A DNA stretch of 64,000 nt from Nitrospira sp. (GTDB lineage: Bacteria > Nitrospirota > Nitrospiria > Nitrospirales > Nitrospiraceae): the NCBI GenBank assembly GCA_005116955.1, contig SWDI01000005.1, forward strand, positions 434,962-498,961. The letters are read 5' to 3'. Position numbers and translations under genes: made by a program. The number at the start of each line of letters is the position of its first letter. Position 1 is the first letter of the stretch. The notes beneath the pieces were generated by a model. The model saw only the letters and a program-made list of their open reading frames with translations, did no database searches and was not told where the DNA came from. Shown here piece by piece: positions 1 to 64,000 of this stretch.

Positions 1-158
1 TACGACATTCCCAATTTAGACAACGAACCGCTCCCGCAAATTCGGCACAAGTTTTGGCCCCAGCAGGTGGGAGCCCATTAGAAGAGAATCTTCGATACGA
101 ATTGGTTGGGTATTTCCGGGGAACACGTTGGAATTGACGGACGAGAAGCTTCGTCTGA

Positions 159-1160
159 TTAGAGTGTTCCCTCGCCTTTGAGATAGCTGCGGAAACGATC
201 CATGAGATCGGCTCCCAGAGTCCCGCCGTCAGGTTTCTTTGTCGACGGGTCGGCAAAGTGTCCACGGATTTCCTGAAGACGTTTCTCCGCCTGATCATTC
301 CCCTGCAAACGCTTGGTTTTCTGGAGAGCGGTTTCAAAGGCATCGAACGTCAATTCATGATAGCCGAACGAGCGGATGCGCTTGACGGCTTTCATCATTG
401 CCTGATTCCGAAATGTCGTCAAATGGTCTGAGTCAACCTCTTTCAACCCCAACTTGCGTGCACGCCGTTCGGCTGCTTTGCGGATACCGCTACGGACAAA
501 ATCAGGAGACGTTTGAAGCCGCTTCCAGGCTTCATCCGTCCATGCCATTCGTTCCTGCGGTGCTTCCCAGAGTTCATGCAGAATCTGTTCATCGATGCGG
601 GTGAGGCCTCGTTCTCTGGCCAGATCCTCACTATCTCGTTTCAGCATATCCGTCACAAAGTCCATTGCGATGGGCGGCGAGTGCTTTAACTTGTCTTGCA
701 GTAGCGCCACCGCTTCCTCGGTCCATTCCATCGGGGGGCCGCTCTCCTCGCGGAGGTCACCAAGCGCTTCCACTTTTTCAAACAACTCGACATTCACTTC
801 GAGATGCCCTCGCTCCTTCGCAATTTCCTCCGCAATCTGCTTGATCATCGCGCGCATGAACTCGGGTACCATACCCAACCGCTCCTTCGCGGCGGCAGTC
901 CACGGCAGGCGGCCATTAGCCATCTCATCGACAGCGGAGGCCATGCCGGCCTCACCGCCCATGCGTCCCATCATCTGTCCTTTAAACTGCTCAAGAATCT
1001 CCTCGGTGATTTCCTCGTACCCCAATTCTCGCGCTTTTGTTTCAGCCAAGCGACGGACCATGCCACGCAGAAATATTGGGGCGCGCTCCATGCGTTTGAG
1101 AGCACCGTCAGTCCAGCGGACGTCCGTGGTATTTGCCTGCGAAGAATCTGATACCGACAT
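159..1160 (-). CDS. PCP-reductase-domain repeat protein (four copies)
   Basis: The protein of 333 aa contains about four copies of a ~45-residue helical module with the pattern W-[TS]-x-[ED]-A-x(3)-L, then P-x-F-[VML]-R, then A-R-x-x-G, at roughly residues 14-60, 85-130, 145-195 and 210-260. This is the C-terminal domain otherwise found in light-independent protochlorophyllide reductase subunit B (PCP_red family), where it helps bind the substrate. No chlorophyll genes are nearby, so the role here is unknown. The ATG at 1160 is preferred over an upstream TTG at 1175 because AAAGGGGAG lies just before it. A relative with two modules sits at 15112-15855. The last ~70 residues do not match the module clearly. 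Confidence 0.75.
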   Translation of the reverse strand: MSVSDSSQANTTDVRWTDGALKRMERAPIFLRGMVRRLAETKARELGYEEITEEILEQFKGQMMGRMGGEAGMASAVDEMANGRLPWTAAAKERLGMVPEFMRAMIKQIAEEIAKERGHLEVNVELFEKVEALGDLREESGPPMEWTEEAVALLQDKLKHSPPIAMDFVTDMLKRDSEDLARERGLTRIDEQILHELWEAPQERMAWTDEAWKRLQTSPDFVRSGIRKAAERRARKLGLKEVDSDHLTTFRNQAMMKAVKRIRSFGYHELTFDAFETALQKTKRLQGNDQAEKRLQEIRGHFADPSTKKPDGGTLGADLMDRFRSYLKGEGTL

Positions 1161-1186
1161 GGACTCCCCTTTCAACCAGACAATCG

Positions 1187-1468
1187 CTACTGTTGGTTGA
1201 GCAATTCCTTCAGCTCTTTGCCGGCCTTGAAAAATGGGACTCGCTTGGCCGGTACCGCAACCGTCTCTCCGGTCTTTGGATTGCGCCCTTCTTTCATTCG
1301 ACGAGCCCGCAGACGAAAGCTGCCAAAGCCACGGATCTCAGTTTTATCGCCATTTTTCAGCGAATCCCTGACACAATCGAAAATGGTGTTGATCACTACT
1401 TCGGCCTGTCGCTTCGTCAGCGTGGTGACTTGCTCAGAAACTTTTTCAATGATCTGCGCCTTAGTCAT
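1187..1468 (-). CDS. HU/IHF-family DNA-binding protein
   Basis: A 93-aa histone-like protein of the bacterial DNABII family. The N-terminal helical dimerisation part begins MTKAQIIEKV, and the DNA-binding arm carries the hallmark GFGSF and GRNPKTGE motifs with the minor-groove proline. It bends and compacts DNA as a dimer. The ATG at 1468 has GGGAGGG at good spacing; the GTG four bases upstream does not. The position next to sppA and rpsA matches the place of ihfB in many bacteria, so it may be IHF-beta-like, but HU and IHF cannot be separated by eye. A second paralogue lies at 30987-31259. Confidence 0.9.
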   Translation of the reverse strand: MTKAQIIEKVSEQVTTLTKRQAEVVINTIFDCVRDSLKNGDKTEIRGFGSFRLRARRMKEGRNPKTGETVAVPAKRVPFFKAGKELKELLNQQ

Positions 1469-1516
1469 ATCCACCCTCCCTTCGCCGCGATAACCGCCAC
1501 ACCTTCATGGCCACAG

Positions 1517-2419
1517 CTAGAATGCCATAAGATACTTCAAATTCACACCCGGCTGAACATCCAACTTGGGGAACAGCATGCTGAGTTTCGAGTCCAGAAC
1601 TTCGCGAAGAGAAAAACGGCGGCGAGGCTCGATGACCTTCGGTTCCCCTTCGATTCCGACGACCTCCGCAGCCAGTTGAATGGCATCTTCCAAGTCGCCG
1701 AGTTCGTCGACCAGCTTTGCTTCCTTAGCCTGACGTCCGGTAAAGATTCGCCCGTCGGCCAACGCTTGAGCAGCCCGGAGTTCGAGTGAACGGCCTTCCG
1801 CTACCGCCTCGATAAACTGCTTATGGACATCATCCATCACGCCCTGCAACAAGCCTCTTTCATCCGCACTCATCTTCCGAAGTGGAGAACCGACATCCTT
1901 ATACTTTCCACTCTTAATGACGACCCCCTCCACGCCGATCTTCTGGAGTAACCCTTCCACATTGGCCGTTTCCATGATGACGCCGATACTACCGGTCAGA
2001 GTCCCAGGATTAGCTACAATCCGATCCGTTGCGGCAGCAATGTAATATCCTCCCGATGCGGCGACACTTCCCATTGACGCGATCACCGCCTTGTTGTGCT
2101 TACTTCTGACCCGCTTGACGGCATTATAAATCTCTTGTGATGGCACAACGCCGCCTCCAGGACTATCAATTCTAATGACGATGGCCTTGATGGAAGGATT
2201 TTCGCTGAATCGCTTCAGCTCCCCAATGGTCGTCTGAGAGTCCAAAATGACTCCCTCAACTCGAATCAGAGCGATGCGGTCCTCAGTGGATAAATCGAGG
2301 TCGGGGAACAAGAGATTGATCAGAATCAGCACCCCCAGCCCTACTGCGAAAAGCCAAAAGGCTTTCCGCAGTAGATGGCGTTTGGGAGGCTGTTCCGCTG
2401 GTGTCACGTCATCCGCCAT
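1517..2419 (-). CDS. sppA: Signal peptide peptidase SppA (S49 serine protease)
   Basis: A 300-aa short-form SppA. One transmembrane helix at about residues 20-38 anchors it in the inner membrane with the protease domain outside the cytoplasm. Motifs seen include the oxyanion segment RIDSPGGGV, the nucleophile region SMGSVAASGGYY (catalytic Ser) and the helix NPGTLTGSIGV; a Lys downstream (IKSGKYKDVGS) is the likely general base of the Ser-Lys dyad. The family degrades cleaved signal peptides. At ~300 aa it is the half-length form that assembles as an octamer, not the E. coli double-domain form. It lies downstream of rpsA on the same strand. Confidence 0.93.
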   Translation of the reverse strand: MADDVTPAEQPPKRHLLRKAFWLFAVGLGVLILINLLFPDLDLSTEDRIALIRVEGVILDSQTTIGELKRFSENPSIKAIVIRIDSPGGGVVPSQEIYNAVKRVRSKHNKAVIASMGSVAASGGYYIAAATDRIVANPGTLTGSIGVIMETANVEGLLQKIGVEGVVIKSGKYKDVGSPLRKMSADERGLLQGVMDDVHKQFIEAVAEGRSLELRAAQALADGRIFTGRQAKEAKLVDELGDLEDAIQLAAEVVGIEGEPKVIEPRRRFSLREVLDSKLSMLFPKLDVQPGVNLKYLMAF

Positions 2420-2455
2420 TGACCATATCCCACATCGTTCCCAAAACCGATCGAC

Positions 2456-4171
2456 TTAGTTTTGATCGTCTGGTTGCGACCGTTTCCGGCTCTGTTTGGC
2501 CGCCCGCCCCAGACTCTGGTCCAACACACCTTGCGTCGAGTGATAGTCGTCAACCTGCTTACGCTCCCAGTCCTGTTGATGGTCCCGAAGGCTGAGTGCG
2601 ATCTTGCGTTCCTCTCGATCGACCTTAATTATCTTCGCCGTCACGTCATCCTGCAACTTAAACTTTTCTTCGAGCTTCGCAGAGGGTTCAAGACCAGATT
2701 CGCTGACATGGATTAAGCCTTCCACCCCGGCGTCCAGCTCAATGAAGATTCCAAAATCAGCGACTTTCGACACCTTGCCGGTCACTGAATCCCCGATATG
2801 ATAGCGCGCTGGAATCGCCTCATCCCATGGATCACGCGCCAACTGCTTATAGCCCAACGAGAGTCGTTCTTTTTCTTTGTCGATACGTAACACGACCGCT
2901 TCCACTTTTTGTCCTTTTTTGAACAACTCAGAGGGATGCTTGATGTGCTTCGTCCACGACATGTCGGAAATATGAATGAGCCCGTCAATTCCCTCTTCAA
3001 GTCCAATGAAGGCACCGAAATCAGTCAGGCTCTTTACCTTTCCTTCGATACGAGTCCCGACCGGATATTTGCCTTCGATCATGTCCCAGGGATTGGGCGC
3101 CGTTTGTTTCATGCCTAATGAGATCTTGCGGCTCGCGGGGTCGACATTGAGCACCGCGGCTTCCACTTGATCACCAACCGCTACGACTCTCGATGGATGC
3201 CGGACTTCGTGCGTCCACGACATCTCAGAAACGTGCACCAAGCCCTCGACACCCGGCTCGAGCTCTACGAACGCTCCGTAATCGGTCAGACTGACCACAC
3301 GACCGCGGACTCTGGTTCCAATCGGGTACTTACCGGCAACATTGGTCCAGGGATCAGCACTCTTCTGCTTGAGCCCGAGAGAAATACGACCGGTTTCGCG
3401 ATCGTACTTCAGGACGGTGACTTCGGCCTTATCTCCCACCGTAAACAGTTCCGATGGGTGTCCAACTCGCCCCCACGACATGTCGGTGATGTGCAGCAAC
3501 CCGTCAATCCCGCCGAGATCAATAAACGATCCGTAATCGGTAATGTTTTTGACGGTCCCCTGGATGAGTTGCCCTTCCTTAAGCGTAGCCAGCGTTGTCT
3601 GCCGCTTCTTATCCCTGGTTTCTTCCAACAACACACGCCTTGACACGACCACATTCCCTCGCCGGTGGTTGATCTTGATGATCTTCAGGGGGAAGGTCTT
3701 TCCAACGAGCCCATCCAGATCACGAACCGGATGAAGATCGATTTGCGAGCCGGGCAAGAACGCTTTGACACCAATATCGACCATCATGCCGCCCTTGATA
3801 CGTGAGACAATCTTCCCTTCTATACTCTTCTCTTCCTTGTAGAGGGTCTCAAGTTCCTCCCAAATTTTCATCTTGTCGGCTTTTTCCTTGGAAAGGACAA
3901 GATTGCCGTCTGCGTCTTCACATTCTTCGATATAGACTTGGACCCGGTCACTGATCTTAAGATTCTGAAGCTCCTCGGAAGAGAACTGATCAGTCGGAAT
4001 CATACCCTCTGATTTGTACCCGATATCGATGACAACCTTGTCCTTGGTCAGGGCCACGACCCGACCCTCGGTAATCGTGCCTTCTTCAAGGTTCCGAAAA
4101 GTTTCTTCGTATAACGCGGCCAATGCATCGCGGTCTAACTGAGCGTCACTGCTGTTGGATACCGTACTCAT
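2456..4171 (-). CDS. rpsA: 30S ribosomal protein S1
   Basis: A 571-aa protein with six S1 RNA-binding (OB-fold) domains. The later repeats are very regular, each with the core pattern G-x-V-x(3)-[TD]-[DY]-[FY]-G-[AS]-F-[IV] followed by DGL[LI]HISDMSW. S1 binds mRNA leaders and delivers them to the 30S subunit. The ATG at 4171 follows GAGGTAGGA. Gene order cmk - plsC-like - rpsA is common in several phyla. The basic, polar C-terminal tail (RKRSQPDDQN) is outside the last S1 domain. Nothing is missing or broken. Confidence 0.97.
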   Translation of the reverse strand: MSTVSNSSDAQLDRDALAALYEETFRNLEEGTITEGRVVALTKDKVVIDIGYKSEGMIPTDQFSSEELQNLKISDRVQVYIEECEDADGNLVLSKEKADKMKIWEELETLYKEEKSIEGKIVSRIKGGMMVDIGVKAFLPGSQIDLHPVRDLDGLVGKTFPLKIIKINHRRGNVVVSRRVLLEETRDKKRQTTLATLKEGQLIQGTVKNITDYGSFIDLGGIDGLLHITDMSWGRVGHPSELFTVGDKAEVTVLKYDRETGRISLGLKQKSADPWTNVAGKYPIGTRVRGRVVSLTDYGAFVELEPGVEGLVHVSEMSWTHEVRHPSRVVAVGDQVEAAVLNVDPASRKISLGMKQTAPNPWDMIEGKYPVGTRIEGKVKSLTDFGAFIGLEEGIDGLIHISDMSWTKHIKHPSELFKKGQKVEAVVLRIDKEKERLSLGYKQLARDPWDEAIPARYHIGDSVTGKVSKVADFGIFIELDAGVEGLIHVSESGLEPSAKLEEKFKLQDDVTAKIIKVDREERKIALSLRDHQQDWERKQVDDYHSTQGVLDQSLGRAAKQSRKRSQPDDQN

Positions 4172-4227
4172 ATGAACGTCCTACCTCTTCCGACTATTGT
4201 CGGGTGCTGATGGTGAAGTCACCGGGC

Positions 4228-4920
4228 TCACTCAGCGTTGTGAGCGTCGGTGGTTGGCCTGTTGGGTGTGTCGGGAGCCAGATCGTCCTTCCCCTTTGGG
4301 GCAAGAACTTGACCTAAAGCTGCAATGTGCTCGATCACCGTACGGCTGACCTGTTGATAGAACTGTTTCGCTTCTGCCCTCTCTTTTTGTTTTCCCAGTT
4401 CGAACTGAATCGGTTCCCCGAATCGTACTGTAACCTGACGCAACCGAGGCCAGCGAGCCCTGATGGGCAGCACGTCAAAGGTTCCTTTCAAGTAGGCTGG
4501 AACGACTGGGCACCCAGTCTGGGACACAATCACTCCGATACCTGCTTTCGGAGGCCGGAGGTGGCCATCATGGCTGCGACCGCCTTCCGGGAAAATGACC
4601 ACCACATGCCCTGCTCGAATCAGGTTGATCGCTTTCCCAAACGCCTCTCGGTCGAGACGTCCCAGCCTCACCGGTATCCAGCCCAACGCCTGCAACAGAC
4701 CGTTCAACACCGGGACCGGAAACAAGTCGTTTCGTCCCAAGTACCAGGCCCTCCGACGCATCCCACAGCCCAGTAGTGGAATATCGAGGTAGCTGGCATG
4801 GTTTGCCGCGATCAGCATCCCTCCGGTCTGAGGAACCTGACCTTCGACACGATACCGAAAGCACATCCAGCTGACGGCGCGCGCCAACACCCACAGAAAT
4901 CCGTAGATAACCCCACTCAC
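4228..4920 (-). CDS. 1-acyl-sn-glycerol-3-phosphate acyltransferase (PlsC family)
   Basis: A 230-aa membrane-associated acyltransferase. It has the catalytic NHxxxxD motif as NHASYLD (about residues 40-46), the substrate-binding FPEGGRS motif (about residue 110) and a hydrophobic N-terminus. The family adds the second acyl chain to lysophosphatidate during phospholipid synthesis; the exact acyl acceptor is inferred. The GTG start at 4920 overlaps the TGA stop of cmk in a GTGA junction, so the two are probably translationally coupled. plsC-type genes between cmk and rpsA are common. Confidence 0.88.
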   Translation of the reverse strand: MSGVIYGFLWVLARAVSWMCFRYRVEGQVPQTGGMLIAANHASYLDIPLLGCGMRRRAWYLGRNDLFPVPVLNGLLQALGWIPVRLGRLDREAFGKAINLIRAGHVVVIFPEGGRSHDGHLRPPKAGIGVIVSQTGCPVVPAYLKGTFDVLPIRARWPRLRQVTVRFGEPIQFELGKQKERAEAKQFYQQVSRTVIEHIAALGQVLAPKGKDDLAPDTPNRPTTDAHNAE

Positions 4921-5576
4921 GACCCGGTCGACATAGCCGCGATCATCTGCTCCACTACTTGATCAGGGCTCAGGGTAGACGTATCGATGAATCGTGCGTC
5001 ATCTGCTGGAACCAATGGATCGATCGAACGGGTCCGATCGCGCTGGTCTCGGTCCGACAGATCTTGAGACGTGGCTTCAACCGTCTCCCCACGGCCCACG
5101 GCAACCAATTCACGGTGTCGTCGCGCGACTCGTACCGTCGCATCTGCCTCTAAGAAAAACTTGAACGGTGCAGAGGGAAACACCTTTGTGCCGATGTCCC
5201 GCCCCTCCGCAACCACCGACCCACGCTGGCCGATCTGACGCTGGATCGGTAACAGCCATTCGCGGACGGCAGGGATAGCAGACACAATAGAAGCTGCCGT
5301 CGTGACGTCGGGCGTACGAAGGTCTCCTGTCACGTCCAGACCATCGACTAAGACCTGCACCAGGCCATGTTGAAACTGCATGTGAATCGAGGTGGCCGGA
5401 AGAAGTGTCGTCACCTGCGCCTGATCAGTCGGACGGATCCTCGACTGCAAGGTTTTCCATGCGAGTGCTCGGTACAGTGCCCCTGTATCAAGATAGAGGT
5501 AGCCAAGACGAGCCGCCAATAATTTGGCTACTGTACTCTTGCCCACCCCTGCTGGTCCATCAATCGCGATAATCAC
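4917..5576 (-). CDS. cmk: Cytidylate kinase
   Basis: A 219-aa (d)CMP kinase with P-loop DGPAGVGKST at residues 5-14, the CMP-binding segment YLDTGALYRA, and the lid/NMP region with VAEGRDIGT and the DxRD-type stretch SDRDQRDRTRS. It phosphorylates CMP and dCMP for nucleic acid and phospholipid precursors. The start is GTG at 5576, preceded by GAGGGGAC. It lies between aroA and plsC-like on the minus strand, and its stop codon overlaps the plsC-like start. Confidence 0.95.
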   Translation of the reverse strand: MIIAIDGPAGVGKSTVAKLLAARLGYLYLDTGALYRALAWKTLQSRIRPTDQAQVTTLLPATSIHMQFQHGLVQVLVDGLDVTGDLRTPDVTTAASIVSAIPAVREWLLPIQRQIGQRGSVVAEGRDIGTKVFPSAPFKFFLEADATVRVARRHRELVAVGRGETVEATSQDLSDRDQRDRTRSIDPLVPADDARFIDTSTLSPDQVVEQMIAAMSTGS

Positions 5577-5620
5577 TCAGTCCCCTCACTGCTCGAACCG
5601 TATCATCTGTCCCACCACTC

Positions 5621-6943
5621 TCACCCAAGTTGGGTCAACAGATCGGTGAGTGTCTTTTCAAAATTTGGAAATGACGTATCCACGCAGCTCGTATCAGCAA
5701 TCGTCATACTCTGCTCCGCCGTCAGCCCACCGATGGCGAGAGACATGGCCACCCGATGGTCTCCATGGCTTTGGGCCTTGTCCGCCGCGTTCAGCCTGCC
5801 GTTCTCTCCTCCTTGGCCTAATCCACGGATGATCATCCCGTCAGGCCGTTCTTCGATGAGCGCTCCCATGGCCTTCAACTCACGGCTCATGGTCGCGATC
5901 CGATCGCTTTCTTTGACCCGCAGTTCCTCTGCTCCGGAAATCACCGTGTCCCCCTCCGCCACAGCAGCAGCTACGCATAGCACGGGAAACTCATCGATCG
6001 TGTGTGGGATGAGGTCATGGCCGATCGTCACACCTTTCAGAACGGATGACTTCACGCGGAGATCCGCGACCGGTTCGCCCGCCGCTTCTCGAAGACCCAG
6101 AACCTGAATATCGGCTCCCATCTTTATCATGACATCAATGAGGCCGGTTCTGGTTGGATTCATGCCGACATTGTAGATAGTGATATCGGATCCTCTTACA
6201 ATCGTCGCGCCGACGATGAAAAATGCGGCTGCCGAGAAATCACCGGGAATGGCCACATGAACGCCTCGCCATCCGACCGATGGTCGCCCATGCAAGACCA
6301 GCACACCGTCTTCTTTGGCAAGAGGGATTCCAAAGAACTGAAACATCCGCTCAGTATGGTCTCGCGAGAGACGTGGTTCCCGATACCGAGTCGTCCCTTG
6401 AGCGAAGAGGCCTGCGAGCAGGATCGACGACTTAATCTGTGCGCTAGCCACGGGGGAGGTGTACTCAATGGCGTGGAGGCCTGCCCCCGTAATCGCCAAG
6501 GGCGCCAGCTCTCCTCCTTTACGGCCTCCAATAGCCGCCCCCATCTCACGCAGCGGCTTGACGACTCGACCCATAGGACGCCGTCTGATCGATTCATCGC
6601 CCGTAAGGATCGAGAAAAAATCTTGTCCAGCCAGGAGGCCCGTGAGCAGACGGATGCCGGTCCCAGAATTGCCGCAATCGATCGGGCCGGTTGGTTCAGA
6701 GAGCCCCCAAAACCCCTTCCCGCAGACAGTTAATTCGGTTGGAGTCTGGGTAATAGGAATCCCCAGTCCCTGAAAGGCCCGCATCGTGTTCAGACAATCC
6801 TCTCCCTGGCAGTAACCCGTAATCGTGCTCGTCCCTTCTGCCAGTGCGGTGAGGATGATCGCTCGATGGGTGAGAGACTTGTCGCCGGGAACGGTGGTCG
6901 TTCCTCGGAGTGGCCGGCCAGGGGTGATCGTCAATGATGTCAT
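5621..6943 (-). CDS. aroA: 3-phosphoshikimate 1-carboxyvinyltransferase (EPSP synthase)
   Basis: A 440-aa enzyme of the shikimate pathway that joins shikimate-3-phosphate to PEP. N-terminal signature PGDKSLTHRA at about residues 18-27, the GNSGTGIRLL motif near 91, and the C-terminal ELRVKESDRI and GDHRVAMSLA motifs are all present. The GNSGT(G)xR form, not GNAGTxxR, places it in the class II-like, Bacillus-type group by motif. Its ATG overlaps the tyrA stop (ATGA), and cmk follows downstream. Full length. Confidence 0.96.
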   Translation of the reverse strand: MTSLTITPGRPLRGTTTVPGDKSLTHRAIILTALAEGTSTITGYCQGEDCLNTMRAFQGLGIPITQTPTELTVCGKGFWGLSEPTGPIDCGNSGTGIRLLTGLLAGQDFFSILTGDESIRRRPMGRVVKPLREMGAAIGGRKGGELAPLAITGAGLHAIEYTSPVASAQIKSSILLAGLFAQGTTRYREPRLSRDHTERMFQFFGIPLAKEDGVLVLHGRPSVGWRGVHVAIPGDFSAAAFFIVGATIVRGSDITIYNVGMNPTRTGLIDVMIKMGADIQVLGLREAAGEPVADLRVKSSVLKGVTIGHDLIPHTIDEFPVLCVAAAVAEGDTVISGAEELRVKESDRIATMSRELKAMGALIEERPDGMIIRGLGQGGENGRLNAADKAQSHGDHRVAMSLAIGGLTAEQSMTIADTSCVDTSFPNFEKTLTDLLTQLG

Positions 6944-7833
6944 GCGTGGCTCAGAGAGGAACTCGTCAACTTGTCACGCTCGCCCTTGGCTCGCTCAAGC
7001 AACTTCTCGATCCCGGCAGCATCCCCAGCTTTAATCAGTTGCTTCACTTCTTCCAGCGCCCGTACATATCTGTCGATATAGGACACCACATTATCTCGAT
7101 TCCACAAGAAAATGTCTCGCCACATTTCCGGAGAACTCGCAGCGATCCTGGTCGTATCCCGTAATCCTCCTCCGGAGTGGCCGGCAAGATCCAATGATGG
7201 GACCTGCTGATCGCGAAGCTCGGCCAGGGCGTTCATCAGGGCAAAGGCGGCCACGTGGGGCAGATGACTGACGGCTCCCAGGATTTGGTCGTGCAGATGC
7301 GGATCCATCGTTAAGACAATCGAACCGGCTTCTTCCCACAGTTGCCTCACCCGATCAAGTGCCACCGAATCTGTTCGCGTTGTCGGCGTCAGAATACAGC
7401 GTGCCCCCTTGAACAATTGATCGGACCCGGCCGCGACTCCCGTCTTTTCTTTTCCCGCGATGGGATGGGCTCCCACAAAATGCACGCCTGCCGGCATCGC
7501 CGTTTCTGATCGTTCGACCAAGGTGCCTTTTACACTACCCACATCACTGACGATCGCACCAGGAGCAAGACAATGCGCCCATTCATGAAGATGTCGCTCA
7601 TAGGTATCAACCGGCGTCGAAAGGACCACCAAATCCGCTCCACGCACACCCTCTTGAGGATCGGCCACGTATCGATCGATCGCACCCAAAGCAACCGCCG
7701 TCTTGAGATTCTCGACACGACGCCCAATGCCGACGACGTGATCAGCCAACGCCTTCCGCCGGAGGATCATCCCGAGTGATCCACCGATCAGCCCCACACC
7801 GATGATGGCAACCTGCTTGAAATGAACGGCCAT
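6940..7833 (-). CDS. tyrA: Prephenate dehydrogenase
   Basis: A 297-aa NAD(P)-dependent dehydrogenase that converts prephenate to 4-hydroxyphenylpyruvate for tyrosine. The N-terminal Rossmann motif reads VAIIGVGLIGGSLG, followed by DVGSVKG and the catalytic-region VGAHPIAGKEKTG; the C-terminal helical dimerisation domain includes HSGGGLRDTTRIA. The ATG at 7833 is chosen; the longer TTG frame to 7869 would overlap aroF and add residues with no family match. The 3' end overlaps aroA by four bases. It is a single-domain TyrA with no chorismate mutase fused. Confidence 0.93.
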   Translation of the reverse strand: MAVHFKQVAIIGVGLIGGSLGMILRRKALADHVVGIGRRVENLKTAVALGAIDRYVADPQEGVRGADLVVLSTPVDTYERHLHEWAHCLAPGAIVSDVGSVKGTLVERSETAMPAGVHFVGAHPIAGKEKTGVAAGSDQLFKGARCILTPTTRTDSVALDRVRQLWEEAGSIVLTMDPHLHDQILGAVSHLPHVAAFALMNALAELRDQQVPSLDLAGHSGGGLRDTTRIAASSPEMWRDIFLWNRDNVVSYIDRYVRALEEVKQLIKAGDAAGIEKLLERAKGERDKLTSSSLSHA

Positions 7834-7840
7834 ACTGGCT

Positions 7841-8854
7841 TTACAGCTCTCTGCCCACAGCTTTGGCAATATTCCTGAGATCGGCCATCAGAGCCTTGAA
7901 CTTCGAGGGCTTGATGGACTCTTCACCGTCACAGAGCGCACACTCTGGGTTTGAGTGAACTTCGATGAGCAAACCATCGGCACCGGCGGCGACCGCCGCT
8001 TTTGACATCGGAGCCACAAGATCCCACTTGCCTGTGGCGTGACTGGGATCAACAATGACGGGGAGATGCGAGAGCTCTTTCAATGTTGGAATAGCCGCGA
8101 GGTCCAGTGTATTGCGATATTGCGTTTCGAATGTGCGGATGCCCCGCTCGCACAGCATCACGTTCTGGTTACCGCGGGACATGATGTACTCGGCCGACAG
8201 AAGAAACTCCTTGATTGTCGCCGACAGGCCCCGTTTTAAGAGTACCGGCTTGTCGTATGCGCCGACCTCCTTGAGGAGCTCGAAGTTCTGCATGTTTCGC
8301 GCGCCGATCTGGATGATGTCCGCCTTCTCAAGAAAGAGCTCAATATCCCTGGTGTCAAGAATCTCACTGACGACCGGTAACCCCGTTTGCTTTCTTGCTT
8401 CGACCAGGTAGTCCAACCCCTCACGACCCAACCCTTGAAAGGAATAGGGTGACGTTCTGGGCTTATAGGCTCCACCACGAAGAATCGCGGCCCCAGAAGC
8501 CTTCACTTCATGCGCGATCCCCACCGTGAGCTCCAGTCGCTCGACTGCGCAGGGTCCCGCCATGATGACAAGTTTTTTGGCGCCGATTTTGACACCACCG
8601 ACATCGATGATCGTCGCTTCCTTCTTAAACTCACGGCTGACCAGTTTCCAAGGTGCCAAGATCGGCAGAACACTTTCTACCCCAGGGAGAGCCGTCAAGG
8701 GCTGATTGTGCAGGATTCGGTCATCACCAATGACACCGATAATGGTGCGTTCCTGGCCCGTGGAGATTTGCGATTTCAAGCCCAGATCCCGCAATCGGTC
8801 GATGATGTGGTCAACTTCACTTTCGGAAGCTTCTGGTTTCAACACGATGATCAT
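7841..8854 (-). CDS. aroF: 3-deoxy-7-phosphoheptulonate synthase (DAHP synthase, type I-beta)
   Basis: A 337-aa first enzyme of the shikimate pathway (PEP + erythrose-4-phosphate). Residues 1-70 form a ferredoxin-like regulatory domain, typical of Thermotoga-type enzymes and used for Tyr/Phe feedback. The catalytic TIM barrel follows, with MAGPCAVE, the KPRTSPYSFQGLG loop, IGARNMQN, LLKRG and VDPSHATG. The metal-binding Cys lies in the MAGPCAVE segment and His in the DPSHATG segment. It sits in the aromatic cluster between hisC-like and tyrA. Confidence 0.95.
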   Translation of the reverse strand: MIIVLKPEASESEVDHIIDRLRDLGLKSQISTGQERTIIGVIGDDRILHNQPLTALPGVESVLPILAPWKLVSREFKKEATIIDVGGVKIGAKKLVIMAGPCAVERLELTVGIAHEVKASGAAILRGGAYKPRTSPYSFQGLGREGLDYLVEARKQTGLPVVSEILDTRDIELFLEKADIIQIGARNMQNFELLKEVGAYDKPVLLKRGLSATIKEFLLSAEYIMSRGNQNVMLCERGIRTFETQYRNTLDLAAIPTLKELSHLPVIVDPSHATGKWDLVAPMSKAAVAAGADGLLIEVHSNPECALCDGEESIKPSKFKALMADLRNIAKAVGREL

Positions 8855-8873
8855 AATTCCCTCACCCTATTTC

Positions 8874-9959
8874 CTACCTGCCTCCATCCAAGACGTTCTT
8901 GAGAGCCTGGAGGAAGGCAACATTTTCGTCCGGTTGACCGATGGTGACGCGAATCATCGCTCCTTCGATATGCCGCACAATAATCCCCTTTTGTAGCAGT
9001 GCGTCGAACACCCGTCGCCCATCCTGCTTCGCATCAAAGTAGAGAAAGTTGGCGTCACTCGGGATCGAAGTTATTCCGAGCGCGCGCAGCCCTTGTTCCA
9101 TCTGCGCCATCCCCGCCTCGTTGACGGCCCGGCTCTTGGCCACATGCTCGTCATCGCCCAAGGCAGCCAGCGCGGCCTTCTGGGCCAGACTGTTGGCATT
9201 GAATGGAGGCCGAATCCTGTTCAGGAAGTCGATCACCTCGGGTGTGCTGATGCCGTATCCAATTCGTAGCCCCGCCAGGCCATAGATCTTGGAGAAGGTC
9301 CGCAAGACAATCGCGTTCCGCCCCTGCTTCACATACGCCAGCGCATCGGGGAATTGCGGATTGCGGACATACTCGAAATAGGCTTCGTCGAACACCACGA
9401 TGACATCCTGAGGCACGTTGGCCATGAGGCGATCGACCGCGTCCGCCGAGACCATTGTCCCTGTGGGATTGTTGGGATTGCAGAAAAAGAGCAATCGAGT
9501 CCGAGGCGTCACGGCCCGTACCATCGACTCAAGGTCATGAGTCCAATTGGCAAGAGGCACGACTACCGGCTTGCCATGGACAGCGGTGACCTCCATCTTG
9601 TAGATCACGAACGTGTGATCGGCCATGATGGCTTCATCGCCAGGCGTCAAAAACGTCCTCACCAACAACCCGATGATCTCGTCCGACCCATTGCCCAAAA
9701 TGACTTGCTCACGTCCCACTTTCCAACGATCAGCAAGAGCCTGCCGAAGCTGATAGGCGCCACCGTCAGGATATCGATGCAGCATATCCTGCGCACCGGT
9801 CAACGCAGCCAAGGCCTTTGGTGAAGGGCCGAGCGGATTCTCGTTGGAAGCGAGTTTGATCACGCGGGTGAGCCCAAGCTCACGCTGAAGCTCATCGATT
9901 GGTTTACCAGGAACATACGGGTTCAGAGATCGGATATCGGGATGGACGTGCAGTGCCAT
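8874..9959 (-). CDS. hisC: Histidinol-phosphate / aromatic aminotransferase (HisC family)
   Basis: A 361-aa PLP-dependent fold-type I aminotransferase. Visible: the substrate/PLP region LASNENPLGPSP, NGSDEIIGLL, CNPNNPTGT, FDEAYFEY, and the PLP-lysine motif TFSKIYGLAGLRIGY (Lys about residue 225). HisC enzymes convert imidazole-acetol phosphate to histidinol phosphate. Because this copy is inside a pheA-aroF-tyrA-aroA cluster with no his genes, it may act as the aromatic aminotransferase for Phe/Tyr, or do both; sequence alone cannot decide. Confidence 0.9.
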   Translation of the reverse strand: MALHVHPDIRSLNPYVPGKPIDELQRELGLTRVIKLASNENPLGPSPKALAALTGAQDMLHRYPDGGAYQLRQALADRWKVGREQVILGNGSDEIIGLLVRTFLTPGDEAIMADHTFVIYKMEVTAVHGKPVVVPLANWTHDLESMVRAVTPRTRLLFFCNPNNPTGTMVSADAVDRLMANVPQDVIVVFDEAYFEYVRNPQFPDALAYVKQGRNAIVLRTFSKIYGLAGLRIGYGISTPEVIDFLNRIRPPFNANSLAQKAALAALGDDEHVAKSRAVNEAGMAQMEQGLRALGITSIPSDANFLYFDAKQDGRRVFDALLQKGIIVRHIEGAMIRVTIGQPDENVAFLQALKNVLDGGR

Positions 9960-9961
9960 GG

Positions 9962-11038
9962 TCAGTCGTGAACCGGGTAGGAGCCTAAAATCTTCATAAA
10001 GAGACAGCGAGCCTTGACCTCTTCAATCGCCCTATTCACGCGCTCCTCATTCCTATGCCCCTCAACATCCACAAAGAAAATATACTCCCACGCTTTGCGC
10101 TGGGAGGGACGGGATTCGATCTTGGTCATATTAAGTCCGTGGGAAGCGAACGGGCGGAGTAGATCATAGAGGGCGCCAACTTTATCCTTCACCGATAACA
10201 TCAACGATGTCTTATCTTTTCCTGTCCGCTCCGACGGTTTCTGCGACAGGATAAGAAAGCGTGTGAAATTATTGAGGTTATCCTCAATACGGGCCTTAAT
10301 CACCTTCAGCCCATAGAGCTGGCCCGCTAATTCCGATGCAATAGCTGCCGAGGCGGGCTCATCAATACACAGCTCGGCAGCCCGAGCCGTGCTTGCCACT
10401 TCAACCGCTGGCACATGCGGAAGATTGGTTTCGAGCCAGTTTCGGCATTGCGCAAGGGCATGTGGATGAGAATTGATTTTCTTCACATCCTCGATAAGAC
10501 CAGATTTTGATAGGAGGTGGTGTGAGACCTCCTGAAGAATCTCTCCATAGATCAGCAAGTTGGAATCGATAAACATATCGAGGGTGTGATTCACGACACC
10601 CTCCGTGGTGTTTTCGATCGGCACCACCCCGAAATTGGCCCGGCCTCGCTCAACCTCGCTGAAGACCTCTTTAATACTGTAGACGGGCACATACTGGACG
10701 GACGACCCGAATTTCTGCATGCAGGCCATGTGCGTAAAGGTGGCTCGCGGCCCCAAATACGCGACCTTCTGGGGAGACTCAAGCGACAAGGAAGCCGACA
10801 TGATTTCTCGATAGACTGATCGGATGGCTTCGCTGGGAAAAGGGCCGCTGTTGAGTTTCGTGAGTCGTTCGATGATTTCAGCCTCCCGCCCAGCAGTATG
10901 GAGGTTGGCATCAGCATTTTTTTCTTTTTTGATTCTTCCGATTTCGATGACGCTTTTCGAGCGCTCATTGAGCAGTCGAATAATTTCGTCATCGATCCTA
11001 TCGATTTCCTTACGATATTCAGACATATCTTTGGGCAT
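9962..11038 (-). CDS. pheA: Bifunctional chorismate mutase / prephenate dehydratase (P-protein)
   Basis: A 358-aa enzyme leading to phenylpyruvate. Residues ~5-85 form an AroQ-type chorismate mutase (R-K-E-I-D-R-I-D-D-E-I pattern). The prephenate dehydratase follows with VAYLGPRATFTH, the catalytic FGVVPIENTTEGVV loop and the TRFLIL motif, then a C-terminal ACT domain with the ESRPS Phe-binding motif at about 305. ATG at 11038 is chosen because GAGGCGAG precedes it at good spacing; a GTG at 11059 is the alternative. It is the first gene of the minus-strand aromatic cluster. Confidence 0.94.
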   Translation of the reverse strand: MPKDMSEYRKEIDRIDDEIIRLLNERSKSVIEIGRIKKEKNADANLHTAGREAEIIERLTKLNSGPFPSEAIRSVYREIMSASLSLESPQKVAYLGPRATFTHMACMQKFGSSVQYVPVYSIKEVFSEVERGRANFGVVPIENTTEGVVNHTLDMFIDSNLLIYGEILQEVSHHLLSKSGLIEDVKKINSHPHALAQCRNWLETNLPHVPAVEVASTARAAELCIDEPASAAIASELAGQLYGLKVIKARIEDNLNNFTRFLILSQKPSERTGKDKTSLMLSVKDKVGALYDLLRPFASHGLNMTKIESRPSQRKAWEYIFFVDVEGHRNEERVNRAIEEVKARCLFMKILGSYPVHD

Positions 11039-11200
11039 GCTGAGTCTCGCCTCGGACACCTAATTGAAGGAGGGCGTTCTCATCCCCGTCTGGAAAGAGG
11101 GTCATAGAGACAAGTGGAGAATTCTACAGGAACGATTGAATCTATTGCAAGGATAGCGGTTGGGTATCAGGAGCTTGAAACGTTGGAACGCCCGAGAGGT

Positions 11201-12205
11201 TTACATCAGTAATTGAGAAGGACGCTTAAAGTGATCGTAGGCCAAGCGAGTCACTTGCCTGCCACGACCGGTACGATCCAGAAAGCCAGCTTGAATCAGG
11301 TAGGGCTCATACACATCCTCAATCGTGCCCTTGTCTTCCTGAACAGCGGCAGCCAAGGACTCCACTCCGACCGGTCCCCCATTGAACTTTTCGATGATCG
11401 TGAGAAGGATTTTGCGATCCATATCGTCGAAACCCGCCTCATCGACCCCGATCCAAGCTAGCCCCTCCTTGGCCACCTGTTCGGTAATATGCCCGTCCGC
11501 CTTAATTTGGGCATAGTCTCTGATGCGCTTAATCAGCCGATTGACAATTCGTGGTGTTCCACGGGCACGGCGTGATATTTCCGCAGCGCCTGCCCGATCA
11601 ATCCCAACCCCTAAGACTCCGGCTGAGCGCGTCACAATCGCCTCTAGCTCGGACGGCCCATAGAACTCCAGCCGATAGACTAAGCCAAAGCGATCCCGCA
11701 GTGGGGAGGTCAGGGAACCGGCCCTGGTCGTCGCGCCCACGAGCGTAAAGGGCGGCAGATCAAGCTTGACGGTCCTCGTGGCAGGCCCCTGTCCAATGAC
11801 CAGATCAAGCTGAAAGTCCTCCATCGCCGGATAGAGCGCCTCTTCAACAGACGCAGGCAGGCGATGAATCTCATCGATAAAGAGCACATCATATTCCTGA
11901 AGATTGGTTAGAATCGCCGCTAAGTCACCGGCATGGGCTAGGACCAGCCCTGACGTCGACCGCAAGGCCGCGCCCATTTCTTTCGCGATAATGTGTGCGA
12001 TGGTCGTCTTCCCGAGACCGGGTGGTCCGTAGAAGATGGCGTGGTCGAGCGCCTCACCCCTCTGCTTGGCCGCTTCGATACAGACTCGCAGCGACTCCTT
12101 CATTTTCTCTTGGCCGACGTACTCATCCAGCGTCTGAGGTCGAAGAACGTTCTCCTGCCCCCGCTCTTCGTCCGTAGCGCGATTGGTCACGACCCGATCG
12201 GTCAT
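11201..12205 (-). CDS. ruvB: Holliday junction branch migration helicase RuvB
   Basis: A 334-aa hexameric AAA+ motor of the RuvABC resolvasome. N-terminal [12 protein letters not shown], Walker [10 protein letters not shown], Walker [10 protein letters not shown], sensor [18 protein letters not shown] (arginine finger region) and the C-terminal winged helix ([12 protein letters not shown]) are all present. The ATG at 12205 is chosen; the longer frame to 12292 runs into the upstream gene and has no RuvB similarity. ruvA lies upstream, separated by a small secreted-protein gene. Confidence 0.96.
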
Positions 12206-12221
12206 GATGCGACACCCATCC

Positions 12222-12710
12222 CTACTTGCCCTCCGGCATCTGTTGATACTTCGGCGGGGACGAAAGCGTCCCTTGACCAGGCTGGGCCGCACTGCCGCAA
12301 TCAGGAGGGCACCGCTTAAATCCCTGGGTCGAGTCCGGAAAATTCTGCTCCATTTTCCTCAACTGGCATTGCGACAGCCGGCCACCATCCTTGGTCCCGC
12401 AACGAGCGGGCACTGAGGAACCACCAATTTCGGCATACCCCTCAGGGCAGGACCCGCACACACCCAGCATGTTGGCTCCCAACGGCACACATTGCACGAG
12501 CGTCGGATCGCCGTCTTTGCAGATTTCCGGAGCTTGGGTGAAGCCGGTCGTCGCATACCCATCGGGACAGCTTCCACAGGTCATTCTGATGCTCTTGGGC
12601 TCTGAAGCCTCTTCTGCAAGCCCTGCGGATGGCACCATGACCACGAGCACAATACCCATCAATCCGTTGCACAGGAACAGTCTGGCAACATTCTTTGCGT
12701 TGAATGACAT
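12222..12710 (-). CDS. Small Cys-rich exported protein with tandem CGSCPxGYA repeats
   Basis: A 162-aa protein I do not recognise. Residues 1-32 look like a signal peptide (hydrophobic [10 protein letters not shown] core, then AGLAEE). The mature part has two units of pattern C-G-S-C-P-[DE]-G-Y-A-x(2)-G ... C-x-D-G ... [VS]-Q-C, then two more Cys near the C-terminus (CPPDCG). The paired cysteines suggest disulfides in the periplasm. ATG at 12710 has AAGGGGGTAAG before it. Its place between ruvA and ruvB is odd for an exported protein, so shared transcription need not mean shared function. Confidence 0.72.
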
Positions 12711-12714
12711 CAGC

Positions 12715-13323
12715 TTACCCCCTTCCAAGCTCCTTGAGCCCTTCACGAATGAGCTCCTTCAACGCCAACGAGCCTGTCGCAGCCTTTGTGGCCCGCTTTA
12801 AGGCTTCCTTGGCATCCTGGGCACGATAGCCCAAGTTTATCAGAGCGGAGAGGGCGTCCTCATACGGGCCATCCACGGTGGAGGTGTCAGCGGTCGCAAG
12901 CCGAGACGAACCCCCCTGGATTTTGCCGACCTTATCCTTCAGTTCAAGCACAATGCGGCCCGCTGACTTTTTGCCGATGCCTGGAACGGTCGCCAGCTTC
13001 TCGACATCCTCGGTTTGGATCGCATGGATCAGATCCGTGATCGGCAAACTCGAGAGCACGCTCAGCGCCAGCTTCGGTCCGATCCCCGACACGCTGGTCA
13101 GCAGCAAAAACGATTCCTTCTCGCTTTGCGACAGAAAGCCGAAGAGCTGGATCGCATCTTCCCGGAGATGCGTGTGAATATTCAGCGCGGTAACTTCGTC
13201 AAGATTCGGGAGGGCGTAATAGGTGCTGAGTGGAATATGAACTTCGTACCCGACCCCTTGCACATCGAGCGTAAGGTGGGTAGGTGCCTTAAATGCCAAC
13301 CGCCCCGTGAGAAAGGCGATCAT
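12715..13323 (-). CDS. ruvA: Holliday junction DNA helicase subunit RuvA
   Basis: A 202-aa protein with all three RuvA domains: N-terminal OB fold (MIAFLTGRL start), two helix-hairpin-helix motifs (VSGIGPKLAL and VPGIGKKSAGRI at about 75 and 112), a flexible linker (~130-150) and the C-terminal UBA-like domain that contacts RuvB (ALINLGYRAQDAKEAL). It binds four-way junctions as a tetramer. yebC is upstream; the ruvC often found between them is absent from this gap. Confidence 0.96.
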   Translation of the reverse strand: MIAFLTGRLAFKAPTHLTLDVQGVGYEVHIPLSTYYALPNLDEVTALNIHTHLREDAIQLFGFLSQSEKESFLLLTSVSGIGPKLALSVLSSLPITDLIHAIQTEDVEKLATVPGIGKKSAGRIVLELKDKVGKIQGGSSRLATADTSTVDGPYEDALSALINLGYRAQDAKEALKRATKAATGSLALKELIREGLKELGRG

Positions 13324-13371
13324 GTCGTCTGGTTATCCGAGTGCCATGACGGTGTTGGTTCGCCGACCTTG

Positions 13372-14130
13372 TTATCCTGCTGCGGTCGCGGCCACTTTCT
13401 CCATGATTTCGTCCGGGATGTCAAAATTCGCGTGAACCTTCTGCACATCATCATGCTCGTCCAAGATCTCCATTAACTTGAGCATTTGTTCGGCTGACTT
13501 TTCGTCCAAACGGATCGTGTTCTGCGGAATAAAGGTGATTTCGGCCAAGGCTGCGTCGATCTTGGCATCGACCAGTGCCTTCTTCACCGTTTCAAAATCG
13601 TGGGGGGTGGTAAGCACCTCATAACTCTTATCACCGACCTTCACATCTTCCGCCCCGGCGTCGAGGGCCAACGACAGAAGCGCATCTTCGTCGACCTTTC
13701 CCTTCTCAATTGCCACAAGCCCCTTCTTCTGAAACTGCCAGGCGACGGCACCCGCTTCCGACATATTGCCATGATTTTTCGTCAGAAGACTGCGAATTTC
13801 CGCGACGGTCCGGTTCCGGTTGTCGCTCGTAATCTCGAGAAGTACGGCAATCCCTCCGGGGCCATATCCTTCCAACTGAAATTCCTCGTACATCACACCA
13901 GGCAATTCCCCCGTCCCTCGCTGAACGGCCTTCTTCATCGTATCGCCAGGCATGTTGGCTTCCTTCGCCTTGGCGATCGCCAGACGCAGTCGGGGATTAG
14001 CCTCAGGATCACCACCGGACCGAGCCGCAATGGTTATCTCCCGGATGATGCGCGTGAAGATCTTCCCGCGCTTCGCATCCTGGGCGCCCTTGTGCCGTTT
14101 GATCGTGGACCAGTGACTATGTCCACCCAT
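13372..14130 (-). CDS. YebC/PmpR-family protein
   Basis: A 252-aa cytoplasmic protein of the YebC/PmpR (TACO1) family. The N-terminus MGGHSHWSTIKRHKGAQDAKRGKIF is diagnostic of the family, as are the later YEGYGPGG-like segment (EGYGPGGIAVLLE) and the acidic middle domain. Members act as transcription regulators or help translate polyproline-type stretches. It is full length and sits upstream of ruvA, a frequent arrangement. ATG at 14130. Confidence 0.95.
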   Translation of the reverse strand: MGGHSHWSTIKRHKGAQDAKRGKIFTRIIREITIAARSGGDPEANPRLRLAIAKAKEANMPGDTMKKAVQRGTGELPGVMYEEFQLEGYGPGGIAVLLEITSDNRNRTVAEIRSLLTKNHGNMSEAGAVAWQFQKKGLVAIEKGKVDEDALLSLALDAGAEDVKVGDKSYEVLTTPHDFETVKKALVDAKIDAALAEITFIPQNTIRLDEKSAEQMLKLMEILDEHDDVQKVHANFDIPDEIMEKVAATAAG

Positions 14131-14268
14131 GTGATCCTCCTCTACGCCGGCCCGAACTTTGTGAGCTGGTTAGAGATGCGTATGAAGACACTACCACCTC
14201 ATGAAAGGCTAGACGTAACACAGGCCTCAGAAAGGTGTCAATTATGACGCAACCACCGAGTAAAGGAG

Positions 14269-15030
14269 CTATTCGAAATACAGAAGCAGCTGACTACCTA
14301 TGAGGATCACGAATACCGACCAGGCCAGATCCCACTTTTTCACTGGAAGACTCGACGCCCCAGATCCCCACGACACCATCGCGCTGGACAAGGCAGCCCC
14401 AACGCCAAGACTTCCGAGGAGCGCATGGTGAAGTTCAATGGTCTGATTCGCTGGATGATTCCCATGCGAGTGCCAGAACAGCAACAGTCCGCCGATCATG
14501 GCACCAACCACTAATGGAGCCGCCCAGGCAGGGTGGCGTGCCCAGCCGATTCGGCGAAGCGTCTCGCTGGCCGCAGCGGTGGCAGCGAAAATTCCGTAAA
14601 ATTTATGCTGGATGATTTCCGGGTCTTGTCCAGAAAATGTCTGCGCCAAGGTCAAGGAGCCGATCGGCCAGGCCTCGTGGTCACTCCAGACCAACAGATA
14701 GGATCCGATCACACCGAGGGCACCAGGCAGAACCAAGCGAGTCCAGGAAGGCAGCGGGTACGGTAACGCATACCCTAACTCCGCAAGCCCAAACAGGAGC
14801 ACGAAGAGACCGGCAAACCGATGGTTGAATTCCGAGTAGGCCACCCCTTGGGCTGACCCTTCCCAACCTCCTCCGTCATGCTCGCCGGGGGAACCTTGCG
14901 TGATGCCCGTGGCGAGGGAGATTTGATGATCTTCTGAAGATACCTGTGCGGTCAGGTTGGAGAACCAGAGAAACAGCACCAGCAGCAGAACAGAGAGCAG
15001 GGAAACACACCACTTCATCGTAACAGCCAT
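14269..15030 (-). CDS. Multi-pass membrane protein with conserved histidines, unknown function
   Basis: A 253-aa integral membrane protein I do not recognise. After an N-terminal hydrophobic segment and a ~50-residue polar periplasmic-type stretch there are about six further transmembrane helices. Histidines occur at helix ends in NHRFAG, SDHEAW, QHKFYG, WHSHGNH and ELHHALLG, which could bind haem or metal, as in cytochrome b561- or CopD-like folds; this is inference only. The ATG at 15030 (or 15018) is preferred because the longer frame would read through the terminator hairpin at 15058-15083. Confidence 0.65.
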   Translation of the reverse strand: MAVTMKWCVSLLSVLLLVLFLWFSNLTAQVSSEDHQISLATGITQGSPGEHDGGGWEGSAQGVAYSEFNHRFAGLFVLLFGLAELGYALPYPLPSWTRLVLPGALGVIGSYLLVWSDHEAWPIGSLTLAQTFSGQDPEIIQHKFYGIFAATAAASETLRRIGWARHPAWAAPLVVGAMIGGLLLFWHSHGNHPANQTIELHHALLGSLGVGAALSSAMVSWGSGASSLPVKKWDLAWSVFVILIGSQLLLYFE

Positions 15031-15057
15031 AAAATGAATGCGCGTCGATAATGGAAA

Positions 15058-15083
15058 GGCCCATCCAGCCGACTGGATGGGCC
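15058..15083 (-). terminator. Hairpin terminator after the zinc-ribbon/PCP gene
   Basis: A perfect 11-bp stem (GGCCCATCCAG / CTGGATGGGCC) with a four-base loop, followed on the minus strand by TTTCC. It lies 29 bases past the stop of the 15112-15855 gene and before the start of the membrane protein gene, so it probably ends that transcript. Confidence 0.7.
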
Positions 15084-15111
15084 TCACGACACCAGACTCA
15101 TGTGGCTCCCA

Positions 15112-15855
15112 CTACATAAACTTCATGAACTTCTCTTTGGTCTCGTCCATCACTTGCGCGGTAATGGACGATAACCCACGTTCCTTGGCCAACCGTTCAA
15201 CCTCTTTGCGCGCCATGGGGCGGATGAAGTCTGGAATATTTTCCAGCCGCTGTTCCGCCTCGCGTGACCACGTCATCCCGTCAGGCGAATCATTCTTTGA
15301 ATCGTCCATCACTTGCAGCGTGATAGTCTTGAATCCCTGTTTGCGCGCGTAGGTCTCAACACTGCCCTGAACCATCGGTTTCACGAAGGCTGGCAACCGG
15401 TCGAGTTTCTCTTTGGCATCTGCAGTCCACGTGAACTCAGATGCACCGTTCGCAGGCTTGCCGGAGTTCGTCAGGCCCATTTCCGCAACCATTGCGGAGA
15501 AGGGACAACCACTCGCTTTTTCAGGCGCCTTGGCAGGCGACGCAGCAGCGGCAGAAACAGCCGGCTGACCTCCTTGAATTTTCTCATTCAAATAGGCCGC
15601 CATCTGACCAGGAGCTGGGGTGGCTTCGGTCTTCAACGTACCCTTCGTCATCTCGAATGGCTCGGCCTCAACAGTGCGCCCCCCCAGCTTGACTCCGAGG
15701 GAACTGACCATCTGGGTTTCACCAGGATTCGTCACCATGGAGAACTTGGCATTGCAAGACGGACAGCCGAAAAACACGCCCAGCGTGCCCTCCCCTGGCT
15801 TTTCCACCTTTTCGAAGTTCATGTATGTTTCACAGTTGAGGCATACGAATTTCAT
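15112..15855 (-). CDS. Zinc-ribbon protein with two PCP-reductase-type domains
   Basis: A 247-aa protein. Residues 1-40 contain CLNC and CPSC pairs, a likely zinc or iron ribbon. A low-complexity Ala/Pro linker (~80-115) follows, then two PCP_red-type modules at about 140-190 and 195-240 with the pattern W-[ST]-x-[ED]-A-x(3)-L and P-x-F-[IV]-[KR]-P-M-[VA]. It is a relative of the four-module protein at 159-1160. Function unknown; the metal ribbon suggests a redox or scaffold role, as inference. ATG at 15855 is preceded by GAGGAGACTC. Confidence 0.72.
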   Translation of the reverse strand: MKFVCLNCETYMNFEKVEKPGEGTLGVFFGCPSCNAKFSMVTNPGETQMVSSLGVKLGGRTVEAEPFEMTKGTLKTEATPAPGQMAAYLNEKIQGGQPAVSAAAASPAKAPEKASGCPFSAMVAEMGLTNSGKPANGASEFTWTADAKEKLDRLPAFVKPMVQGSVETYARKQGFKTITLQVMDDSKNDSPDGMTWSREAEQRLENIPDFIRPMARKEVERLAKERGLSSITAQVMDETKEKFMKFM

Positions 15856-15879
15856 GAGTCTCCTCTTCAGTGCATCGTG

Positions 15880-16800
15880 TTACAGTTGTTCGGCCAACAC
15901 TTTCTTGTAATCGATGAGCGTCCTGATGCGCCCAGCTATTTCCTGGTACCGTTGAATGGTCGGATAGGTTTCGTCGAGCAACGGCTCCCCCTTGTCGAAG
16001 GTACGGGCGAGGGTTCGGTCGAAGGGAATGCGTCCGAGCAGCGGCAAATCCAGCATCTCACACATCGCCTCGGTATTGCCTTCGAACAACTCGTTCACTT
16101 CCCCACAAGAAGGGCAGCGATACTCACTCATATTTTCGACAATGCCCATGACCTTGATACCTATGTCGCGAGCATAGGTCACCGACTTCTGCACCACATC
16201 CGATGCCACTTCTGATGGTGTCGTCACGACAATCGCTCCTGCCAGATCAGGAATAAACCCGGCAATGACCGGCGGTTTGTCCGCTGCGGCCCCCGGAGGG
16301 AGATCGACCAGTAGATAATCGAGCTCACCCCAGACGACATCGGCCAGAAACTCTCGAATGACATTCATTTCCATCAACCCTAACCAGACTGGGCTGACAT
16401 CCATCGGCCCTTTCCAACGAACCGGCGATGCATCATCCAAGAAGAAGTCCATCGATGCGACTTTCACCCCGAGCGGCCCGATCGGGGGAATCGCCCCTTC
16501 AGGCCTCATAGTCAACGACTGGCCGTGCAATCCCAACATGCGAGGCACACAAGGCCCGTTCAGATCCACGTCTAAGAGTCCGACCTTCGCGCCTTGGCGC
16601 GCAAAGGCCAACGCCAAGTTGACCGTGGTCATGCTCTTGCCCACGCCGCCTTTTCCGCTCATGACCACCAGCTTGTGCTTAATGCCGGCCATGCGAACAT
16701 GGACCAGTTTGGTATTTTCTGAAATCTGTGCGCGCACTTTGGCGTCGTCTGAATACTTCAAATTGCGAAGAATGGCCTTCAGATCTTTCTCAACCGCCAT
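15880..16800 (-). CDS. Mrp/NBP35-family iron-sulfur carrier ATPase
   Basis: A 306-aa ParA-like P-loop ATPase. The deviant Walker A is MSGKGGVGKS (about residues 47-56) with both lysines, the switch region is DLPPGAAADKP, and a CPSC pair in YRCPSCGEVNELF near the C-terminus is where these dimers bridge a [4Fe-4S] cluster. It loads clusters onto apo-enzymes in the cytoplasm. The ATG at 16800 is the last chromosomal-type gene before the attC-bounded segment at 16910. Confidence 0.9.
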   Translation of the reverse strand: MAVEKDLKAILRNLKYSDDAKVRAQISENTKLVHVRMAGIKHKLVVMSGKGGVGKSMTTVNLALAFARQGAKVGLLDVDLNGPCVPRMLGLHGQSLTMRPEGAIPPIGPLGVKVASMDFFLDDASPVRWKGPMDVSPVWLGLMEMNVIREFLADVVWGELDYLLVDLPPGAAADKPPVIAGFIPDLAGAIVVTTPSEVASDVVQKSVTYARDIGIKVMGIVENMSEYRCPSCGEVNELFEGNTEAMCEMLDLPLLGRIPFDRTLARTFDKGEPLLDETYPTIQRYQEIAGRIRTLIDYKKVLAEQL

Positions 16801-16909
16801 ACGGAAATCCCTTGCTAACTGTGCGAATTGACAGAGGTTGACCGTAACACAGGGATTTCTGGTGAGTCAAACTCACACATCTAGTCCACCAGATGGCACA
16901 GATTCCGAT

Positions 16910-17007
16910 GGCTAACGTCACCGCTCAGCGACGCCGGAGGAGTGAAGCAATGGAAGAGACCAAAAACGCTCGTACTCTGGGCGGTCGGCTGCAACGGCTT
17001 GTTATGC
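16910..17007 (-). other. attC-like integron recombination site 2
   Basis: Read on the minus strand, the site starts with R'' GCATAAC and ends with R' GTTAGCC. The inner arms CCGTTGCAGC and GCTGAGCGG pair along their full length (one G-T wobble) if a single G in the first arm is left extrahelical, the feature that sets strand choice by integron integrases. Length 98 nt is within the known attC range. The stop codon TAA of the helicase gene lies inside the R'' box (GCATAA), common in gene cassettes. No IntI gene is in the window. Confidence 0.8.
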
Positions 17008-18015
17008 AGGCAACGCAGGCTTCCAATATGGAAGCGGTGAATCCCCGGGATCGTCAGCTACTATGGCCACACTCTGGGCTGCTCGCGTCACCGCCACGTA
17101 GAGCTTCGCCGCTGGAACTGGATCCAAGTGCGTGCCGGTCTGCACAAATTTCAAAATGCCGCTGGTGGGTACGATCAATACGCGCTCGCAGGTCATCCCT
17201 TTCGCGAGTCGGAAATTAATGTAGTCCAGGTCGAGGGTCTTTCCAGAGTTGGCGCTGTCTCGCAGGCACAGCGGCCGAAACCGAGCCATATACTCATCGA
17301 CATGTTCGCGACGGAGGAGAAACACGCCATCATGATCGGTTACCGTCTCGTTCTGTGATTCCGTTACAGGAAAAGACCAGCTGGAGTCGAAAATGGTGTC
17401 AGAGAATCGTTCTCGAAACCATCTTACGGCCTCGGCATAGGCGTACTTCTTGTTTTTGTTACTGCGTGGGTTAGTGGAGAGCACCGACTGCCGGATATCG
17501 CCGACCATCCAGACCTCAAGGGCCGAGCCCAGAAGTACATCTACAATCTCCCAATCGTGCGCACTTAGATCCTGGACCTCGTCGATGAGGATCTCGTCGT
17601 AGATGCATTCAAGCCGGCGCAATAGCGCTCCGCAGCTGGCCCCTATCAATTCATGCGCCAATCGACCAAGTTCACACGCGTAGACAGCTCCGTTTGAGTC
17701 AATAAAACGGCTGCGGCCCTTTGCCATCTGGTGCGGTCGGCCATCGAAGTTGAAGCCACAAACTCTCTCGCCGGAGAATTTAAATGGCAGAAACGGTCGC
17801 GCGAATTCGCGCAGCAGAAACGTAAACCAACCCGTGGCAACGATGCCAGAGTGCTTACCTGCGTACTTCGCGAGACGATGGCGCAGCTCGGCCTGATTGG
17901 CCTGCGTGTAGGTGAGTACTAATGCACGTCGGTCAGGCGGTAGCGAGGCGCAGTGCTCTACGATTCCTTGAGTCTTACGAGACCCCGCTACCGCAAGAGT
18001 GAGGTAATTAGCCAT
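17002..18015 (-). CDS. Compact UvrD-like helicase, GajB-like partner of a Gabija-type system
   Basis: A 337-aa superfamily 1 helicase-like protein. The N-terminus carries an unusual Walker A, AVAGSRKTQ, where the usual Gly before Lys is Arg. Motif II reads ILIDEVQDLS, motif III-like MVGDIRQS, and the C-terminal motif VI-like YVAVTRAAQSVAIV is present. It is much shorter than UvrD (~700 aa) and than described GajB (~490 aa). The ATG overlaps the stop of the OLD-family gene by 8 bases, so the pair is coupled. The stop lies inside an attC-like site. Gabija-type anti-phage function is inferred from the pairing. Confidence 0.75.
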   Translation of the reverse strand: MANYLTLAVAGSRKTQGIVEHCASLPPDRRALVLTYTQANQAELRHRLAKYAGKHSGIVATGWFTFLLREFARPFLPFKFSGERVCGFNFDGRPHQMAKGRSRFIDSNGAVYACELGRLAHELIGASCGALLRRLECIYDEILIDEVQDLSAHDWEIVDVLLGSALEVWMVGDIRQSVLSTNPRSNKNKKYAYAEAVRWFRERFSDTIFDSSWSFPVTESQNETVTDHDGVFLLRREHVDEYMARFRPLCLRDSANSGKTLDLDYINFRLAKGMTCERVLIVPTSGILKFVQTGTHLDPVPAAKLYVAVTRAAQSVAIVADDPGDSPLPYWKPALPA

Positions 18016-19609
18016 GAATGAACGTGGCCGCGTCGAGCAGGTACTGCGGTGGAGTGATCGTTTCTTCAGCCCTAGCGATGCGAAGGGCCGCCTCTGTCTT
18101 CTCTCGCTTCATCCACGTTTCGAGATTAGCGCTATCCTTGATACCCAGAATGCGCCGAAGCGCCGCCTCGCTGTTGTGATGGATCAGCTGAGGTTCAAGG
18201 GTCTGCCCGTGCTCGCTCTTTCCAATGAATAGCTCGCGGCTTCCACTCGTGAGCCATTCCTCAAGTGGTGCACGCAACTCATCCGGTTCAACACCGTCAT
18301 TGTCGCGGATCGCTGCCACCGTCTTTTTTAGCGCCGCACATAGCTCCAGGCAGCGACCGAGCGACAATCCGCGCATACTGAGTACGTCAACTCCTAGTTC
18401 CATCGGTCGTTTCGCATACTTGTCCTTAAAAATGCGCTCGAAGATGATCTCGTCGGAAGGGCCTTCGACGAGCACGATCTTGTTCGCCAGAACCATGCGA
18501 AGCGTGTCGTACCCAGGGAGCTTCTGAAAGTAGGCAACCGTCTCAGGATCCAACTCGGATAATCGGCGGGGGTTGCCGCCTCCAAGCAGATGGAGGCTGT
18601 CTAGTCCCATGCGATTGATTACGAATGAGCTGTGAGTTGCAACGAAGAGTTGTTGCTGTTCGCCGGCGAGGGACTCCATGCGCGATACGAGAGTAGTGAG
18701 GCTCGTGTGCGTCAGGTGATTTTCTGGCTCTTCAACCATGACGAAGGCGGCACGCTCAGATTGCCGGCTCATGGCCAGTGAGATCTTTATCGCTGCCTGC
18801 TGACCCTGTCCTGACATCGAGAACGGGATTTTTTTGACGTGCGGCGTTACCGCTCCCTCCCAAGATGTGCGGGCGCTTTGATCCATCGCGAGAGCAATTG
18901 GTTGGTCGTGAAGCGATGCGTGTATCGCGGCCATTCGTCCGTTGACGCTCTTGAGGGTGTTCTCAGACATTGACGCCTTGGATTTTCGGTACGCGACGGA
19001 GATCGCGGCTCGCTCGGCAGGTAGCAGGCCGTCGCTGAGAATCTGGCGCATGTGGTAATCGACGCCCGTTGAGGAACGCACCGTACGCGAGTCGATAATC
19101 GCAGTCGCCAATTGTTTCGGACGGTTCTTGATCTCCACATCAGCGAATGAGCGCCAATCGATTGTGTAGTATTCGACTGGCAGGAGAGGCGATGGGTCCT
19201 TAGCCCACTCTTCCCGCTCCGTAGCGTAGTCGGGATCCGGCATAACCCGCATCGTGACTCCCGGACACGCAGTCGTTGGCACATCGGAATTGATCGCCCC
19301 GCACAGCTGCTGGAGTTCGTTGCGATTCTCGAAAAATAGTTCGATGCGGATCTCAGGCCACTGTACGGAGTGGCCTGCAGCACGCTTTTGGACAAATTCC
19401 TCGACTAGTTCCGTGTTGAACCAATAGGGGTTGAGCTCCTCAGATGCCCACCGCCCGTTTATGCGGCCAGTCAATGCCAGGGCGATTGCCTCCATGAGGG
19501 TTGATTTACCGCTCTCATTGGCACCGGCAATTAGATTGAGCCTCGGATTAGGATCCAGCGTGAGATCCTTGTAGATGCGGTAGCCGTGAATTTTTATCTT
19601 TGTGATCAA
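18008..19609 (-). CDS. OLD-family ATPase/TOPRIM nuclease, GajA-like
   Basis: A 533-aa class 2 OLD protein. The N-terminal ABC-type ATPase has Walker A AGANESGKST, signature-like SMSGQGQQAA, Walker B FVMVEEPENHL and a switch His in VATHSS. The C-terminal TOPRIM nuclease has the Glu motif VLVEGPSDE and the D-x-D element IRDND. This order and the coupled UvrD-like gene match Gabija, in which GajA nicks DNA when nucleotide levels fall and GajB helps. The start is TTG at 19609 with GGAGGTCCCG before it. The gene is just inside an attC-like site (19716-19772). Confidence 0.85.
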   Translation of the reverse strand: MITKIKIHGYRIYKDLTLDPNPRLNLIAGANESGKSTLMEAIALALTGRINGRWASEELNPYWFNTELVEEFVQKRAAGHSVQWPEIRIELFFENRNELQQLCGAINSDVPTTACPGVTMRVMPDPDYATEREEWAKDPSPLLPVEYYTIDWRSFADVEIKNRPKQLATAIIDSRTVRSSTGVDYHMRQILSDGLLPAERAAISVAYRKSKASMSENTLKSVNGRMAAIHASLHDQPIALAMDQSARTSWEGAVTPHVKKIPFSMSGQGQQAAIKISLAMSRQSERAAFVMVEEPENHLTHTSLTTLVSRMESLAGEQQQLFVATHSSFVINRMGLDSLHLLGGGNPRRLSELDPETVAYFQKLPGYDTLRMVLANKIVLVEGPSDEIIFERIFKDKYAKRPMELGVDVLSMRGLSLGRCLELCAALKKTVAAIRDNDGVEPDELRAPLEEWLTSGSRELFIGKSEHGQTLEPQLIHHNSEAALRRILGIKDSANLETWMKREKTEAALRIARAEETITPPQYLLDAATFIHG

Positions 19610-19715
19610 CGGGACCTCCGGTGGAAGGAGTAGAGGGCAGAAAGGGGACAGGTACTTTTCAATACCACTTATCGTTGTTTGGCCCCTTGAAAAACAGCCT
19701 ATCCCATTTTCTTCT

Positions 19716-19772
19716 CCCTAACGCTGCGGTGAGCGGCACGTGGAGAGTGTCCGCTCGACCGCGAAGTTATGC
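19716..19772 (-). other. attC-like integron recombination site 1
   Basis: On the minus strand it begins GCATAAC (R'') and ends GTTAGGG (R'). Between them GCGGTCGAGCGG and CCGCTCACCGC form an 11-bp stem that is perfect once one C in the first arm is extrahelical. The 57-nt length equals the shortest classical attC sites. It has the same orientation as the site at 16910-17007, and both flanking genes read in the cassette direction. Confidence 0.82.
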
Positions 19773-19828
19773 GGCTTGAGGGAGCAGTCGTAACACGTGC
19801 TTTACAAAAGACAAAGCGATGTGTCGCG

Positions 19829-20263
19829 TCAATGTAGCAGGCTCCACGGCTGGCTGAATCTCAAAGCGACAATCCCCTTGTCTTGCATGGTGGACGTATA
19901 TTCTGTAGTCTGCTCGTCACCTTTGGTGATTTGAAAGACATGTGTTACGAACTCATGGTGACGACCCTTGAAATCAAACAACTCAGTGTTAAGGCAGATG
20001 GGTACCCCCTTATCAATGTTCGTGTCGTGTCCTCTGATGTCAGGTATGACCTCGAACATGATTCGCATAGAGACAATCTGGCCAGGTGGGAATTGAAAAG
20101 GCCGCCGCACCTTTGTTCTCACTCTCGGAGAATTTGAATTTGCGCATTCGCAGAGTCCAATATTCGCGAAAAATTTGGGTCGGTTCTTGACCTTGCATTT
20201 ATTGATCGACTCGACATGTCCGCTATCAGAGAGCAGCGCTCTGCCCATCCGCTGACTCTTCAC
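19829..20263 (-). CDS. Hypothetical protein, possible integron cassette gene
   Basis: A 144-aa protein with no recognised domain. It has paired cysteines CECANS near residue 39 and a C-terminal half rich in beta-type segments (VSMRIMFEVIP, HEFVTHVFQIT), so a small beta fold is likely. The start is GTG at 20263, or ATG at 20248; neither has a strong ribosome binding site. It ends 57 bases before an attC-like site in the right orientation, so it could be a cassette gene. Its codon use looks less biased than the core genes. It could also be a short remnant. Confidence 0.5.
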   Translation of the reverse strand: MKSQRMGRALLSDSGHVESINKCKVKNRPKFFANIGLCECANSNSPRVRTKVRRPFQFPPGQIVSMRIMFEVIPDIRGHDTNIDKGVPICLNTELFDFKGRHHEFVTHVFQITKGDEQTTEYTSTMQDKGIVALRFSQPWSLLH

Positions 20264-20271
20264 GAGCCATC

Positions 20272-21828
20272 TTAGTGTGTATCAAGCGTCGTACTTGGGG
20301 GCCCATCGTCCCCCAGCCACTGCTTATACTTCTTGTAATGCTCGACCCTGGCACTGCGCACCCAGTTTTCTCGTTGGATGCGCCCCGAAAAGTTGGGTAG
20401 GAGGAACTCGAATTTGTCGATGTCCGCGTGACTCCAGGTTGCCACCTGGCTGAACCAGAAGACGCCCCGCTTGTGCAGGAACCGTTCTAACGCCGGCCCG
20501 ACCCCGCGGATGTGTTTCAGATCATCGCGCGACTCTCCGACCGCTTGCCCCTCCTCCGACGGCTCCACGACACCGGCCTGGTCCAGATCCCCGGTGTGTG
20601 CGCTGATCGTTTCAACCGGCACGTCCCCATTTTGCACGACCATCTGTTCAGCGGGAGTCTCGATCCGCTTCTCGACAACTTTCTCACTGACCTGTGAAGA
20701 CACAACTGAGAGCTCAGCCATCTGCGCCCGAACATCGGGGCTCTCACTCGGGGGCTCGCCGTCGCCCAGCCACTGCTTATATTTCTTGTAGTACTCGACC
20801 TGTGCGCTGCGCACCCAGCTCTCTCGTTGGATGCGTCCCCCAAAGTTGGGTAAGAGAAACTCGAATTTGTCGATGTCTGCTTGGTTCCAGGTCGCCACCT
20901 GGCTGAACCAGAAGACACCTCGCTTGTGCAGGAACCGTTCTAACGCCGGCCCGACCCCGCGGATGTGTTTCAGATCATCGGGCAACTCGCCGACCGCTTG
21001 TCCCTCATCCGACGGCGCACCGGTACTGGCATGGTCCAGATCCCCGGTGTGTGCGCTGATCGTTTCAACCGGCACATCCCCATTTTGCACGACCATCTGT
21101 TCAGCGGGAGTCTCGATCCGCTTCTCGACAACCTTCTCATTGGCCTGCAACGACGTGGCCAGGAGTTCAGCAATCCGTGCCCGAAGTTCGGCGATCATGG
21201 CCACTTCGCTTTCTACGGCCTTGATTCGGACTAGCTTCTCTGGATTGTCGAGCGGCACATCCCCATTCTGTTCCGTGGGAGTCACGATCCGCTTCTCGAC
21301 AACCCCTTCACAGACCTCCAACACCGCAGCCCGGAGTTCAATCATCTGCGCACGAAGATCGGTGATCACAGCGACCTGAGCTTCTAACGCTTTGATCCGG
21401 GCCAGCTGCTCCGGATTGTCAACCGGCACCAACACCCGCCCTTCGCTACGCCTCTCCCCGGCCTGTGAAGAAAAGGGTTTGAGCTGAGCGATCCGCGTAA
21501 ACAGCCCAGCGATCATGGCGACCTCACCTTCCAACGCCTTGATCCGAGCGAGCTGCTCCGGATTGTCCACTGGCCGATCGACGACCTTCTCCACCGGTAC
21601 TTCAACACGTTTCAGCACCACGCGTTCCACCGGCACCTCGACCCGCTTCTCAACCGTTCGAATCTCTGGCGGTTGACTAGCGAGCATGGTGACCTTACTC
21701 ATGAGGCGCTCCACCTCACGACGCTTGTCGTCTATCACTGGTCCCAGCACCATCCCCTTGATCCCCCACCCCAGGAAACCAGCTCCCACCATCGTCCAAA
21801 GCCAGCAGGTCCAGTGCGCAAACATCAC
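20272..21828 (-). CDS. Membrane-anchored helix-hairpin-helix protein with internal duplication
   Basis: A 518-aa protein. Residues 5-28 form one transmembrane helix, followed by a long acidic/basic coiled-coil-like region with repeated phrases (NPEQLARIKALE, VVEKRIETPAEQ). Two near-identical C-terminal domains (~290-360 and ~445-510) start with DDLKHIRGVGPALERFLHKRG, a helix-hairpin-helix of the kind seen in DNA-binding and ribosomal-protein-associated modules. The two copies are 453 bp apart. The GTG at 21828 overlaps the stop of the OmpA-domain gene, so the two are probably made together. Function unknown; an envelope-linked nucleic acid binder is one guess. Confidence 0.7.
   Translation of the reverse strand: MMFAHWTCWLWTMVGAGFLGWGIKGMVLGPVIDDKRREVERLMSKVTMLASQPPEIRTVEKRVEVPVERVVLKRVEVPVEKVVDRPVDNPEQLARIKALEGEVAMIAGLFTRIAQLKPFSSQAGERRSEGRVLVPVDNPEQLARIKALEAQVAVITDLRAQMIELRAAVLEVCEGVVEKRIVTPTEQNGDVPLDNPEKLVRIKAVESEVAMIAELRARIAELLATSLQANEKVVEKRIETPAEQMVVQNGDVPVETISAHTGDLDHASTGAPSDEGQAVGELPDDLKHIRGVGPALERFLHKRGVFWFSQVATWNQADIDKFEFLLPNFGGRIQRESWVRSAQVEYYKKYKQWLGDGEPPSESPDVRAQMAELSVVSSQVSEKVVEKRIETPAEQMVVQNGDVPVETISAHTGDLDQAGVVEPSEEGQAVGESRDDLKHIRGVGPALERFLHKRGVFWFSQVATWSHADIDKFEFLLPNFSGRIQRENWVRSARVEHYKKYKQWLGDDGPPSTTLDTH
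20314..21143 (-). repeat. Tandem in-frame duplication of ~375 bp units at 453-bp spacing
   Basis: Bases 20314 to about 20690 recur at 20767 to about 21143 with few changes; for example the 3' ends of both units share the coding for ETPAEQMVVQNGDVPVETIS without change. The offset is a whole number of codons (151), so the protein gains a second helix-hairpin-helix domain with its linker. High DNA identity suggests a recent duplication or ongoing gene conversion. Confidence 0.85.
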
Positions 21829-22403
21829 GACTGCTCTCCCTTGGTTCTGATGGAGAATTCGATCTGCCGGTTTTGCTGGCGCCCCTCCTCGGTAGAATTC
21901 TCGGTGATCGGTCGCGACGCTCCATACCCTTTGGAAGCCAGACGATCAGCAACGATCCCTTTTGAGATTAGATAGTCGACGACGGCCTTGGCCCGCTGTT
22001 CCGAGAGGATCGGATTCGTGGGCTCCGATCCGACGTTGTCTGTATGCCCGCCAACTTCGAAGGCAGCCGTGGGATCTTCTTGTAAAATCGTGGCCACGCT
22101 ATTCAGGACAGTTTTCCCCTCCGGCAGCAGCGTGGCGCTATTGATTCGGAACAGCATCGTTGTCCCCATCAGCAGCTCATCAATCTTCTTTTTGAGCACG
22201 GCTGATGCTGGTACCGGTGGCACTGGTGGCAGTACTGGTGATGGCCGTGGCTCGATGATTTTTGGAATCGGTGGAGGAATTTCAGCCGGGGTTTCCAATG
22301 CAACCGGTGGAGGCGACGTGACTGAACCTTCGCCACAGAAGAGGAACACGGTGCCAAGGATGAATAACCCGAGGAGCGCCAAGTACGGGTCCTTGCCCTG
22401 CAT
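21825..22403 (-). CDS. OmpA-family C-terminal domain lipoprotein-like/membrane protein
   Basis: A 192-aa protein with one hydrophobic N-terminal segment (ALLGLFILGTVFLFCG), a long Pro-rich linker (~30-70) and a C-terminal OmpA peptidoglycan-binding domain. The domain has the signature segment FEVGGHTDNVGSEPTN and the LSEQRAKAVVDYLISKGI helix with Asp and Arg that bind diaminopimelate. It would anchor to the cell wall from the inner membrane. The ATG at 22403 is chosen over a TTG at 22430. It overlaps the helix-hairpin-helix gene and probably forms a two-gene unit. Confidence 0.82.
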   Translation of the reverse strand: MQGKDPYLALLGLFILGTVFLFCGEGSVTSPPPVALETPAEIPPPIPKIIEPRPSPVLPPVPPVPASAVLKKKIDELLMGTTMLFRINSATLLPEGKTVLNSVATILQEDPTAAFEVGGHTDNVGSEPTNPILSEQRAKAVVDYLISKGIVADRLASKGYGASRPITENSTEEGRQQNRQIEFSIRTKGEQS

Positions 22404-22527
22404 GACAATCACCTTCGCTAAGGAGAGCAACCTAGCACGCCGCAGCAGAATATGGCTGAATGGGGAAAGCCGTCAAGGGGTTGGTCTTGCGCCATCGTCT
22501 TCAGAGGGGTTCGAACTGATGGGCTTG

Positions 22528-24372
22528 CTAAATGGAATATTGAAAGACTGGTTTCGCCCCGATGGCCTGGGCCAGAACACCCCGGCGTTTCAATTCGTCG
22601 AGAATGCGAGCGGTGGCTGCGTCAAAATCCGTGGGGCCGGAGAGGACGACATCCGTATTCGGCGGCGGCTCCTCCTCAGTCTTGCTCATGTGGACGGCAA
22701 TGACCGGTGCGGGGTGGACGAGTGTCCTAATCGCCTGCGAAGCTTCTTGATAGGCCAAACCGAAAGGATTCGTGGTGGAGACAACAATGAGGCCCGTGTC
22801 GGTGAGGAGACGCGCCACTTCGCCATAGCGTCGAGCCATTTCCGTGGTCTCCCCCCGCTCTTCTTCGCTCAGATCCGCATCTAACCCACGACGCAGATTT
22901 TCTCCGTCCAATAGGTAGGCATGGCGACCATCCGCCACGAGACGACCTTCGAGCTTTCTGGCCAGGAATGATTTGCCAGTATGTCGTCCCCCGGTAATCA
23001 GGACCACCGCTGCACGGTGGCCATACTGTTGTGCTCGGTCCTCGACCGTGACTTCACCCTTGACCCACGCAAAGTCGCGCCGTCTGGCTTCTTCGCGGAG
23101 AAATTCCTGATCGTCATGGACCAGTTCGGTGATGATGCCACCGCCCGCAATATCGTATTCGTCCACCAAAACAAACCGGCCCGTAGCCTCGAACGACGCC
23201 GAGAGGTCGAACGCCACCGGCGTTTTAGTGCGCAAGGTCAATTCAGCTACCTGATTCTTATTCACCGTATTGCTGCCCTGTTGCTGAGCCAAGTCCATCG
23301 TATCGATAATCCGATGGATCGACGCTACCTCGCAGTCCACTTCTTTCGTCGCCACGCGCAAGAGATATTTGCGCTCCTTTTCCAGCGGCCTCTTGCCGAG
23401 CCAAAACAGGTTAGCCCGAAAGGCCGTGGAGACGGAGGGAAGGTGCTCCTGGTGCGAGGCGATCTCCCCACGCTCCACAAAGATCTGGTCATCGAGCGTC
23501 ACACCGATCGATTGCCCTGCCTGGCCTTCGGTCGGTTGCGGCTCGATATTGAAGGCTTCGACTGTCCGGATATTGGCGCGTTTGTTCGAGGGCGAGAACA
23601 CGAGATGATCGCCGACTTTTAACTGCCCGGCGGCAATGCGACCCGTGATGATTCGGCGCGCATCAAACTTATAGACGTCCTGTACCGGCATTCGGAGAGG
23701 TTGTTCCGAACGGGCCGCTTCTTTCTGAAACCCACCGAGCGTTTCCAGGACGGTCGCGCCGGTATACCAGGGCATCTGCTCGCTGCGATTGGCAATGTTG
23801 TCGCCGAGCTTGGCACTCACTGGAATGAACTGCAACGGCACAGCTTTGAACTGTCCCAGAAATTCACGATACTCTTTTTCAATCCCGTCGAACACGTCTT
23901 GCCGGTAGCCCACCAAATCCATCTTGTTGACCACCACCGCAAACTGTCGGACGCCCAGCAACGATAAGAGATAGCCGTGCTTCTTGGACTGCTCCTTCAC
24001 GCCTTCCAACGCATCGATGAGCAACAGGGCCGCCTCGGCCCGCGCTGCGCCGGAAATCATGTTCTTGAGAAACTCTTTGTGCCCGGGCGCATCGATGATG
24101 ATGTATTGCCGGCCCTTCCACATGAAAAACGTGCGAGCCGTATCGATCGTAATCCCCTGCTCCTGCTCTTCGAGAAAGGCGTCGAAAAGGAAGGCGTATT
24201 CGAATTCCTTCCCCTGTTGCTTACAGATGGCCTGCACTTTTTCCAACTTACCGTCGGGAAGGGAGCCGGTATCGGCATACAGTCGGCCGAGCAACGTGGA
24301 CTTGCCATGATCCACATGGCCGACGATCACGATATTCAAATTTTCAGACGGCTTTGTTTCGATCAGTGTCAT
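22528..24372 (-). CDS. cysN: Sulfate adenylyltransferase subunit 1 fused to APS kinase (CysNC)
   Basis: A 614-aa fusion. The N-terminal ~430 residues are a translational-GTPase-like CysN with G1 [17 protein letters not shown] (G3) and NKMD (G4), which drives sulfate activation by CysD. The C-terminal ~170 residues are APS kinase-like with P-loop [10 protein letters not shown] and [11 protein letters not shown]. The APS kinase loop differs from the usual GLSGSGKS, so kinase activity deserves a check. In this operon APS is probably reduced directly by CysH, which would make the kinase optional. Last gene of the cys operon. Confidence 0.93.
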
Positions 24373-24423
24373 AGTTCATTACTCTCCAGAATGCTCAAAC
24401 GGACAGACCCGTCAGCATTCTGC

Positions 24424-25221
24424 CTACATGTATCCATCCTTGCGGAGAAGCTCCATTCCCCGACCTTCGTCCTGCGCTCGGCCTGACCGCTCGGCCACGG
24501 TGGTGTGGCGAAGTTCTTCGATGATCTCGTCCACCGTCTTGGCCGTGGACTTGATCGGTGTGGTGCAGGGAGCACACCCAAGGCTGCGGTAACGTATCCC
24601 CTCACCTTTATCGAGGTACAAGTCGATGAAGGGAATATTTTCGAGCTTGATGTATTCCCAAATATTGATTTCAGTCCAGTCCAAAAGAGGATGAATCCGA
24701 ATGTGCGTACCGGGCGGAAATGTGGTCTTGTACTGGTCCCAGAGCTCAGGCGGCTGATCCCGAAAATCCCAATCTCCGTGTTTATCGCGCGGGGAAAAGT
24801 ATCGCTCCTTGGCCCTCGTGCCCTCTTCGTCTGCGCGGACGCCGAGGATGACGCCGGTGTATCCCTTGTGCTCCAAGAGTTGCTTGAGACCGTTCGTTTT
24901 TAAGGCGGTGCAACAGACGACGCGGCCCATCGTGTGGTTCATACCCGCCGCCAGAGCCTCTTTGTTCTGGCCAACAACCAAATTCAATCGCCATTCCCGA
25001 GCGAGACGGTCGCGATACTCGATCATTGCTGGAATTTTGTAACTGGTATCGACATGCAGGAGCGGGAACGGGACATGCCCGAAAAAGGCCTTGCGGGCCA
25101 GCCACAAGAGCACCGTCGAGTCCTTCCCCATGGACCAGAGCATGGCGAGATTATTGAAATGCTTGTAGGCTTCTCGGAGAATATAGACGCTTTGATCTTC
25201 TAGTTGCCGCAGGTGTTTCAT
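24424..25221 (-). CDS. cysD: Sulfate adenylyltransferase subunit 2
   Basis: A 265-aa PP-loop ATP pyrophosphatase-type enzyme that makes APS from ATP and sulfate, powered by CysN GTP hydrolysis. The PP-loop is SMGKDST (about residue 28), then [20 protein letters not shown] and the C-terminal CysD-specific [11 protein letters not shown] and [22 protein letters not shown] at 25221 with GGAAGGATTTGGGG upstream is chosen; the frame to 25308 overlaps the previous gene. cysN follows 51 bases downstream. Confidence 0.96.
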
Positions 25222-25246
25222 ACCCCAAATCCTTCCGCCTTTCGTC

Positions 25247-26287
25247 CTACACTGCGACCTGCTGTCGCACCAAGTCATCAAGCTTACGCACCGCTGCGCC
25301 ACTCTCAATGGCTTCGCGCGCCGCCGGGAAGCAGGTCGAAAACGACGTCCCTTTCCCCGCTGCGTACAGTAACATCGCGGCGTTCATGAGGACCCACTCT
25401 TTTGGCCCGCCCTGCACTCGATTCTGAAGAATACGGCGGAGCAGATCCGCCTCCTTTTCTCTCTGATCTGGGAGAAACCCGGCCATCTCCCGCGATGGGA
25501 TAAAGGTCAGTCCAAAATCTTTCGGAGTGATCTCCAGCGGTCTGATGCGTTCATCACGAAGCTCCAGAACTCTCGTCGCCATCGAGGCAGACAACTCCGG
25601 ATCACCCTCGACGCCACGAATCACCATCCCCCGCGGACACCCGAGCATTCCTAGCGCTTCAGCCGTTTTCTCGAAGTGTGGTGGATGCGACAATCCCACC
25701 ACCTGCGCTTTAGCCCGAGCAGGGTTCAACAACCTGGCAATCGGATGAAACACGTTCCTGACACCGAGCTCTTGGCGCATCTCCAAAAATCGGTACACAG
25801 GTGGATGATAGAGTCCAATATCGAGATAGGCGAAACCGTTCCTGTGTACTTGTTCACTCACCTGCTTAGGGTCTGCATCCACCGAAATCCCTAAGGCCTT
25901 CAGTACCCCAGCAGTACCTGGGCGCCCAGGAATGCCGTCGTACCCGTGCATCAACACTGCAGCTCCAGCTGAAACCGCAACGATCGAGGCGGCAACGATG
26001 GCATGAAATGTATCCTGCTTCCCGGCATAACTCGGCACATCAACGAGTGCTAAATCTTTCGAAACTGCAAGGGGCGGCACATACTGACGTGCCGCAGCCG
26101 TCAATGCCGCGAGTTCAGTAACTGACTCTGACTTAAACCGCATGGCGATGAGAAAAGCCCCGACCTGTGCCGGCGTAGCCTCCCCTTCAATCAAGGCCTT
26201 CATCGCCTGCTTACACTCATCCCATGTCAGGTCTTTGGAAGCTTTTGGCCCTTTGGCGATCTTGGCAAGAATCTCTTGAATTGGCAT
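25247..26287 (-). CDS. Anthranilate phosphoribosyltransferase-like protein in the cys operon
   Basis: A 346-aa member of the glycosyltransferase-3/TrpD-like family. The N-terminal helical domain ([35 protein letters not shown]) is followed by the phosphoribosyl-binding domain with [13 protein letters not shown] and [17 protein letters not shown], which aligns with the HGNR..GSADVLEALG region of TrpD. The key TrpD residues are changed, as in the TrpD2/YbiB branch that binds nucleic acid instead of making tryptophan. It lies between cysH and cysD; similar genes occur in sulfate-assimilation operons elsewhere, with role unknown. ATG at 26287. Confidence 0.8.
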
Positions 26288-26288
26288 G

Positions 26289-27005
26289 TTACGCCTTATG
26301 TAATCCACACTCGGTTTTGGTAAAGTTCTTCCAGCGCCCGGCGCGTGGATCATCGCCAGGCGCCACGGGTGCTGTGCAGTACGTGCACCCAATACTGGGA
26401 TAGTTGTGATCGTGGAGCGGATTGTAGGGAACTTCGTAGACCTTGATGTAGCTCCACACATCGGCCCACGTCCATCGAGCCAGGGGGTTCACCTTGATCA
26501 ATGTAAATTTCTCGTCCCACTCGATTAAACCGGCATTCGCACGGGAAGGCGCTTGATCCCGCCTAATGCCCGTGATCCAAGCGTCATAGCCTTTGAGGAC
26601 GCGAGTCAGTGGCTCGACCTTCCGCAATTGACAGCACTGATCTGGATGGCTAGCCCACAGGGCGTCACCATGCGATTCTGCTTGTTGCTGTGGTGTCAGC
26701 AATGACTTCACTTGGATCACTTGCGCTGGTTTCAACTGGTACCTTTCGATGATCCGATCCCGCGTGGCATACGTCTCGGGAAACAAAAAATCGGTATCGA
26801 GATAAAATAACGGCACCGAGGGGTTGATGCGATGCACCATGTCGACGAGAACCACGTCTTCTGCCCCGAAACTACAGGCAAGAACCATCTTCTGCCCGTA
26901 TCGCTCGATAGCAGCCGCCAGCACATCTTGAGGCATCTTCGTCTCAAAAGATGCGCTCCAGGCTTTGAGCTCTTCGACCAGTTCAGAACGGCCAGTTACG
27001 GTCAT
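26289..27005 (-). CDS. cysH: Adenylylsulfate (APS) reductase, assimilatory CysH
   Basis: A 238-aa reductase. PP-loop-like LACSFGAEDVVL at about 38-49, YLDTDFLFPET, then CCQLRKVEPL and CTYCTAPVAPGDD, which together give the CC...CxxC set that binds a [4Fe-4S] cluster and marks APS rather than PAPS reductases. The catalytic Cys is in TECGLH at the C-terminus. It makes sulfite from activated sulfate. It lies between sulfite reductase and the TrpD-like gene. Confidence 0.94.
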   Translation of the reverse strand: MTVTGRSELVEELKAWSASFETKMPQDVLAAAIERYGQKMVLACSFGAEDVVLVDMVHRINPSVPLFYLDTDFLFPETYATRDRIIERYQLKPAQVIQVKSLLTPQQQAESHGDALWASHPDQCCQLRKVEPLTRVLKGYDAWITGIRRDQAPSRANAGLIEWDEKFTLIKVNPLARWTWADVWSYIKVYEVPYNPLHDHNYPSIGCTYCTAPVAPGDDPRAGRWKNFTKTECGLHKA

Positions 27006-27020
27006 GGCAATCCAATCCCC

Positions 27021-29531
27021 TTACCCTTCGACCTTTTCCACAAGAATCCGATAATGCGATGCTTCCGGTTCCAGGGCCTCTTGGATCAGCACCTTGTGTC
27101 CGTCGTTCTTGAGGCTCATCGGCACATTCTTGATCGGCTCGCCTGCGTCGAGCCACACTTCTAACATTTCACCTGAATCCATCATCTCCAGCTTCAACTT
27201 CGTCTTCACGTAGTTCATCGGGCAGGCAACACCACGGAGATCGTACACCGGTGCACCGGTCGGAGCCGGAGCTGAAGGTTTCACCTCGGTGACGACCGGC
27301 ATTACCTGCGCTGCAACGTCCTTCACTGGAACTGCCGCCTCTTGGACCGGAGCAAGCTTCAAATCTTTCCCCATCTGTTCGGTTGCAGCTCGGCAGGCCT
27401 CAACGAAGCCCTTCGCAAACACCATTTTTTCTCGCGCTGACTCGGCGGTCGTATCCTTCGGACCCAGATCGCCGACCTTCTTATTGAGCTCGCGATATTG
27501 CGCAGGGATGACCCCTTTCTGTGCAATCCTGCTATCAAATTCAATGAAGGTTTCTGAGTCCGTCGACGGCTCAAGCCCTTCGGTCACCAACATCGCCTTC
27601 GCCGCGGCCAACACCGCGCGATAGGATTTGTTCACCGACACGGAATACTGATGGTTCTCGACCAGCAACTTCGCTTGATACAGTTCTTGATCGGCTTCCA
27701 GGATGCCATTTTCGATCATCTCCAGCGCGCCGCCGGCACATTCCCCTGGGCCGAGATCCTCAAGGATAAATTCGTCCTCCCCTTCCCAGTCATAGTAGAA
27801 GGTGGAATCCTCCTTGAAGGTTGGAACGATCGTGTACGGAATCAGCTCATCCTTCAAATTACTCTTACCCATGCGGGTGATGAAAGTCGGTAAATTCTCA
27901 TTTGGTTGACGATCACGCCGGTACACGTCGATCAAATGGGAAAGCGCCGCTGGTACAGCTTTCGCCGGCAGCTTCACGATCATCTGCCCGATCTTGGCCG
28001 TGCCGTTCACTGACCCACCAAGATGGAGCTCGTAGTGTGGGGCCACGTGGTCACCAAGCCGTTTGCCAACTCCATGCAGTCCAATCGTTGAAATGTGATG
28101 CTGCGCGCAGGAGTTATGGCAGCCGCTGATTTTGATATCGACGCCTGCCAGATCTTCCGGCACACGACCGGGAGGGAATACTTCAGCCAACGCCCTCGCA
28201 AGTCCCTTGGACGACGTAATACCGAGCCCGCAGGTATCAGTGCCAGGACACGCAATAATGTCTTCGACCAGCTCAGCACCAGGATCCGCCAAACCACGGG
28301 ACGCCAAATCCTCGTACAGATCGGCAATCCGATCGCCAGGAATCCACCGAATCACCATATTTTGGTTGATAGTGGTGCGGAGATTTCCGTTTGAATAACG
28401 CTCGGCCAGATCAGCGACGAAGAGCATCTGTTCGGCCGTAAGATCTCCCATGAACAGCTTGATGGCGGCTGTGACGTAGCCCTCCTGCTTCTGTTTCACA
28501 ACATTGGTCCGTTTCCACATCTCAAACGGCGTCTCATGACCAATTGTGATGGCCCCATTGCCATGACCGTTCCCGTTTCCAGATACCAGACCATTTTTCG
28601 TGGGCATGAGGAGCGGAGGGGGCTCATCCTGATGCTGAAGCAGGGTCAACGGTCCGTTCTTGGGAAGCGTGTGTCCCATGCCGACATAGGCGGCTTCCCA
28701 GCGTCGTTTGAATTCCTCAAAACCCAGCTTGTCGATGACGAACTTCATCCGGGCCTTGTTTCTATTTTTTCGATTGCCGAGGGTATCGAAGACCTTAATC
28801 ACGGCTTCGATACTGGGAATCAGTTCCTCCATCGGTGTGAACTCACGGAGCAGTTGGGCAATCCGTGGAGCAGAACCCAAGCCGCCACCTGCCACCATTC
28901 GAAAACCGACGACTCCGTCAGCTCGTTTGACGGCCAGTAGGCCGATATCGTGAATCGGGGTCAGCGCACAATCATGTTTGCAGCCCGAAAACGCAATTTT
29001 GAACTTTCGCGGCAGACTTTGGTTCAAGGGGTTCCGTAGCAGGTGGTATGCGACCGTCTTTGCATACGGAGTCACATCAAACACCTCGCCTTGGCACACA
29101 CCAGCTAGGTGGCAGGCCGTCACATTCCTCACGGTATTCGCGCAGGCCTCTCTGGTAGTCAGTCCAACCTCGGCTAACCCTCGCATGATAGTCGGCACGT
29201 CCTTCAGTTCCACGAAGTGCAACTGGATATCTTGTCTCGTCGTGACATGACCCACCCCGGTCGCATAGCGGTCGGTGAGCTCCGCCACACGTCGCAGCTG
29301 ATTCGCATTGAACCCGCCGAACGGAATCTTGATCCGCACCATCTGCACACCAGATTGGCGCTGACCGTAAATGCCATACTGCAGGCGGAAAGGCCTGAAG
29401 AGATCGCTACCGATCTCTCCGGCCAATGTTCGCAGCGCTTCTGCCTCAAAGGTTTCTATTTCCTCCAGAATGGCTGGAGGGATCGGACTCGTGACAATGT
29501 GAGGGCTCGTGAGGGCTTGAATGTGGGTCAT
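27021..29531 (-). CDS. Sulfite reductase haemoprotein with C-terminal TusA domain
   Basis: An 836-aa ferredoxin-type sulfite/nitrite reductase. Two ferredoxin-like/catalytic halves are seen; the second holds the classic siroheme-[4Fe-4S] ligands CPGTDTC and GCHNSC, and the first has a similar pair CHLAGVC and GCKHDC. A helical segment with CAGGALE (~590-690) follows, then an Ala/Pro linker. The last ~75 residues are a TusA/SirA sulfur carrier with LRGVACPMNYVKTKL (Cys persulfide). It reduces sulfite to sulfide; the TusA domain may carry the product sulfur. It follows the regulator gene in one operon. Confidence 0.92.
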   Translation of the reverse strand: MTHIQALTSPHIVTSPIPPAILEEIETFEAEALRTLAGEIGSDLFRPFRLQYGIYGQRQSGVQMVRIKIPFGGFNANQLRRVAELTDRYATGVGHVTTRQDIQLHFVELKDVPTIMRGLAEVGLTTREACANTVRNVTACHLAGVCQGEVFDVTPYAKTVAYHLLRNPLNQSLPRKFKIAFSGCKHDCALTPIHDIGLLAVKRADGVVGFRMVAGGGLGSAPRIAQLLREFTPMEELIPSIEAVIKVFDTLGNRKNRNKARMKFVIDKLGFEEFKRRWEAAYVGMGHTLPKNGPLTLLQHQDEPPPLLMPTKNGLVSGNGNGHGNGAITIGHETPFEMWKRTNVVKQKQEGYVTAAIKLFMGDLTAEQMLFVADLAERYSNGNLRTTINQNMVIRWIPGDRIADLYEDLASRGLADPGAELVEDIIACPGTDTCGLGITSSKGLARALAEVFPPGRVPEDLAGVDIKISGCHNSCAQHHISTIGLHGVGKRLGDHVAPHYELHLGGSVNGTAKIGQMIVKLPAKAVPAALSHLIDVYRRDRQPNENLPTFITRMGKSNLKDELIPYTIVPTFKEDSTFYYDWEGEDEFILEDLGPGECAGGALEMIENGILEADQELYQAKLLVENHQYSVSVNKSYRAVLAAAKAMLVTEGLEPSTDSETFIEFDSRIAQKGVIPAQYRELNKKVGDLGPKDTTAESAREKMVFAKGFVEACRAATEQMGKDLKLAPVQEAAVPVKDVAAQVMPVVTEVKPSAPAPTGAPVYDLRGVACPMNYVKTKLKLEMMDSGEMLEVWLDAGEPIKNVPMSLKNDGHKVLIQEALEPEASHYRILVEKVEG

Positions 29532-29574
29532 ACTACCGCTCTCCTATATCTCCTCGGGAGAGGAGCCTCATAAG

Positions 29575-30024
29575 TCAGATGTGGTACATCGGACTGCGCT
29601 GGGCATCAATCGTTCGTAACCGCATTGCCAAATGTTCGACCGTAACGTTTTCGAGAACTTTTCGCTCTGCCTGCTGAACCTGCTCCCAGACGTCACCGAG
29701 CAGCAGTTCCGGCTTGGTCGCTTGACGGTCGCGTGTTCGCTGACCGACAAATGACCGATGAAAGACCGGCCCTTCCAATGCCTCAAAAATATCGGCGACC
29801 GACATCGCTGCTGGTTCATGCGTGAGGAGATAGCCTCCTTGGGCACCCCGTTGGCTTTCGACTAAACCGGCCTTCTTCATCGCATGGAGAATCTGTTCGA
29901 GAAAACGGGCTGGAATCCCATGACGCCTCGCGATAGCCCGCGCTTGAATTGGGGCTTCTTTTGCATATGTGGCAAGATCAACGGCTACCATAATTCCGTA
30001 TGTGGCGCGCATAGACACTTTCAT
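29575..30024 (-). CDS. Rrf2-family repressor (CymR-like)
   Basis: A 149-aa winged-helix regulator. The N-terminus MKVSMRATYGIMVAVDLA and helix-turn-helix HGIPARFLEQILHAMKKAGLVESQRGAQGGY are typical Rrf2. It contains no cysteine, so it cannot bind an Fe-S cluster as IscR or NsrR do; CymR-type members sense cysteine supply through a partner enzyme. It is the first gene of the sulfate-assimilation operon and is probably autoregulated through the inverted repeat at 30033-30046, which overlaps its ribosome binding region. Confidence 0.9.
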   Translation of the reverse strand: MKVSMRATYGIMVAVDLATYAKEAPIQARAIARRHGIPARFLEQILHAMKKAGLVESQRGAQGGYLLTHEPAAMSVADIFEALEGPVFHRSFVGQRTRDRQATKPELLLGDVWEQVQQAERKVLENVTVEHLAMRLRTIDAQRSPMYHI

Positions 30025-30032
30025 TCTTTATT

Positions 30033-30046
30033 ATTCCTGTCGGAAT
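30033..30046. promoter_or_regulatory. Candidate Rrf2/CymR operator
   Basis: ATTCC-TGTC-GGAAT, a five-base inverted repeat with a four-base spacer, 9 to 22 bases upstream of the regulator start and about at the predicted transcription start. Its TTCC/GGAA core resembles CymR-type sites (TGGAAT..ATTCCA). The position would let the repressor block its own operon. Confidence 0.5.
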
Positions 30047-30053
30047 TGAGTTA

Positions 30054-30083
30054 CATATACCTTCTCCCATCTTGACCTGTCAA
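30054..30083 (-). promoter_or_regulatory. Predicted sigma-70 promoter of the sulfate assimilation operon
   Basis: On the minus strand TTGACA (30078-30083) and TATATG (30054-30059) are separated by 18 bases, or by 17 to the overlapping GTATAT. Transcription would start within or just before the inverted repeat at 30033-30046. Confidence 0.55.
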
Positions 30084-30323
30084 GGCACCAGAAACTGCCT
30101 TGATGGCGGTCGACACATATCCTGACAGTTAGTATGCCAATCTATATTGTTAGTGGAATTGCGAAAATCGATAGAACACCATAAGTCCATATCTTTACTA
30201 TTCATTTCATACCTGCAAAGCCGCACAGGAAGTAGGCCAGAAGGCTATCGCATCTATAAAATCAGATTGACATCGTGTACGCCCTAAGCAATAATCCGAC
30301 CTCTTCTTCGGGTGGTACCTTTA

Positions 30324-30905
30324 ATGTCTGTGGCAGCATCTTCATTTACTATTCTGTTATTCACAAACGATACGACCATACAAGCCCTGGTGGGACAGGT
30401 ATTCAAGGGCGCTTCCGTGATGATCGCTCGGGATGTTTTGACCTTTCAAAAGGAGTCGTCGCGACATCGATTTGATGCTGTCGTGGTGGAATCACATGGC
30501 GGGCAGGAACAGATTGGGACGCTTCATGATCACCTCGACCCGACTCGCACTCTTTGTATCAGCGGATCTAAGGCTGTCTTGAAAAAAACGCTGAAAGTAA
30601 TCCAACTGATGAATCAGCCAGACAGCCCCCAGCAGAACAAATCCCACGACACCTCCCTGGAGAGTTATCTGGAGGTGAAAATGGGGGAATTCGTCAAGGG
30701 GATGCGAAACGGATCAGCTAAAAACCTTCACCCGATTCTGATTTCCGCCGTGGAACGCCCTCTCATTACTTCAGCGCTGCGTGAGACCAAGGGTAATCAA
30801 ATACAGGCTGCGGCACTTCTCGGTCTCAACCGTAATACCTTGCGGAAAAAAATCGTGAATCTTCATATCCCCGTCAAACAGACGAAAGTGAGAGCTTATC
30901 AATAG
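30324..30905 (+). CDS. Fis-type helix-turn-helix regulator with receiver-like N-terminus
   Basis: A 193-aa protein. The last ~50 residues (RPLITSALRETKGNQIQAAALLGLNRNTLRKKI) are a Fis/NtrC-type DNA-binding helix-turn-helix. The first ~110 residues look like an alpha/beta receiver-like domain (TILLFTNDTT..., DAVVVESHGG, TLCISGS) but lack the Asp pair and the phospho-acceptor at the expected places, so phosphorylation is doubtful. ATG at 30324 is chosen over a GTG at 30312. It lies alone, upstream of an HU gene on the plus strand. The target is unknown. Confidence 0.78.
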   Translation: MSVAASSFTILLFTNDTTIQALVGQVFKGASVMIARDVLTFQKESSRHRFDAVVVESHGGQEQIGTLHDHLDPTRTLCISGSKAVLKKTLKVIQLMNQPDSPQQNKSHDTSLESYLEVKMGEFVKGMRNGSAKNLHPILISAVERPLITSALRETKGNQIQAAALLGLNRNTLRKKIVNLHIPVKQTKVRAYQ

Positions 30906-30986
30906 TGGTTGAACAGGACTGCCACAGGCGTGCTACGGGGCTCACTTCCCATAACCATCTCTCACCACTCGTGAAGGAGGGACATC

Positions 30987-31259
30987 ATGACAAAGGAAGA
31001 ACTGATCGCAAAGATGGCGGCTTCAGCTGGAATCACGAAGGTCGCAGCCGGAACCGCCCTTGAGGCACTCACCGGGGCGGTGACTTCCTCATTGAAAAAA
31101 GGGAAGCGCGTCTCTCTCGTCAATTTCGGCACCTTTACGATTTCAAAACGAAAAGCACGAATGGGAAGAAATCCACGGACAGGCGAATCACTCCGAATCC
31201 CGGCAGCTAAGGTCCCGAAGTTTTCAGCTGGGAAAGAGCTTCGGTCGGCCGTGAAGTAA
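30987..31259 (+). CDS. HU-family DNA-binding protein
   Basis: A 90-aa DNABII protein starting MTKEELIAKMA, with GTFTISKRKARMGRNPRTGE in the DNA-binding arm, where GRNPRTGE carries the intercalating proline. ATG at 30987 follows a strong GAAGGAGGG. It is the second HU/IHF-like paralogue here; the region just before the arm has VSLVNFGTF, typical HU. It lies between a Fis-like gene and tRNA-Val. Confidence 0.93.
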   Translation: MTKEELIAKMAASAGITKVAAGTALEALTGAVTSSLKKGKRVSLVNFGTFTISKRKARMGRNPRTGESLRIPAAKVPKFSAGKELRSAVK

Positions 31260-31360
31260 CCGTCCGTAAGCTGTAGGGTGTCTGCCTCAAGAGATGATTA
31301 AAAGAGACGGTCCACTGTCTTTCAGCTAGCTGAGGGAATGCGACCTGCTCTTTCGTTTTC

Positions 31361-31387
31361 TTGACAGTGTCAGTGAGGCTATATTAG
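31361..31387 (+). promoter_or_regulatory. Predicted promoter of tRNA-Val
   Basis: TTGACA (31361-31366), 15 bases, then TATTAG (31382-31387), ending 18 bases before the tRNA. The same arrangement, TTGACT-N15-TGTTAG, precedes tRNA-fMet. Confidence 0.5.
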
Positions 31388-31405
31388 CATGCCCCCTCTC
31401 TTGAT

Positions 31406-31480
31406 AGGCGCGTAGCTCAGGGGGAGAGCGCTACCTTGACACGGTAGAGGTCGACGGTTCAAGACCGTCCGCGCCTACCA
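31406..31480 (+). tRNA. tRNA-Val (anticodon GAC)
   Basis: A full cloverleaf can be drawn: acceptor AGGCGCG/CGCGCCT, D stem GCTC/GAGC, anticodon stem CTACC/GGTAG with loop TTGACAC (anticodon GAC), T stem GACGG/CCGTC with loop TTCAAGA. CCA is encoded. A terminator follows 10 bases later. Confidence 0.96.
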
Positions 31481-31489
31481 TTCAGGCCG

Positions 31490-31528
31490 AGGCACTGATT
31501 TGCCTCTTAGAGGCTCGGTGCCTTTTTT
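31490..31528 (+). terminator. Rho-independent terminator after tRNA-Val
   Basis: AGGCACTGA pairs with TCGGTGCCT (one G-T), with an inner stem GCCTC/GAGGC, followed by six T residues. It separates the tRNA from thrS. Confidence 0.85.
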
Positions 31529-31560
31529 GTTTTTGCACTAGTGGGTCAAGTCGGTACGTC

Positions 31561-33489
31561 ATGAAGATATCGGTCAAAGACGGTCCAAGCGGTGACATTG
31601 AGACCGGGGTGACAGTGGGTGGCGCTCTGTCTAACCTAGGTATCGTCGACCGGAATATTCTAGCAGCTAAAGTAGACGGAGCGGCTGTTGATTTGTCGTA
31701 CGCACTGTCTGGAAATTCAGTCGTCGAAGCACTGCGGTTCGACAGCGCAGAAGGCCGTGAGGTATACCGTCACAGCAGTACCCACCTCATGGCCCAGGCA
31801 GTCAAGGAACTCTTCCCGTCCGCACAACTGACCATCGGCCCAGCCCTGGAAGATAGTTTCTATTACGACTTCGCCTTCGAACGCCCCTTTACTCCCGAAG
31901 ACTTGCAGAGAATCGAAGAACGCGCTGCTGAAATTATTAAGCGTAACCTCGCTATCACAAGGCGGGAGTTTTCAAAACAGGATGCGATAGATTTTTTCAC
32001 GTCCCGTGGAGAGCACTATAAGGTCGAGCTAATTCAAGGCTTCCCCGATGGAGAGCCAATCACCGCCTACACACAGGGTGACTTCGTGGATCTCTGTCGT
32101 GGCCCCCATCTTCCTACTACCGGTGTCATCGGAGCCATAAAATTGCTCACCACAGGAGGGGCCTATTGGCGTGGCGATGAACGTAATCCGATGTTACAGC
32201 GGATCTACGGAACATCCTTTCCGACACAAGCGGAAGTGGATGCCTACATGGCCAGGCTTGAGGAAATTAAGCGACGTGACCACAGAAAAGTTGGAAAAGA
32301 TTTGGATCTGATCAGCATTCAGGATGAAATTGGACCCGGGCTGGTCCTGTGGCATCCAAAAGGTGCGACAGTCCGCCTGTTGATTGAAAATTTCTGGCGA
32401 GAACAACATATTCGAGACGGATACCAGCTGGTCTATTCACCACATACCGCACGCCTCGATCTCTGGAAAACCAGCGGGCACCTCGATTACTACCGGGAAA
32501 ACATGTTCCCATCGATGAAGCTGGAAGGCAGTGAGTACCAGCTAAAACCGATGAACTGTCCGTACCATATCATGATCTACCAATCTCACCTGCGTAGCTA
32601 TCGAGACCTCCCCATTCGCTATGGGGAACTCGGAACGGTCTACCGCTATGAACGGACCGGTGTGCTGCACGGGCTCATGCGTGTACGCGGATTCACGCAG
32701 GATGATGCCCATCTCTTCTGCCGCCCGGATCAAATGGAACACGAGGTCAGCCGGGTCCTGGACTTTACATTTTTCGTCTTGCAGACATTCGGGTTTCACC
32801 AATTTGACGTCTTTTTGTCGACGCGGCCCAAAGAGTCCGTGGGTAGTGATGAACATTGGACCTTAGCCACCAGTGCATTGGAAGCAGCCCTGAAGAGTCG
32901 AAACATCTCCTTCCACCTCGATTCTGGCGGGGGGGCATTTTACGGCCCGAAGATCGACATTAAGATCAAAGATGCGTTGGGCCGCTCGTGGCAATGTTCC
33001 ACGGTCCAGGTGGATTTCAACAATCCAGAGCGGTTTGAGTTAAGTTATATTGGAGAAGACGGAAAAGCGCATCGCCCAATCATGATTCATCGCGCCTTGA
33101 TGGGATCCATCGAGCGCTTTTTCGGTATCCTGATTGAACATTACGGAGGTGCGTTCCCAGCCTGGCTGGCTCCGGTGCAGGCCGTCGTCATGAACATCAC
33201 CGATCATCAGCAAGACTACGTGGCGGCCGTCGTGGCGCAATTGAAGGCGGCTGGCTTTCGTGTTGAGCCTGATCTCCGGAACGAAAAGATCGGATTCAAG
33301 ATTCGCGAAGCGGAAAAGGCGAAAGTCCCATTCATGTTGGTCGCGGGGAATCGTGAAATGCAGGATGGGACTCTCTCGGTACGAGGCCGAAGTGGGGCAA
33401 ATTTAGGGAGCAAGACAGTGGCTGAAGTGTTGGATCTCCTGCAAGCCGAGGTCACGCACACACAGCGAGAACTTCAACCCGCACATTAA
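31561..33489 (+). CDS. thrS: Threonyl-tRNA synthetase
   Basis: A 642-aa class II synthetase with an N-terminal TGS domain (~1-62), the editing domain (HSSTHLMAQAV, ~75-225), the catalytic core with class II motifs (motif 2 YRYERTGVLHGLMRVRGFTQDDAH; motif 3 IHRALMGSIERFFGIL) and zinc ligands in MNCPYH plus two later His, then the anticodon-binding domain (~535-635). It starts the thrS-infC-rpmI-rplT translation cluster. The ATG at 31561 has only a weak ribosome binding site (AAGTCGGTACGTC). Confidence 0.97.
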   Translation: MKISVKDGPSGDIETGVTVGGALSNLGIVDRNILAAKVDGAAVDLSYALSGNSVVEALRFDSAEGREVYRHSSTHLMAQAVKELFPSAQLTIGPALEDSFYYDFAFERPFTPEDLQRIEERAAEIIKRNLAITRREFSKQDAIDFFTSRGEHYKVELIQGFPDGEPITAYTQGDFVDLCRGPHLPTTGVIGAIKLLTTGGAYWRGDERNPMLQRIYGTSFPTQAEVDAYMARLEEIKRRDHRKVGKDLDLISIQDEIGPGLVLWHPKGATVRLLIENFWREQHIRDGYQLVYSPHTARLDLWKTSGHLDYYRENMFPSMKLEGSEYQLKPMNCPYHIMIYQSHLRSYRDLPIRYGELGTVYRYERTGVLHGLMRVRGFTQDDAHLFCRPDQMEHEVSRVLDFTFFVLQTFGFHQFDVFLSTRPKESVGSDEHWTLATSALEAALKSRNISFHLDSGGGAFYGPKIDIKIKDALGRSWQCSTVQVDFNNPERFELSYIGEDGKAHRPIMIHRALMGSIERFFGILIEHYGGAFPAWLAPVQAVVMNITDHQQDYVAAVVAQLKAAGFRVEPDLRNEKIGFKIREAEKAKVPFMLVAGNREMQDGTLSVRGRSGANLGSKTVAEVLDLLQAEVTHTQRELQPAH

Positions 33490-33503
33490 AAAAGAGGTGG
33501 CCT

Positions 33504-34010
33504 ATCGTTCCCAAATTGCGTGTGAATCGTGAGATCCGAGTCCGAGAAATTCGTGTCATTGGCCCGGAAGGAGAACAACTCGGCATCCTTCAGACGCCGG
33601 ACGCCTTTCGACAGGCTCAGGAAGGCGGCTATGACTTGGTGGAAGTAGCTCCTAACTCTACCCCCCCGGTCTGTAGAATTATGGACTTTGGGAAATACAA
33701 GTATGAGTTGAGCAAAAAGGACCATCAAAGTCGGCGCCATCAAAAGTCCACGCAAGTGAAGGAAATCAAGTTGCGGCCACGGACCGACAAACATGACCTT
33801 GAAATTAAAGTTCGGCAGATGAAAACATTCCTCGAAGAGGGTAATAAAACCAAAGTCACCCTCACGTATCGCGGGCGGGAGATGGCCAATCAGGAAATGG
33901 GCCGAGCCGTGATGAATTCCGTCATTGAACAATTGGCGCAAGCCGGCACCATCGAGTATGCCCCCCGCATGGAGGGACGAAGTTTGATTATGATTGTGGC
34001 GCCCAAATAA
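33504..34010 (+). CDS. infC: Translation initiation factor IF-3, predicted AUC start
   Basis: A 168-aa IF3 with N- and C-terminal alpha/beta domains and the PROSITE-like stretch GRGREMANQEMGR replaced here by YRGREMANQEMGR. The first residues of an IF3 normally read I-V-P-K-x-R-V-N-x-x-I-R; here this needs initiation at ATC 33504 (ATC GTT CCC AAA TTG CGT), with AGAGGTGG six bases upstream. The alternative TTG at 33516 has no ribosome binding site. Rare start codons (AUU, AUC, AUA) are a known autoregulation device of infC, because IF3 rejects them. thrS ends 14 bases before. Confidence 0.9.
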   Translation: MVPKLRVNREIRVREIRVIGPEGEQLGILQTPDAFRQAQEGGYDLVEVAPNSTPPVCRIMDFGKYKYELSKKDHQSRRHQKSTQVKEIKLRPRTDKHDLEIKVRQMKTFLEEGNKTKVTLTYRGREMANQEMGRAVMNSVIEQLAQAGTIEYAPRMEGRSLIMIVAPK

Positions 34011-34052
34011 TTGACGTGCGATGCGGTGATCGATCAACCAAAGGAATCCCCG

Positions 34053-34247
34053 ATGAAGATGAAAACGCATAAAGGGACAAGCAAACGATTTGCCAAGACC
34101 GGAAGTGGGAAAATCGTCCGCCGCAAGGCGGGCAAGCGGCACATACTGACCAGCAAGCGGCATGACCGAAAGCGCCGCCTGAGCGGGTCCACGGTCGTCG
34201 ACCCGACAGTCACCGCGTCGTTGAACCGGCTGCTCCCGTACGCATAG
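34053..34247 (+). CDS. rpmI: 50S ribosomal protein L35
   Basis: A 64-aa very basic protein starting MKMKTHKGTSKRF, then GKIVRRKAGKRH, typical L35. ATG at 34053 follows AAAGGAATCC. It lies between infC and rplT in the conserved order. Confidence 0.95.
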   Translation: MKMKTHKGTSKRFAKTGSGKIVRRKAGKRHILTSKRHDRKRRLSGSTVVDPTVTASLNRLLPYA

Positions 34248-34300
34248 AACGACAATGATTTCATGGCAGGAGTCTCAGGACCTTAAAGGAGTAATCAATT

Positions 34301-34669
34301 ATGCCTCGCGCTAAGGGTGGGCCAAAAACTCGGCAACGGAGAAAGAAGCGGATTAAGCTGGCGTCAGGCCAGTACGGCGGAAAGAGTCGGCTCTTCCGTT
34401 CAGCGACAGAAAGCGTCGACAAGGGGCAGACATATGCCTATACGGGCCGCAAGAATCGGAAGCGAGATTTCCGGCAATTGTGGATTGCCCGCATCAGCGC
34501 CGGCGTTCGGGCTCAAGGGCTGACCTACGGCCGGTTCATCAACGCGCTCAAGAAAGCCAATGTGTTGTTGGATCGGAAGGTCTTGTCGGATATGGCCATC
34601 AAGGATGCGGCGGGCTTTGAAAAGTTGTGCGGCCTCGCCAAGCAACACCTGACTCCTGTCGCCGCATAA
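34301..34669 (+). CDS. rplT: 50S ribosomal protein L20
   Basis: A 122-aa protein starting MPRAKGGPKTRQRRKK with the L20 core KSRLFRSATES and RKRDFRQLWIARI. L20 binds 23S rRNA early in assembly and often represses its own operon. It has AAAGGAG ahead of the ATG. In many bacteria pheS-pheT follow on the same strand; here the next genes are convergent. Confidence 0.96.
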   Translation: MPRAKGGPKTRQRRKKRIKLASGQYGGKSRLFRSATESVDKGQTYAYTGRKNRKRDFRQLWIARISAGVRAQGLTYGRFINALKKANVLLDRKVLSDMAIKDAAGFEKLCGLAKQHLTPVAA

Positions 34670-34695
34670 CTCTACGCTCTAGTCGAATATCGTTT

Positions 34696-34731
34696 GAAAG
34701 GGGAGCCGGCAACGTGTCGTCTCCCCCTTTC
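34696..34731. terminator. Bidirectional terminator between rplT and pheT
   Basis: GAAAGGGGAG pairs with CTCCCC(C)TTTC around a 15-base loop, with T or A tracts at both edges. It lies in the 87-bp gap between convergent genes and could serve both. Confidence 0.65.
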
Positions 34732-34756
34732 ACGACCCTCGCTCAGAGAACGATTT

Positions 34757-36475
34757 CTACCCAAGCCCCATCAGCTTCGACAGGTTCAGATCGAACGCCA
34801 CCACCGGCATGGAGATCTGCCAGCGTTCGAGGACTTCTGGATGGACTTCGCCAATGACGCCGACTGGCTTACCCGAAACGAGGATACGGCCGGCACGGCC
34901 TTCCAGAAAAGATGGATGCTGCAGTGGCTCAAGGCTATAGTCCTTGCCGAGGTAGTAACACAGCACATCCAGACAGGAATGGATTTCTGAGAAATGGGTG
35001 GTGGCGTGAGCGATCAAGGCGCCTATCATGGTTTCAGTTCGAGACCCCAACTCGTGGATCCCGTCGGGAATCGCCACATCACCGGCCTCGAAGAGGCGAT
35101 GGGGGTAGAATGCCCGACTCGAAGCGGCTTCGATACGCAGCAGTGATGGCAACATCCATTGTCGGAGGCAGGAGAAGCTGAGCGACATGACGTTATCAAC
35201 CTCGACTGTCCTTCCCCATTCCGTTCCTTCCAGACGCATAGCACGGCAATACTGATCCGGTGAGCCGAGAATGTTCGAAATGATTTCCTGAAAGCCGAGT
35301 CCCACCATCAATTCTCGAGATCGATCGGACAGCTGCTCAATGGGGGATAATCCTCCCACTGTAAATTGCGCCGGCATGACGGGAGTAAACTCAGCATACC
35401 CACGACTCATGGCGACATCTTCCACCACATCCATCGTATGCATGAGATCATGGCGGTATGGTGGGAGCTTGGCTTTCACCGACCCCTTTTCTGCCGACAC
35501 GTCATACCCATAGGCCTCAAGAGCCTGCTTCACCATTACCTCGCCGAGCTCTTGGCCCAATGCCTGTTCAATCGCTTTCATCTGAATGGTCGCTGGCTTC
35601 CCGAAATCTTGAGGTGTTTTAACCCGTGTGCCCAGCACCGTGCTCGTTGGATACCGTACTTCCACCGGCTCGATGATTGCGCCGCGGTCGGCCAAATTCG
35701 CCGCGAAGATGTTCAACGACAGAATCACCATGCGCAGGTCTGTCCCGGTCACTTCAACGAAGAGCTCATCATCACCCACCCGTACCTCTCCGATTTCCCG
35801 GCTATTGATAATCGGGGGAAAGGACAACGGTTGAGCCTTCGCATCTCGAAGGATGGGGAGCAAACTTTGGACGGCCAAGATAGGCCCATACTCCAACCCC
35901 TTGGGATGAACCATGAGGATTTCCGATAGGGTCATCGCCGTTTCCATACCCAGCGGGGTAAACCGGACTTCGTCCGGTTTCACCAGCTCATAGGTCACGG
36001 GAAAGGTAATGTTCCGCAGTTGGTAGATTCCGATGGAGACCGTCTTGCGCTTCCGCCCAAAGATGTCGGCCAACTTCTCCTGCGTTTGAATTAGTTGAGC
36101 CAACCCCTTCTCAGTCACCCGATATCCCTTGGCCGTACAGGCTGCCACATACGGACGCACCTGCTCCATGCCGGGCTTCACGATCAGATGATGCGGCGAC
36201 GTCGGTGTTTTGTCGAAGAAGGGATACGGCTTCAACCGGCCTTGTTGTTTGATGCGAATTTGTCGAGCAATCCCCTCGCAACACCAGAGGTCCGGCCGAT
36301 TGCTGTCTTGCAGTTCGATGCGTAACTCTCCGGTTTCCGGATTGTGCCCCTTCAGCTCGCCCTTCACGAGCATGAGCCAATCTTCCAACTGCGCCATCGG
36401 AATACCACGGGCGACACCGCCTTCACTCGTCAGAAGCGACTCTAAATCGTCCTTGAAAATCGTGATGGTAGGCAT
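34757..36475 (-). CDS. pheT: Phenylalanyl-tRNA synthetase beta subunit, archaeal/eukaryotic type
   Basis: A 572-aa protein. It begins directly with MPTITIFKDDLESLL and the B1-like segment, and has the B3/B4 region (NSREIGEV, FVEVTGTD) and a B5 domain (YDVSAEKGSVKAKLPPYRHDLMHTMDVVEDVAMSRGY, with the class II-like fold core after). It lacks the ~150-residue N-terminal tRNA-binding OB domain and the C-terminal anticodon domain of ordinary bacterial PheT (~800 aa), so size and layout match the archaeal/spirochaete form. pheS lies 8 bases upstream. Convergent with rplT. Confidence 0.9.
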   Translation of the reverse strand: MPTITIFKDDLESLLTSEGGVARGIPMAQLEDWLMLVKGELKGHNPETGELRIELQDSNRPDLWCCEGIARQIRIKQQGRLKPYPFFDKTPTSPHHLIVKPGMEQVRPYVAACTAKGYRVTEKGLAQLIQTQEKLADIFGRKRKTVSIGIYQLRNITFPVTYELVKPDEVRFTPLGMETAMTLSEILMVHPKGLEYGPILAVQSLLPILRDAKAQPLSFPPIINSREIGEVRVGDDELFVEVTGTDLRMVILSLNIFAANLADRGAIIEPVEVRYPTSTVLGTRVKTPQDFGKPATIQMKAIEQALGQELGEVMVKQALEAYGYDVSAEKGSVKAKLPPYRHDLMHTMDVVEDVAMSRGYAEFTPVMPAQFTVGGLSPIEQLSDRSRELMVGLGFQEIISNILGSPDQYCRAMRLEGTEWGRTVEVDNVMSLSFSCLRQWMLPSLLRIEAASSRAFYPHRLFEAGDVAIPDGIHELGSRTETMIGALIAHATTHFSEIHSCLDVLCYYLGKDYSLEPLQHPSFLEGRAGRILVSGKPVGVIGEVHPEVLERWQISMPVVAFDLNLSKLMGLG

Positions 36476-36483
36476 ATGTGGAG

Positions 36484-38049
36484 TTAGAACAGCCCTCTGG
36501 TCGTGCGGATCAATTCCAGGTTATCGGTAAAGAGTTCCCGTATGTCATGGATGCCCAACGCCACCATCGCCATACGATCGAGACCCAGCCCCCAGGCGAT
36601 GACCGGCACCGTCACGCCGAGCGGCAACGTCACTTCGGAGCGAAAGAGACCCGCGCCGCCGAGTTCCATCCATCCCAAGCGTGGATGCCTCACATGCATC
36701 TCGACCGACGGTTCAGTGAACGGGAAGTAGGCCGGTAAGAACTTCACATCCTTCGCCTGCGCCACTTCCCGGGCAAACAAATTCAAGAGCCCCAGCAGTG
36801 TCCGAAAGTTGATGTCTTCTCCCAGCACGATCCCCTCCACCTGGAAGAAATCCGTGGCGTGGGTGGCGTCGACTTGGTCATAGCGAAAACACCGGGCGAT
36901 CGAGAAATACTTCCCGGGAATCTGCGGCGAGGCGGCAAGCGTTCGAGCCGACACCGCCGTGCCCTGGCTCCGCAATACCAACCGTTTAGCCCGATGCACA
37001 TCAAACGAATAGCCCCAACCTGTGGAACCAGTCTCCGCGCCGTTCTCATGCACCTTGGCCACACGCGACAAGAACGGCTCGTCCACGGCGGTGGTATGGC
37101 TGGGCTCCTTGATAAAATAGACGTCATGAATGTCTCGAGCCGGATGGAATTGCGGCATGAACAGGGCATCCATATCCCAGAACTCGGTTTCGACCAGCGC
37201 CCCCCGCATCTCCTGGAACCCCATGCTCACAAGTTTGGTTTTGACCGTATCGAGAAATTCGCGATAGGGATGTTTCTTTCCTGTTCCAATACGAGGCGGG
37301 CGTAGACTGATCGTGTACTTTCTCAATCGCGTCTGACGCCAACTCCCATCTTTCAACAAGTCGGGAGTCAACTGCGAGACTTCTTCAGCGACCCCCTGCG
37401 TCAGCAATTGCGCCGCCGCACCAGCTCCGTCCGGTGACAAGATAAATGAGCGGGCCACCCGCTCGTCCACACGAAACGGTTCCTTGGCATTGCCACGCTT
37501 CACGGCAAAGTCTTCGATGACCTGCCGATGGGCTTCCGTGAAGCTCTTCAGCTCTTTCGGTGAGTCATGCATTTCCCCCAGGAGGGGTCGGAGTGCCTCG
37601 GCAGTCGGGCTCGGGCGTCCAGTTGTTTCGATGCACCCTCCCTGGATGATCAGCACCACCCCTTCCTTTTTAAGTCGCCCGACAGCTTTGCTGACATCCG
37701 AAGGGTCCAGTCCGCCTTGCGACTGAAGGTCGGGAATAGTCAGTCTCTTCCCGGTGCTAGTGGCTTCCCGCGCAGCCGCCAAGACTCGCTCGATGGGCGA
37801 GGCGGTCTGGTGATACTCCTCCCCGATCTTCGTCAGCGAGACGATGGGAGTCACCGTTTCCGTCTGGACCGTGATGAGAGACTTGGCCAATAACCACTCG
37901 ACCGCCATGCTGAGTTGAGACGCCTCCAACTCAGCTGCGTCGGCCAACTGTTCGCTGCCTAGAGCGGTTCCCGACGGGCGAAGCCCTAGGGTCGTGAGTA
38001 CTTTAATTTCGAGAGGGTGCAGACTGTCGATGAGTGTGGAGATGTCCAC
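36484..38049 (-). CDS. pheS: Phenylalanyl-tRNA synthetase alpha subunit, archaeal/eukaryotic type
   Basis: A 521-aa protein. The first ~200 residues are winged-helix domains (LHPLEIKVLTTLGL, LEASQLSMAVEWLLAKSLI, DPSDVSKAVGRLKKEGV) in place of the coiled-coil of bacterial PheS (~340 aa). The catalytic core follows with HPARDIHDVYF, RCFRYDQVDATHATDFFQVEG (motif 2) and the motif 3 AWGLGLDRMAMVALGI. It charges tRNA-Phe as a heterotetramer with PheT. The layout is archaeal-type, as in spirochaetes. ATG at 38049. Confidence 0.93.
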   Translation of the reverse strand: MDISTLIDSLHPLEIKVLTTLGLRPSGTALGSEQLADAAELEASQLSMAVEWLLAKSLITVQTETVTPIVSLTKIGEEYHQTASPIERVLAAAREATSTGKRLTIPDLQSQGGLDPSDVSKAVGRLKKEGVVLIIQGGCIETTGRPSPTAEALRPLLGEMHDSPKELKSFTEAHRQVIEDFAVKRGNAKEPFRVDERVARSFILSPDGAGAAAQLLTQGVAEEVSQLTPDLLKDGSWRQTRLRKYTISLRPPRIGTGKKHPYREFLDTVKTKLVSMGFQEMRGALVETEFWDMDALFMPQFHPARDIHDVYFIKEPSHTTAVDEPFLSRVAKVHENGAETGSTGWGYSFDVHRAKRLVLRSQGTAVSARTLAASPQIPGKYFSIARCFRYDQVDATHATDFFQVEGIVLGEDINFRTLLGLLNLFAREVAQAKDVKFLPAYFPFTEPSVEMHVRHPRLGWMELGGAGLFRSEVTLPLGVTVPVIAWGLGLDRMAMVALGIHDIRELFTDNLELIRTTRGLF

Positions 38050-38058
38050 CTGAGCCGC

Positions 38059-38760
38059 CTATTGATGGACCGCGGCGCGTGACGCCGGCAAGACGGCCAT
38101 TGCTCCAGCCGCCCGCATGGCCGCAATGGTAGGTGTATAGTCGCGTTGAGAAAAAATCGCGGACCCTGCCACGAGGACCGTCGCTCCGGCGGCCACGATC
38201 TCTCGAGCATTCTCCACTTTGACGCCACCGTCGACTTCCAGCAGTGCCTGGCTTTTAATCTTGTCCAACAATGCCCGTGTATCGGCGATTTTCCTGAGCA
38301 CCGATGGAATAAACTTTTGCCCGCCGAATCCAGGATTCACCGACATGATCAACACCAGATCGACATCTCCCAAGATCTCCTGAAGCAACGAAAGTGGCGT
38401 CGCAGGATTTAAGGTTACTCCAGCCTTGATCCCCCGTTCCTTAATCGATTGAATCGTTCGATGCAGATGCGGGCAGGCCTCAACATGCACAGTCAAATAG
38501 TCAGCTCCGGCATCAACAAACTCAGGAATGAACGCATCGGCGTTGGTGATCATCAAATGAACGTCGAGCGGAAGCTTGGTGACTTTTTTGAGACTTTCGA
38601 CAATAGGTGGCCCCACTGTCAAGTTCGGCACGAAATGGCCGTCCATCACGTCCACGTGAAGGAAATCGGCGCCCGCACGCTCCACGGCGGCGACCTCGTC
38701 AGCCAACCGTGCGAAATCTGCAGACAGGATCGAGGGCGCGATGTACAACGGTTGCCCCAT
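38059..38760 (-). CDS. rpe: Ribulose-phosphate 3-epimerase
   Basis: A 233-aa TIM-barrel enzyme that interconverts ribulose-5-P and xylulose-5-P. Seen: APSILSADFARL, HVDVMDGHFVPNLTVGPP (metal His and Asp), LDVHLMI, VNPGFGGQKF and EVDGGVK. The ATG at 38760 follows AAGGGGTA and overlaps the rsmB stop (TAATG); the longer frame to 38808 is inside rsmB. Order fmt-rsmB-rpe is common. Confidence 0.96.
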   Translation of the reverse strand: MGQPLYIAPSILSADFARLADEVAAVERAGADFLHVDVMDGHFVPNLTVGPPIVESLKKVTKLPLDVHLMITNADAFIPEFVDAGADYLTVHVEACPHLHRTIQSIKERGIKAGVTLNPATPLSLLQEILGDVDLVLIMSVNPGFGGQKFIPSVLRKIADTRALLDKIKSQALLEVDGGVKVENAREIVAAGATVLVAGSAIFSQRDYTPTIAAMRAAGAMAVLPASRAAVHQ

Positions 38761-40181
38761 TACCCCTTTTTCCTTAACCGAGCGGCGTAAAATCCGTCCA
38801 TTCCACAATCATTACCCATGGTGGAGAGCGCCCCGCACACGGTCACAAAGGGGAGCGCCGCAGAAGTAAGCCACGGGGCCACGGATTCACGCATCCAGTC
38901 GTGATGGTCCTTGCAAAAGCTGCTCACAACCTCTTCAGTTTCTTCGGTTTCTGCTGAACAGGTACTATAGACCAGCACCCCACCGGGTCGCAAGCAAGAA
39001 GCCACCGAGGCAAGGATTTCAGCTTGAAGTGTCTGGTGCCTGGCGAACGTCGAACTGTCCTTCCGCCATTTCGCTTCAGGGTGTCGGCGCAACACACCCA
39101 GCCCACTGCACGGGGCATCCACGAGTATCCGATCGAATAGCGGTGGTTCCGTATGGAGGTTCGGCCCGCGGGTGATCACCCCGGCCCATTCGGATGGTGT
39201 TCTCACATCGCTAACAATTGGCACGACGCTCCTCACGCCCAACCGTCCACAATTTTGTCGGAGGAGGTCCATCCGAAAACTCTTCCGATCAACCGCGTAG
39301 ATCGTTCCACGATCACCCATGCGTTCGGCAAGATGCGTTGTCTTGCCGCCTGGAGCGGCGCAGGCATCCAGCACGGTTTCGCCAGGTTGCGGATCAAGGA
39401 TCCAAGGAATGAGTTGAGCCGCTTCATCTTCCACATAGAAATCGCCAGACTGAAACCCTGGCAACGCCGTGACAGCCTGGCCTTTTTCCAACACCACCCC
39501 GACAGGACTGACGGCGGTTGGGTGTGCCTCAATACTGGCCTGCCGCAACTTCTCCAAAAACTCTTCTCTGGTCAGTCGATTGGCGTTCACTCGCAGGGTG
39601 AGACTTGGGGCCGTACTGCTTGCTCGACAAGCCGATTCTGCTTGTTCAAGTCCCATTCGGCCGAGCCACCGCTCTATCAGCCATATTGGGATTCCATACC
39701 GAATAGATAACGATTGAGCCGGATAACTTGCTGGGTCTGGAAAAGGTGGCGCCGGCACACGAACAAGATTGCGCAGGACTCCGTTCACCAACCCACTCCA
39801 ATCGCGGCCTAATTGTTTCGCGTAGGACTTCGTCAAGAGAACGGTTTCGTTCACGGCTGCGGAAGCCGGGATACGATCGAGAAACAGCAGCTGGTAGGCA
39901 CCAAGCCGCAGTAACATTTGGACGACCATCGGCAATCTGTGGAGAGGTTTGGCGAGAACCGCATCAAGTCTCCAATCAACCGTCTCCTGTCGCCGTAAGG
40001 TCCCGTACACCAGTTCCATTACCAGCGAGCGGTCACGGGGCTGAGGAATTGATGTGGCTCGTTGTTCGATCAGCTCATCGAGTGTGTCATCAGTTCGTTG
40101 ACAGGACAGGAGGATAGAGAGCGCAATAGACCGTGGAGAGAGCCCTCGCGTATCAGTACCAACCGGTCTTTCGTCACTCAT
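38760..40181 (-). CDS. rsmB: 16S rRNA (cytosine-967-C5)-methyltransferase
   Basis: A 473-aa SAM-dependent enzyme. An N-terminal NusB-like RNA-binding domain (~15-150) precedes the methyltransferase domain with DACAAPGGKTTHLAE (SAM motif I), VDAPCSGLG (catalytic Cys in the PC motif) and YSTCSAETEETEEVV (second Cys). The C-terminus DGFYAARLRKKG is typical. ATG at 40181 is chosen although its ribosome binding site is weak. fmt lies directly upstream, rpe overlaps downstream. Confidence 0.94.
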   Translation of the reverse strand: MSDERPVGTDTRGLSPRSIALSILLSCQRTDDTLDELIEQRATSIPQPRDRSLVMELVYGTLRRQETVDWRLDAVLAKPLHRLPMVVQMLLRLGAYQLLFLDRIPASAAVNETVLLTKSYAKQLGRDWSGLVNGVLRNLVRVPAPPFPDPASYPAQSLSIRYGIPIWLIERWLGRMGLEQAESACRASSTAPSLTLRVNANRLTREEFLEKLRQASIEAHPTAVSPVGVVLEKGQAVTALPGFQSGDFYVEDEAAQLIPWILDPQPGETVLDACAAPGGKTTHLAERMGDRGTIYAVDRKSFRMDLLRQNCGRLGVRSVVPIVSDVRTPSEWAGVITRGPNLHTEPPLFDRILVDAPCSGLGVLRRHPEAKWRKDSSTFARHQTLQAEILASVASCLRPGGVLVYSTCSAETEETEEVVSSFCKDHHDWMRESVAPWLTSAALPFVTVCGALSTMGNDCGMDGFYAARLRKKG

Positions 40182-40221
40182 AGTTGGAACAAGGAGATGG
40201 CGACTGTTGTGAAGAGAAGAG

Positions 40222-41163
40222 TTACGCAACCGGTGAACCCAATTGCATACCGGCCGTGACGCGGTGCCCAGTCAGGAATTGGACGACCGACATGCGTTTC
40301 GAATTGGCCGTTTGGATTTCATGGATCTCAAGAACGCCCTCGCCTGTCGCCACCAGAATCACCTGCTTATTCACCGTGACGATCGTTCCAGGTCTCTCGG
40401 TCGTCGCACCCATAATCGAGACTGCTTTCCATATGTTCCACCGCTCCTCACCCAAAAACGTATACGCCCCTGGCCAAGGAGTAAGCCCTCGTACCCGATT
40501 GGCAAGCGACGTGGCGTTCATTGTCCAATCGATCAGGCCGTCTTCTTTTTTCAAGAGCGGCGCCATAGTTGCCTGTCCATCATCTTGCCTCTTCGGCACC
40601 AACGTCCCTGCTTTCAACTGTGCGATCGTATCGACGAGTAGCCGACCACCCAACTCCGCCAGACGAGGCGCCAATGTCCCGGCTGTATCATCAAGCGAGA
40701 TGTCCAACTCCCCTTGGAGCAGCATCGGTCCCGTATCCATTCCTTCATCCATGAGCATCGTGGTAATACCCGTTTTGGTCTCACCATTGATGACGGCCCA
40801 CTGGACCGGCGCCGCGCCTCGATATTTCGGCAGCAGAGACCCGTGGACATTCACGCAACCCATCGGTGGGAGCCGAAGAATCGGCGTGTGCAGAATCCGT
40901 CCGAAGGCTGTGACCGCGATGAGATCAGGCTGCCAGGCGGAAAGGGCCTGCAAGAACTCGGGTGTACGAATTTTGAGCGGCTGTAGAAGCGGAATGCCGG
41001 CACGCTCCGCGACCAGTTTCACGGGCGGCGCGACGAGCTGATGACCTCTTCCCTTCGGTCGATCCGGCTGCGTGACGACTCCGACCACCTGATCGCCGGA
41101 TCGAACAAGTGCCTCAAGCGACGGGACGGCGAATTCTGGTGTGCCCATGAAGACGATCCGCAT
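40222..41163 (-). CDS. fmt: Methionyl-tRNA formyltransferase
   Basis: A 313-aa enzyme that formylates initiator Met-tRNA. N-terminal MRIVFMGTPEFAVPSLEAL, the catalytic NVHGSLLPKYRGAAPVQWAV (Asn, His) and GITTMLMDEGMDTGPML (Asp) are present; the C-terminal OB-like domain (TPWPGAYTFL) follows. It sits back to back with the initiator tRNA gene (starts 88 bases apart), a fitting arrangement. No def gene adjoins it. Confidence 0.96.
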   Translation of the reverse strand: MRIVFMGTPEFAVPSLEALVRSGDQVVGVVTQPDRPKGRGHQLVAPPVKLVAERAGIPLLQPLKIRTPEFLQALSAWQPDLIAVTAFGRILHTPILRLPPMGCVNVHGSLLPKYRGAAPVQWAVINGETKTGITTMLMDEGMDTGPMLLQGELDISLDDTAGTLAPRLAELGGRLLVDTIAQLKAGTLVPKRQDDGQATMAPLLKKEDGLIDWTMNATSLANRVRGLTPWPGAYTFLGEERWNIWKAVSIMGATTERPGTIVTVNKQVILVATGEGVLEIHEIQTANSKRMSVVQFLTGHRVTAGMQLGSPVA

Positions 41164-41215
41164 GCTATCGCTTTAACATCGTGATTCCGAGAATGCAATC
41201 AGGAGACACCTCAAC

Positions 41216-41242
41216 TTGACTTGTCATTCAACGCTTTGTTAG
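41216..41242 (+). promoter_or_regulatory. Predicted promoter of tRNA-fMet
   Basis: TTGACT (41216-41221), 15 bases, TGTTAG (41237-41242), nine bases before the tRNA; the same layout as the tRNA-Val promoter. Confidence 0.45.
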
Positions 41243-41250
41243 TCTCCGAC

Positions 41251-41305
<55 letters not shown>

Positions 41306-41327
<22 letters not shown>

Positions 41328-42946
41328 CGAAGATTTAACTCCAGTTTTCCTTTATTTAATAACATTACAAGCCCGTCGTACCGTCCGGTGAGGGTCGCCT
41401 CTAGGTGGCCCTCCGGCGACGGCTTGAGCCAGATCTCTCCGACCAGAGCCCGCACCTGCTCCCTGGCCTGGGGAAGGTGTTTTAGGGAACGCTCCCCTAT
41501 CTTATCGATCAATGCCTGATAGCGTTCCTTGGCGCGTGGTAGCATCGTTATGATCGCGTCTGATGTTTCCTCACTCGCCCGTTGCAGGCGAGCCCGTTCC
41601 GCTTCGGCTTTCTCTAATTCTGATTTTGTCGTCGGCGTCAGGATGCCTGCCTTGATTGCTTTCGTGATATTCGCAATTTCTTTTTCGACTTTGAGGAGCT
41701 GAGAGGGGTCCGGTTTTCGTTCTCGGCGGCGTTCCGTCAACAGCCGGGTGGACTCCTTGATGAAGAGGTCCAGGCCCTCTTGAGTGAAAAGGTCACGCTT
41801 GAGGCTAGCTAAAATTTTTTCTTCCGCCAAGCTGCGTGAGACGCGTAGGTTGTTGTGACAGACAGTTGGGCCCCGGTCCTTGTGGCCGGCGCAGCCATAT
41901 TGATAGTAACTCTGCATCACGAAATTTGACTCGCACACCGCGCATTTCAATAGGCTGGACAAAAGATATTTAGGGCTGCGTGGCCTGGTCGAGACCCACT
42001 TCTTCTGCATTTTGCGCCGCTGCTGAACCCGGTCCCAGAGGTCCTGCGGAATGATCCGCAACTCAGGGTGTTCAGTGACGATCCACTCCGATTCCGGGCG
42101 TAGCTCTGGACGGCGGCGCTTCCTGTCACGCCCCTTGATCCACTTCCGCCGATTCCATATCACCCGCCCAATATAAATGGGATTACTCAGGATGCCGGTG
42201 GCACGGCGTAACTCTCCGTGCAGGACCGTGGCGGCCCAAGTCCCATACCGAGCTGAATGTACCTTGCGATTGTAGGAGGCTCCTGGAGAAGGGATCTTGC
42301 GCTGGTTCAGTTCCTCAGCAATCTGTCGGGGAGATTTCCCATTGTCGTACCACTCGAAAATTTGTCGTACCACTTGGGCCTGCTCAGGGTCGATTTTTCG
42401 CCGTACTGCGAGTATTTTCGGACGACCCAGCGCATCCTTCTCTGTAGGGTGCTCGATTGGGATGTGACGGTAACCATAATTCCTTCCACCGCAATTATTG
42501 CCTTTAAGTGCTTCCCTGGTGAGCGCTTTATAGGTGTGCTTAGCCAGATCAACAAGGTACTGTTGGTTCATGATGCCCTTGACCCCGGACATCAGCTCGT
42601 GACCTTCGTTTGCCGTGTCGATTCCGTCGGTGACGCCGATTAACCGCAACCCCCAATCCTCCACGAAATCGCGACGTGTCAACTCCACTTCAACACTGTC
42701 GCGGGAAAGACGCGAGAAGTCGTGCACCAGGAGAATATCGAATTGCTTATCTTCAGCGTCTACAAGCATCTGCTGGTATGAAGGACGTTTGCGTGTTGCC
42801 CCGGAAATGGCTTTGTCGGCGTACCGCTGAACGATCTTCCAATCCTCGCGCTGCTTCGCATACTGTTCACAGATCCGGTACTGGTCCTCAATGGACGTCT
42901 CTCGCTGGTTTTCTGAGGAATACCTTGCATAGATCGCAACTCGCAT
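41306..42946 (-). CDS. Large serine recombinase (integrase of the element)
   Basis: A 546-aa site-specific recombinase. The N-terminal resolvase domain has the catalytic serine in YARYSSENQRETS and the arginine motif HDFSRLSRDSVE. The recombinase domain follows (~165-270), then a zinc ribbon (CAVCESNFV...YGCAGHK...CHNN) and a coiled-coil (~390-460). Its stop lies inside tRNA-fMet: the last codons (GCGERI) come from the host tRNA side of the junction. ATG at 42946 has AAGGAACC before it; the longer frame to 43000 does not. Confidence 0.93.
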
Positions 42947-43058
42947 GGTCGTGGTTCCTTTCCATCTCCGATTCCGCCTTGGCGTGAGCTTGCGATTCAC
43001 TCAACCCATAGGCACGCCAATAACCTACGAGCCGGTTAAACTCCTCTAGGTCGTTCAT
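42888..43058 (-). CDS. Small protein coupled to the recombinase gene
   Basis: A 56-aa frame whose ATG overlaps the stop of the upstream small gene (ATGA) and whose end overlaps the recombinase start by 59 bases in another frame. The N-terminal half (NDLEEFNRLVGYWRAYGLSE) is a plausible amphipathic helix; no family is recognised. The ATGA junction and the good internal ribosome binding sites support it, but it may be chance. Confidence 0.4.
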   Translation of the reverse strand: MNDLEEFNRLVGYWRAYGLSESQAHAKAESEMERNHDHASCDLCKVFLRKPARDVH

Positions 43059-43198
43059 CGGCGTGGGACTTTCACGCCGGCCAGGGCCTTTTCCAAGGTG
43101 GCACGGACGAAGCCGTTGATGGTGAACCCTTCCGCCCGTTTTGCATCGAGCTTTGCCTTCAATTGGGGGGACACGGGCACGAGAATCTTGTTCTTCAT
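43055..43198 (-). CDS. Small ribbon-helix-helix-like protein
   Basis: A 47-aa basic protein: a short strand (KNKILVPVSPQL) then two helices (KAKLDAKRAEGFTINGFVRATLEKAL), the layout of a ribbon-helix-helix DNA-binding protein or an excision-type factor. ATG at 43198 has AAAGGAG seven bases upstream; a second ATG at 43204 is too close to it. A TATAAT box lies at 43243-43248 on the same strand. First gene of a short cascade that ends in the recombinase, so it could regulate it. Confidence 0.6.
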   Translation of the reverse strand: MKNKILVPVSPQLKAKLDAKRAEGFTINGFVRATLEKALAGVKVPRR

Positions 43199-43242
43199 CG
43201 CCATTCTCCTTTCGATAGTAATCTAGGGTTAACTGCTAAGCA

Positions 43243-43248
43243 ATTATA
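43243..43248 (-). promoter_or_regulatory. Possible -10 box of the recombinase cascade
   Basis: A perfect TATAAT on the minus strand, 45 bases before the small ribbon-helix-helix start. No good -35 is seen at 16-18 bases; instead a GCTAGC repeat pair (43257-43274) lies there, possibly an operator. Confidence 0.35.
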
Positions 43249-43310
43249 CCCCTATCGCTAGCGAAGGAGCTAGCACGGCGAATGCCCGATGTCTATTGAG
43301 GTTTAGGGTG

Positions 43311-44711
43311 TCACGTGAGCATCCCGCGTTTCCACAATTCGCGGTCAGTGAGAATCTGGCCCGTCATAAAGTTGATGGCGTACGCGCTGTGATGCGCTTG
43401 CGTCAGGACAAGGACACCGGCTGCGGCGTTGGCATGGTCGTCGTGGTCCCCGGAGGCGTGATCGATCTTCTCGCCTTTGCGGATCACCCCGATGAGTTGT
43501 TGGAGAAGTTTTGCATGGTCGAGTAACTCGACCTTGCCAGAGTTCAGCAGCGGCTCAAAGGCCGCGTACAACTGGCTGCGGTTCAATTCGGCGGGTCGAT
43601 AATCGATGCCGTGTTTTTGGAACGCTTGGACTGGCCATTGCGCCGCGTAGCGATCACCGGTCACTGAGGTGCATCGATACGTTTTCAGGATGGTGGCAAA
43701 CTTCTCGACCGCCTGTTCAGGGGAGAAGGTTCCGTTGGTTCGTGCGCCTTGGTCAATCAGCAGGTCGAGTACCGCGATGCCATTCATCTCGTGCGCAATC
43801 GCCAGGGTGGCATCGTCGCCGCCCCCGCCCGACAAATCGCAAAAGGGGGTATAGGCGAGGGTGGGCTGCGGGGGAAGCACGATGCGATTTGCGACGATGG
43901 CCTCTTCGACTCGTTCCGCATCAAAGGCCGCATCGTCCGGTTGGCCTGGGAGGTTGAGGTACAAACGACGAAAGATCCACGAGGGTAAGCTGCGCTTGGC
44001 GTCCTCGATGTCTTCCATCGTAGGACCATACGGGGTATTCAAACTGGGACACGCCTCTTCAACCGTTCCGGCATACCAGGAGACGAAAAGACGCGGATCG
44101 TCCTGGCGTTGAATATCGACCAGCGGCACGCCCTTGTGCCGATACATCGAAGCGTAGGACGCGAACCACTGCACGGCATCAGGCCGGGTCCGGTCCAGTT
44201 CCAAGGCTTCAAGCAGCTTGTAATCCTTTTGGGTATGCAGTTCGTCCACGACAAGGAACAAGTAAGTCTTGCCGTGGAGACTTTGTGCGTCACGTGAGGG
44301 GAGGATTTCAATAAATCCCGTGCCGTCGTTCAGTTCGATGATGTTGTTTTTCAGAATAACCAGCTCATAGAGGATCGGATTACAGCGGATGAGCTTCTTG
44401 GTCAGGTCCAAGTCATCGTTCGCTTGGGCGAGGTCAGAGGCGACGATATAGACTTGGTTGCCTTTGGCGCCTGCCGCCTGCCACGCGAAGAGTTTGTAGA
44501 GGGCCGCGAGCACCGCATCCGTGGTCTTGAAGGTTTTCTTGGCGCGTCCGGTGAGAACCCGCCGATACAACGGGGTTCCATCGGGACGGAAGGTGTACAG
44601 GGCTTTGGTGAAGATGTCTTGGCGATAGGGCTCAATCGTGTCGAGCAGGGGCGTCTGCCCATCGACCCAGCGGAGAGGCCGGAAGAAGGTGAGCGGGTGA
44701 ATTTGCGTCAT
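43311..44711 (-). CDS. Phage terminase large subunit
   Basis: A 466-aa packaging motor. The ATPase half has a Walker A-like GRAKKTFKTTDAV and Walker B LFLVVDELHT. The RNase H-like nuclease half shows three acidic sites: FCDLSGGGGDDATL, VTGDRYAAQW and HASGDHDDHANAAAGVL, the last being the typical C-terminal D-D-x-x-N-A motif. It would cut and pump DNA into capsids. ATG at 44711 has AAGGAATGAG upstream; the longer frame to 44882 covers the previous gene. No capsid or portal gene follows. Confidence 0.92.
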   Translation of the reverse strand: MTQIHPLTFFRPLRWVDGQTPLLDTIEPYRQDIFTKALYTFRPDGTPLYRRVLTGRAKKTFKTTDAVLAALYKLFAWQAAGAKGNQVYIVASDLAQANDDLDLTKKLIRCNPILYELVILKNNIIELNDGTGFIEILPSRDAQSLHGKTYLFLVVDELHTQKDYKLLEALELDRTRPDAVQWFASYASMYRHKGVPLVDIQRQDDPRLFVSWYAGTVEEACPSLNTPYGPTMEDIEDAKRSLPSWIFRRLYLNLPGQPDDAAFDAERVEEAIVANRIVLPPQPTLAYTPFCDLSGGGGDDATLAIAHEMNGIAVLDLLIDQGARTNGTFSPEQAVEKFATILKTYRCTSVTGDRYAAQWPVQAFQKHGIDYRPAELNRSQLYAAFEPLLNSGKVELLDHAKLLQQLIGVIRKGEKIDHASGDHDDHANAAAGVLVLTQAHHSAYAINFMTGQILTDRELWKRGMLT

Positions 44712-44790
44712 AGACTCATTCCTTGAAAGTGCGGCGGGACCGTCCTCCACCGGAGGGCAGCCCCGCCTGGTCGGGGTGCGCACCGCGACA

Positions 44791-45510
44791 CTATGCCTCG
44801 ACGGGAATGCCGGTAGTTTGGTGCTCGAACATCTTGGCGATCTCGTCGCCGAAGTTCGTACGGAGCACGGAGATATCCACATGGATTTCGTTGAACAGCC
44901 ACCGAGCGACCCACTCGCGGACCATCGTTAAGAATTCCAACAAAATATGGTTTTGCTCGAAGTTGTCATAGTCGCGCGGGGTCAACCGCTTGGCCCGTTC
45001 GGTGAGGACTCGCTCCTTGACCTCCTCGTTGACCATTGGTTCGAGCGGATGGCCCAACATGGCGCCGAGTACCGTGAGTTGATCGTGGTTGGCGGCATGG
45101 ACAAACTGCGTGACGCGGCTCTTTTGGTCGAGCGAGTCGAACTTGCTCCAGAGATAGGTGTAGGTCAGGAGGCGTTCCGTTGGATCTTTGAGGCCGGAGT
45201 CGATTGTGAAGAACTGGGTGCGATAGCGTTGGTCCTTCGCCGCCAGACGCTCAATCTCCTTCCGTATCCAAGCCAAAGCCGGGACGGTCTCACGCGTGGC
45301 GAAGGTCTTGATGGCCTGGGCCTTGCCCTGATGGCTGAGGGACTCATTGGCCGCCAGCTTGGCTTCTTCCGAGGCCTCGCGCTCCAGCGGGGCTAGCGTG
45401 TTTCGGATGTACTCATTCTTTGCGTTCAACGTGTCCGTATGGGCACTCTTCACTGGTCGGGCTAGCTCCATCGTAAGTCCGTTATTGATCGTCGATACGC
45501 TGCTTCCCAT
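44791..45510 (-). CDS. Element protein of unknown function, packaging region
   Basis: A 239-aa, largely helical, charged protein with no family I recognise. It is between the terminase large subunit and a possible small subunit, so a packaging or DNA-processing role is possible by position only. ATG at 45510 has GGGAGG six bases upstream; the ATG at 45516 abuts it. The start overlaps the end of the upstream gene. Confidence 0.7.
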   Translation of the reverse strand: MGSSVSTINNGLTMELARPVKSAHTDTLNAKNEYIRNTLAPLEREASEEAKLAANESLSHQGKAQAIKTFATRETVPALAWIRKEIERLAAKDQRYRTQFFTIDSGLKDPTERLLTYTYLWSKFDSLDQKSRVTQFVHAANHDQLTVLGAMLGHPLEPMVNEEVKERVLTERAKRLTPRDYDNFEQNHILLEFLTMVREWVARWLFNEIHVDISVLRTNFGDEIAKMFEHQTTGIPVEA

Positions 45511-45985
45511 TGGCATCCTCCCTATGAAACGGTTGTGACCCCGATGGGGCCGGTGAGGGAGCCGATGGCGGCTCCGGTTTGTTAGCGTGATTTAGATAAT
45601 CCCTGAGCGAAATTTGTTTGGCGCGTCGCTTGAGACCAAGCTTGGTATAGAGCCCGGAGAGCGCATTGATGGCATTGAAATACCCTGGCTCATCGATCGT
45701 GCCGTTGATGGCCAATGTGAGTTCTCGCTTTTCAATCAGCCGTTCCAAATGGATCGCGCGTTTACATAAGCTGCGTTCCTGGTAGCTGAGCCCATCGAGG
45801 CCCCCCAGGCTGGTGACGAGCGAGAGGAGGCGCTGGCTCATCATCTTGTAGACCTCCGACCGTGCGTCCATCTCCTCTAGGAACGCTTCGTCATAACGGG
45901 CGGGGATGTCCGTGGGTAGGTCGGATTTTCCTTGGCCCTTCCCTTTCCCGGCATAACCGCTATTCCCCTTCGTCCATTTCGGCAT
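45482..45985 (-). CDS. Possible terminase small subunit-like protein
   Basis: A 167-aa protein. A basic Gly/Lys-rich N-terminus (PKWTKGNSGYAGKGKGQGK) precedes a helical core (YDEAFLEEMDARSEVYKMMSQRLLSLV..., ERSLCKRAIHLERLIEK) and a Pro/Ser-rich tail. Its size, basic start and place two genes before the terminase ATPase fit a small terminase subunit, but I see no diagnostic motif. ATG at 45985 is preceded by GGGTAGTAGG. Confidence 0.6.
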   Translation of the reverse strand: MPKWTKGNSGYAGKGKGQGKSDLPTDIPARYDEAFLEEMDARSEVYKMMSQRLLSLVTSLGGLDGLSYQERSLCKRAIHLERLIEKRELTLAINGTIDEPGYFNAINALSGLYTKLGLKRRAKQISLRDYLNHANKPEPPSAPSPAPSGSQPFHREDANGKQRIDDQ

Positions 45986-46301
45986 CGTCCTACTACCCTT
46001 CAGGAAAAATCGGGGTCTCGATTCTTCACGATTTCGTATCAAAGTCCTTGGAATTCTTATGGTAATACGTGTTTTCTTGGGTAGCCCCGTTAGTCAGGTC
46101 CCTACCGAGGCTCGTATTATGGGCTCTCGCCCGTCCTACACATCTCTAGGCCCCTTCCCGGTCGTATTCCCCGTCCGCCTTCGATTCCTACGCTAGGGGG
46201 GATAAGAACCCCCTTCGCTATACGGTCCCCGGCTAAACCTATATTTTCGGAAAATCCTGTTTCCCCCTCCGGGAGATAAGGCAACGCCCAAAGAACACAC
46301 T
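45986..46301. other. Gene-free gap with GC-rich palindromes
   Basis: No convincing gene. Several short inverted repeats occur: GGGC-TCTC-GCCC (near 46120) and AGGGGGG-ATAAGAA-CCCCCTT (46195-46215), along with runs of C or G. It separates the packaging genes from the replication gene and could hold a terminator, packaging site or origin. Confidence 0.4.
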
Positions 46302-48878
46302 TTACTGGGGTTTTCTATCATCAAGATCCCCCTTACCCCCCCGCGTCTTCACCCGATACCGAGAAAGACCGTTTTTAGTCGTCCGGTCGAGGTATAAAAC
46401 GTACTCCTGTGTAATCACCGCGTTCCGTCCAAGAACTCGGGCCAGAGCGTGTCCAATCGAGCGTTCACTTTTTATGTCTTTCACACGTAAGGCTAGGAGA
46501 GCTTCCCGTAGAATCGGCTCCGGTCCGTACCATTCATCCGATCCCTCTCCGCGTCGTGGATTGGCGAGAACGACAAGGTCGCTGGCACTGAATTCGTTCT
46601 CATCATAGAAATTCCGTAAGTGTCGCAGCAGCGCAAGATGGGCACCGAGTTCCGGCGACGCCTCAATGTTTTGATCGAACACCGTCCCCACATCTTCCAA
46701 TCCGGCCCAAATCAATGGGTGTCGAACCAACACATCCCACTGGGGGAAGCGCGACGGAGTACCCGTCACTCGTTCACCACTTGTGAGATATCCAGCGATC
46801 AATCCAATAGCGTGACGCAAGACAGGTTCCCGAATCTCCAAGGCGCGGCGCATTACATCGGGATAGGTGAAGGTGCGCTTATGGGGGCTGACTTCTTGGG
46901 TGATGAGTCGAATCGGAATAATGCGCGAGGCTTCATCATTCGCGAGTGTCACGTTATTGCCAGTAAGCACGAAAACAACACTGGTCGAAACCACTGCGTC
47001 ACGATTGTGGCCTAGTAGGCGGCCTTGCTTCGTAGCCGAGGTCATCGCGGATGACAACGCCGGAGAACGAAACGTCAGGCCGTCTCCGATATTGTCAAAC
47101 GTAACAATTTCCGGACTTCGCAGTAGAGTCGAGAGGAGAAGTTTCTGCACCTCCACGTCATCGTCATCCGGCCAGGTAAAGATCGGCGCATCAGTTCCAG
47201 TCAGGATCAGGTGGATGAGACGGGCCAGGGTCGTTTTGCCAAGACTCTGCTGAGCCGCCGTAATCAAGAACCCTGGTGACATATCCATCAATTTGCGTTC
47301 GATCGCCGTGAGCAGCAAGGCAAGGGCTGCCGTTTTGTCCAACGGCGTGGCAAACTCAAACCCATCCAACAGCAGTTTCACAATCTCCTCAGCGCCCTTG
47401 AGCGCCTCGTCCTTTGAGTACGTGCGAAGCCCATCGAGCTGAGGCCCGTACAGGAGGAGTCGGGTGGACGGATCAATCCCAGAAGCGAGGATGATCCGAC
47501 CAGCTCGTGTAACCAGAGGATGTGCCAACAGACCAGTGACTGTGGGTAGGTCGTGAGGATTAACGAGAATTTGGTCGAGGATTTTGCGGGGTACCGCGAT
47601 GGACTTGAAACCGTATGGTGTCTCGACCTCCAACACCACGGCACGTTCGGTCAAGGGGAGAAGTTTCGGCGGCGTCATCAGATCAAATTGGGCGGTTGGC
47701 ACAGCGGGCAAATCACTATCTGCTTGATGGCTGTGCGGGAGGGTTTGAATTGCGACTCGCACGACGTTATCGCTAAAACGGACGCATTCTCCATCAGCGA
47801 GTCGTAACAACATAGCGGCTTCCACCTCCCGAGCAATGGCACACACATCTTCGGGTCGATAGAGAATTACGGTGCGGTCCCCTATGCGCTCCTTGGCGGC
47901 CTGTTGTTTCCTCTTTTCTTGTTCTTCGCGGATCATGGCCTTGAGCGTATTGATGCCGAGGCCGGTGAGTCGGGCAATTTCCATCAAGACAGTCTGATGA
48001 TCTTCTGCACTCAACCCACGTGCATAGGTCATCCACGTTGCCTTGAGGTCGTTGGTGGACAAGGCACGCAGTTTGTCGAGACGATCGGTCACGCTCCCAC
48101 TGATGAACTCCACTCGATCCGCCTGGTTCAAGACGCTCTTGAGAACTCGTTCGATTCCGTCCTCATCGCAAATTGGATCACACTTTGCTTGATTTTCGGC
48201 GTGTAGCGCAGCGCGGATCGCGTCGTCACTGAGACCCTTTGCCTTGAGGGAACGTCCTAAGCGATAGAGGAAATCGTTTCGTTCACCAGCAGGAATTTTG
48301 TCGCCAGTGGGATTAGCCTTTGAGGCGTCGTTACGGGGAGAGGCGTCAGTATGTTGCAATTTTTCGAGCAACCACGTCGGAGCTGGAGCCAATGGCACAC
48401 CATCAGGATGATAGGCCCGATCCCATTCGTAGGCCTGTTTGGTCTCGGGGTGGATCGATGGCGGAGCAACGACTTGTCCCTTTGTAGTTTTGATGTCGAG
48501 CCCAACACCCAGCTTGCCGGCGGAATTGTGAATAACCACATTTTTTGGATGTTGAAAATAATAGTGGTGTCCACCGCTACCGGTTCGTACCCGTGGCGTT
48601 GCTGGGAGAGGACCGTATTGCGCTTCTAATTTCCGAAGGGATTCGTCACCGCCGTGACGAGGGTCTTCATCAAGCACGAGTAGGCCCGAGATTTCACCCG
48701 TGATGATGCCGACGTTCTGCCCTTTTCGTAGGTAGGAACGAATCTTATTTAGGTTTGTGGTCCCCTTCTCAGGCCAATTTCTGAGAAAGGGTATCTTTCC
48801 ATTCAGAGGTGTGATTTGCCAACCTCGTGCGGCATACATCAGCACTGGCTCGCTGGACGGATGTCCATTTCTCTTCAT
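46302..48878 (-). CDS. Primase-polymerase / helicase fusion (element replication protein)
   Basis: An 858-aa protein. Residues ~10-180 are a prim-pol domain: MYAARGWQITPL, metal-binding LVLDEDPRHGGD, SGGHHYYF and GLDIKTTKGQVVAPPSIHP. A linker with a PriCT-like helical part (~185-330) follows. The C-terminal ATPase has Walker A AAQQSLGKTTLARLI, Walker B IVTFDNIGD and sensor FVLTGNNVTL. This is the typical replication initiator of plasmids and phage satellites. ATG at 48878 overlaps the upstream small gene (ATGA). Confidence 0.9.
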   Translation of the reverse strand: MKRNGHPSSEPVLMYAARGWQITPLNGKIPFLRNWPEKGTTNLNKIRSYLRKGQNVGIITGEISGLLVLDEDPRHGGDESLRKLEAQYGPLPATPRVRTGSGGHHYYFQHPKNVVIHNSAGKLGVGLDIKTTKGQVVAPPSIHPETKQAYEWDRAYHPDGVPLAPAPTWLLEKLQHTDASPRNDASKANPTGDKIPAGERNDFLYRLGRSLKAKGLSDDAIRAALHAENQAKCDPICDEDGIERVLKSVLNQADRVEFISGSVTDRLDKLRALSTNDLKATWMTYARGLSAEDHQTVLMEIARLTGLGINTLKAMIREEQEKRKQQAAKERIGDRTVILYRPEDVCAIAREVEAAMLLRLADGECVRFSDNVVRVAIQTLPHSHQADSDLPAVPTAQFDLMTPPKLLPLTERAVVLEVETPYGFKSIAVPRKILDQILVNPHDLPTVTGLLAHPLVTRAGRIILASGIDPSTRLLLYGPQLDGLRTYSKDEALKGAEEIVKLLLDGFEFATPLDKTAALALLLTAIERKLMDMSPGFLITAAQQSLGKTTLARLIHLILTGTDAPIFTWPDDDDVEVQKLLLSTLLRSPEIVTFDNIGDGLTFRSPALSSAMTSATKQGRLLGHNRDAVVSTSVVFVLTGNNVTLANDEASRIIPIRLITQEVSPHKRTFTYPDVMRRALEIREPVLRHAIGLIAGYLTSGERVTGTPSRFPQWDVLVRHPLIWAGLEDVGTVFDQNIEASPELGAHLALLRHLRNFYDENEFSASDLVVLANPRRGEGSDEWYGPEPILREALLALRVKDIKSERSIGHALARVLGRNAVITQEYVLYLDRTTKNGLSRYRVKTRGGKGDLDDRKPQ

Positions 48879-49051
48879 CGCCCCACCGTGTACTGTTTGA
48901 GCCAGTCCGTCGCTCTCATTCCTTCGACAGCCCCCACGAGAGCATCGACCCCAGCACGTTTCCACACCTGGCCGGTCGGGCGATAGATAAACTTCTTGCG
49001 AAGCGGATCGTAGTAAAAATGGTCAATCGGAATTTGGTCGGTGGCTGGCAT
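48875..49051 (-). CDS. Small element protein upstream of the prim-pol gene
   Basis: A 58-aa protein starting MPATDQIPIDHFYYDPLRK and ending WLKQYTVGR; no family recognised. ATG at 49051 has GGAGAACG upstream and its stop overlaps the prim-pol start (ATGA), which supports expression and coupling. Confidence 0.6.
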   Translation of the reverse strand: MPATDQIPIDHFYYDPLRKKFIYRPTGQVWKRAGVDALVGAVEGMRATDWLKQYTVGR

Positions 49052-49181
49052 AAGGGCGTTCTCCTGTTTCCATCGGTTTTTCATGGGTCTGCAATAAGTT
49101 GGATTGTTCTTCAAGAAACTCGTCCACTGCGGCCTCGGCCAGAATCTTGATCAACTCCTTGTGCGCGGGAGTGAACTTCAC
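49023..49181 (-). CDS. Small helical element protein, coupled to the upstream HTH gene
   Basis: A 52-aa frame with GTG start at 49181 overlapping the stop of the upstream gene (GTGA), GGAGGG in front, and a sensible helical N-terminal sequence (KFTPAHKELIKILAEAAVDEF). The C-terminal part overlaps the next gene by 29 bases. Unknown function; the sequence resembles small phage regulatory proteins. Confidence 0.55.
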   Translation of the reverse strand: MKFTPAHKELIKILAEAAVDEFLEEQSNLLQTHEKPMETGERPYASHRPNSD

Positions 49182-49378
49182 CGCACCCTCCGCTTATCCG
49201 ACAAAACTCCCAAAACTCGAAGCTTGATGTGCGGGGGCATTGGCAGGCGTCCACGCAACATACTGGACAAGGTAGCGGGATGGACGTTGACCCGAGCCGC
49301 CAGGTGGTATAGGGGGCGTCGCCAATATCGGATAATTTCGACGCGCAACTCAGTCGCCGATATGCTTGCGGTTTGCAT
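49178..49378 (-). CDS. Small helix-turn-helix protein
   Basis: A 66-aa protein. The segment PLYHLAARVNVHPATLSSMLRGRLPMP has the spacing of a phage Cro/CI-type helix-turn-helix. The ATG at 49378 is chosen because the upstream extension is not helical and overlaps the next gene. It may regulate the replication genes downstream, with which it is coupled. Confidence 0.65.
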   Translation of the reverse strand: MQTASISATELRVEIIRYWRRPLYHLAARVNVHPATLSSMLRGRLPMPPHIKLRVLGVLSDKRRVR

Positions 49379-49492
49379 ACGGGCACCGTAAATTATTTTA
49401 AGTTTTAAGGATAAGAATGAAACGGGTCTCAGATGGTGGGGTTTGTACTTTTGGGGCCCACCCGTAGGAGAGCGGGCCCCGATTCCTGCCAC

Positions 49493-49825
49493 TCAGAGGG
49501 CGTCAGGAATGACGTGGGAGCGCACTCGGATAGCAGACACCCGCTCACCGTTAAACTCGACATTTGGATCGATATACAACGCGATCTTCCGGCCGGCCCA
49601 GTTATCCATTTCGTAACCGAACAGTCCGACAACCACATTGCCGTTGCCGACATTTAATGCAAAGCCACTCTCTAGTTCTTTAAACCAGAGAACGGGTTTC
49701 TTGCCAGGCCTTGTGCCGTACCGCAGGTCTTCCTCTGTAACCGATTGGATCGTGACGATGGTGTCCTTATCGCCGGGAAGATCGCTTGCACGAAGAAACG
49801 ATACAGGTGGTTTGTAAAGAGCCAT
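49493..49825 (-). CDS. Element protein related to the C-terminal domain of its upstream neighbour
   Basis: A 110-aa protein of unknown function with a strong ribosome binding site (GGAGGAAGTT). Its core (ASDLPGDKDTIVTIQSV, KELE, VGLFGYEMDNWAGRKIALYID) matches the last ~85 residues of the 49916-50809 protein (ASDLDKDKVTIVTMQSV, DELE, CGLYRGDLDEWMGQKIALCVD). The two are probably tandem relatives. Confidence 0.7.
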   Translation of the reverse strand: MALYKPPVSFLRASDLPGDKDTIVTIQSVTEEDLRYGTRPGKKPVLWFKELESGFALNVGNGNVVVGLFGYEMDNWAGRKIALYIDPNVEFNGERVSAIRVRSHVIPDAL

Positions 49826-49915
49826 AACTTCCTCCGTTATTCTGACGCCGCACCCATTGCAACGCCTTCGGGAGAAGAGCTATCAAAATAAGATGGACTG
49901 AATAAAAGGTACAAA

Positions 49916-50809
49916 CTATGCGGCAGGAGGAGACTTTGTGCTTTTCCGGATTGGCGCAAGAATTTGAATGCTGCCGCTGTGATCCACACATAATGCGATC
50001 TTTTGGCCCATCCATTCGTCCAGATCACCTCTGTAGAGTCCGCAGATCGCCCCGAAGTTACTCTTGTCTAATGGTAAGCAGCCTTCAAGTTCGTCAAATC
50101 GCAAGGTCCATTTCTCTTCCCTATATTCAACCGACTGCATTGTTACTATGGTCACCTTATCCTTATCGAGGTCGCTCGCCGTAATTGCTCGATTCCATTT
50201 TTTGTACTCAGAGAGAATGTTGGATCCCAGTTGCTTGCGAGCAACCAGACGCACCGGCGCCAAACAAGCAACGATAAATTTGTAACAGGATCCGTTATAC
50301 CCGTCGGCGGCGTGCTGATTGAAGTAAACGGTCGGTTTAATTCCCGTGGTTTTCTCAAAAATAGCCAACAGCGAAGTGACGGCGAGGCGCATCGCGTGGT
50401 TCCTGGCGGTACCGGTTTCCTGAATATGGACGTGCGGATTAGGTTTCGTTGCCGCAAGCTGGGCGGCGGTGAGAGCAGAGTCCAGCGCTTCGAGCAAGTT
50501 CAACCTATGGCCAGGCGGACCGAGCTGGTCATCAAGGTGCCATTGATAGCGTTCCCCAAGCTCTTCATATGTCTGCCTGACGTTCCCTAGCGCGGCAATG
50601 AAGTCGTCGAGTTGTTCCTTTTTCGTGGACACATAAGCCACAGCCCCTGGAACGGAGGCCCCCTCACACAAATCGACCATTGTGGTGCTGATAACAAAAA
50701 GAATGCGATCCCAGTCGGCGTCAGCCTTCAGCCCCGCCTCCTTCAAGGCCTGATAAATGGCCTTCTCTTGCTCTTTTGTGTATCCATCAAAATGGTTTGT
50801 TAACTGCAT
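49916..50809 (-). CDS. Two-domain element protein of unknown function
   Basis: A 297-aa protein. The N-terminal ~200 residues are helical with no family recognised (KEQEKAIYQALKEAGLKADADWDRILFV; TARNHAMRLAVTSLLAIFEKTTGIKPT). The C-terminal ~85 residues are the domain shared with the 110-aa neighbour. ATG at 50809 has GGAGGATCC in front. First gene of the minus-strand replication block. Confidence 0.7.
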   Translation of the reverse strand: MQLTNHFDGYTKEQEKAIYQALKEAGLKADADWDRILFVISTTMVDLCEGASVPGAVAYVSTKKEQLDDFIAALGNVRQTYEELGERYQWHLDDQLGPPGHRLNLLEALDSALTAAQLAATKPNPHVHIQETGTARNHAMRLAVTSLLAIFEKTTGIKPTVYFNQHAADGYNGSCYKFIVACLAPVRLVARKQLGSNILSEYKKWNRAITASDLDKDKVTIVTMQSVEYREEKWTLRFDELEGCLPLDKSNFGAICGLYRGDLDEWMGQKIALCVDHSGSIQILAPIRKSTKSPPAA

Positions 50810-50854
50810 AGGGATCCTCCGGTGAGTCACTCGCAGATGCGACAGTCGAGCCAG

Positions 50855-50915
50855 GGAGAAAGCCGATTTATCGGGAGCGACTCTAGCGGCCTCGGCGAGA
50901 ACTATAGCGTAGGGA
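50855..50915 (+). repeat. Imperfect direct repeat, copy A
   Basis: The run GAGAAA..CCG..ATCGGG..GCG.CCTCGGC.AG.ACTATAGCG recurs at 52111-52176 on the same strand, with short insertions between conserved blocks. The two copies flank the plus-strand membrane-protein gene. Confidence 0.55.
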
Positions 50916-51062
50916 CTCGTGAAAGGAAAACAGGTTAAATTCGCCTTGCGCCGTTGTTCATATGCCTCCTACAATACGCCGCCTGCGATGGCCATATGTC
51001 CTTTCCTCAAGCGCACAATTCCTTCTTTTGATTGCCTTATGACCTAGATACCAAGGCATCGT

Positions 51063-52076
51063 ATGTCCGAATGTTTTGAAAGCTGGTCTCGTCTGTTTGG
51101 CAGCGATTGCCAATCAGTCGTAGCTGTTCTAATCGCCGTTGCTGGGGCGGCCGTGTATGGACTTTATTATGCGGCTCTCTGGCTTTGGAAACACGTAGCT
51201 CTTAAATACAACTTTCATCTTCAGTTCATCGACCATCCGCCACCGAACCATAAAATCCATAACTTTTGGTTTCCATATCTATTGCCCATAGGCACATCTA
51301 AGCTGTGCTGCTTAACACAAGCTACCCATCCCTTCCATGGCGTCAGGTTCAATTTTCGTTTTCTGAATGAAGACCAAAGTAATGTCCCCTTAACCATCAT
51401 TAGCATCAGAAATATCGAGGAATGTGAATGTGATCCGACTTTCATTGAATCGATCCGACCTGATACTGAAGGAGGAATGGATGCCTGGTATAGGAGCACT
51501 GTTCCCGCGCTTGGAACAGGCGAAGGGCGCTATTTCTGGGTGACGGTAGAGGCTTCGAAGCCTTGGAGTGGCCACCTCTGCTTCAGGATGCAAGATGCCC
51601 ATGGCTTCCGTTCTTATGGAAGTCGGAAGGTTGCTATTAGTGAGCTTCCAAACTCACCTCTTTTAATATATGACACATCTAATCCTGATCTTATTTCAAT
51701 GAAAGATGCAGCCACAAAACTTTACACCGAGTCGCGAGTACGTGGACATAGGTTGGCGTCAATTGCGGAGAAACTAAGCGGGTGGAGCGATGGAGGCATA
51801 ACCTCAGGCACACCAGACGACATATTGAATTACATGGCTACTTATATTGCATTTTCAAAGAAGACCCCTCTCTTCGGCAGGAGGATCCCTTCAACTGTCG
51901 TTGAATTAATTAGATGGGAGGATGTGCGGGCCAGTACCTTCACAGACGGCGCAACGAAGCTAGAGGGAACCAATAACACTGCCAATGTTTATATTGACCT
52001 ATCTATAGAGGCCAACAATTTGGAAAAGTTAGTTCAGGAGTTAAATGTTGCAGAGGACGCTCAGGGAGAAGAATAA
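51063..52076 (+). CDS. Cargo membrane protein of unknown function
   Basis: A 337-aa protein. Residues ~18-42 form one transmembrane helix (VVAVLIAVAGAAVYGLYYAALWL), followed by a ~150-residue beta-rich part with several Trp/Phe and an EECECD cysteine pair, and a helical C-terminal part. No family recognised. It is A+T richer than its neighbours, opposite in direction to the element core, and flanked by imperfect repeats, so it looks like separately acquired cargo. A membrane-linked defence or superinfection role is possible but unsupported. Confidence 0.65.
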   Translation: MSECFESWSRLFGSDCQSVVAVLIAVAGAAVYGLYYAALWLWKHVALKYNFHLQFIDHPPPNHKIHNFWFPYLLPIGTSKLCCLTQATHPFHGVRFNFRFLNEDQSNVPLTIISIRNIEECECDPTFIESIRPDTEGGMDAWYRSTVPALGTGEGRYFWVTVEASKPWSGHLCFRMQDAHGFRSYGSRKVAISELPNSPLLIYDTSNPDLISMKDAATKLYTESRVRGHRLASIAEKLSGWSDGGITSGTPDDILNYMATYIAFSKKTPLFGRRIPSTVVELIRWEDVRASTFTDGATKLEGTNNTANVYIDLSIEANNLEKLVQELNVAEDAQGEE

Positions 52077-52110
52077 TGTTCGAATTCTCTATATTGCGTT
52101 GAGTCCGTCG

Positions 52111-52176
52111 GAGAGAAATCCGGCTCATCGGGTGGCCTACCCGTGCGACCTCGGCAAGGACTATAGCGCGGAATAC
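52111..52176 (+). repeat. Imperfect direct repeat, copy B
   Basis: Second copy of the block at 50855-50915; shared words include CCTCGGC, ACTATAGCG and ATCGGG in the same order. Confidence 0.55.
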
Positions 52177-52949
52177 TGGGGAAGCAAAGGGGGTCAGGAC
52201 GGAGAGACAATCGGTCCTGCACTTTCGTTATGTTTATTGCGCCGTGATTCACACCCTGCCCTTCTCGACTCGTTCCTACCGTCGCGTTCCTGCATACAGC
52301 GCCCTTGCGTACAATGTAGACTCGTTCCTGAAGCGGCCATTAATCGGGGCTTGGGTCATTCCCTCTTGAGTCATCATATACAACCAATTCTTCTCTCTTT
52401 TGAAGTCTCACCCCACTTGACAATACGCCTCCAGACTGCGCTATAGTGCGCACCCAAGGCCGGTCCACGGCATTGTATGCAAGGGCAAGATGGGAATTCT
52501 CGGGCTCAATCCATACTCCGTGTTTGCAACCGGCGCTGCTCCCCTCTCCAGGCTTAGTAGCCCTTCTTCACCGTGGACTCAGAATACCTTTCCCACCCTG
52601 CTCGTCTCTCCCTCTTTCGCCTCAGCGACAGGTCACGCTTTCAGTTCTGTTTCGCTAGGCATTCAACGCTTCCGATACATTCACCCAGAATCATCAATAA
52701 GAGGCTCCCATGTCATGGAGTAGTCTTCCTAGTCTTGCGGTACGTCATGACGGACATTCGATCTCGATTCTCCCAGCATTTCTGGTGCTGACGCTCTCGG
52801 CCTGAGGTGGAGAGGACAGCGGCCCTTGAAGTAATTCAGTAGTCATGTCTGACATAAAAGTTCTTTTGGAAGAGACGTTCCGAATGAAAGCACAATTTAG
52901 CATTAGGCACATCGCGGCTTAGGAACGAATAAGGGTGGGGGGGGGCACT
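52177..52949. other. Gene-free stretch in the element
   Basis: About 770 bases with no frame that has both a ribosome binding site and protein-like composition. Open frames near 52446-52723 are Pro/Ser/Leu-rich in a way expected of noncoding C-rich DNA. GCGCTATAGTGCGC (52438-52451) is a perfect palindrome. Confidence 0.4.
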
Positions 52950-54908
52950 ATGGTGAAGGCCAAAAGTGTTTTGCAAGCGGTTTGTGTTTTCTGCTTCATT
53001 AGCCTGATCGGTACTTCTGACGTTCAGGCTACGACAGGCAATCCGCTCGTCGATACGGTCTGCCCCTGCAACGCAGGCTGGAAAAACCACGGAGAATATG
53101 TCTCGTGCGTTGCGCAGGCCTCAAAGAATGTCACACCGGATAGTGCAAGGGGAGCGATCGTACGACAAGCCGCGGCCTCTTCATGCGGCGGGGGGGATGT
53201 GATAACGGCTTCTGCATCAAGTGACGTGACTGCTTCGGGAGCGGCGGTTGTATTACCCGACCGAGCCACCCTCCTGATCCCAGCCGGAGCCGTAACGGGC
53301 GGGACGGCGACGGTCCAGGCGGTTGAGTCAGCGGTGATGGACAGCCTAGGCCCAGAAGTGACCCCTGGGTTCGAGTTTCTGCCCAACCTCCCTAAGTTCA
53401 GGGTTCAGCTGGCGCAGCAACCAACCAAACTCGTACAGCTGGCCGTGGCCATCCCTAATCTCGCGGAACTGCTGCCGCCCACGCATGACTTGGTCATAAC
53501 TATGCGGATCGACGAAGCAGAATCGGACGACGAAGCACCACACCCTGCTCTCAGAACGGTCGCGGGAGAAGTTTGCGAGGAAAAAACGGCGGTGTGCTTG
53601 TTCGTGCTGCCGAAATGGTTTACCGATGCAACAGGTGCAGGGCTGTTTCAAGTCCAGATCGGGCTCGGACGAGCACCAAACACCCCCCAGCCGGTCGCGT
53701 TGCATTGGTGGGACCGCCTGTTCGAATGGTTCGAGGCAGCCACGGCATTTGCAGCTGATTCGAAGTGGCATCTCTGGACGTTGAAGAGTCCAAATCCAGG
53801 AGGGGGTGAGGTGAGTCCTGATGCGTCGAACCTGCTTCATATTGGAGGAGAAATAGCTCTGGAGAGCGATGTGCCAGAGCTTGCCTCTCCATTGGGAGCG
53901 ATACCGTTACAGATTACTTCGGACTTTGGACAACGCCCTCCAGATCCTTTCAATCCGTCAGCGAGTAAATACCATCCAGCGGTTGATTTTCGTGCGAAGG
54001 ACCCCCTTTTCGTCTATCCTGTTTTGAGTGGCACAGTGACTGAGGCTAAGACAGGTACATTCCAGGCTGAATGTCCAGATAAAAAGCACCTGTCCACACC
54101 CCTGAAACAGGTCAAGGTCTTGAGCAACAACCAGCTGGAGGTCACTTATAAGCACCTCAGCGAGATAATTACTCAAAGTGCAGGGGCGCTCATTGGAAAA
54201 AGCGGGAACAGCGGGGCCTGTTTCTTCCACTTGGATGTTCGCATGCAATTTAAGGACGAATTCAATACCCGTGCAGCGATCGACCCCTGGCCGCTCATAA
54301 GCAATAACGTTAAGAAATTCGTGCAGAGCACGGGTGACCCTGTGACCCCAGATTGCCAGGGCTGTCGAGAACTCTTCCCCTTTGACTTTGCTGTCTACGT
54401 GACGGAGGGGAAATTTACTAACCCTGGAGTTTTTCTACCTTTTCAAGGCCTTGAGGGGAATTATTCGAATTTCTCTTCTGGTCAGACACAGCATGTATTG
54501 ACCTCTGCAGAGGGTACCATCGATTTGTCAAAATACCCAAAAGAAGTAACGAATGGCAAATATGTTGTACGCATAACCCTCTGCTCCGATAGCATCGGCG
54601 GCTGTCGGAAGGTGCGGGACTGGAAAATCACTCCGGGCAACACCAATCCCTGGGTTGGGACGTGGAGTGGTTCAACAACTTCATCGTGTGGTGCCTACTC
54701 TGGACCCGTCACTCTTACGATCACGTCAGGAGGTGGCAACCTTTTGAATTTCACCTCTGTGTGGAATGGGGGCAGCGCTTCCTTTTCGGGATCATATTCA
54801 GGCAACACAGCTACATCGGAGTTAGGGTCCACTTACGCGCTCAACGGTAACACAATAACTGTAGCCTATCCCCCTGCGTGCCAAACGGCAACGGTAACTC
54901 GGCAGTGA
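52950..54908 (+). CDS. Secreted protein with a divergent M23/LytM peptidase domain
   Basis: A 652-aa exported protein with a signal peptide (~1-28, cut near VQA-TTG). After a Cys-containing N-terminal part and a ZU5-like beta region (~80-210) comes an M23-type domain at ~325-450: ITSDFGQRPPD, HPAVDFRA (H-x3-D of the metal site) and a terminal HLDVRM in the place of HxH. Loss of the second His of that motif suggests weak or no peptidase activity. The C-terminal ~85 residues form a Gly/Ser/Thr-rich beta domain. ATG at 52950 follows a G-run. Last gene before the right repeat. Confidence 0.75.
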   Translation: MVKAKSVLQAVCVFCFISLIGTSDVQATTGNPLVDTVCPCNAGWKNHGEYVSCVAQASKNVTPDSARGAIVRQAAASSCGGGDVITASASSDVTASGAAVVLPDRATLLIPAGAVTGGTATVQAVESAVMDSLGPEVTPGFEFLPNLPKFRVQLAQQPTKLVQLAVAIPNLAELLPPTHDLVITMRIDEAESDDEAPHPALRTVAGEVCEEKTAVCLFVLPKWFTDATGAGLFQVQIGLGRAPNTPQPVALHWWDRLFEWFEAATAFAADSKWHLWTLKSPNPGGGEVSPDASNLLHIGGEIALESDVPELASPLGAIPLQITSDFGQRPPDPFNPSASKYHPAVDFRAKDPLFVYPVLSGTVTEAKTGTFQAECPDKKHLSTPLKQVKVLSNNQLEVTYKHLSEIITQSAGALIGKSGNSGACFFHLDVRMQFKDEFNTRAAIDPWPLISNNVKKFVQSTGDPVTPDCQGCRELFPFDFAVYVTEGKFTNPGVFLPFQGLEGNYSNFSSGQTQHVLTSAEGTIDLSKYPKEVTNGKYVVRITLCSDSIGGCRKVRDWKITPGNTNPWVGTWSGSTTSSCGAYSGPVTLTITSGGGNLLNFTSVWNGGSASFSGSYSGNTATSELGSTYALNGNTITVAYPPACQTATVTRQ

Positions 54909-55692
54909 TGCTGAGAGACGGTGGCCAATGCACAAGGCAGCTTCTGACAAAGGGCTCTATTCTCATTAAAGAAATATAATGCTCACTATTTGACGTTCTC
55001 CTCAGTAAGTAGTGTTTCAGCACAAGCTGCTTATTTCTTGGCAAGGGCAGGCGAATTCTGGGGCGAAATAAAGCCGGTTGGGGATGCCCTACTTTCCCCC
55101 ATCTCGCTGAAGAGATTCACGCCGTTAAGGCAATGGTCACCGATGGGTTAAATCGTGACCGAATCGCCTCCCCGCAACCAACCTTGTTTATCTTTCCTTC
55201 CAATAGCTTAGAACCTGTTCTCTTCTGGATTCCTATGCAGTGTAATGAGCCAGTCAGGCTAACACTGTGCTAGCTCCGTCCGGAACTCGATCAAGCATCC
55301 TGATGCCAGCGCGTAAACTCTTCGGATGCTGATGGGCATATCGCATGACCATCGAAGCTGCTTTCTACCGCTCAAGCTTTTGCATGGTGTAGATATCGTC
55401 TGCCTGTCAGGTCTCACACTGTGATCACATGCATCTGGTCGCCACCGGCTGTGACCGATCGGTTAGCACCTGTGAGACGCATTGTTCGCGCCTGTGAAAC
55501 GATCACTCCCGCTGCTTGAATCTCTCCCGCACACCGTTTCCGGCCTCCACCTCCATTTCCTCCGTGACCTGCGCGGCGCCTCGCTTCCCAGGCGCTTCCC
55601 CTTTAGGATTCAGCTTTTTATTGTAACTTGACACATTTCACGTAGACTTCGACAGTCTCATTGTTCAAAGAGATGTTCACTGAAGGGGTTGT
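54909..55692. other. Gene-free stretch across the right end of the element
   Basis: Holds the right attachment repeat at 55162-55180 and otherwise nothing I can name. On the minus strand, about 55500-55615 reads as a short charged frame ending in RERFKQRE before a stop, which may be the tail of a lost gene, but evidence is weak. Confidence 0.4.
55162..55180. other. Right attachment repeat (attR)
   Basis: AATCGCCTCCCCGCAACCA, matching 17 of 19 bases of the tRNA-fMet 3' end, with the last 13 identical. It marks the far end of the element. Confidence 0.85.
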
Positions 55693-56055
55693 ATGGCCAG
55701 CATCTTAGTGATGGATGATGAGGCTCCCATTCGCGCATTATTGTCGACGGCTCTTCAGTCGGCAGGATACGCGGTGGTCGAAGCAGCTAACGGACGAGAA
55801 GGCCTACAGTTATACCGTCAGCGACCAGCGGATTTGGTTATCGTGGATCTTCTGATGCCTGGATTGAATGGATCCGATACGATCATCGAGCTCACACGCG
55901 AATTCTTGGACATCAAAGTCATTGCCATCTCAGGAGTATTCGGTGAGGAATACCTTCGGAAGACGGCCCGGCTGTTGGGCGCACGACAGACGTTGCGAAA
56001 ACCCTTTGGAATTGAGGAACTGCTGAGCGCCGTCCGATATGAATTGGCGCACTGA
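55693..56055 (+). CDS. CheY-like single-domain response regulator
   Basis: A 120-aa receiver domain with the acidic pair DDE at 8-10, phospho-acceptor Asp in LVIVDLLMPG (~52), the Ser of AISG and the Lys of LRKPFG. There is no output domain, so it must act through protein contacts. ATG at 55693 has GAAGGGG upstream. No kinase gene is adjacent. It is just outside the element, next to amoC. Confidence 0.92.
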   Translation: MASILVMDDEAPIRALLSTALQSAGYAVVEAANGREGLQLYRQRPADLVIVDLLMPGLNGSDTIIELTREFLDIKVIAISGVFGEEYLRKTARLLGARQTLRKPFGIEELLSAVRYELAH

Positions 56056-56201
56056 TCGACTCAGTTAGAATACTGGGGGAGATCTCTCGCGAGTCACAAG
56101 GGTTGTTTCAGACTCAGCAAGGCGAAAGCAAGAGCTCCTCTACGTTGCTCGATATGCCTCCTCACCTTCACCGGCAGGGTTTGTTTGGCCTTCGCTCTAC
56201 C

Positions 56202-56243
56202 AAAAAGCAGAGGGCTGGTCCGGATATCCGAACCAGCCCTCTG
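56202..56243 (-). terminator. Strong terminator after amoC
   Basis: A near-perfect 16-bp stem (CAGAGGGCTGGT.CGGA / mirror) at 56208-56243 followed on the minus strand by GC and five T. It lies 34 bases beyond the amoC stop, as expected for a highly expressed single gene. Confidence 0.88.
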
Positions 56244-56276
56244 ACTGCAAGCCCTACGCTAAGGTATAGCGTCTGT

Positions 56277-57086
56277 TTAGTACCCGGCCTTCGCGTTGGG
56301 GTTCACCTGGCTGGGGAACGGATCCAGAATGGTCTTGGGCGCGTTGTTCCAGATCACATCCGCCAGATTCGACATCCGGCTCACGATCTGCGCCGCGACT
56401 CCACCGGCCGCTCCGAACAGCCCGCACCAGCCCAACGTCACAAAGCCCCAATGCAACGGCGCCGCAAACAGCTCATCCACAAACCAGAACGCATGGCCCC
56501 ACTCATTCAAGCCCACGTTCGGGAGGATCATCATCGGCCCCACCACCGCCGCCACCAACGGGAACGACGTGGCTTGGCTGTACAGTGGCAACCGGGTCTG
56601 CGCATACAGATAACTCGACACGCCGCACGTGATGTACAACGGGAACGTCCCGTAGAACGCCACAATGTGGCTCGCCGTAAAGCTCGTGTCCCGGATGATC
56701 ACTTGATGCCACGCCGCATCCTGCTCCAACGTGTAGCTGCCCGCGTAGTACACGCCCCAGATGTAGCACGCCAACCAGCCCATCCAGTGAAAGTACCGCT
56801 TCAGCTCGAGCTTCGGGTCCAGGTTCGCCAGGTTCCGATCCCGCGTCACCCAGATCCATCCGATCGCGCTGGCAAAGAACACGGCGTTGGCCAGAATGTT
56901 AAACCGCCACAGCCCCATCCACACTGATTCAAACTCCGGCGTCATGGAGTCGAGACCGTGCGAGTACCCAAACGTCCGCTGGTACAGCACCCAAAACACG
57001 CCAATTGCCAACATCCCAAACCAGCCGAGCTTCGCCGCCTTCGTGTCGTACCACTGCGAGATATCATACGCTCTCTCACTGGCCAT
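56277..57086 (-). CDS. amoC: Ammonia monooxygenase subunit C (solitary copy)
   Basis: A 269-aa membrane protein of the AmoC/PmoC family with about six transmembrane helices. The metal-site residues are present with exact family spacing: Asp and His in EQDAAWHQV and His in FTASHIVAF (D-x3-H-x12-H), matching D156, H160 and H173 of methane monooxygenase. Other conserved runs are [12 protein letters not shown] and RDTSFTASH. No amoA or amoB adjoins; solitary amoC genes are known in ammonia oxidisers, including comammox Nitrospira. AAGGAGG precedes the ATG and a strong terminator follows. Codons are uniform and C-rich, as in a highly expressed gene. Confidence 0.95.
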
Positions 57087-57472
57087 AATGTGACCTCCTT
57101 GTTAGACAAACCTCCGCATCGACGAACTCTTCATAGCTGACCGAACCCCGCCAGTTCCTCCAGCACGTGGATTTCAAGAACTCATAGCTAAGTAAAGCAT
57201 ACTCCTCGAGCTATGAAGAGCTGATGAGGAATTCATGAAGACTTTTTAATGATCCAGCTGTACGCCTGATCTGAGCGCAAAGCCTTCTGTGAGCCAGCCC
57301 CTCTGGCCGTTTCCTCCTGCCAGCTCGACCCCTCAAATGACCTGACTGTCGCCAAGAGTGGACCACATGGCAATGTATTCCGGCAATATCCTCACACCCA
57401 TCCGTCATCCGCAACTGTCGGCGGACAAGCGATGCGCCCAAAGTGTCAGAGAGAGACGGTGATGAAACCTGT
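57087..57472. promoter_or_regulatory. Leader region upstream of amoC with inverted repeats
   Basis: No gene. CTCTTCATAGCT at 57127-57138 is the exact complement of AGCTATGAAGAG at 57209-57220, and a shorter copy, CTCATAGCT, lies at 57181-57189. On the amoC strand these could fold the leader into a ~95-nt hairpin, or act as regulator sites. I see no clear -35/-10 pair. Confidence 0.4.
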
Positions 57473-58387
57473 TCAGGGGTGGTGAAGCAACTCGGTCGAT
57501 ATTAATGCGGCTGCTCCGTCCTGGTGAGGAACCGGTTCTTGATCTAGCCACGCATCGCCTTCCGGCGAATGACCAGCCTCTGCTGTTAGCGATGTAAAGT
57601 CAAAGAGTCGTGGATCCATCAAGAGCGAGGGCGCGACGTTGGTCAATGCCGCGGCGATACTGTCGGAACAGCCAGATGACTCTCGCTCCCATTGCTGAAG
57701 AAATGCTTTCACTTTCTTTCGCTTCAAATTCTCTTGAGAGCCGCAGAGGTCGCAGGGAATGATGGGAAATTCTCTCAGCTCCGCATATCGTGCAAGATCG
57801 GCTTCTTTCACCAATGCCAGCGGACGGATGACCAGATGCCGTCCATCCTTTGAACGCAGTTTTGGTGGAATCGCTTTCAACTTACCTGTATAGAAGAGAT
57901 TCAGGAAGAGCGTTTCGATTATGTCATCCCGATGATGCCCAAGCGCGATTTTCGTGGCCCCTAGCTCACCGGCGATACGATAGAGATGTCCCCTGCGAAG
58001 GCGCGAACACAACGAGCACGTCGTTTGTCCTTCGGGAATCAGTCGTTTCACAATCGAATAGGTATCGCGTGACTCGATGTGGAAGCGGACTCCTCTACTG
58101 GTCAGATAATCTGGCAGGACGTCCGCTGGAAATCCCGGCTGCTTTTGGTCGAGGTTGACGGCAATCAGGTCAAAATGGATCGGTGCGCGGGGTTGCAGCA
58201 CGAGGAGGATGTCGAGTAAACCATAGCTGTCTTTGCCGCCCGACAGACACACCATGACCTTGTCACCGTCCTCAATAAGGCGATAGTCGGCAATCGCTTG
58301 CCCCACCAGGCGGCAGAGGCGTGTCTGAAGCTTCTCGGTTTCTTCGTTGAGTTTACGACGTGGCGTGGCGGCCTCAGAGATAGGCAT
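57473..58387 (-). CDS. ttcA: TtcA-like tRNA 2-thiocytidine synthetase
   Basis: A 304-aa PP-loop ATPase. [13 protein letters not shown] (about residue 48) is the PP-loop; [10 protein letters not shown] and the later [12 protein letters not shown] give the two CxxC sets that hold the [4Fe-4S] cluster. It thiolates C32 of some tRNAs. ATG at 58387 is preferred; the longer frame to 58540 reads into the region divergent to the phosphatase. Single gene. Confidence 0.9.
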
Positions 58388-58457
58388 GGCGCGATTGTAG
58401 CCGCTCTGAAGCTGTCCTGTCGACCGTCCGCTGGTACATGGAGCAGACGAACCGCCT

Positions 58458-58955
58458 ATGATGCAGTCCATTCTCTTTGTCTGCACGGGAAACGTATTCC
58501 GCAGCGTGACGGCCGAATATGCGGTCCGGGCACAGAGCAATCCACAGTCCTGCTACCGAGTTGAGTCAGCTGGTATCAAAGCCTCGCCTCAATCAGTTCC
58601 CCTGGTGGTCTGTCACCCACTGATCCGGAAAGGCATCGACCCCTCTGCGCACATTCCCCAAGCACTGACCAAGGAACTGATCGATCGGGTTGATCTTATT
58701 ATTGCCATGAGTCTGAACCATCGTGAGTTCATTCAGCGGCAATTCGGTCCGACGGTTCCACTCTTCAATGAGGTGGCACTCGGAAAAGAAACCCCGATTC
58801 TCGACCTGCACGAAGCTCTACCAGATTGGGAGCGTGATCTTGTCCAAGCACGAGACTATGTGGAGTCGGTCATCGACCACATTTGGGCATCCGTACCGGC
58901 ATTGATGGCACGACTTTCACAGTTTCCTGGACACCGAGAGCCCATGAAACCGTAA
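58458..58955 (+). CDS. Low-molecular-weight protein tyrosine phosphatase family
   Basis: A 165-aa protein. The P-loop is [10 protein letters not shown] (C-x5-R-S) near the start, followed by VESAGI and, late, the acidic loop [11 protein letters not shown], which should hold the general acid Asp. Family members remove phosphate from tyrosine or reduce arsenate. The usual Cys of CxGNxCR is Phe here. Divergent from ttcA by 70 bases. Confidence 0.85.
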
Positions 58956-59106
58956 TCGCAGTTCAAACTGGAACAAGTGTGGACAATTTGTTCCTCCTCT
59001 CGCTCCTCGTCGATCAATCGCATCAGCCTCGCCAGCAGCTTGAACCAAGAATGCTATAGTTTTTCATGGGCCATACCGACAGGCCCTATGGAGGATGAAG
59101 TGTCTC

Positions 59107-60168
59107 ATGGACCGTACGGTTTCCGACGTGCTCAAGACTCCGGCTGTTGGCCACGACGAACCGACATGGGCCTCTTGGCCCGACGACGCATTGTTGGATC
59201 TCCCGATGTGCGGTCTGCACCTCGGACTCAAGGGTGGGTTTCTCGAACAACCGATCGCAGAATTGACCCGCGAGCTGGAAGAACGTCGCTTGCTGTTTCG
59301 CCCACACTTCTGGCTCTCCAATGAATGGTTCACACCCGATGGGGTTCCCGGCATTGCGATTCCCTTCTACCTCGCTCATCCTCGCCTTGCGAAACTCGAA
59401 CTAGCCCAAATGCTCGAAGTCGAAGGTGGAACAACGGAATGGTGCCTGCGCATTCTTCGCCACGAAGCCGGCCATGCCATCGAGAACGCGTACAAAATCC
59501 GGCGGCGCAAAACCCGCCAGCAGACTTTCGGCAAGTCGTCCCAACAGTACCCGATGTATTACTCTCCTCGTCCCTATAGCCGGAGTTTCGTCCGCCACTT
59601 GGATTTATGGTATGCGCAGAGTCATCCGGATGAAGACTTCGCCGAAACCTTTGCCGTCTGGCTGACACCCGACTCCCTATGGGAGGAGCGATACCGTGGC
59701 TGGCCCGTTCTGAAGAAGCTCAGATATGTCGATAGCCTCATGAACAACCTCCAGGGCATCCCTCCCTCGGTCACGACACATGAAGAAATTGATCCGCTTC
59801 CCAATCTCAAGAAGACTCTTCGCGAACACTATGAGCGAAAGCGCAGACATTACGGCATCGAGCACCAGTCGCAGTATGACCCGGATCTCAAGCGGCTCTT
59901 CTCCCACCTGCCCAATCATGCCAATAGGCCAAGTGCCGCCACCTTTCTCAATCGGTTTCGCCGTGAAGTGCGACGCAAGGTCGCGAGTTGGACCGGCGAG
60001 TATCAATACACGATCGACCAAGTGCTGGAGGACATGATTCGTCGATGCCGTGAATTGAATCTTCGAGTCCCCGCGGCAGAAGAGCAGGCCAAACTTGATT
60101 TCACCATCCTCCTGACCGTCCACACCATGAACTTTTTGCGGAGTGGGCGCCATCGGGTGGCCTTATGA
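59107..60168 (+). CDS. Putative zinc metallopeptidase (HEAGH motif)
   Basis: A 353-aa protein with a gluzincin-like site: RHEAGHAIENAY (H-E-x2-H) near residue 120 and a downstream DEDFAETFAVWL, where the Glu may be the third ligand. I believe it belongs to the family of putative zinc-binding metallopeptidases found in many soil and water bacteria; the substrate is unknown. The ATG at 59095 directly abuts GGAGG, so ATG 59107 is more likely. It overlaps the ATP-grasp gene by four bases (ATGA), so the pair is probably one functional unit. Confidence 0.8.
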   Translation: MDRTVSDVLKTPAVGHDEPTWASWPDDALLDLPMCGLHLGLKGGFLEQPIAELTRELEERRLLFRPHFWLSNEWFTPDGVPGIAIPFYLAHPRLAKLELAQMLEVEGGTTEWCLRILRHEAGHAIENAYKIRRRKTRQQTFGKSSQQYPMYYSPRPYSRSFVRHLDLWYAQSHPDEDFAETFAVWLTPDSLWEERYRGWPVLKKLRYVDSLMNNLQGIPPSVTTHEEIDPLPNLKKTLREHYERKRRHYGIEHQSQYDPDLKRLFSHLPNHANRPSAATFLNRFRREVRRKVASWTGEYQYTIDQVLEDMIRRCRELNLRVPAAEEQAKLDFTILLTVHTMNFLRSGRHRVAL

Positions 60169-61187
60169 AGCGACTGCGCGTCCTCGTTCTCATGCATAAA
60201 GACCTCGTCCCGCCGGAGCAGGTGAATGGTCACGATCTGGAAACCGTCGCGTGGCGGACAGAGCACGATGTCGTCTCCACATTGAAGAAGCTAGGGCATG
60301 AGGTGCTCCCGCTCGGCGTGAAGAGCGATCTCGACGTGATCCACTCTGCCATCGAGAGCTGGAAGCCGGACATCGCCTTCAACCTTCTCGAAGAATTTGA
60401 TGGCATCTCCGTCTACGATCAGCACGTCGTGTCGTACCTCGAACTCCTGCACCTCCCCTACACCGGCTGTAATCCGCGCGGCCTGATGCTGGCACGGGAC
60501 AAGGCGCTGACCAAGAAAGTGTTATCCTTTCACCGCATCCCCTATCCAGAATTCATCGAAGTCCCTCAGGGGCGCACGGTCAGGCGGCCCAAATGGCTCT
60601 TCTTTCCATTGATCGTGAAATCCGTCAGCGAAGAAGCCTCATTGGGCATCTCTCAAGCCTCGATCGTAGAGGACGACGACAAGCTGAGCGAACGAGTGGC
60701 GTTCATCCATAATAATGTGGGCAGTGGCGCCCTGATCGAGCGGTATATCGAGGGGCGTGAATTCTACGTGGGAATCATCGGCAACGGCCAGCTGCAAGTG
60801 CTGCCGGTGTGGGAACTCATCATGGACAAGCTGCCTGAGGACGCCAAACGGATCGCGACCGAGCGTGTGAAGTGGAGTCGGAAGTATCAGCAGAAGTACG
60901 GCATCACATCACGAGAGGCTGACAAGCTGCCGGAGGGAAAAGCCGAAGACATTCAGGATTTATCGAAACAAGTGTATCGGGCGCTTGGACTCAGCGGCTA
61001 TGCGCGGATCGATATGAGGATGGCAGATGACGGACAACTCTATGTCCTGGAAGCTAATCCCAACCCACAGATCGCGGAGGATGAGGACTTCGCCGATTCG
61101 GCAAAGAAAGCGGACTATCATTACAAGGAACTGCTCCAAGAACTCCTGAACGTCGGTCTTCGCTGGCGCCCGGCTAAAGCAGCGTAA
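60165..61187 (+). CDS. ATP-grasp ligase (D-Ala-D-Ala ligase-like)
   Basis: A 340-aa ATP-grasp protein. Seen: YTGCNPRGLMLARDKALTKKVL, the ATP-binding FPLIVKSVSEEASLGIS loop, LIERYIEGREFYVGIIGNG and the magnesium site YVLEANPNPQIAEDEDF. The layout matches D-alanine-D-alanine ligases, but residues that set D-Ala specificity are not obvious, so it may link other amino acids or peptides. It is coupled to the metallopeptidase gene. Confidence 0.85.
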   Translation: MKRLRVLVLMHKDLVPPEQVNGHDLETVAWRTEHDVVSTLKKLGHEVLPLGVKSDLDVIHSAIESWKPDIAFNLLEEFDGISVYDQHVVSYLELLHLPYTGCNPRGLMLARDKALTKKVLSFHRIPYPEFIEVPQGRTVRRPKWLFFPLIVKSVSEEASLGISQASIVEDDDKLSERVAFIHNNVGSGALIERYIEGREFYVGIIGNGQLQVLPVWELIMDKLPEDAKRIATERVKWSRKYQQKYGITSREADKLPEGKAEDIQDLSKQVYRALGLSGYARIDMRMADDGQLYVLEANPNPQIAEDEDFADSAKKADYHYKELLQELLNVGLRWRPAKAA

Positions 61188-61199
61188 CGGAGAGAGACG

Positions 61200-61345
61200 G
61201 AGTTCTGGACAGATTATTTTCCATAATCCACGCGTTCGGCAATACCAATCATCTCTTCAAAACATTTCAACGATCTCATCCTCACGAGCGCAACTCAGCT
61301 CCACCTTCATGACAGCGCCAGTTTCCTCACGGAAGCCGAGGCCAT
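61200..61345 (-). pseudogene. Possible decayed small gene
   Basis: On the minus strand, ATG at 61345 with GAGGTGAA in front begins MASASVR; after one shift the frame reads EETGAVMKVELSCAREDEI and after another EEMIGIAERVDYGK. The three parts give a continuous, protein-like helix/strand pattern but need two frameshifts. It could be a decayed or mis-sequenced small protein, or chance. Fills most of the 327-bp gap at 61188-61514. Confidence 0.25.
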
Positions 61346-61514
61346 GAACTTCACCTCATAAGTGATTCCATCGCCTTCTCATCAACCGCATTGAATCGGT
61401 GATGCCCATGGAGTATGGTTTACCGTGTGTCTTACGTAGAGAGCTTGATGGGTCCCAGCCTGCTAGAAATCACTCTCAACCTGAGTCACTCCGAACAGGC
61501 TGAAGAAGGAGTAC

Positions 61515-62777
61515 ATGATGAATCACGTCGGCGTGATCTGCCCGAATACTCCGGGACATGTGAATGCCATGCTGGCGCTGGCGGATGCGACCCGTGCCCG
61601 TGGGCACCGGATCACCTTTTTCCTGTTGGGCAAACCTCCCGCATCGATCGCGACAGTTGGGTTCGAGACCGTCTCTCTGGGTGGGACCGTCTTTCCGACT
61701 GATGAGTACCAGGCCGAGTTGCAGAAGCTCGGCTCGCTACAAGACCGGGCAGCGCTCAAGCACACACTTGCGATCGGAGCACGTGCCGCTAATGCCATTC
61801 TAGAAGTCGGGCCGACCGTAGTACGCACCGCTGGTGTAACAGCTCTGGTGGTCGATCAAGTCTCGTTTCCCGGTGGGACGGTCGCCGACCAGTTAGGGCT
61901 CCCCTTTGCAACGGTCTGTAATGCGCTTCTCTTGAACCCTGACCCCGCCGTCCCGCCCTACTTTACACACTGGTACCCTCGGGATGTTTGGTGGGCGAGG
62001 GTCCGCAACCGGATCGCCTGGATGGGGCTGAATCGACTGTATGCTCCCATCATGACACGCATTCAAGACCACCGTCGAAAGCTGGGTCTCTCGGTCCCAA
62101 CTGGCATCTCACACATCTGGTCCGACAAGCTACAAATCAGCCAACAACCTGAACTCTTCGAATTCCCTCGGCGTAAATTACCGAAACAGGTTCGGTTCGT
62201 TGGTCCTCTCCATCGATCATCTGACTCTCAGCCGGTTCCATTCCCCTGGGAGCGTCTTGATGGGAGACCACTGATCTACGCGTCGCTGGGAACGCTCCAG
62301 AACCGTATCGCGGGAATGTTTCGGGTGATTGCGGAAGCCTGTGAGGGACTTGACGCCCAATTGGTCATCTCGACTGGAAATGGAATGTCTCCAGAGGCGC
62401 TGGGCAAACTCCCCGGGGATCCGATCGTGGTCTCCTATGCCCCTCAGCTGGACCTACTCCGCCGATCTACCCTTGCGGTGACCCATGCTGGGCTCAACAC
62501 CGTACTCGAAGCGCTTAGTACCGGGGTTCCGCTGGTGGCGATCCCCGTGACGAATGACCAGCCAGGGATTGCTGCACGCATCGCCTGGATCGGGGCCGGT
62601 GAAGCCATTCCAAACAAGAACGTGACACTCCAGGCGCTGCGTGCCGCAGTGGTTCGTGTGCGGTCGGACCAGTCGTACCGTGCAGCAGCCGAACAGATCC
62701 GAGACGCTATCAAGACTGGTGGCGGGGCACCACGAGCCGCAGAGCTGATCGAGCACGCCTTGGGACTCAGGATCTGA
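61515..62777 (+). CDS. UGT-type (GT1) glycosyltransferase
   Basis: A 420-aa GT-B enzyme. The N-terminal acceptor half begins with NHVGVICPNTPGHVNAMLALADATRARGH; the C-terminal donor half has YASLGTLQNR, SYAPQLDLLRRS, VTHAGLNTVLEALSTGVPLVAIPVTNDQPGIAARI (the UGT signature with His-Ala-Gly and Asp-Gln). It resembles CrtX-like zeaxanthin glucosyltransferases and macrolide transferases; the acceptor is not known. AGGAG precedes two adjacent ATG codons (61515, 61518). Single gene. Confidence 0.88.
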   Translation: MMNHVGVICPNTPGHVNAMLALADATRARGHRITFFLLGKPPASIATVGFETVSLGGTVFPTDEYQAELQKLGSLQDRAALKHTLAIGARAANAILEVGPTVVRTAGVTALVVDQVSFPGGTVADQLGLPFATVCNALLLNPDPAVPPYFTHWYPRDVWWARVRNRIAWMGLNRLYAPIMTRIQDHRRKLGLSVPTGISHIWSDKLQISQQPELFEFPRRKLPKQVRFVGPLHRSSDSQPVPFPWERLDGRPLIYASLGTLQNRIAGMFRVIAEACEGLDAQLVISTGNGMSPEALGKLPGDPIVVSYAPQLDLLRRSTLAVTHAGLNTVLEALSTGVPLVAIPVTNDQPGIAARIAWIGAGEAIPNKNVTLQALRAAVVRVRSDQSYRAAAEQIRDAIKTGGGAPRAAELIEHALGLRI

Positions 62778-62982
62778 TGAAAATCTGGTGGTCATGATCG
62801 TGCGAATTACCCTGCTCAGCCGCTACGCAGCGACCGATCATCCAGTGCGAAGCCGTGGGCTGGACATAAACACCCCCTACCGCTTGTCCTGACCTCACGA
62901 ACCGGCTAGGATCCCTTCAGCATGCACACCATCTACTCGTTGAGTCGCGTGATCCTCCACGTCCAACTCTACCCTCACCCCC

Positions 62983-64000
62983 ATGAGTAACCAGCTCGCG
63001 CAATCCACTACCACCGGAATGGCGCTTGCGGCACTCGGCGTCGTGTATGGTGATATCGGAACCAGTCCGCTCTATGCGCTGCGAGAATGTTTCCATGCCT
63101 CACACGGCTTGACCGTGACACTTCCAACGATCATCGGCCTGCTCTCCCTCATTATCTGGGCCCTGCTGCTGGTCGTCACGGTGAAATACTTGATGTTCGT
63201 TATGCGAGCCGACAACCAAGGTGAAGGGGGCACGTTGTCGCTAATGGCCTTAGGACAGCGCCACCAGGAAGAATCGGCGTTCCCCTTGCGGATCGGCCCG
63301 GTCATCGCACTCGGCTTACTCGGCGCCTCGTTGGTCTACAGCGATGGAATCATCACACCGGCTATCTCGGTCTTGAGCGCGGTGGAAGGCATCGAGGTTG
63401 AAACCACCGCCTATAAACCATATACCCTGCCGATCGCTATCGCCGTGCTGCTTGCGTTCTTTGCAATCCAGTCACGTGGCACTGGGCGGCTCGGCGCATG
63501 GTTTGGTCCTGTCATGCTGCTTTGGTTCGTCACCCTCGCAGTTCTGGGAATCACGAGCGCTGTCCAGACCCCCGAGGTGTTTACCGCGTTCAACCCCCAC
63601 CATGCCGTCCAGTTTCTTCTGGACCATCCCACCCAGGGCTTTGCGGTGTTAGGAAGCGTGTTTCTCGTCCTGACAGGGGCCGAAGCCTTGTATGCCGACA
63701 TGGGGCACTTTGGGAAAGCGCCCATTCGTCTCGGTTGGTATGGTGTGGTCTTGCCGTCACTCGTGCTCCAATACCTAGGGCAAGGCGCGTTGTTGGCTCG
63801 GCAGCCGGATGCCGTGGTCAATCCGTTCTATCTGCTGGCGCCCGGATGGTTCCTGCTCCCGTTGGTCGCGCTCGCTACACTCGCGACCATCATCGCGTCG
63901 CAAGCGATGCTCAGTGGCGCTTTTTCCCTCACGAATCAGGCGATTCAGTTGGGCTATCTGCCACGCATGCACATTCGATACACCTCCGCATCGCAGATCG
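62983..64000 (+). CDS. kup: Kup-type potassium uptake transporter (partial, runs off the window)
   Basis: At least 339 aa, open to the window end. The N-terminus contains ALGVVYGDIGTSPLYALRECF, the Kup/HAK/KT hallmark, followed by DNQGEGGTLSLMAL and YSDGIITPAISVLSAVEG, with about eight transmembrane helices in the visible part. It imports K+ with protons. The ATG at 62983 has no strong ribosome binding site. The C-terminal cytoplasmic domain would lie beyond the window. Confidence 0.94.
   Translation, partial: MSNQLAQSTTTGMALAALGVVYGDIGTSPLYALRECFHASHGLTVTLPTIIGLLSLIIWALLLVVTVKYLMFVMRADNQGEGGTLSLMALGQRHQEESAFPLRIGPVIALGLLGASLVYSDGIITPAISVLSAVEGIEVETTAYKPYTLPIAIAVLLAFFAIQSRGTGRLGAWFGPVMLLWFVTLAVLGITSAVQTPEVFTAFNPHHAVQFLLDHPTQGFAVLGSVFLVLTGAEALYADMGHFGKAPIRLGWYGVVLPSLVLQYLGQGALLARQPDAVVNPFYLLAPGWFLLPLVALATLATIIASQAMLSGAFSLTNQAIQLGYLPRMHIRYTSASQI

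What the first reader, a model, noticed from the sequence alone, without database searches (positions are those of the whole stretch)
16910..19772. Gabija-like defence pair as a two-gene integron cassette between attC sites
The OLD-nuclease and UvrD-like genes lie between two attC-like sites in the same orientation. Each site has R''/R' boxes ending GCATAAC...GTTAG, long inner arms that pair fully, and one extrahelical base in the first arm. Seen directly: the boxes, stems and order. Known: integron cassettes carry an attC at the 3' end and can move defence genes. Inferred: the pair is or was a mobile cassette in an integrase-less cluster (CALIN) in Nitrospira. A two-gene cassette of ~2.8 kb is unusually large.
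Basis: partly seen in the sequence, partly recalled or inferred. Interest (0 to 1): 0.9.

Follow-up and report, generated by a model that had tools for sequence, protein, structure and literature searches.

The report
Stranded, damaged Gabija integron cassette
A Nitrospira-type bacterium carries a two-gene anti-phage system (Gabija) packaged as an integron gene cassette between two genuine attC sites but without any integron integrase; one of its genes has lost a conserved piece, and close relatives keep only the cassette's tail end.

Summary
A covariance model built only from 22 attC sites beside integron integrases in relatives, not from this window, finds exactly two sites in the 64 kb: 16910-17007 (40.5 bits) and 19716-19772 (28.2 bits), both on the minus strand and flanking the pair. 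It also recovers class 1 integron attCs (22.7-42.2 bits), and gives one hit above 20 bits in 832 kb around Gabija genes from other organisms. The pair is a true GajA/GajB of the short-GajB subtype (682 and 399 bits). The assembly holds no integron integrase above cut-off. So it is a 2,806-bp two-gene cassette (16916-19721) in a CALIN.

New here: (1) three relatives (94-95% identical) lack the pair but keep site 1 plus the last 17 codons of gajB, so the cassette is ancestral and was lost by ordinary deletion, not by attC excision. (2) gajB has a 69-nt in-frame deletion removing a conserved SF1 helicase motif, so the system may be inactive. (3) Two same-genus genomes carry Gabija, one related at 77% and one at only 37%, directly beside an attI-like element, so Nitrospira integrons captured Gabija more than once. 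Defence genes in integrons are already known; this is a new member.

The parts
16910..17007 (-). attC site 1, 3' end of the Gabija cassette (R'' 17001-17007 GCATAAC, R' 16910-16916 GTTAGCC); the gajB stop codon lies inside R''
   Evidence: R1 covariance model 40.5 bits, E 3.3e-07 in window; best attC of the whole genome; kept in three relatives lacking the cassette
19716..19772 (-). attC site 2, belonging to the cassette upstream of Gabija (R'' 19766-19772 GCATAAC, R' 19716-19722 GTTAGGG)
   Evidence: R1 28.2 bits; DNA fold z -3.9; 83% identical over 54 nt to an attC in an intI-bearing array of G064 (that array site scores 25.9 bits)
16916..19721 (-). the excisable cassette (between the two G|TT cleavage points), 2,806 bp, two genes
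   Evidence: deduced from the R' boxes of the two sites and the known G|TT cleavage point of integron integrases
18008..19609 (-). gajA, 533 aa, TTG start after a GGAGGT ribosome site; OLD-like ATPase plus TOPRIM nuclease, intact
   Evidence: PADLOC GajA PDLC00098 682 bits over 1-531; PF20469 TOPRIM; all family-invariant residues present
17002..18015 (-). gajB, 337 aa, UvrD-like, overlaps gajA by 8 nt; carries an internal in-frame 69-nt deletion
   Evidence: PADLOC GajB PDLC00140 399 bits; alignment with 7 homologues
17406..17410 (-). junction of the 69-nt deletion in gajB (after residue 203); removes the 23 aa equivalent to ENRGELQIIENNTTWRCHPEIAT, between short AACG repeats
   Evidence: [WYH]RC..I motif common among the 80 homologous GajBs
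19773..20263 (-). remainder of the preceding cassette, with an unassigned 144-aa ORF (19829-20263); its 5' end has no recognisable att site
   Evidence: no family match; no homologue of this ORF region in 78 other genomes of the genus, only short matches at the attC; lower GC 0.487
17050..20263 (.). segment absent from relatives G138, G075 and G119, replaced there by about 42 nt

Best explanation
The pair is a two-gene Gabija defence system carried as one integron cassette, stranded in an integrase-less cluster of two attC sites (CALIN) upstream of an Mrp-type ATPase gene. Shown: two genuine attC sites in gene orientation, an intact GajA, a GajB lacking a conserved helicase segment, no integrase in the assembly, and cassette remnants in close relatives. 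Inferred: an integron integrase, now lost or acting from elsewhere, placed this cassette and an upstream one here in an ancestor; the cassette has since decayed, by a 69-nt deletion in gajB in this genome and by non-attC deletion in relatives. If active, it would work as Gabija: GajA, a nucleotide-sensing nicking nuclease, together with GajB, an SF1 ATPase, attacks phage DNA. The gajB lesion makes full activity doubtful.
For: attC. Positive control on class 1 and Gemmatirosa integrons. Background in 832 kb of other Gabija loci. Gabija identity. No integrase over cut-off: against 20 of 236 genomes of the order that have one over cut-off. Remnant site 1 plus gajB tail (GDSPLPYWNPASPA*) in three relatives. 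gajB deletion. Gabija beside an attI-like element in G125 and G069, with attC arms after gajB. Closest relative of site 2 is an attC inside an intI-bearing array.
Against: The 5' boundary of the upstream cassette (about 20264) shows no att site, so the entry route is not reconstructed. No pre-insertion allele was found: outgroups differ in sequence across the joint. Site 1 folds no better than shuffles by energy. dN is far below dS in gajA and gajB, but dS is saturated and this covers the whole branch to G027/G125, so it does not show that selection still acts here.
Confidence: 0.88

Rival explanations
1. The cassette is intact and functional: the 23-residue loss in GajB is tolerated, or is an assembly error, and the cassette can be mobilised by an integrase in trans.
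For: The deletion is in frame; GajA and the Walker A, Walker B and C-terminal motifs of GajB are intact; attC site 1 keeps the consensus boxes.
Against: The lost segment holds the [WYH]RC..I motif found across homologues; T7 resistance requires both Gabija genes (PMC8136825); remnants in three relatives point to decay.
Confidence: 0.3
2. The attC-like sites are real but the pair is not one excisable cassette: Gabija arrived by another route between two unrelated attC remnants.
For: One edge (20264) is not an att junction; the empty alleles arose by ordinary deletion.
Against: The gajB stop codon lies inside R'' of site 1, as is usual for cassettes; the same gene order with an attC arm directly after gajB occurs in three other genomes; both sites share the genes' orientation.
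Confidence: 0.07
3. The sites are chance palindromes.
For: Site 1 is not unusually stable; relaxed box scans give some chance hits (10 in 320 kb of shuffled sequence).
Against: An independently trained covariance model gives 40.5 and 28.2 bits, and only 4 hits at E<=10 in 3.65 Mb, two of them flanking this pair; one hit above 20 bits in 832 kb of background; class 1 attCs score 22.7-42.2.
Confidence: 0.02

Closest known systems
Gabija anti-phage system (GajA/GajB; Bacillus cereus VD045 type, PDB 8sm3, 8j4t)
   Same: OLD-like ATPase/TOPRIM GajA followed by overlapping UvrD-like GajB
   Different: Short-GajB subtype (non-integron homologues mostly about 340-385 aa, against 494 aa in B. cereus); this copy has 337 aa because of an internal deletion; distant from the solved Gabija in sequence
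Defence genes in integron cassettes (Darracq 2025, Kieffer 2025, Getz 2025; read here through the review PMC12409362)
   Same: Anti-phage genes as attC-bounded cassettes; defence systems of more than two genes reported absent from integrons
   Different: A two-gene nuclease-helicase system in an integrase-less cluster of a nitrite-oxidiser lineage; small size is a property of the subtype, not of residence in a cassette
CALIN (clusters of attC lacking an integrase; IntegronFinder 2.0, PMC9024848)
   Same: At least two attC sites close together with no integrase; two CALINs were reported for Candidatus Nitrospira inopinata
   Different: This one carries an identified defence system and has a traceable decay history in sister genomes

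Membership tests
Integron cassette in a CALIN | At least two attC sites of known architecture within a few kb, same orientation | tested here: met
   40.5 and 28.2 bits, about 2.7 kb apart, both minus
Integron cassette in a CALIN | No integron integrase nearby or in the genome | tested here: met
   TIGR02249 best partial match 84 bits, cut-off 265; none on this contig
Integron cassette in a CALIN | Gene or genes oriented towards the attC at the 3' end | tested here: met
   gajA and gajB minus, site 1 minus at the 3' end, gajB stop inside R''
Integron cassette in a CALIN | Excision and integration by an IntI | not testable with these tools
   needs a recombination assay
Gabija | GajA: ABC-type ATPase plus OLD TOPRIM | tested here: met
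   682 bits PDLC00098; PF13175, PF13304 and PF20469 above cut-off
Gabija | GajB: UvrD-like helicase encoded directly downstream | tested here: met
   399 bits PDLC00140; PF00580 above cut-off; 8-nt overlap with gajA
Gabija | Complete set of conserved SF1 motifs in GajB | tested here: not met
   23 aa including the [WYH]RC..I motif missing
Gabija | Anti-phage activity needing both proteins | not testable with these tools
   needs a phage assay; requirement of both genes reported in PMC8136825

The most novel reading that the evidence does not exclude
Integrons of the genus Nitrospira repeatedly capture Gabija systems of divergent lineages (GajA only 37% identical) at or near attI, the first-cassette position. 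The integron would then act in this lineage as a recurrent platform for complete two-gene nuclease-helicase immunity, and finished cassettes also end up stranded at distant chromosomal sites.
Probability: 0.45. Interest if true: 0.55.

Novelty: new member of a known kind. Interest (0 to 1): 0.42.

Why it matters
It extends integron-borne defence, so far shown in vibrios and mobile integrons, to an environmental nitrite-oxidiser lineage and to a complete two-gene Gabija. It offers a natural series (Gabija beside an attI-like element in some genomes, stranded and damaged here, reduced to a tail plus attC in three relatives) in which gain and loss of a defence cassette can be followed without a resident integrase.

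Tried and rejected
Rfam has no attC family and gave only tRNAs in the window, so a model was built here. Cassette-driven streamlining of GajB was considered and rejected: non-integron homologues are equally short. attC-mediated excision in the relatives was considered and rejected, because their breakpoints keep gajB codons and lose site 2. A pre-insertion target (attG-type) was sought in outgroups; G086 has a GTTGAAC at roughly the matching place, but the adjacent 20 nt do not align, so no claim is made. Attachment of Gabija to integrons outside Nitrospira was tested on 80 loci: no convincing attC after gajB. Sigma-70-like promoters in the region: none found, which says little. A weak PDB hit for a GajB homologue (3NT oxygenase subunit) was treated as chance. 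Literature searches for Gabija in integrons found no direct report in the open library, but the 2025 Science papers themselves were not read here, so priority cannot be claimed.

Full report
Check of the observation. Since Rfam offers no attC family (one search found only tRNAs), I trained a model on independent data. TIGR02249 found full integron integrases over cut-off in 20 of 236 genomes of the order, including members of the same genus, but none in the window's own genome. From 18 fetched loci around these integrases I took 22 attC-like sites beside the integrases. They aligned without gaps, and the structure showed covariation well above slid controls (0.273 against at most 0.158). The model R1 was then run on the window, which had not contributed to it.

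Result. R1 finds two sites in the window and no other at E<=10: 40.5 bits at 16910-17007 and 28.2 bits at 19716-19772, same strand as the genes. In the whole 3.65 Mb assembly there are four hits at E<=10; these are two of them. As a positive control the model finds four attCs in a five-cassette class 1 integron and one in a second class 1 integron (22.7-42.2 bits), plus 16 in a Gemmatirosa array. As background, 832 kb around Gabija genes of 80 other organisms gives one hit above 20 bits, and that one is not next to gajB. Site 2 is strongly folded (z -3.9). Site 1 takes the attC shape but is not unusually stable. Both have unpaired bases in the first arm, as attCs do. Site 2's nearest relative in the genus is an attC inside an intI-bearing array of G064 (83% over 54 nt; 25.9 bits).

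The genes. gajA (18008-19609) and gajB (17002-18015) overlap by 8 nt. PADLOC gives GajA 682 bits and GajB 399 bits; Pfam gives AAA_15, AAA_21, OLD-like TOPRIM and UvrD-helicase above cut-off. GajA keeps every family-invariant residue. GajB lacks 23 residues after position 203 compared with seven homologues. The lost piece contains WRCHPEIA, a motif ([WYH]RC..I) seen across the 80 further homologues, and lies in the SF1 region of UvrD-type helicases (motif IV, by my own knowledge of SF1A helicases). The DNA shows a 69-nt in-frame gap between short AACG repeats. Reported T7 resistance needs both Gabija genes (PMC8136825), so this copy may be inactive.

The cassette. By the G|TT rule the excisable unit is 16916-19721, 2,806 bp. 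Thirty cassettes in relatives' arrays have a median of 766 bp and a maximum of 2,542 bp, so this one is large. The subtype's GajB is short everywhere (mostly about 340-385 aa in non-integron homologues), so the small size was not produced by life in a cassette.

History at this locus. Three relatives (G138, G075, G119; 94-95% identical over two flanking blocks) lack 17050-20263 but keep site 1 (30.1 bits in G075, 16.4 bits and decaying in the other two) and the last 17 codons of gajB: GDSPLPYWNPASPA* against GDSPLPYWKPALPA* here. That tail is true gajB, because the 71-74% identical GajBs of G027 and G125 have the homologous end. So the cassette was present in the common ancestor and was lost there by a deletion that ignored the att sites. 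G076 and G077 carry other rearrangements, and G086 a different 1.9-kb insert, at the same place. How the cassette entered is not resolved: no pre-insertion allele aligns across the joint, and the 5' edge near 20264 has no att site.

Elsewhere in the genus. G125 (GajA 77%) has Gabija directly after an element that lies beside intI in at least eight other integrons, that is, an attI-like region, with attC arms after gajB whose R' box has decayed. G027 (78%; same family, another genus) has that element, one further cassette-like gene with degenerate arms, then Gabija. G069 has a quite different Gabija (GajA 37%) right after the same element and followed by an attC of 22.6 bits. Nitrospira integrons therefore captured Gabija at least twice. 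attC-like sites occur in 60 of 79 genomes of the genus. Eight proteins picked by eye from intI-adjacent cassettes include matches to defence-type nuclease families such as type IV restriction.

What is known. Anti-phage genes in integron cassettes were established in 2025 for vibrios and mobile integrons (reviewed in PMC12409362), with systems of more than two genes reported absent. Two CALINs were reported for Candidatus Nitrospira inopinata (PMC9024848). I found no report of a Gabija cassette in the open library, but the primary Science papers were not read here. The finding is a well-supported new member of a known kind, with an instructive decay history; present mobility and present activity are not shown.

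Limits. Nitrospira is supported by 76-77% synteny with a record titled 'Nitrospira sp. Bin_54_10'. R1's E-values are rough because calibration was shortened; the bit scores and the controls carry the argument. Absence of an integrase rests on an 8-contig assembly rated 99.84% complete.

Noticed in passing
G000:C3:342975-347000 (locus L115:6976-10980): The own genome holds a second, degenerate integron locus: an attI-like element (L115:10890-10980), a group II intron-type reverse transcriptase ORF, and one attC (29.4 bits), with no integrase.
   Followed up: partly
L094:2926-2992, L113:10227-10292, L112:10827-10893, L042:7490-7555, L115:6915-6979 and 13190-13254: A conserved stretch of about 67 bp (ATGCGGCAGGGCTGAGGACCGC...TTGGCC) follows the R' box in several Nitrospira integrons; nature unknown.
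   Followed up: no
L112:10690-10728 and L113:10091-10129: In G027 and G125 the gajB frame has no stop at the attC and reads through its first arm, adding QQGVEADVE-like residues.
   Followed up: no
L039-L056 (G046, G147, G139 and others): Nitrospira integrases point in the same direction as their cassettes (inverted arrangement, as reported for some other lineages, from memory).
   Followed up: no
window 16801-22528: The gap between the Mrp-type gene and the next conserved block is a variable spot in close relatives: 5 kb of other genes in G077, a DUF2971-like gene plus a HicAB-like pair in G086, nothing in more distant genomes.
   Followed up: partly
window 20272-21828: 518-aa protein with two repeated helix-hairpin-helix domains like the C-terminal extensions of some alphaproteobacterial NuoE, L21 and phasin proteins; its internal repeats vary between relatives.
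   Followed up: no
window 19829-20263: 144-aa ORF with no family match and no homologue in the genus, in the segment before attC site 2.
   Followed up: no
G115, G075, G109 and others: Many attC hits are single sites scattered over several contigs, suggesting frequent stranded single cassettes in Nitrospira genomes.
   Followed up: no
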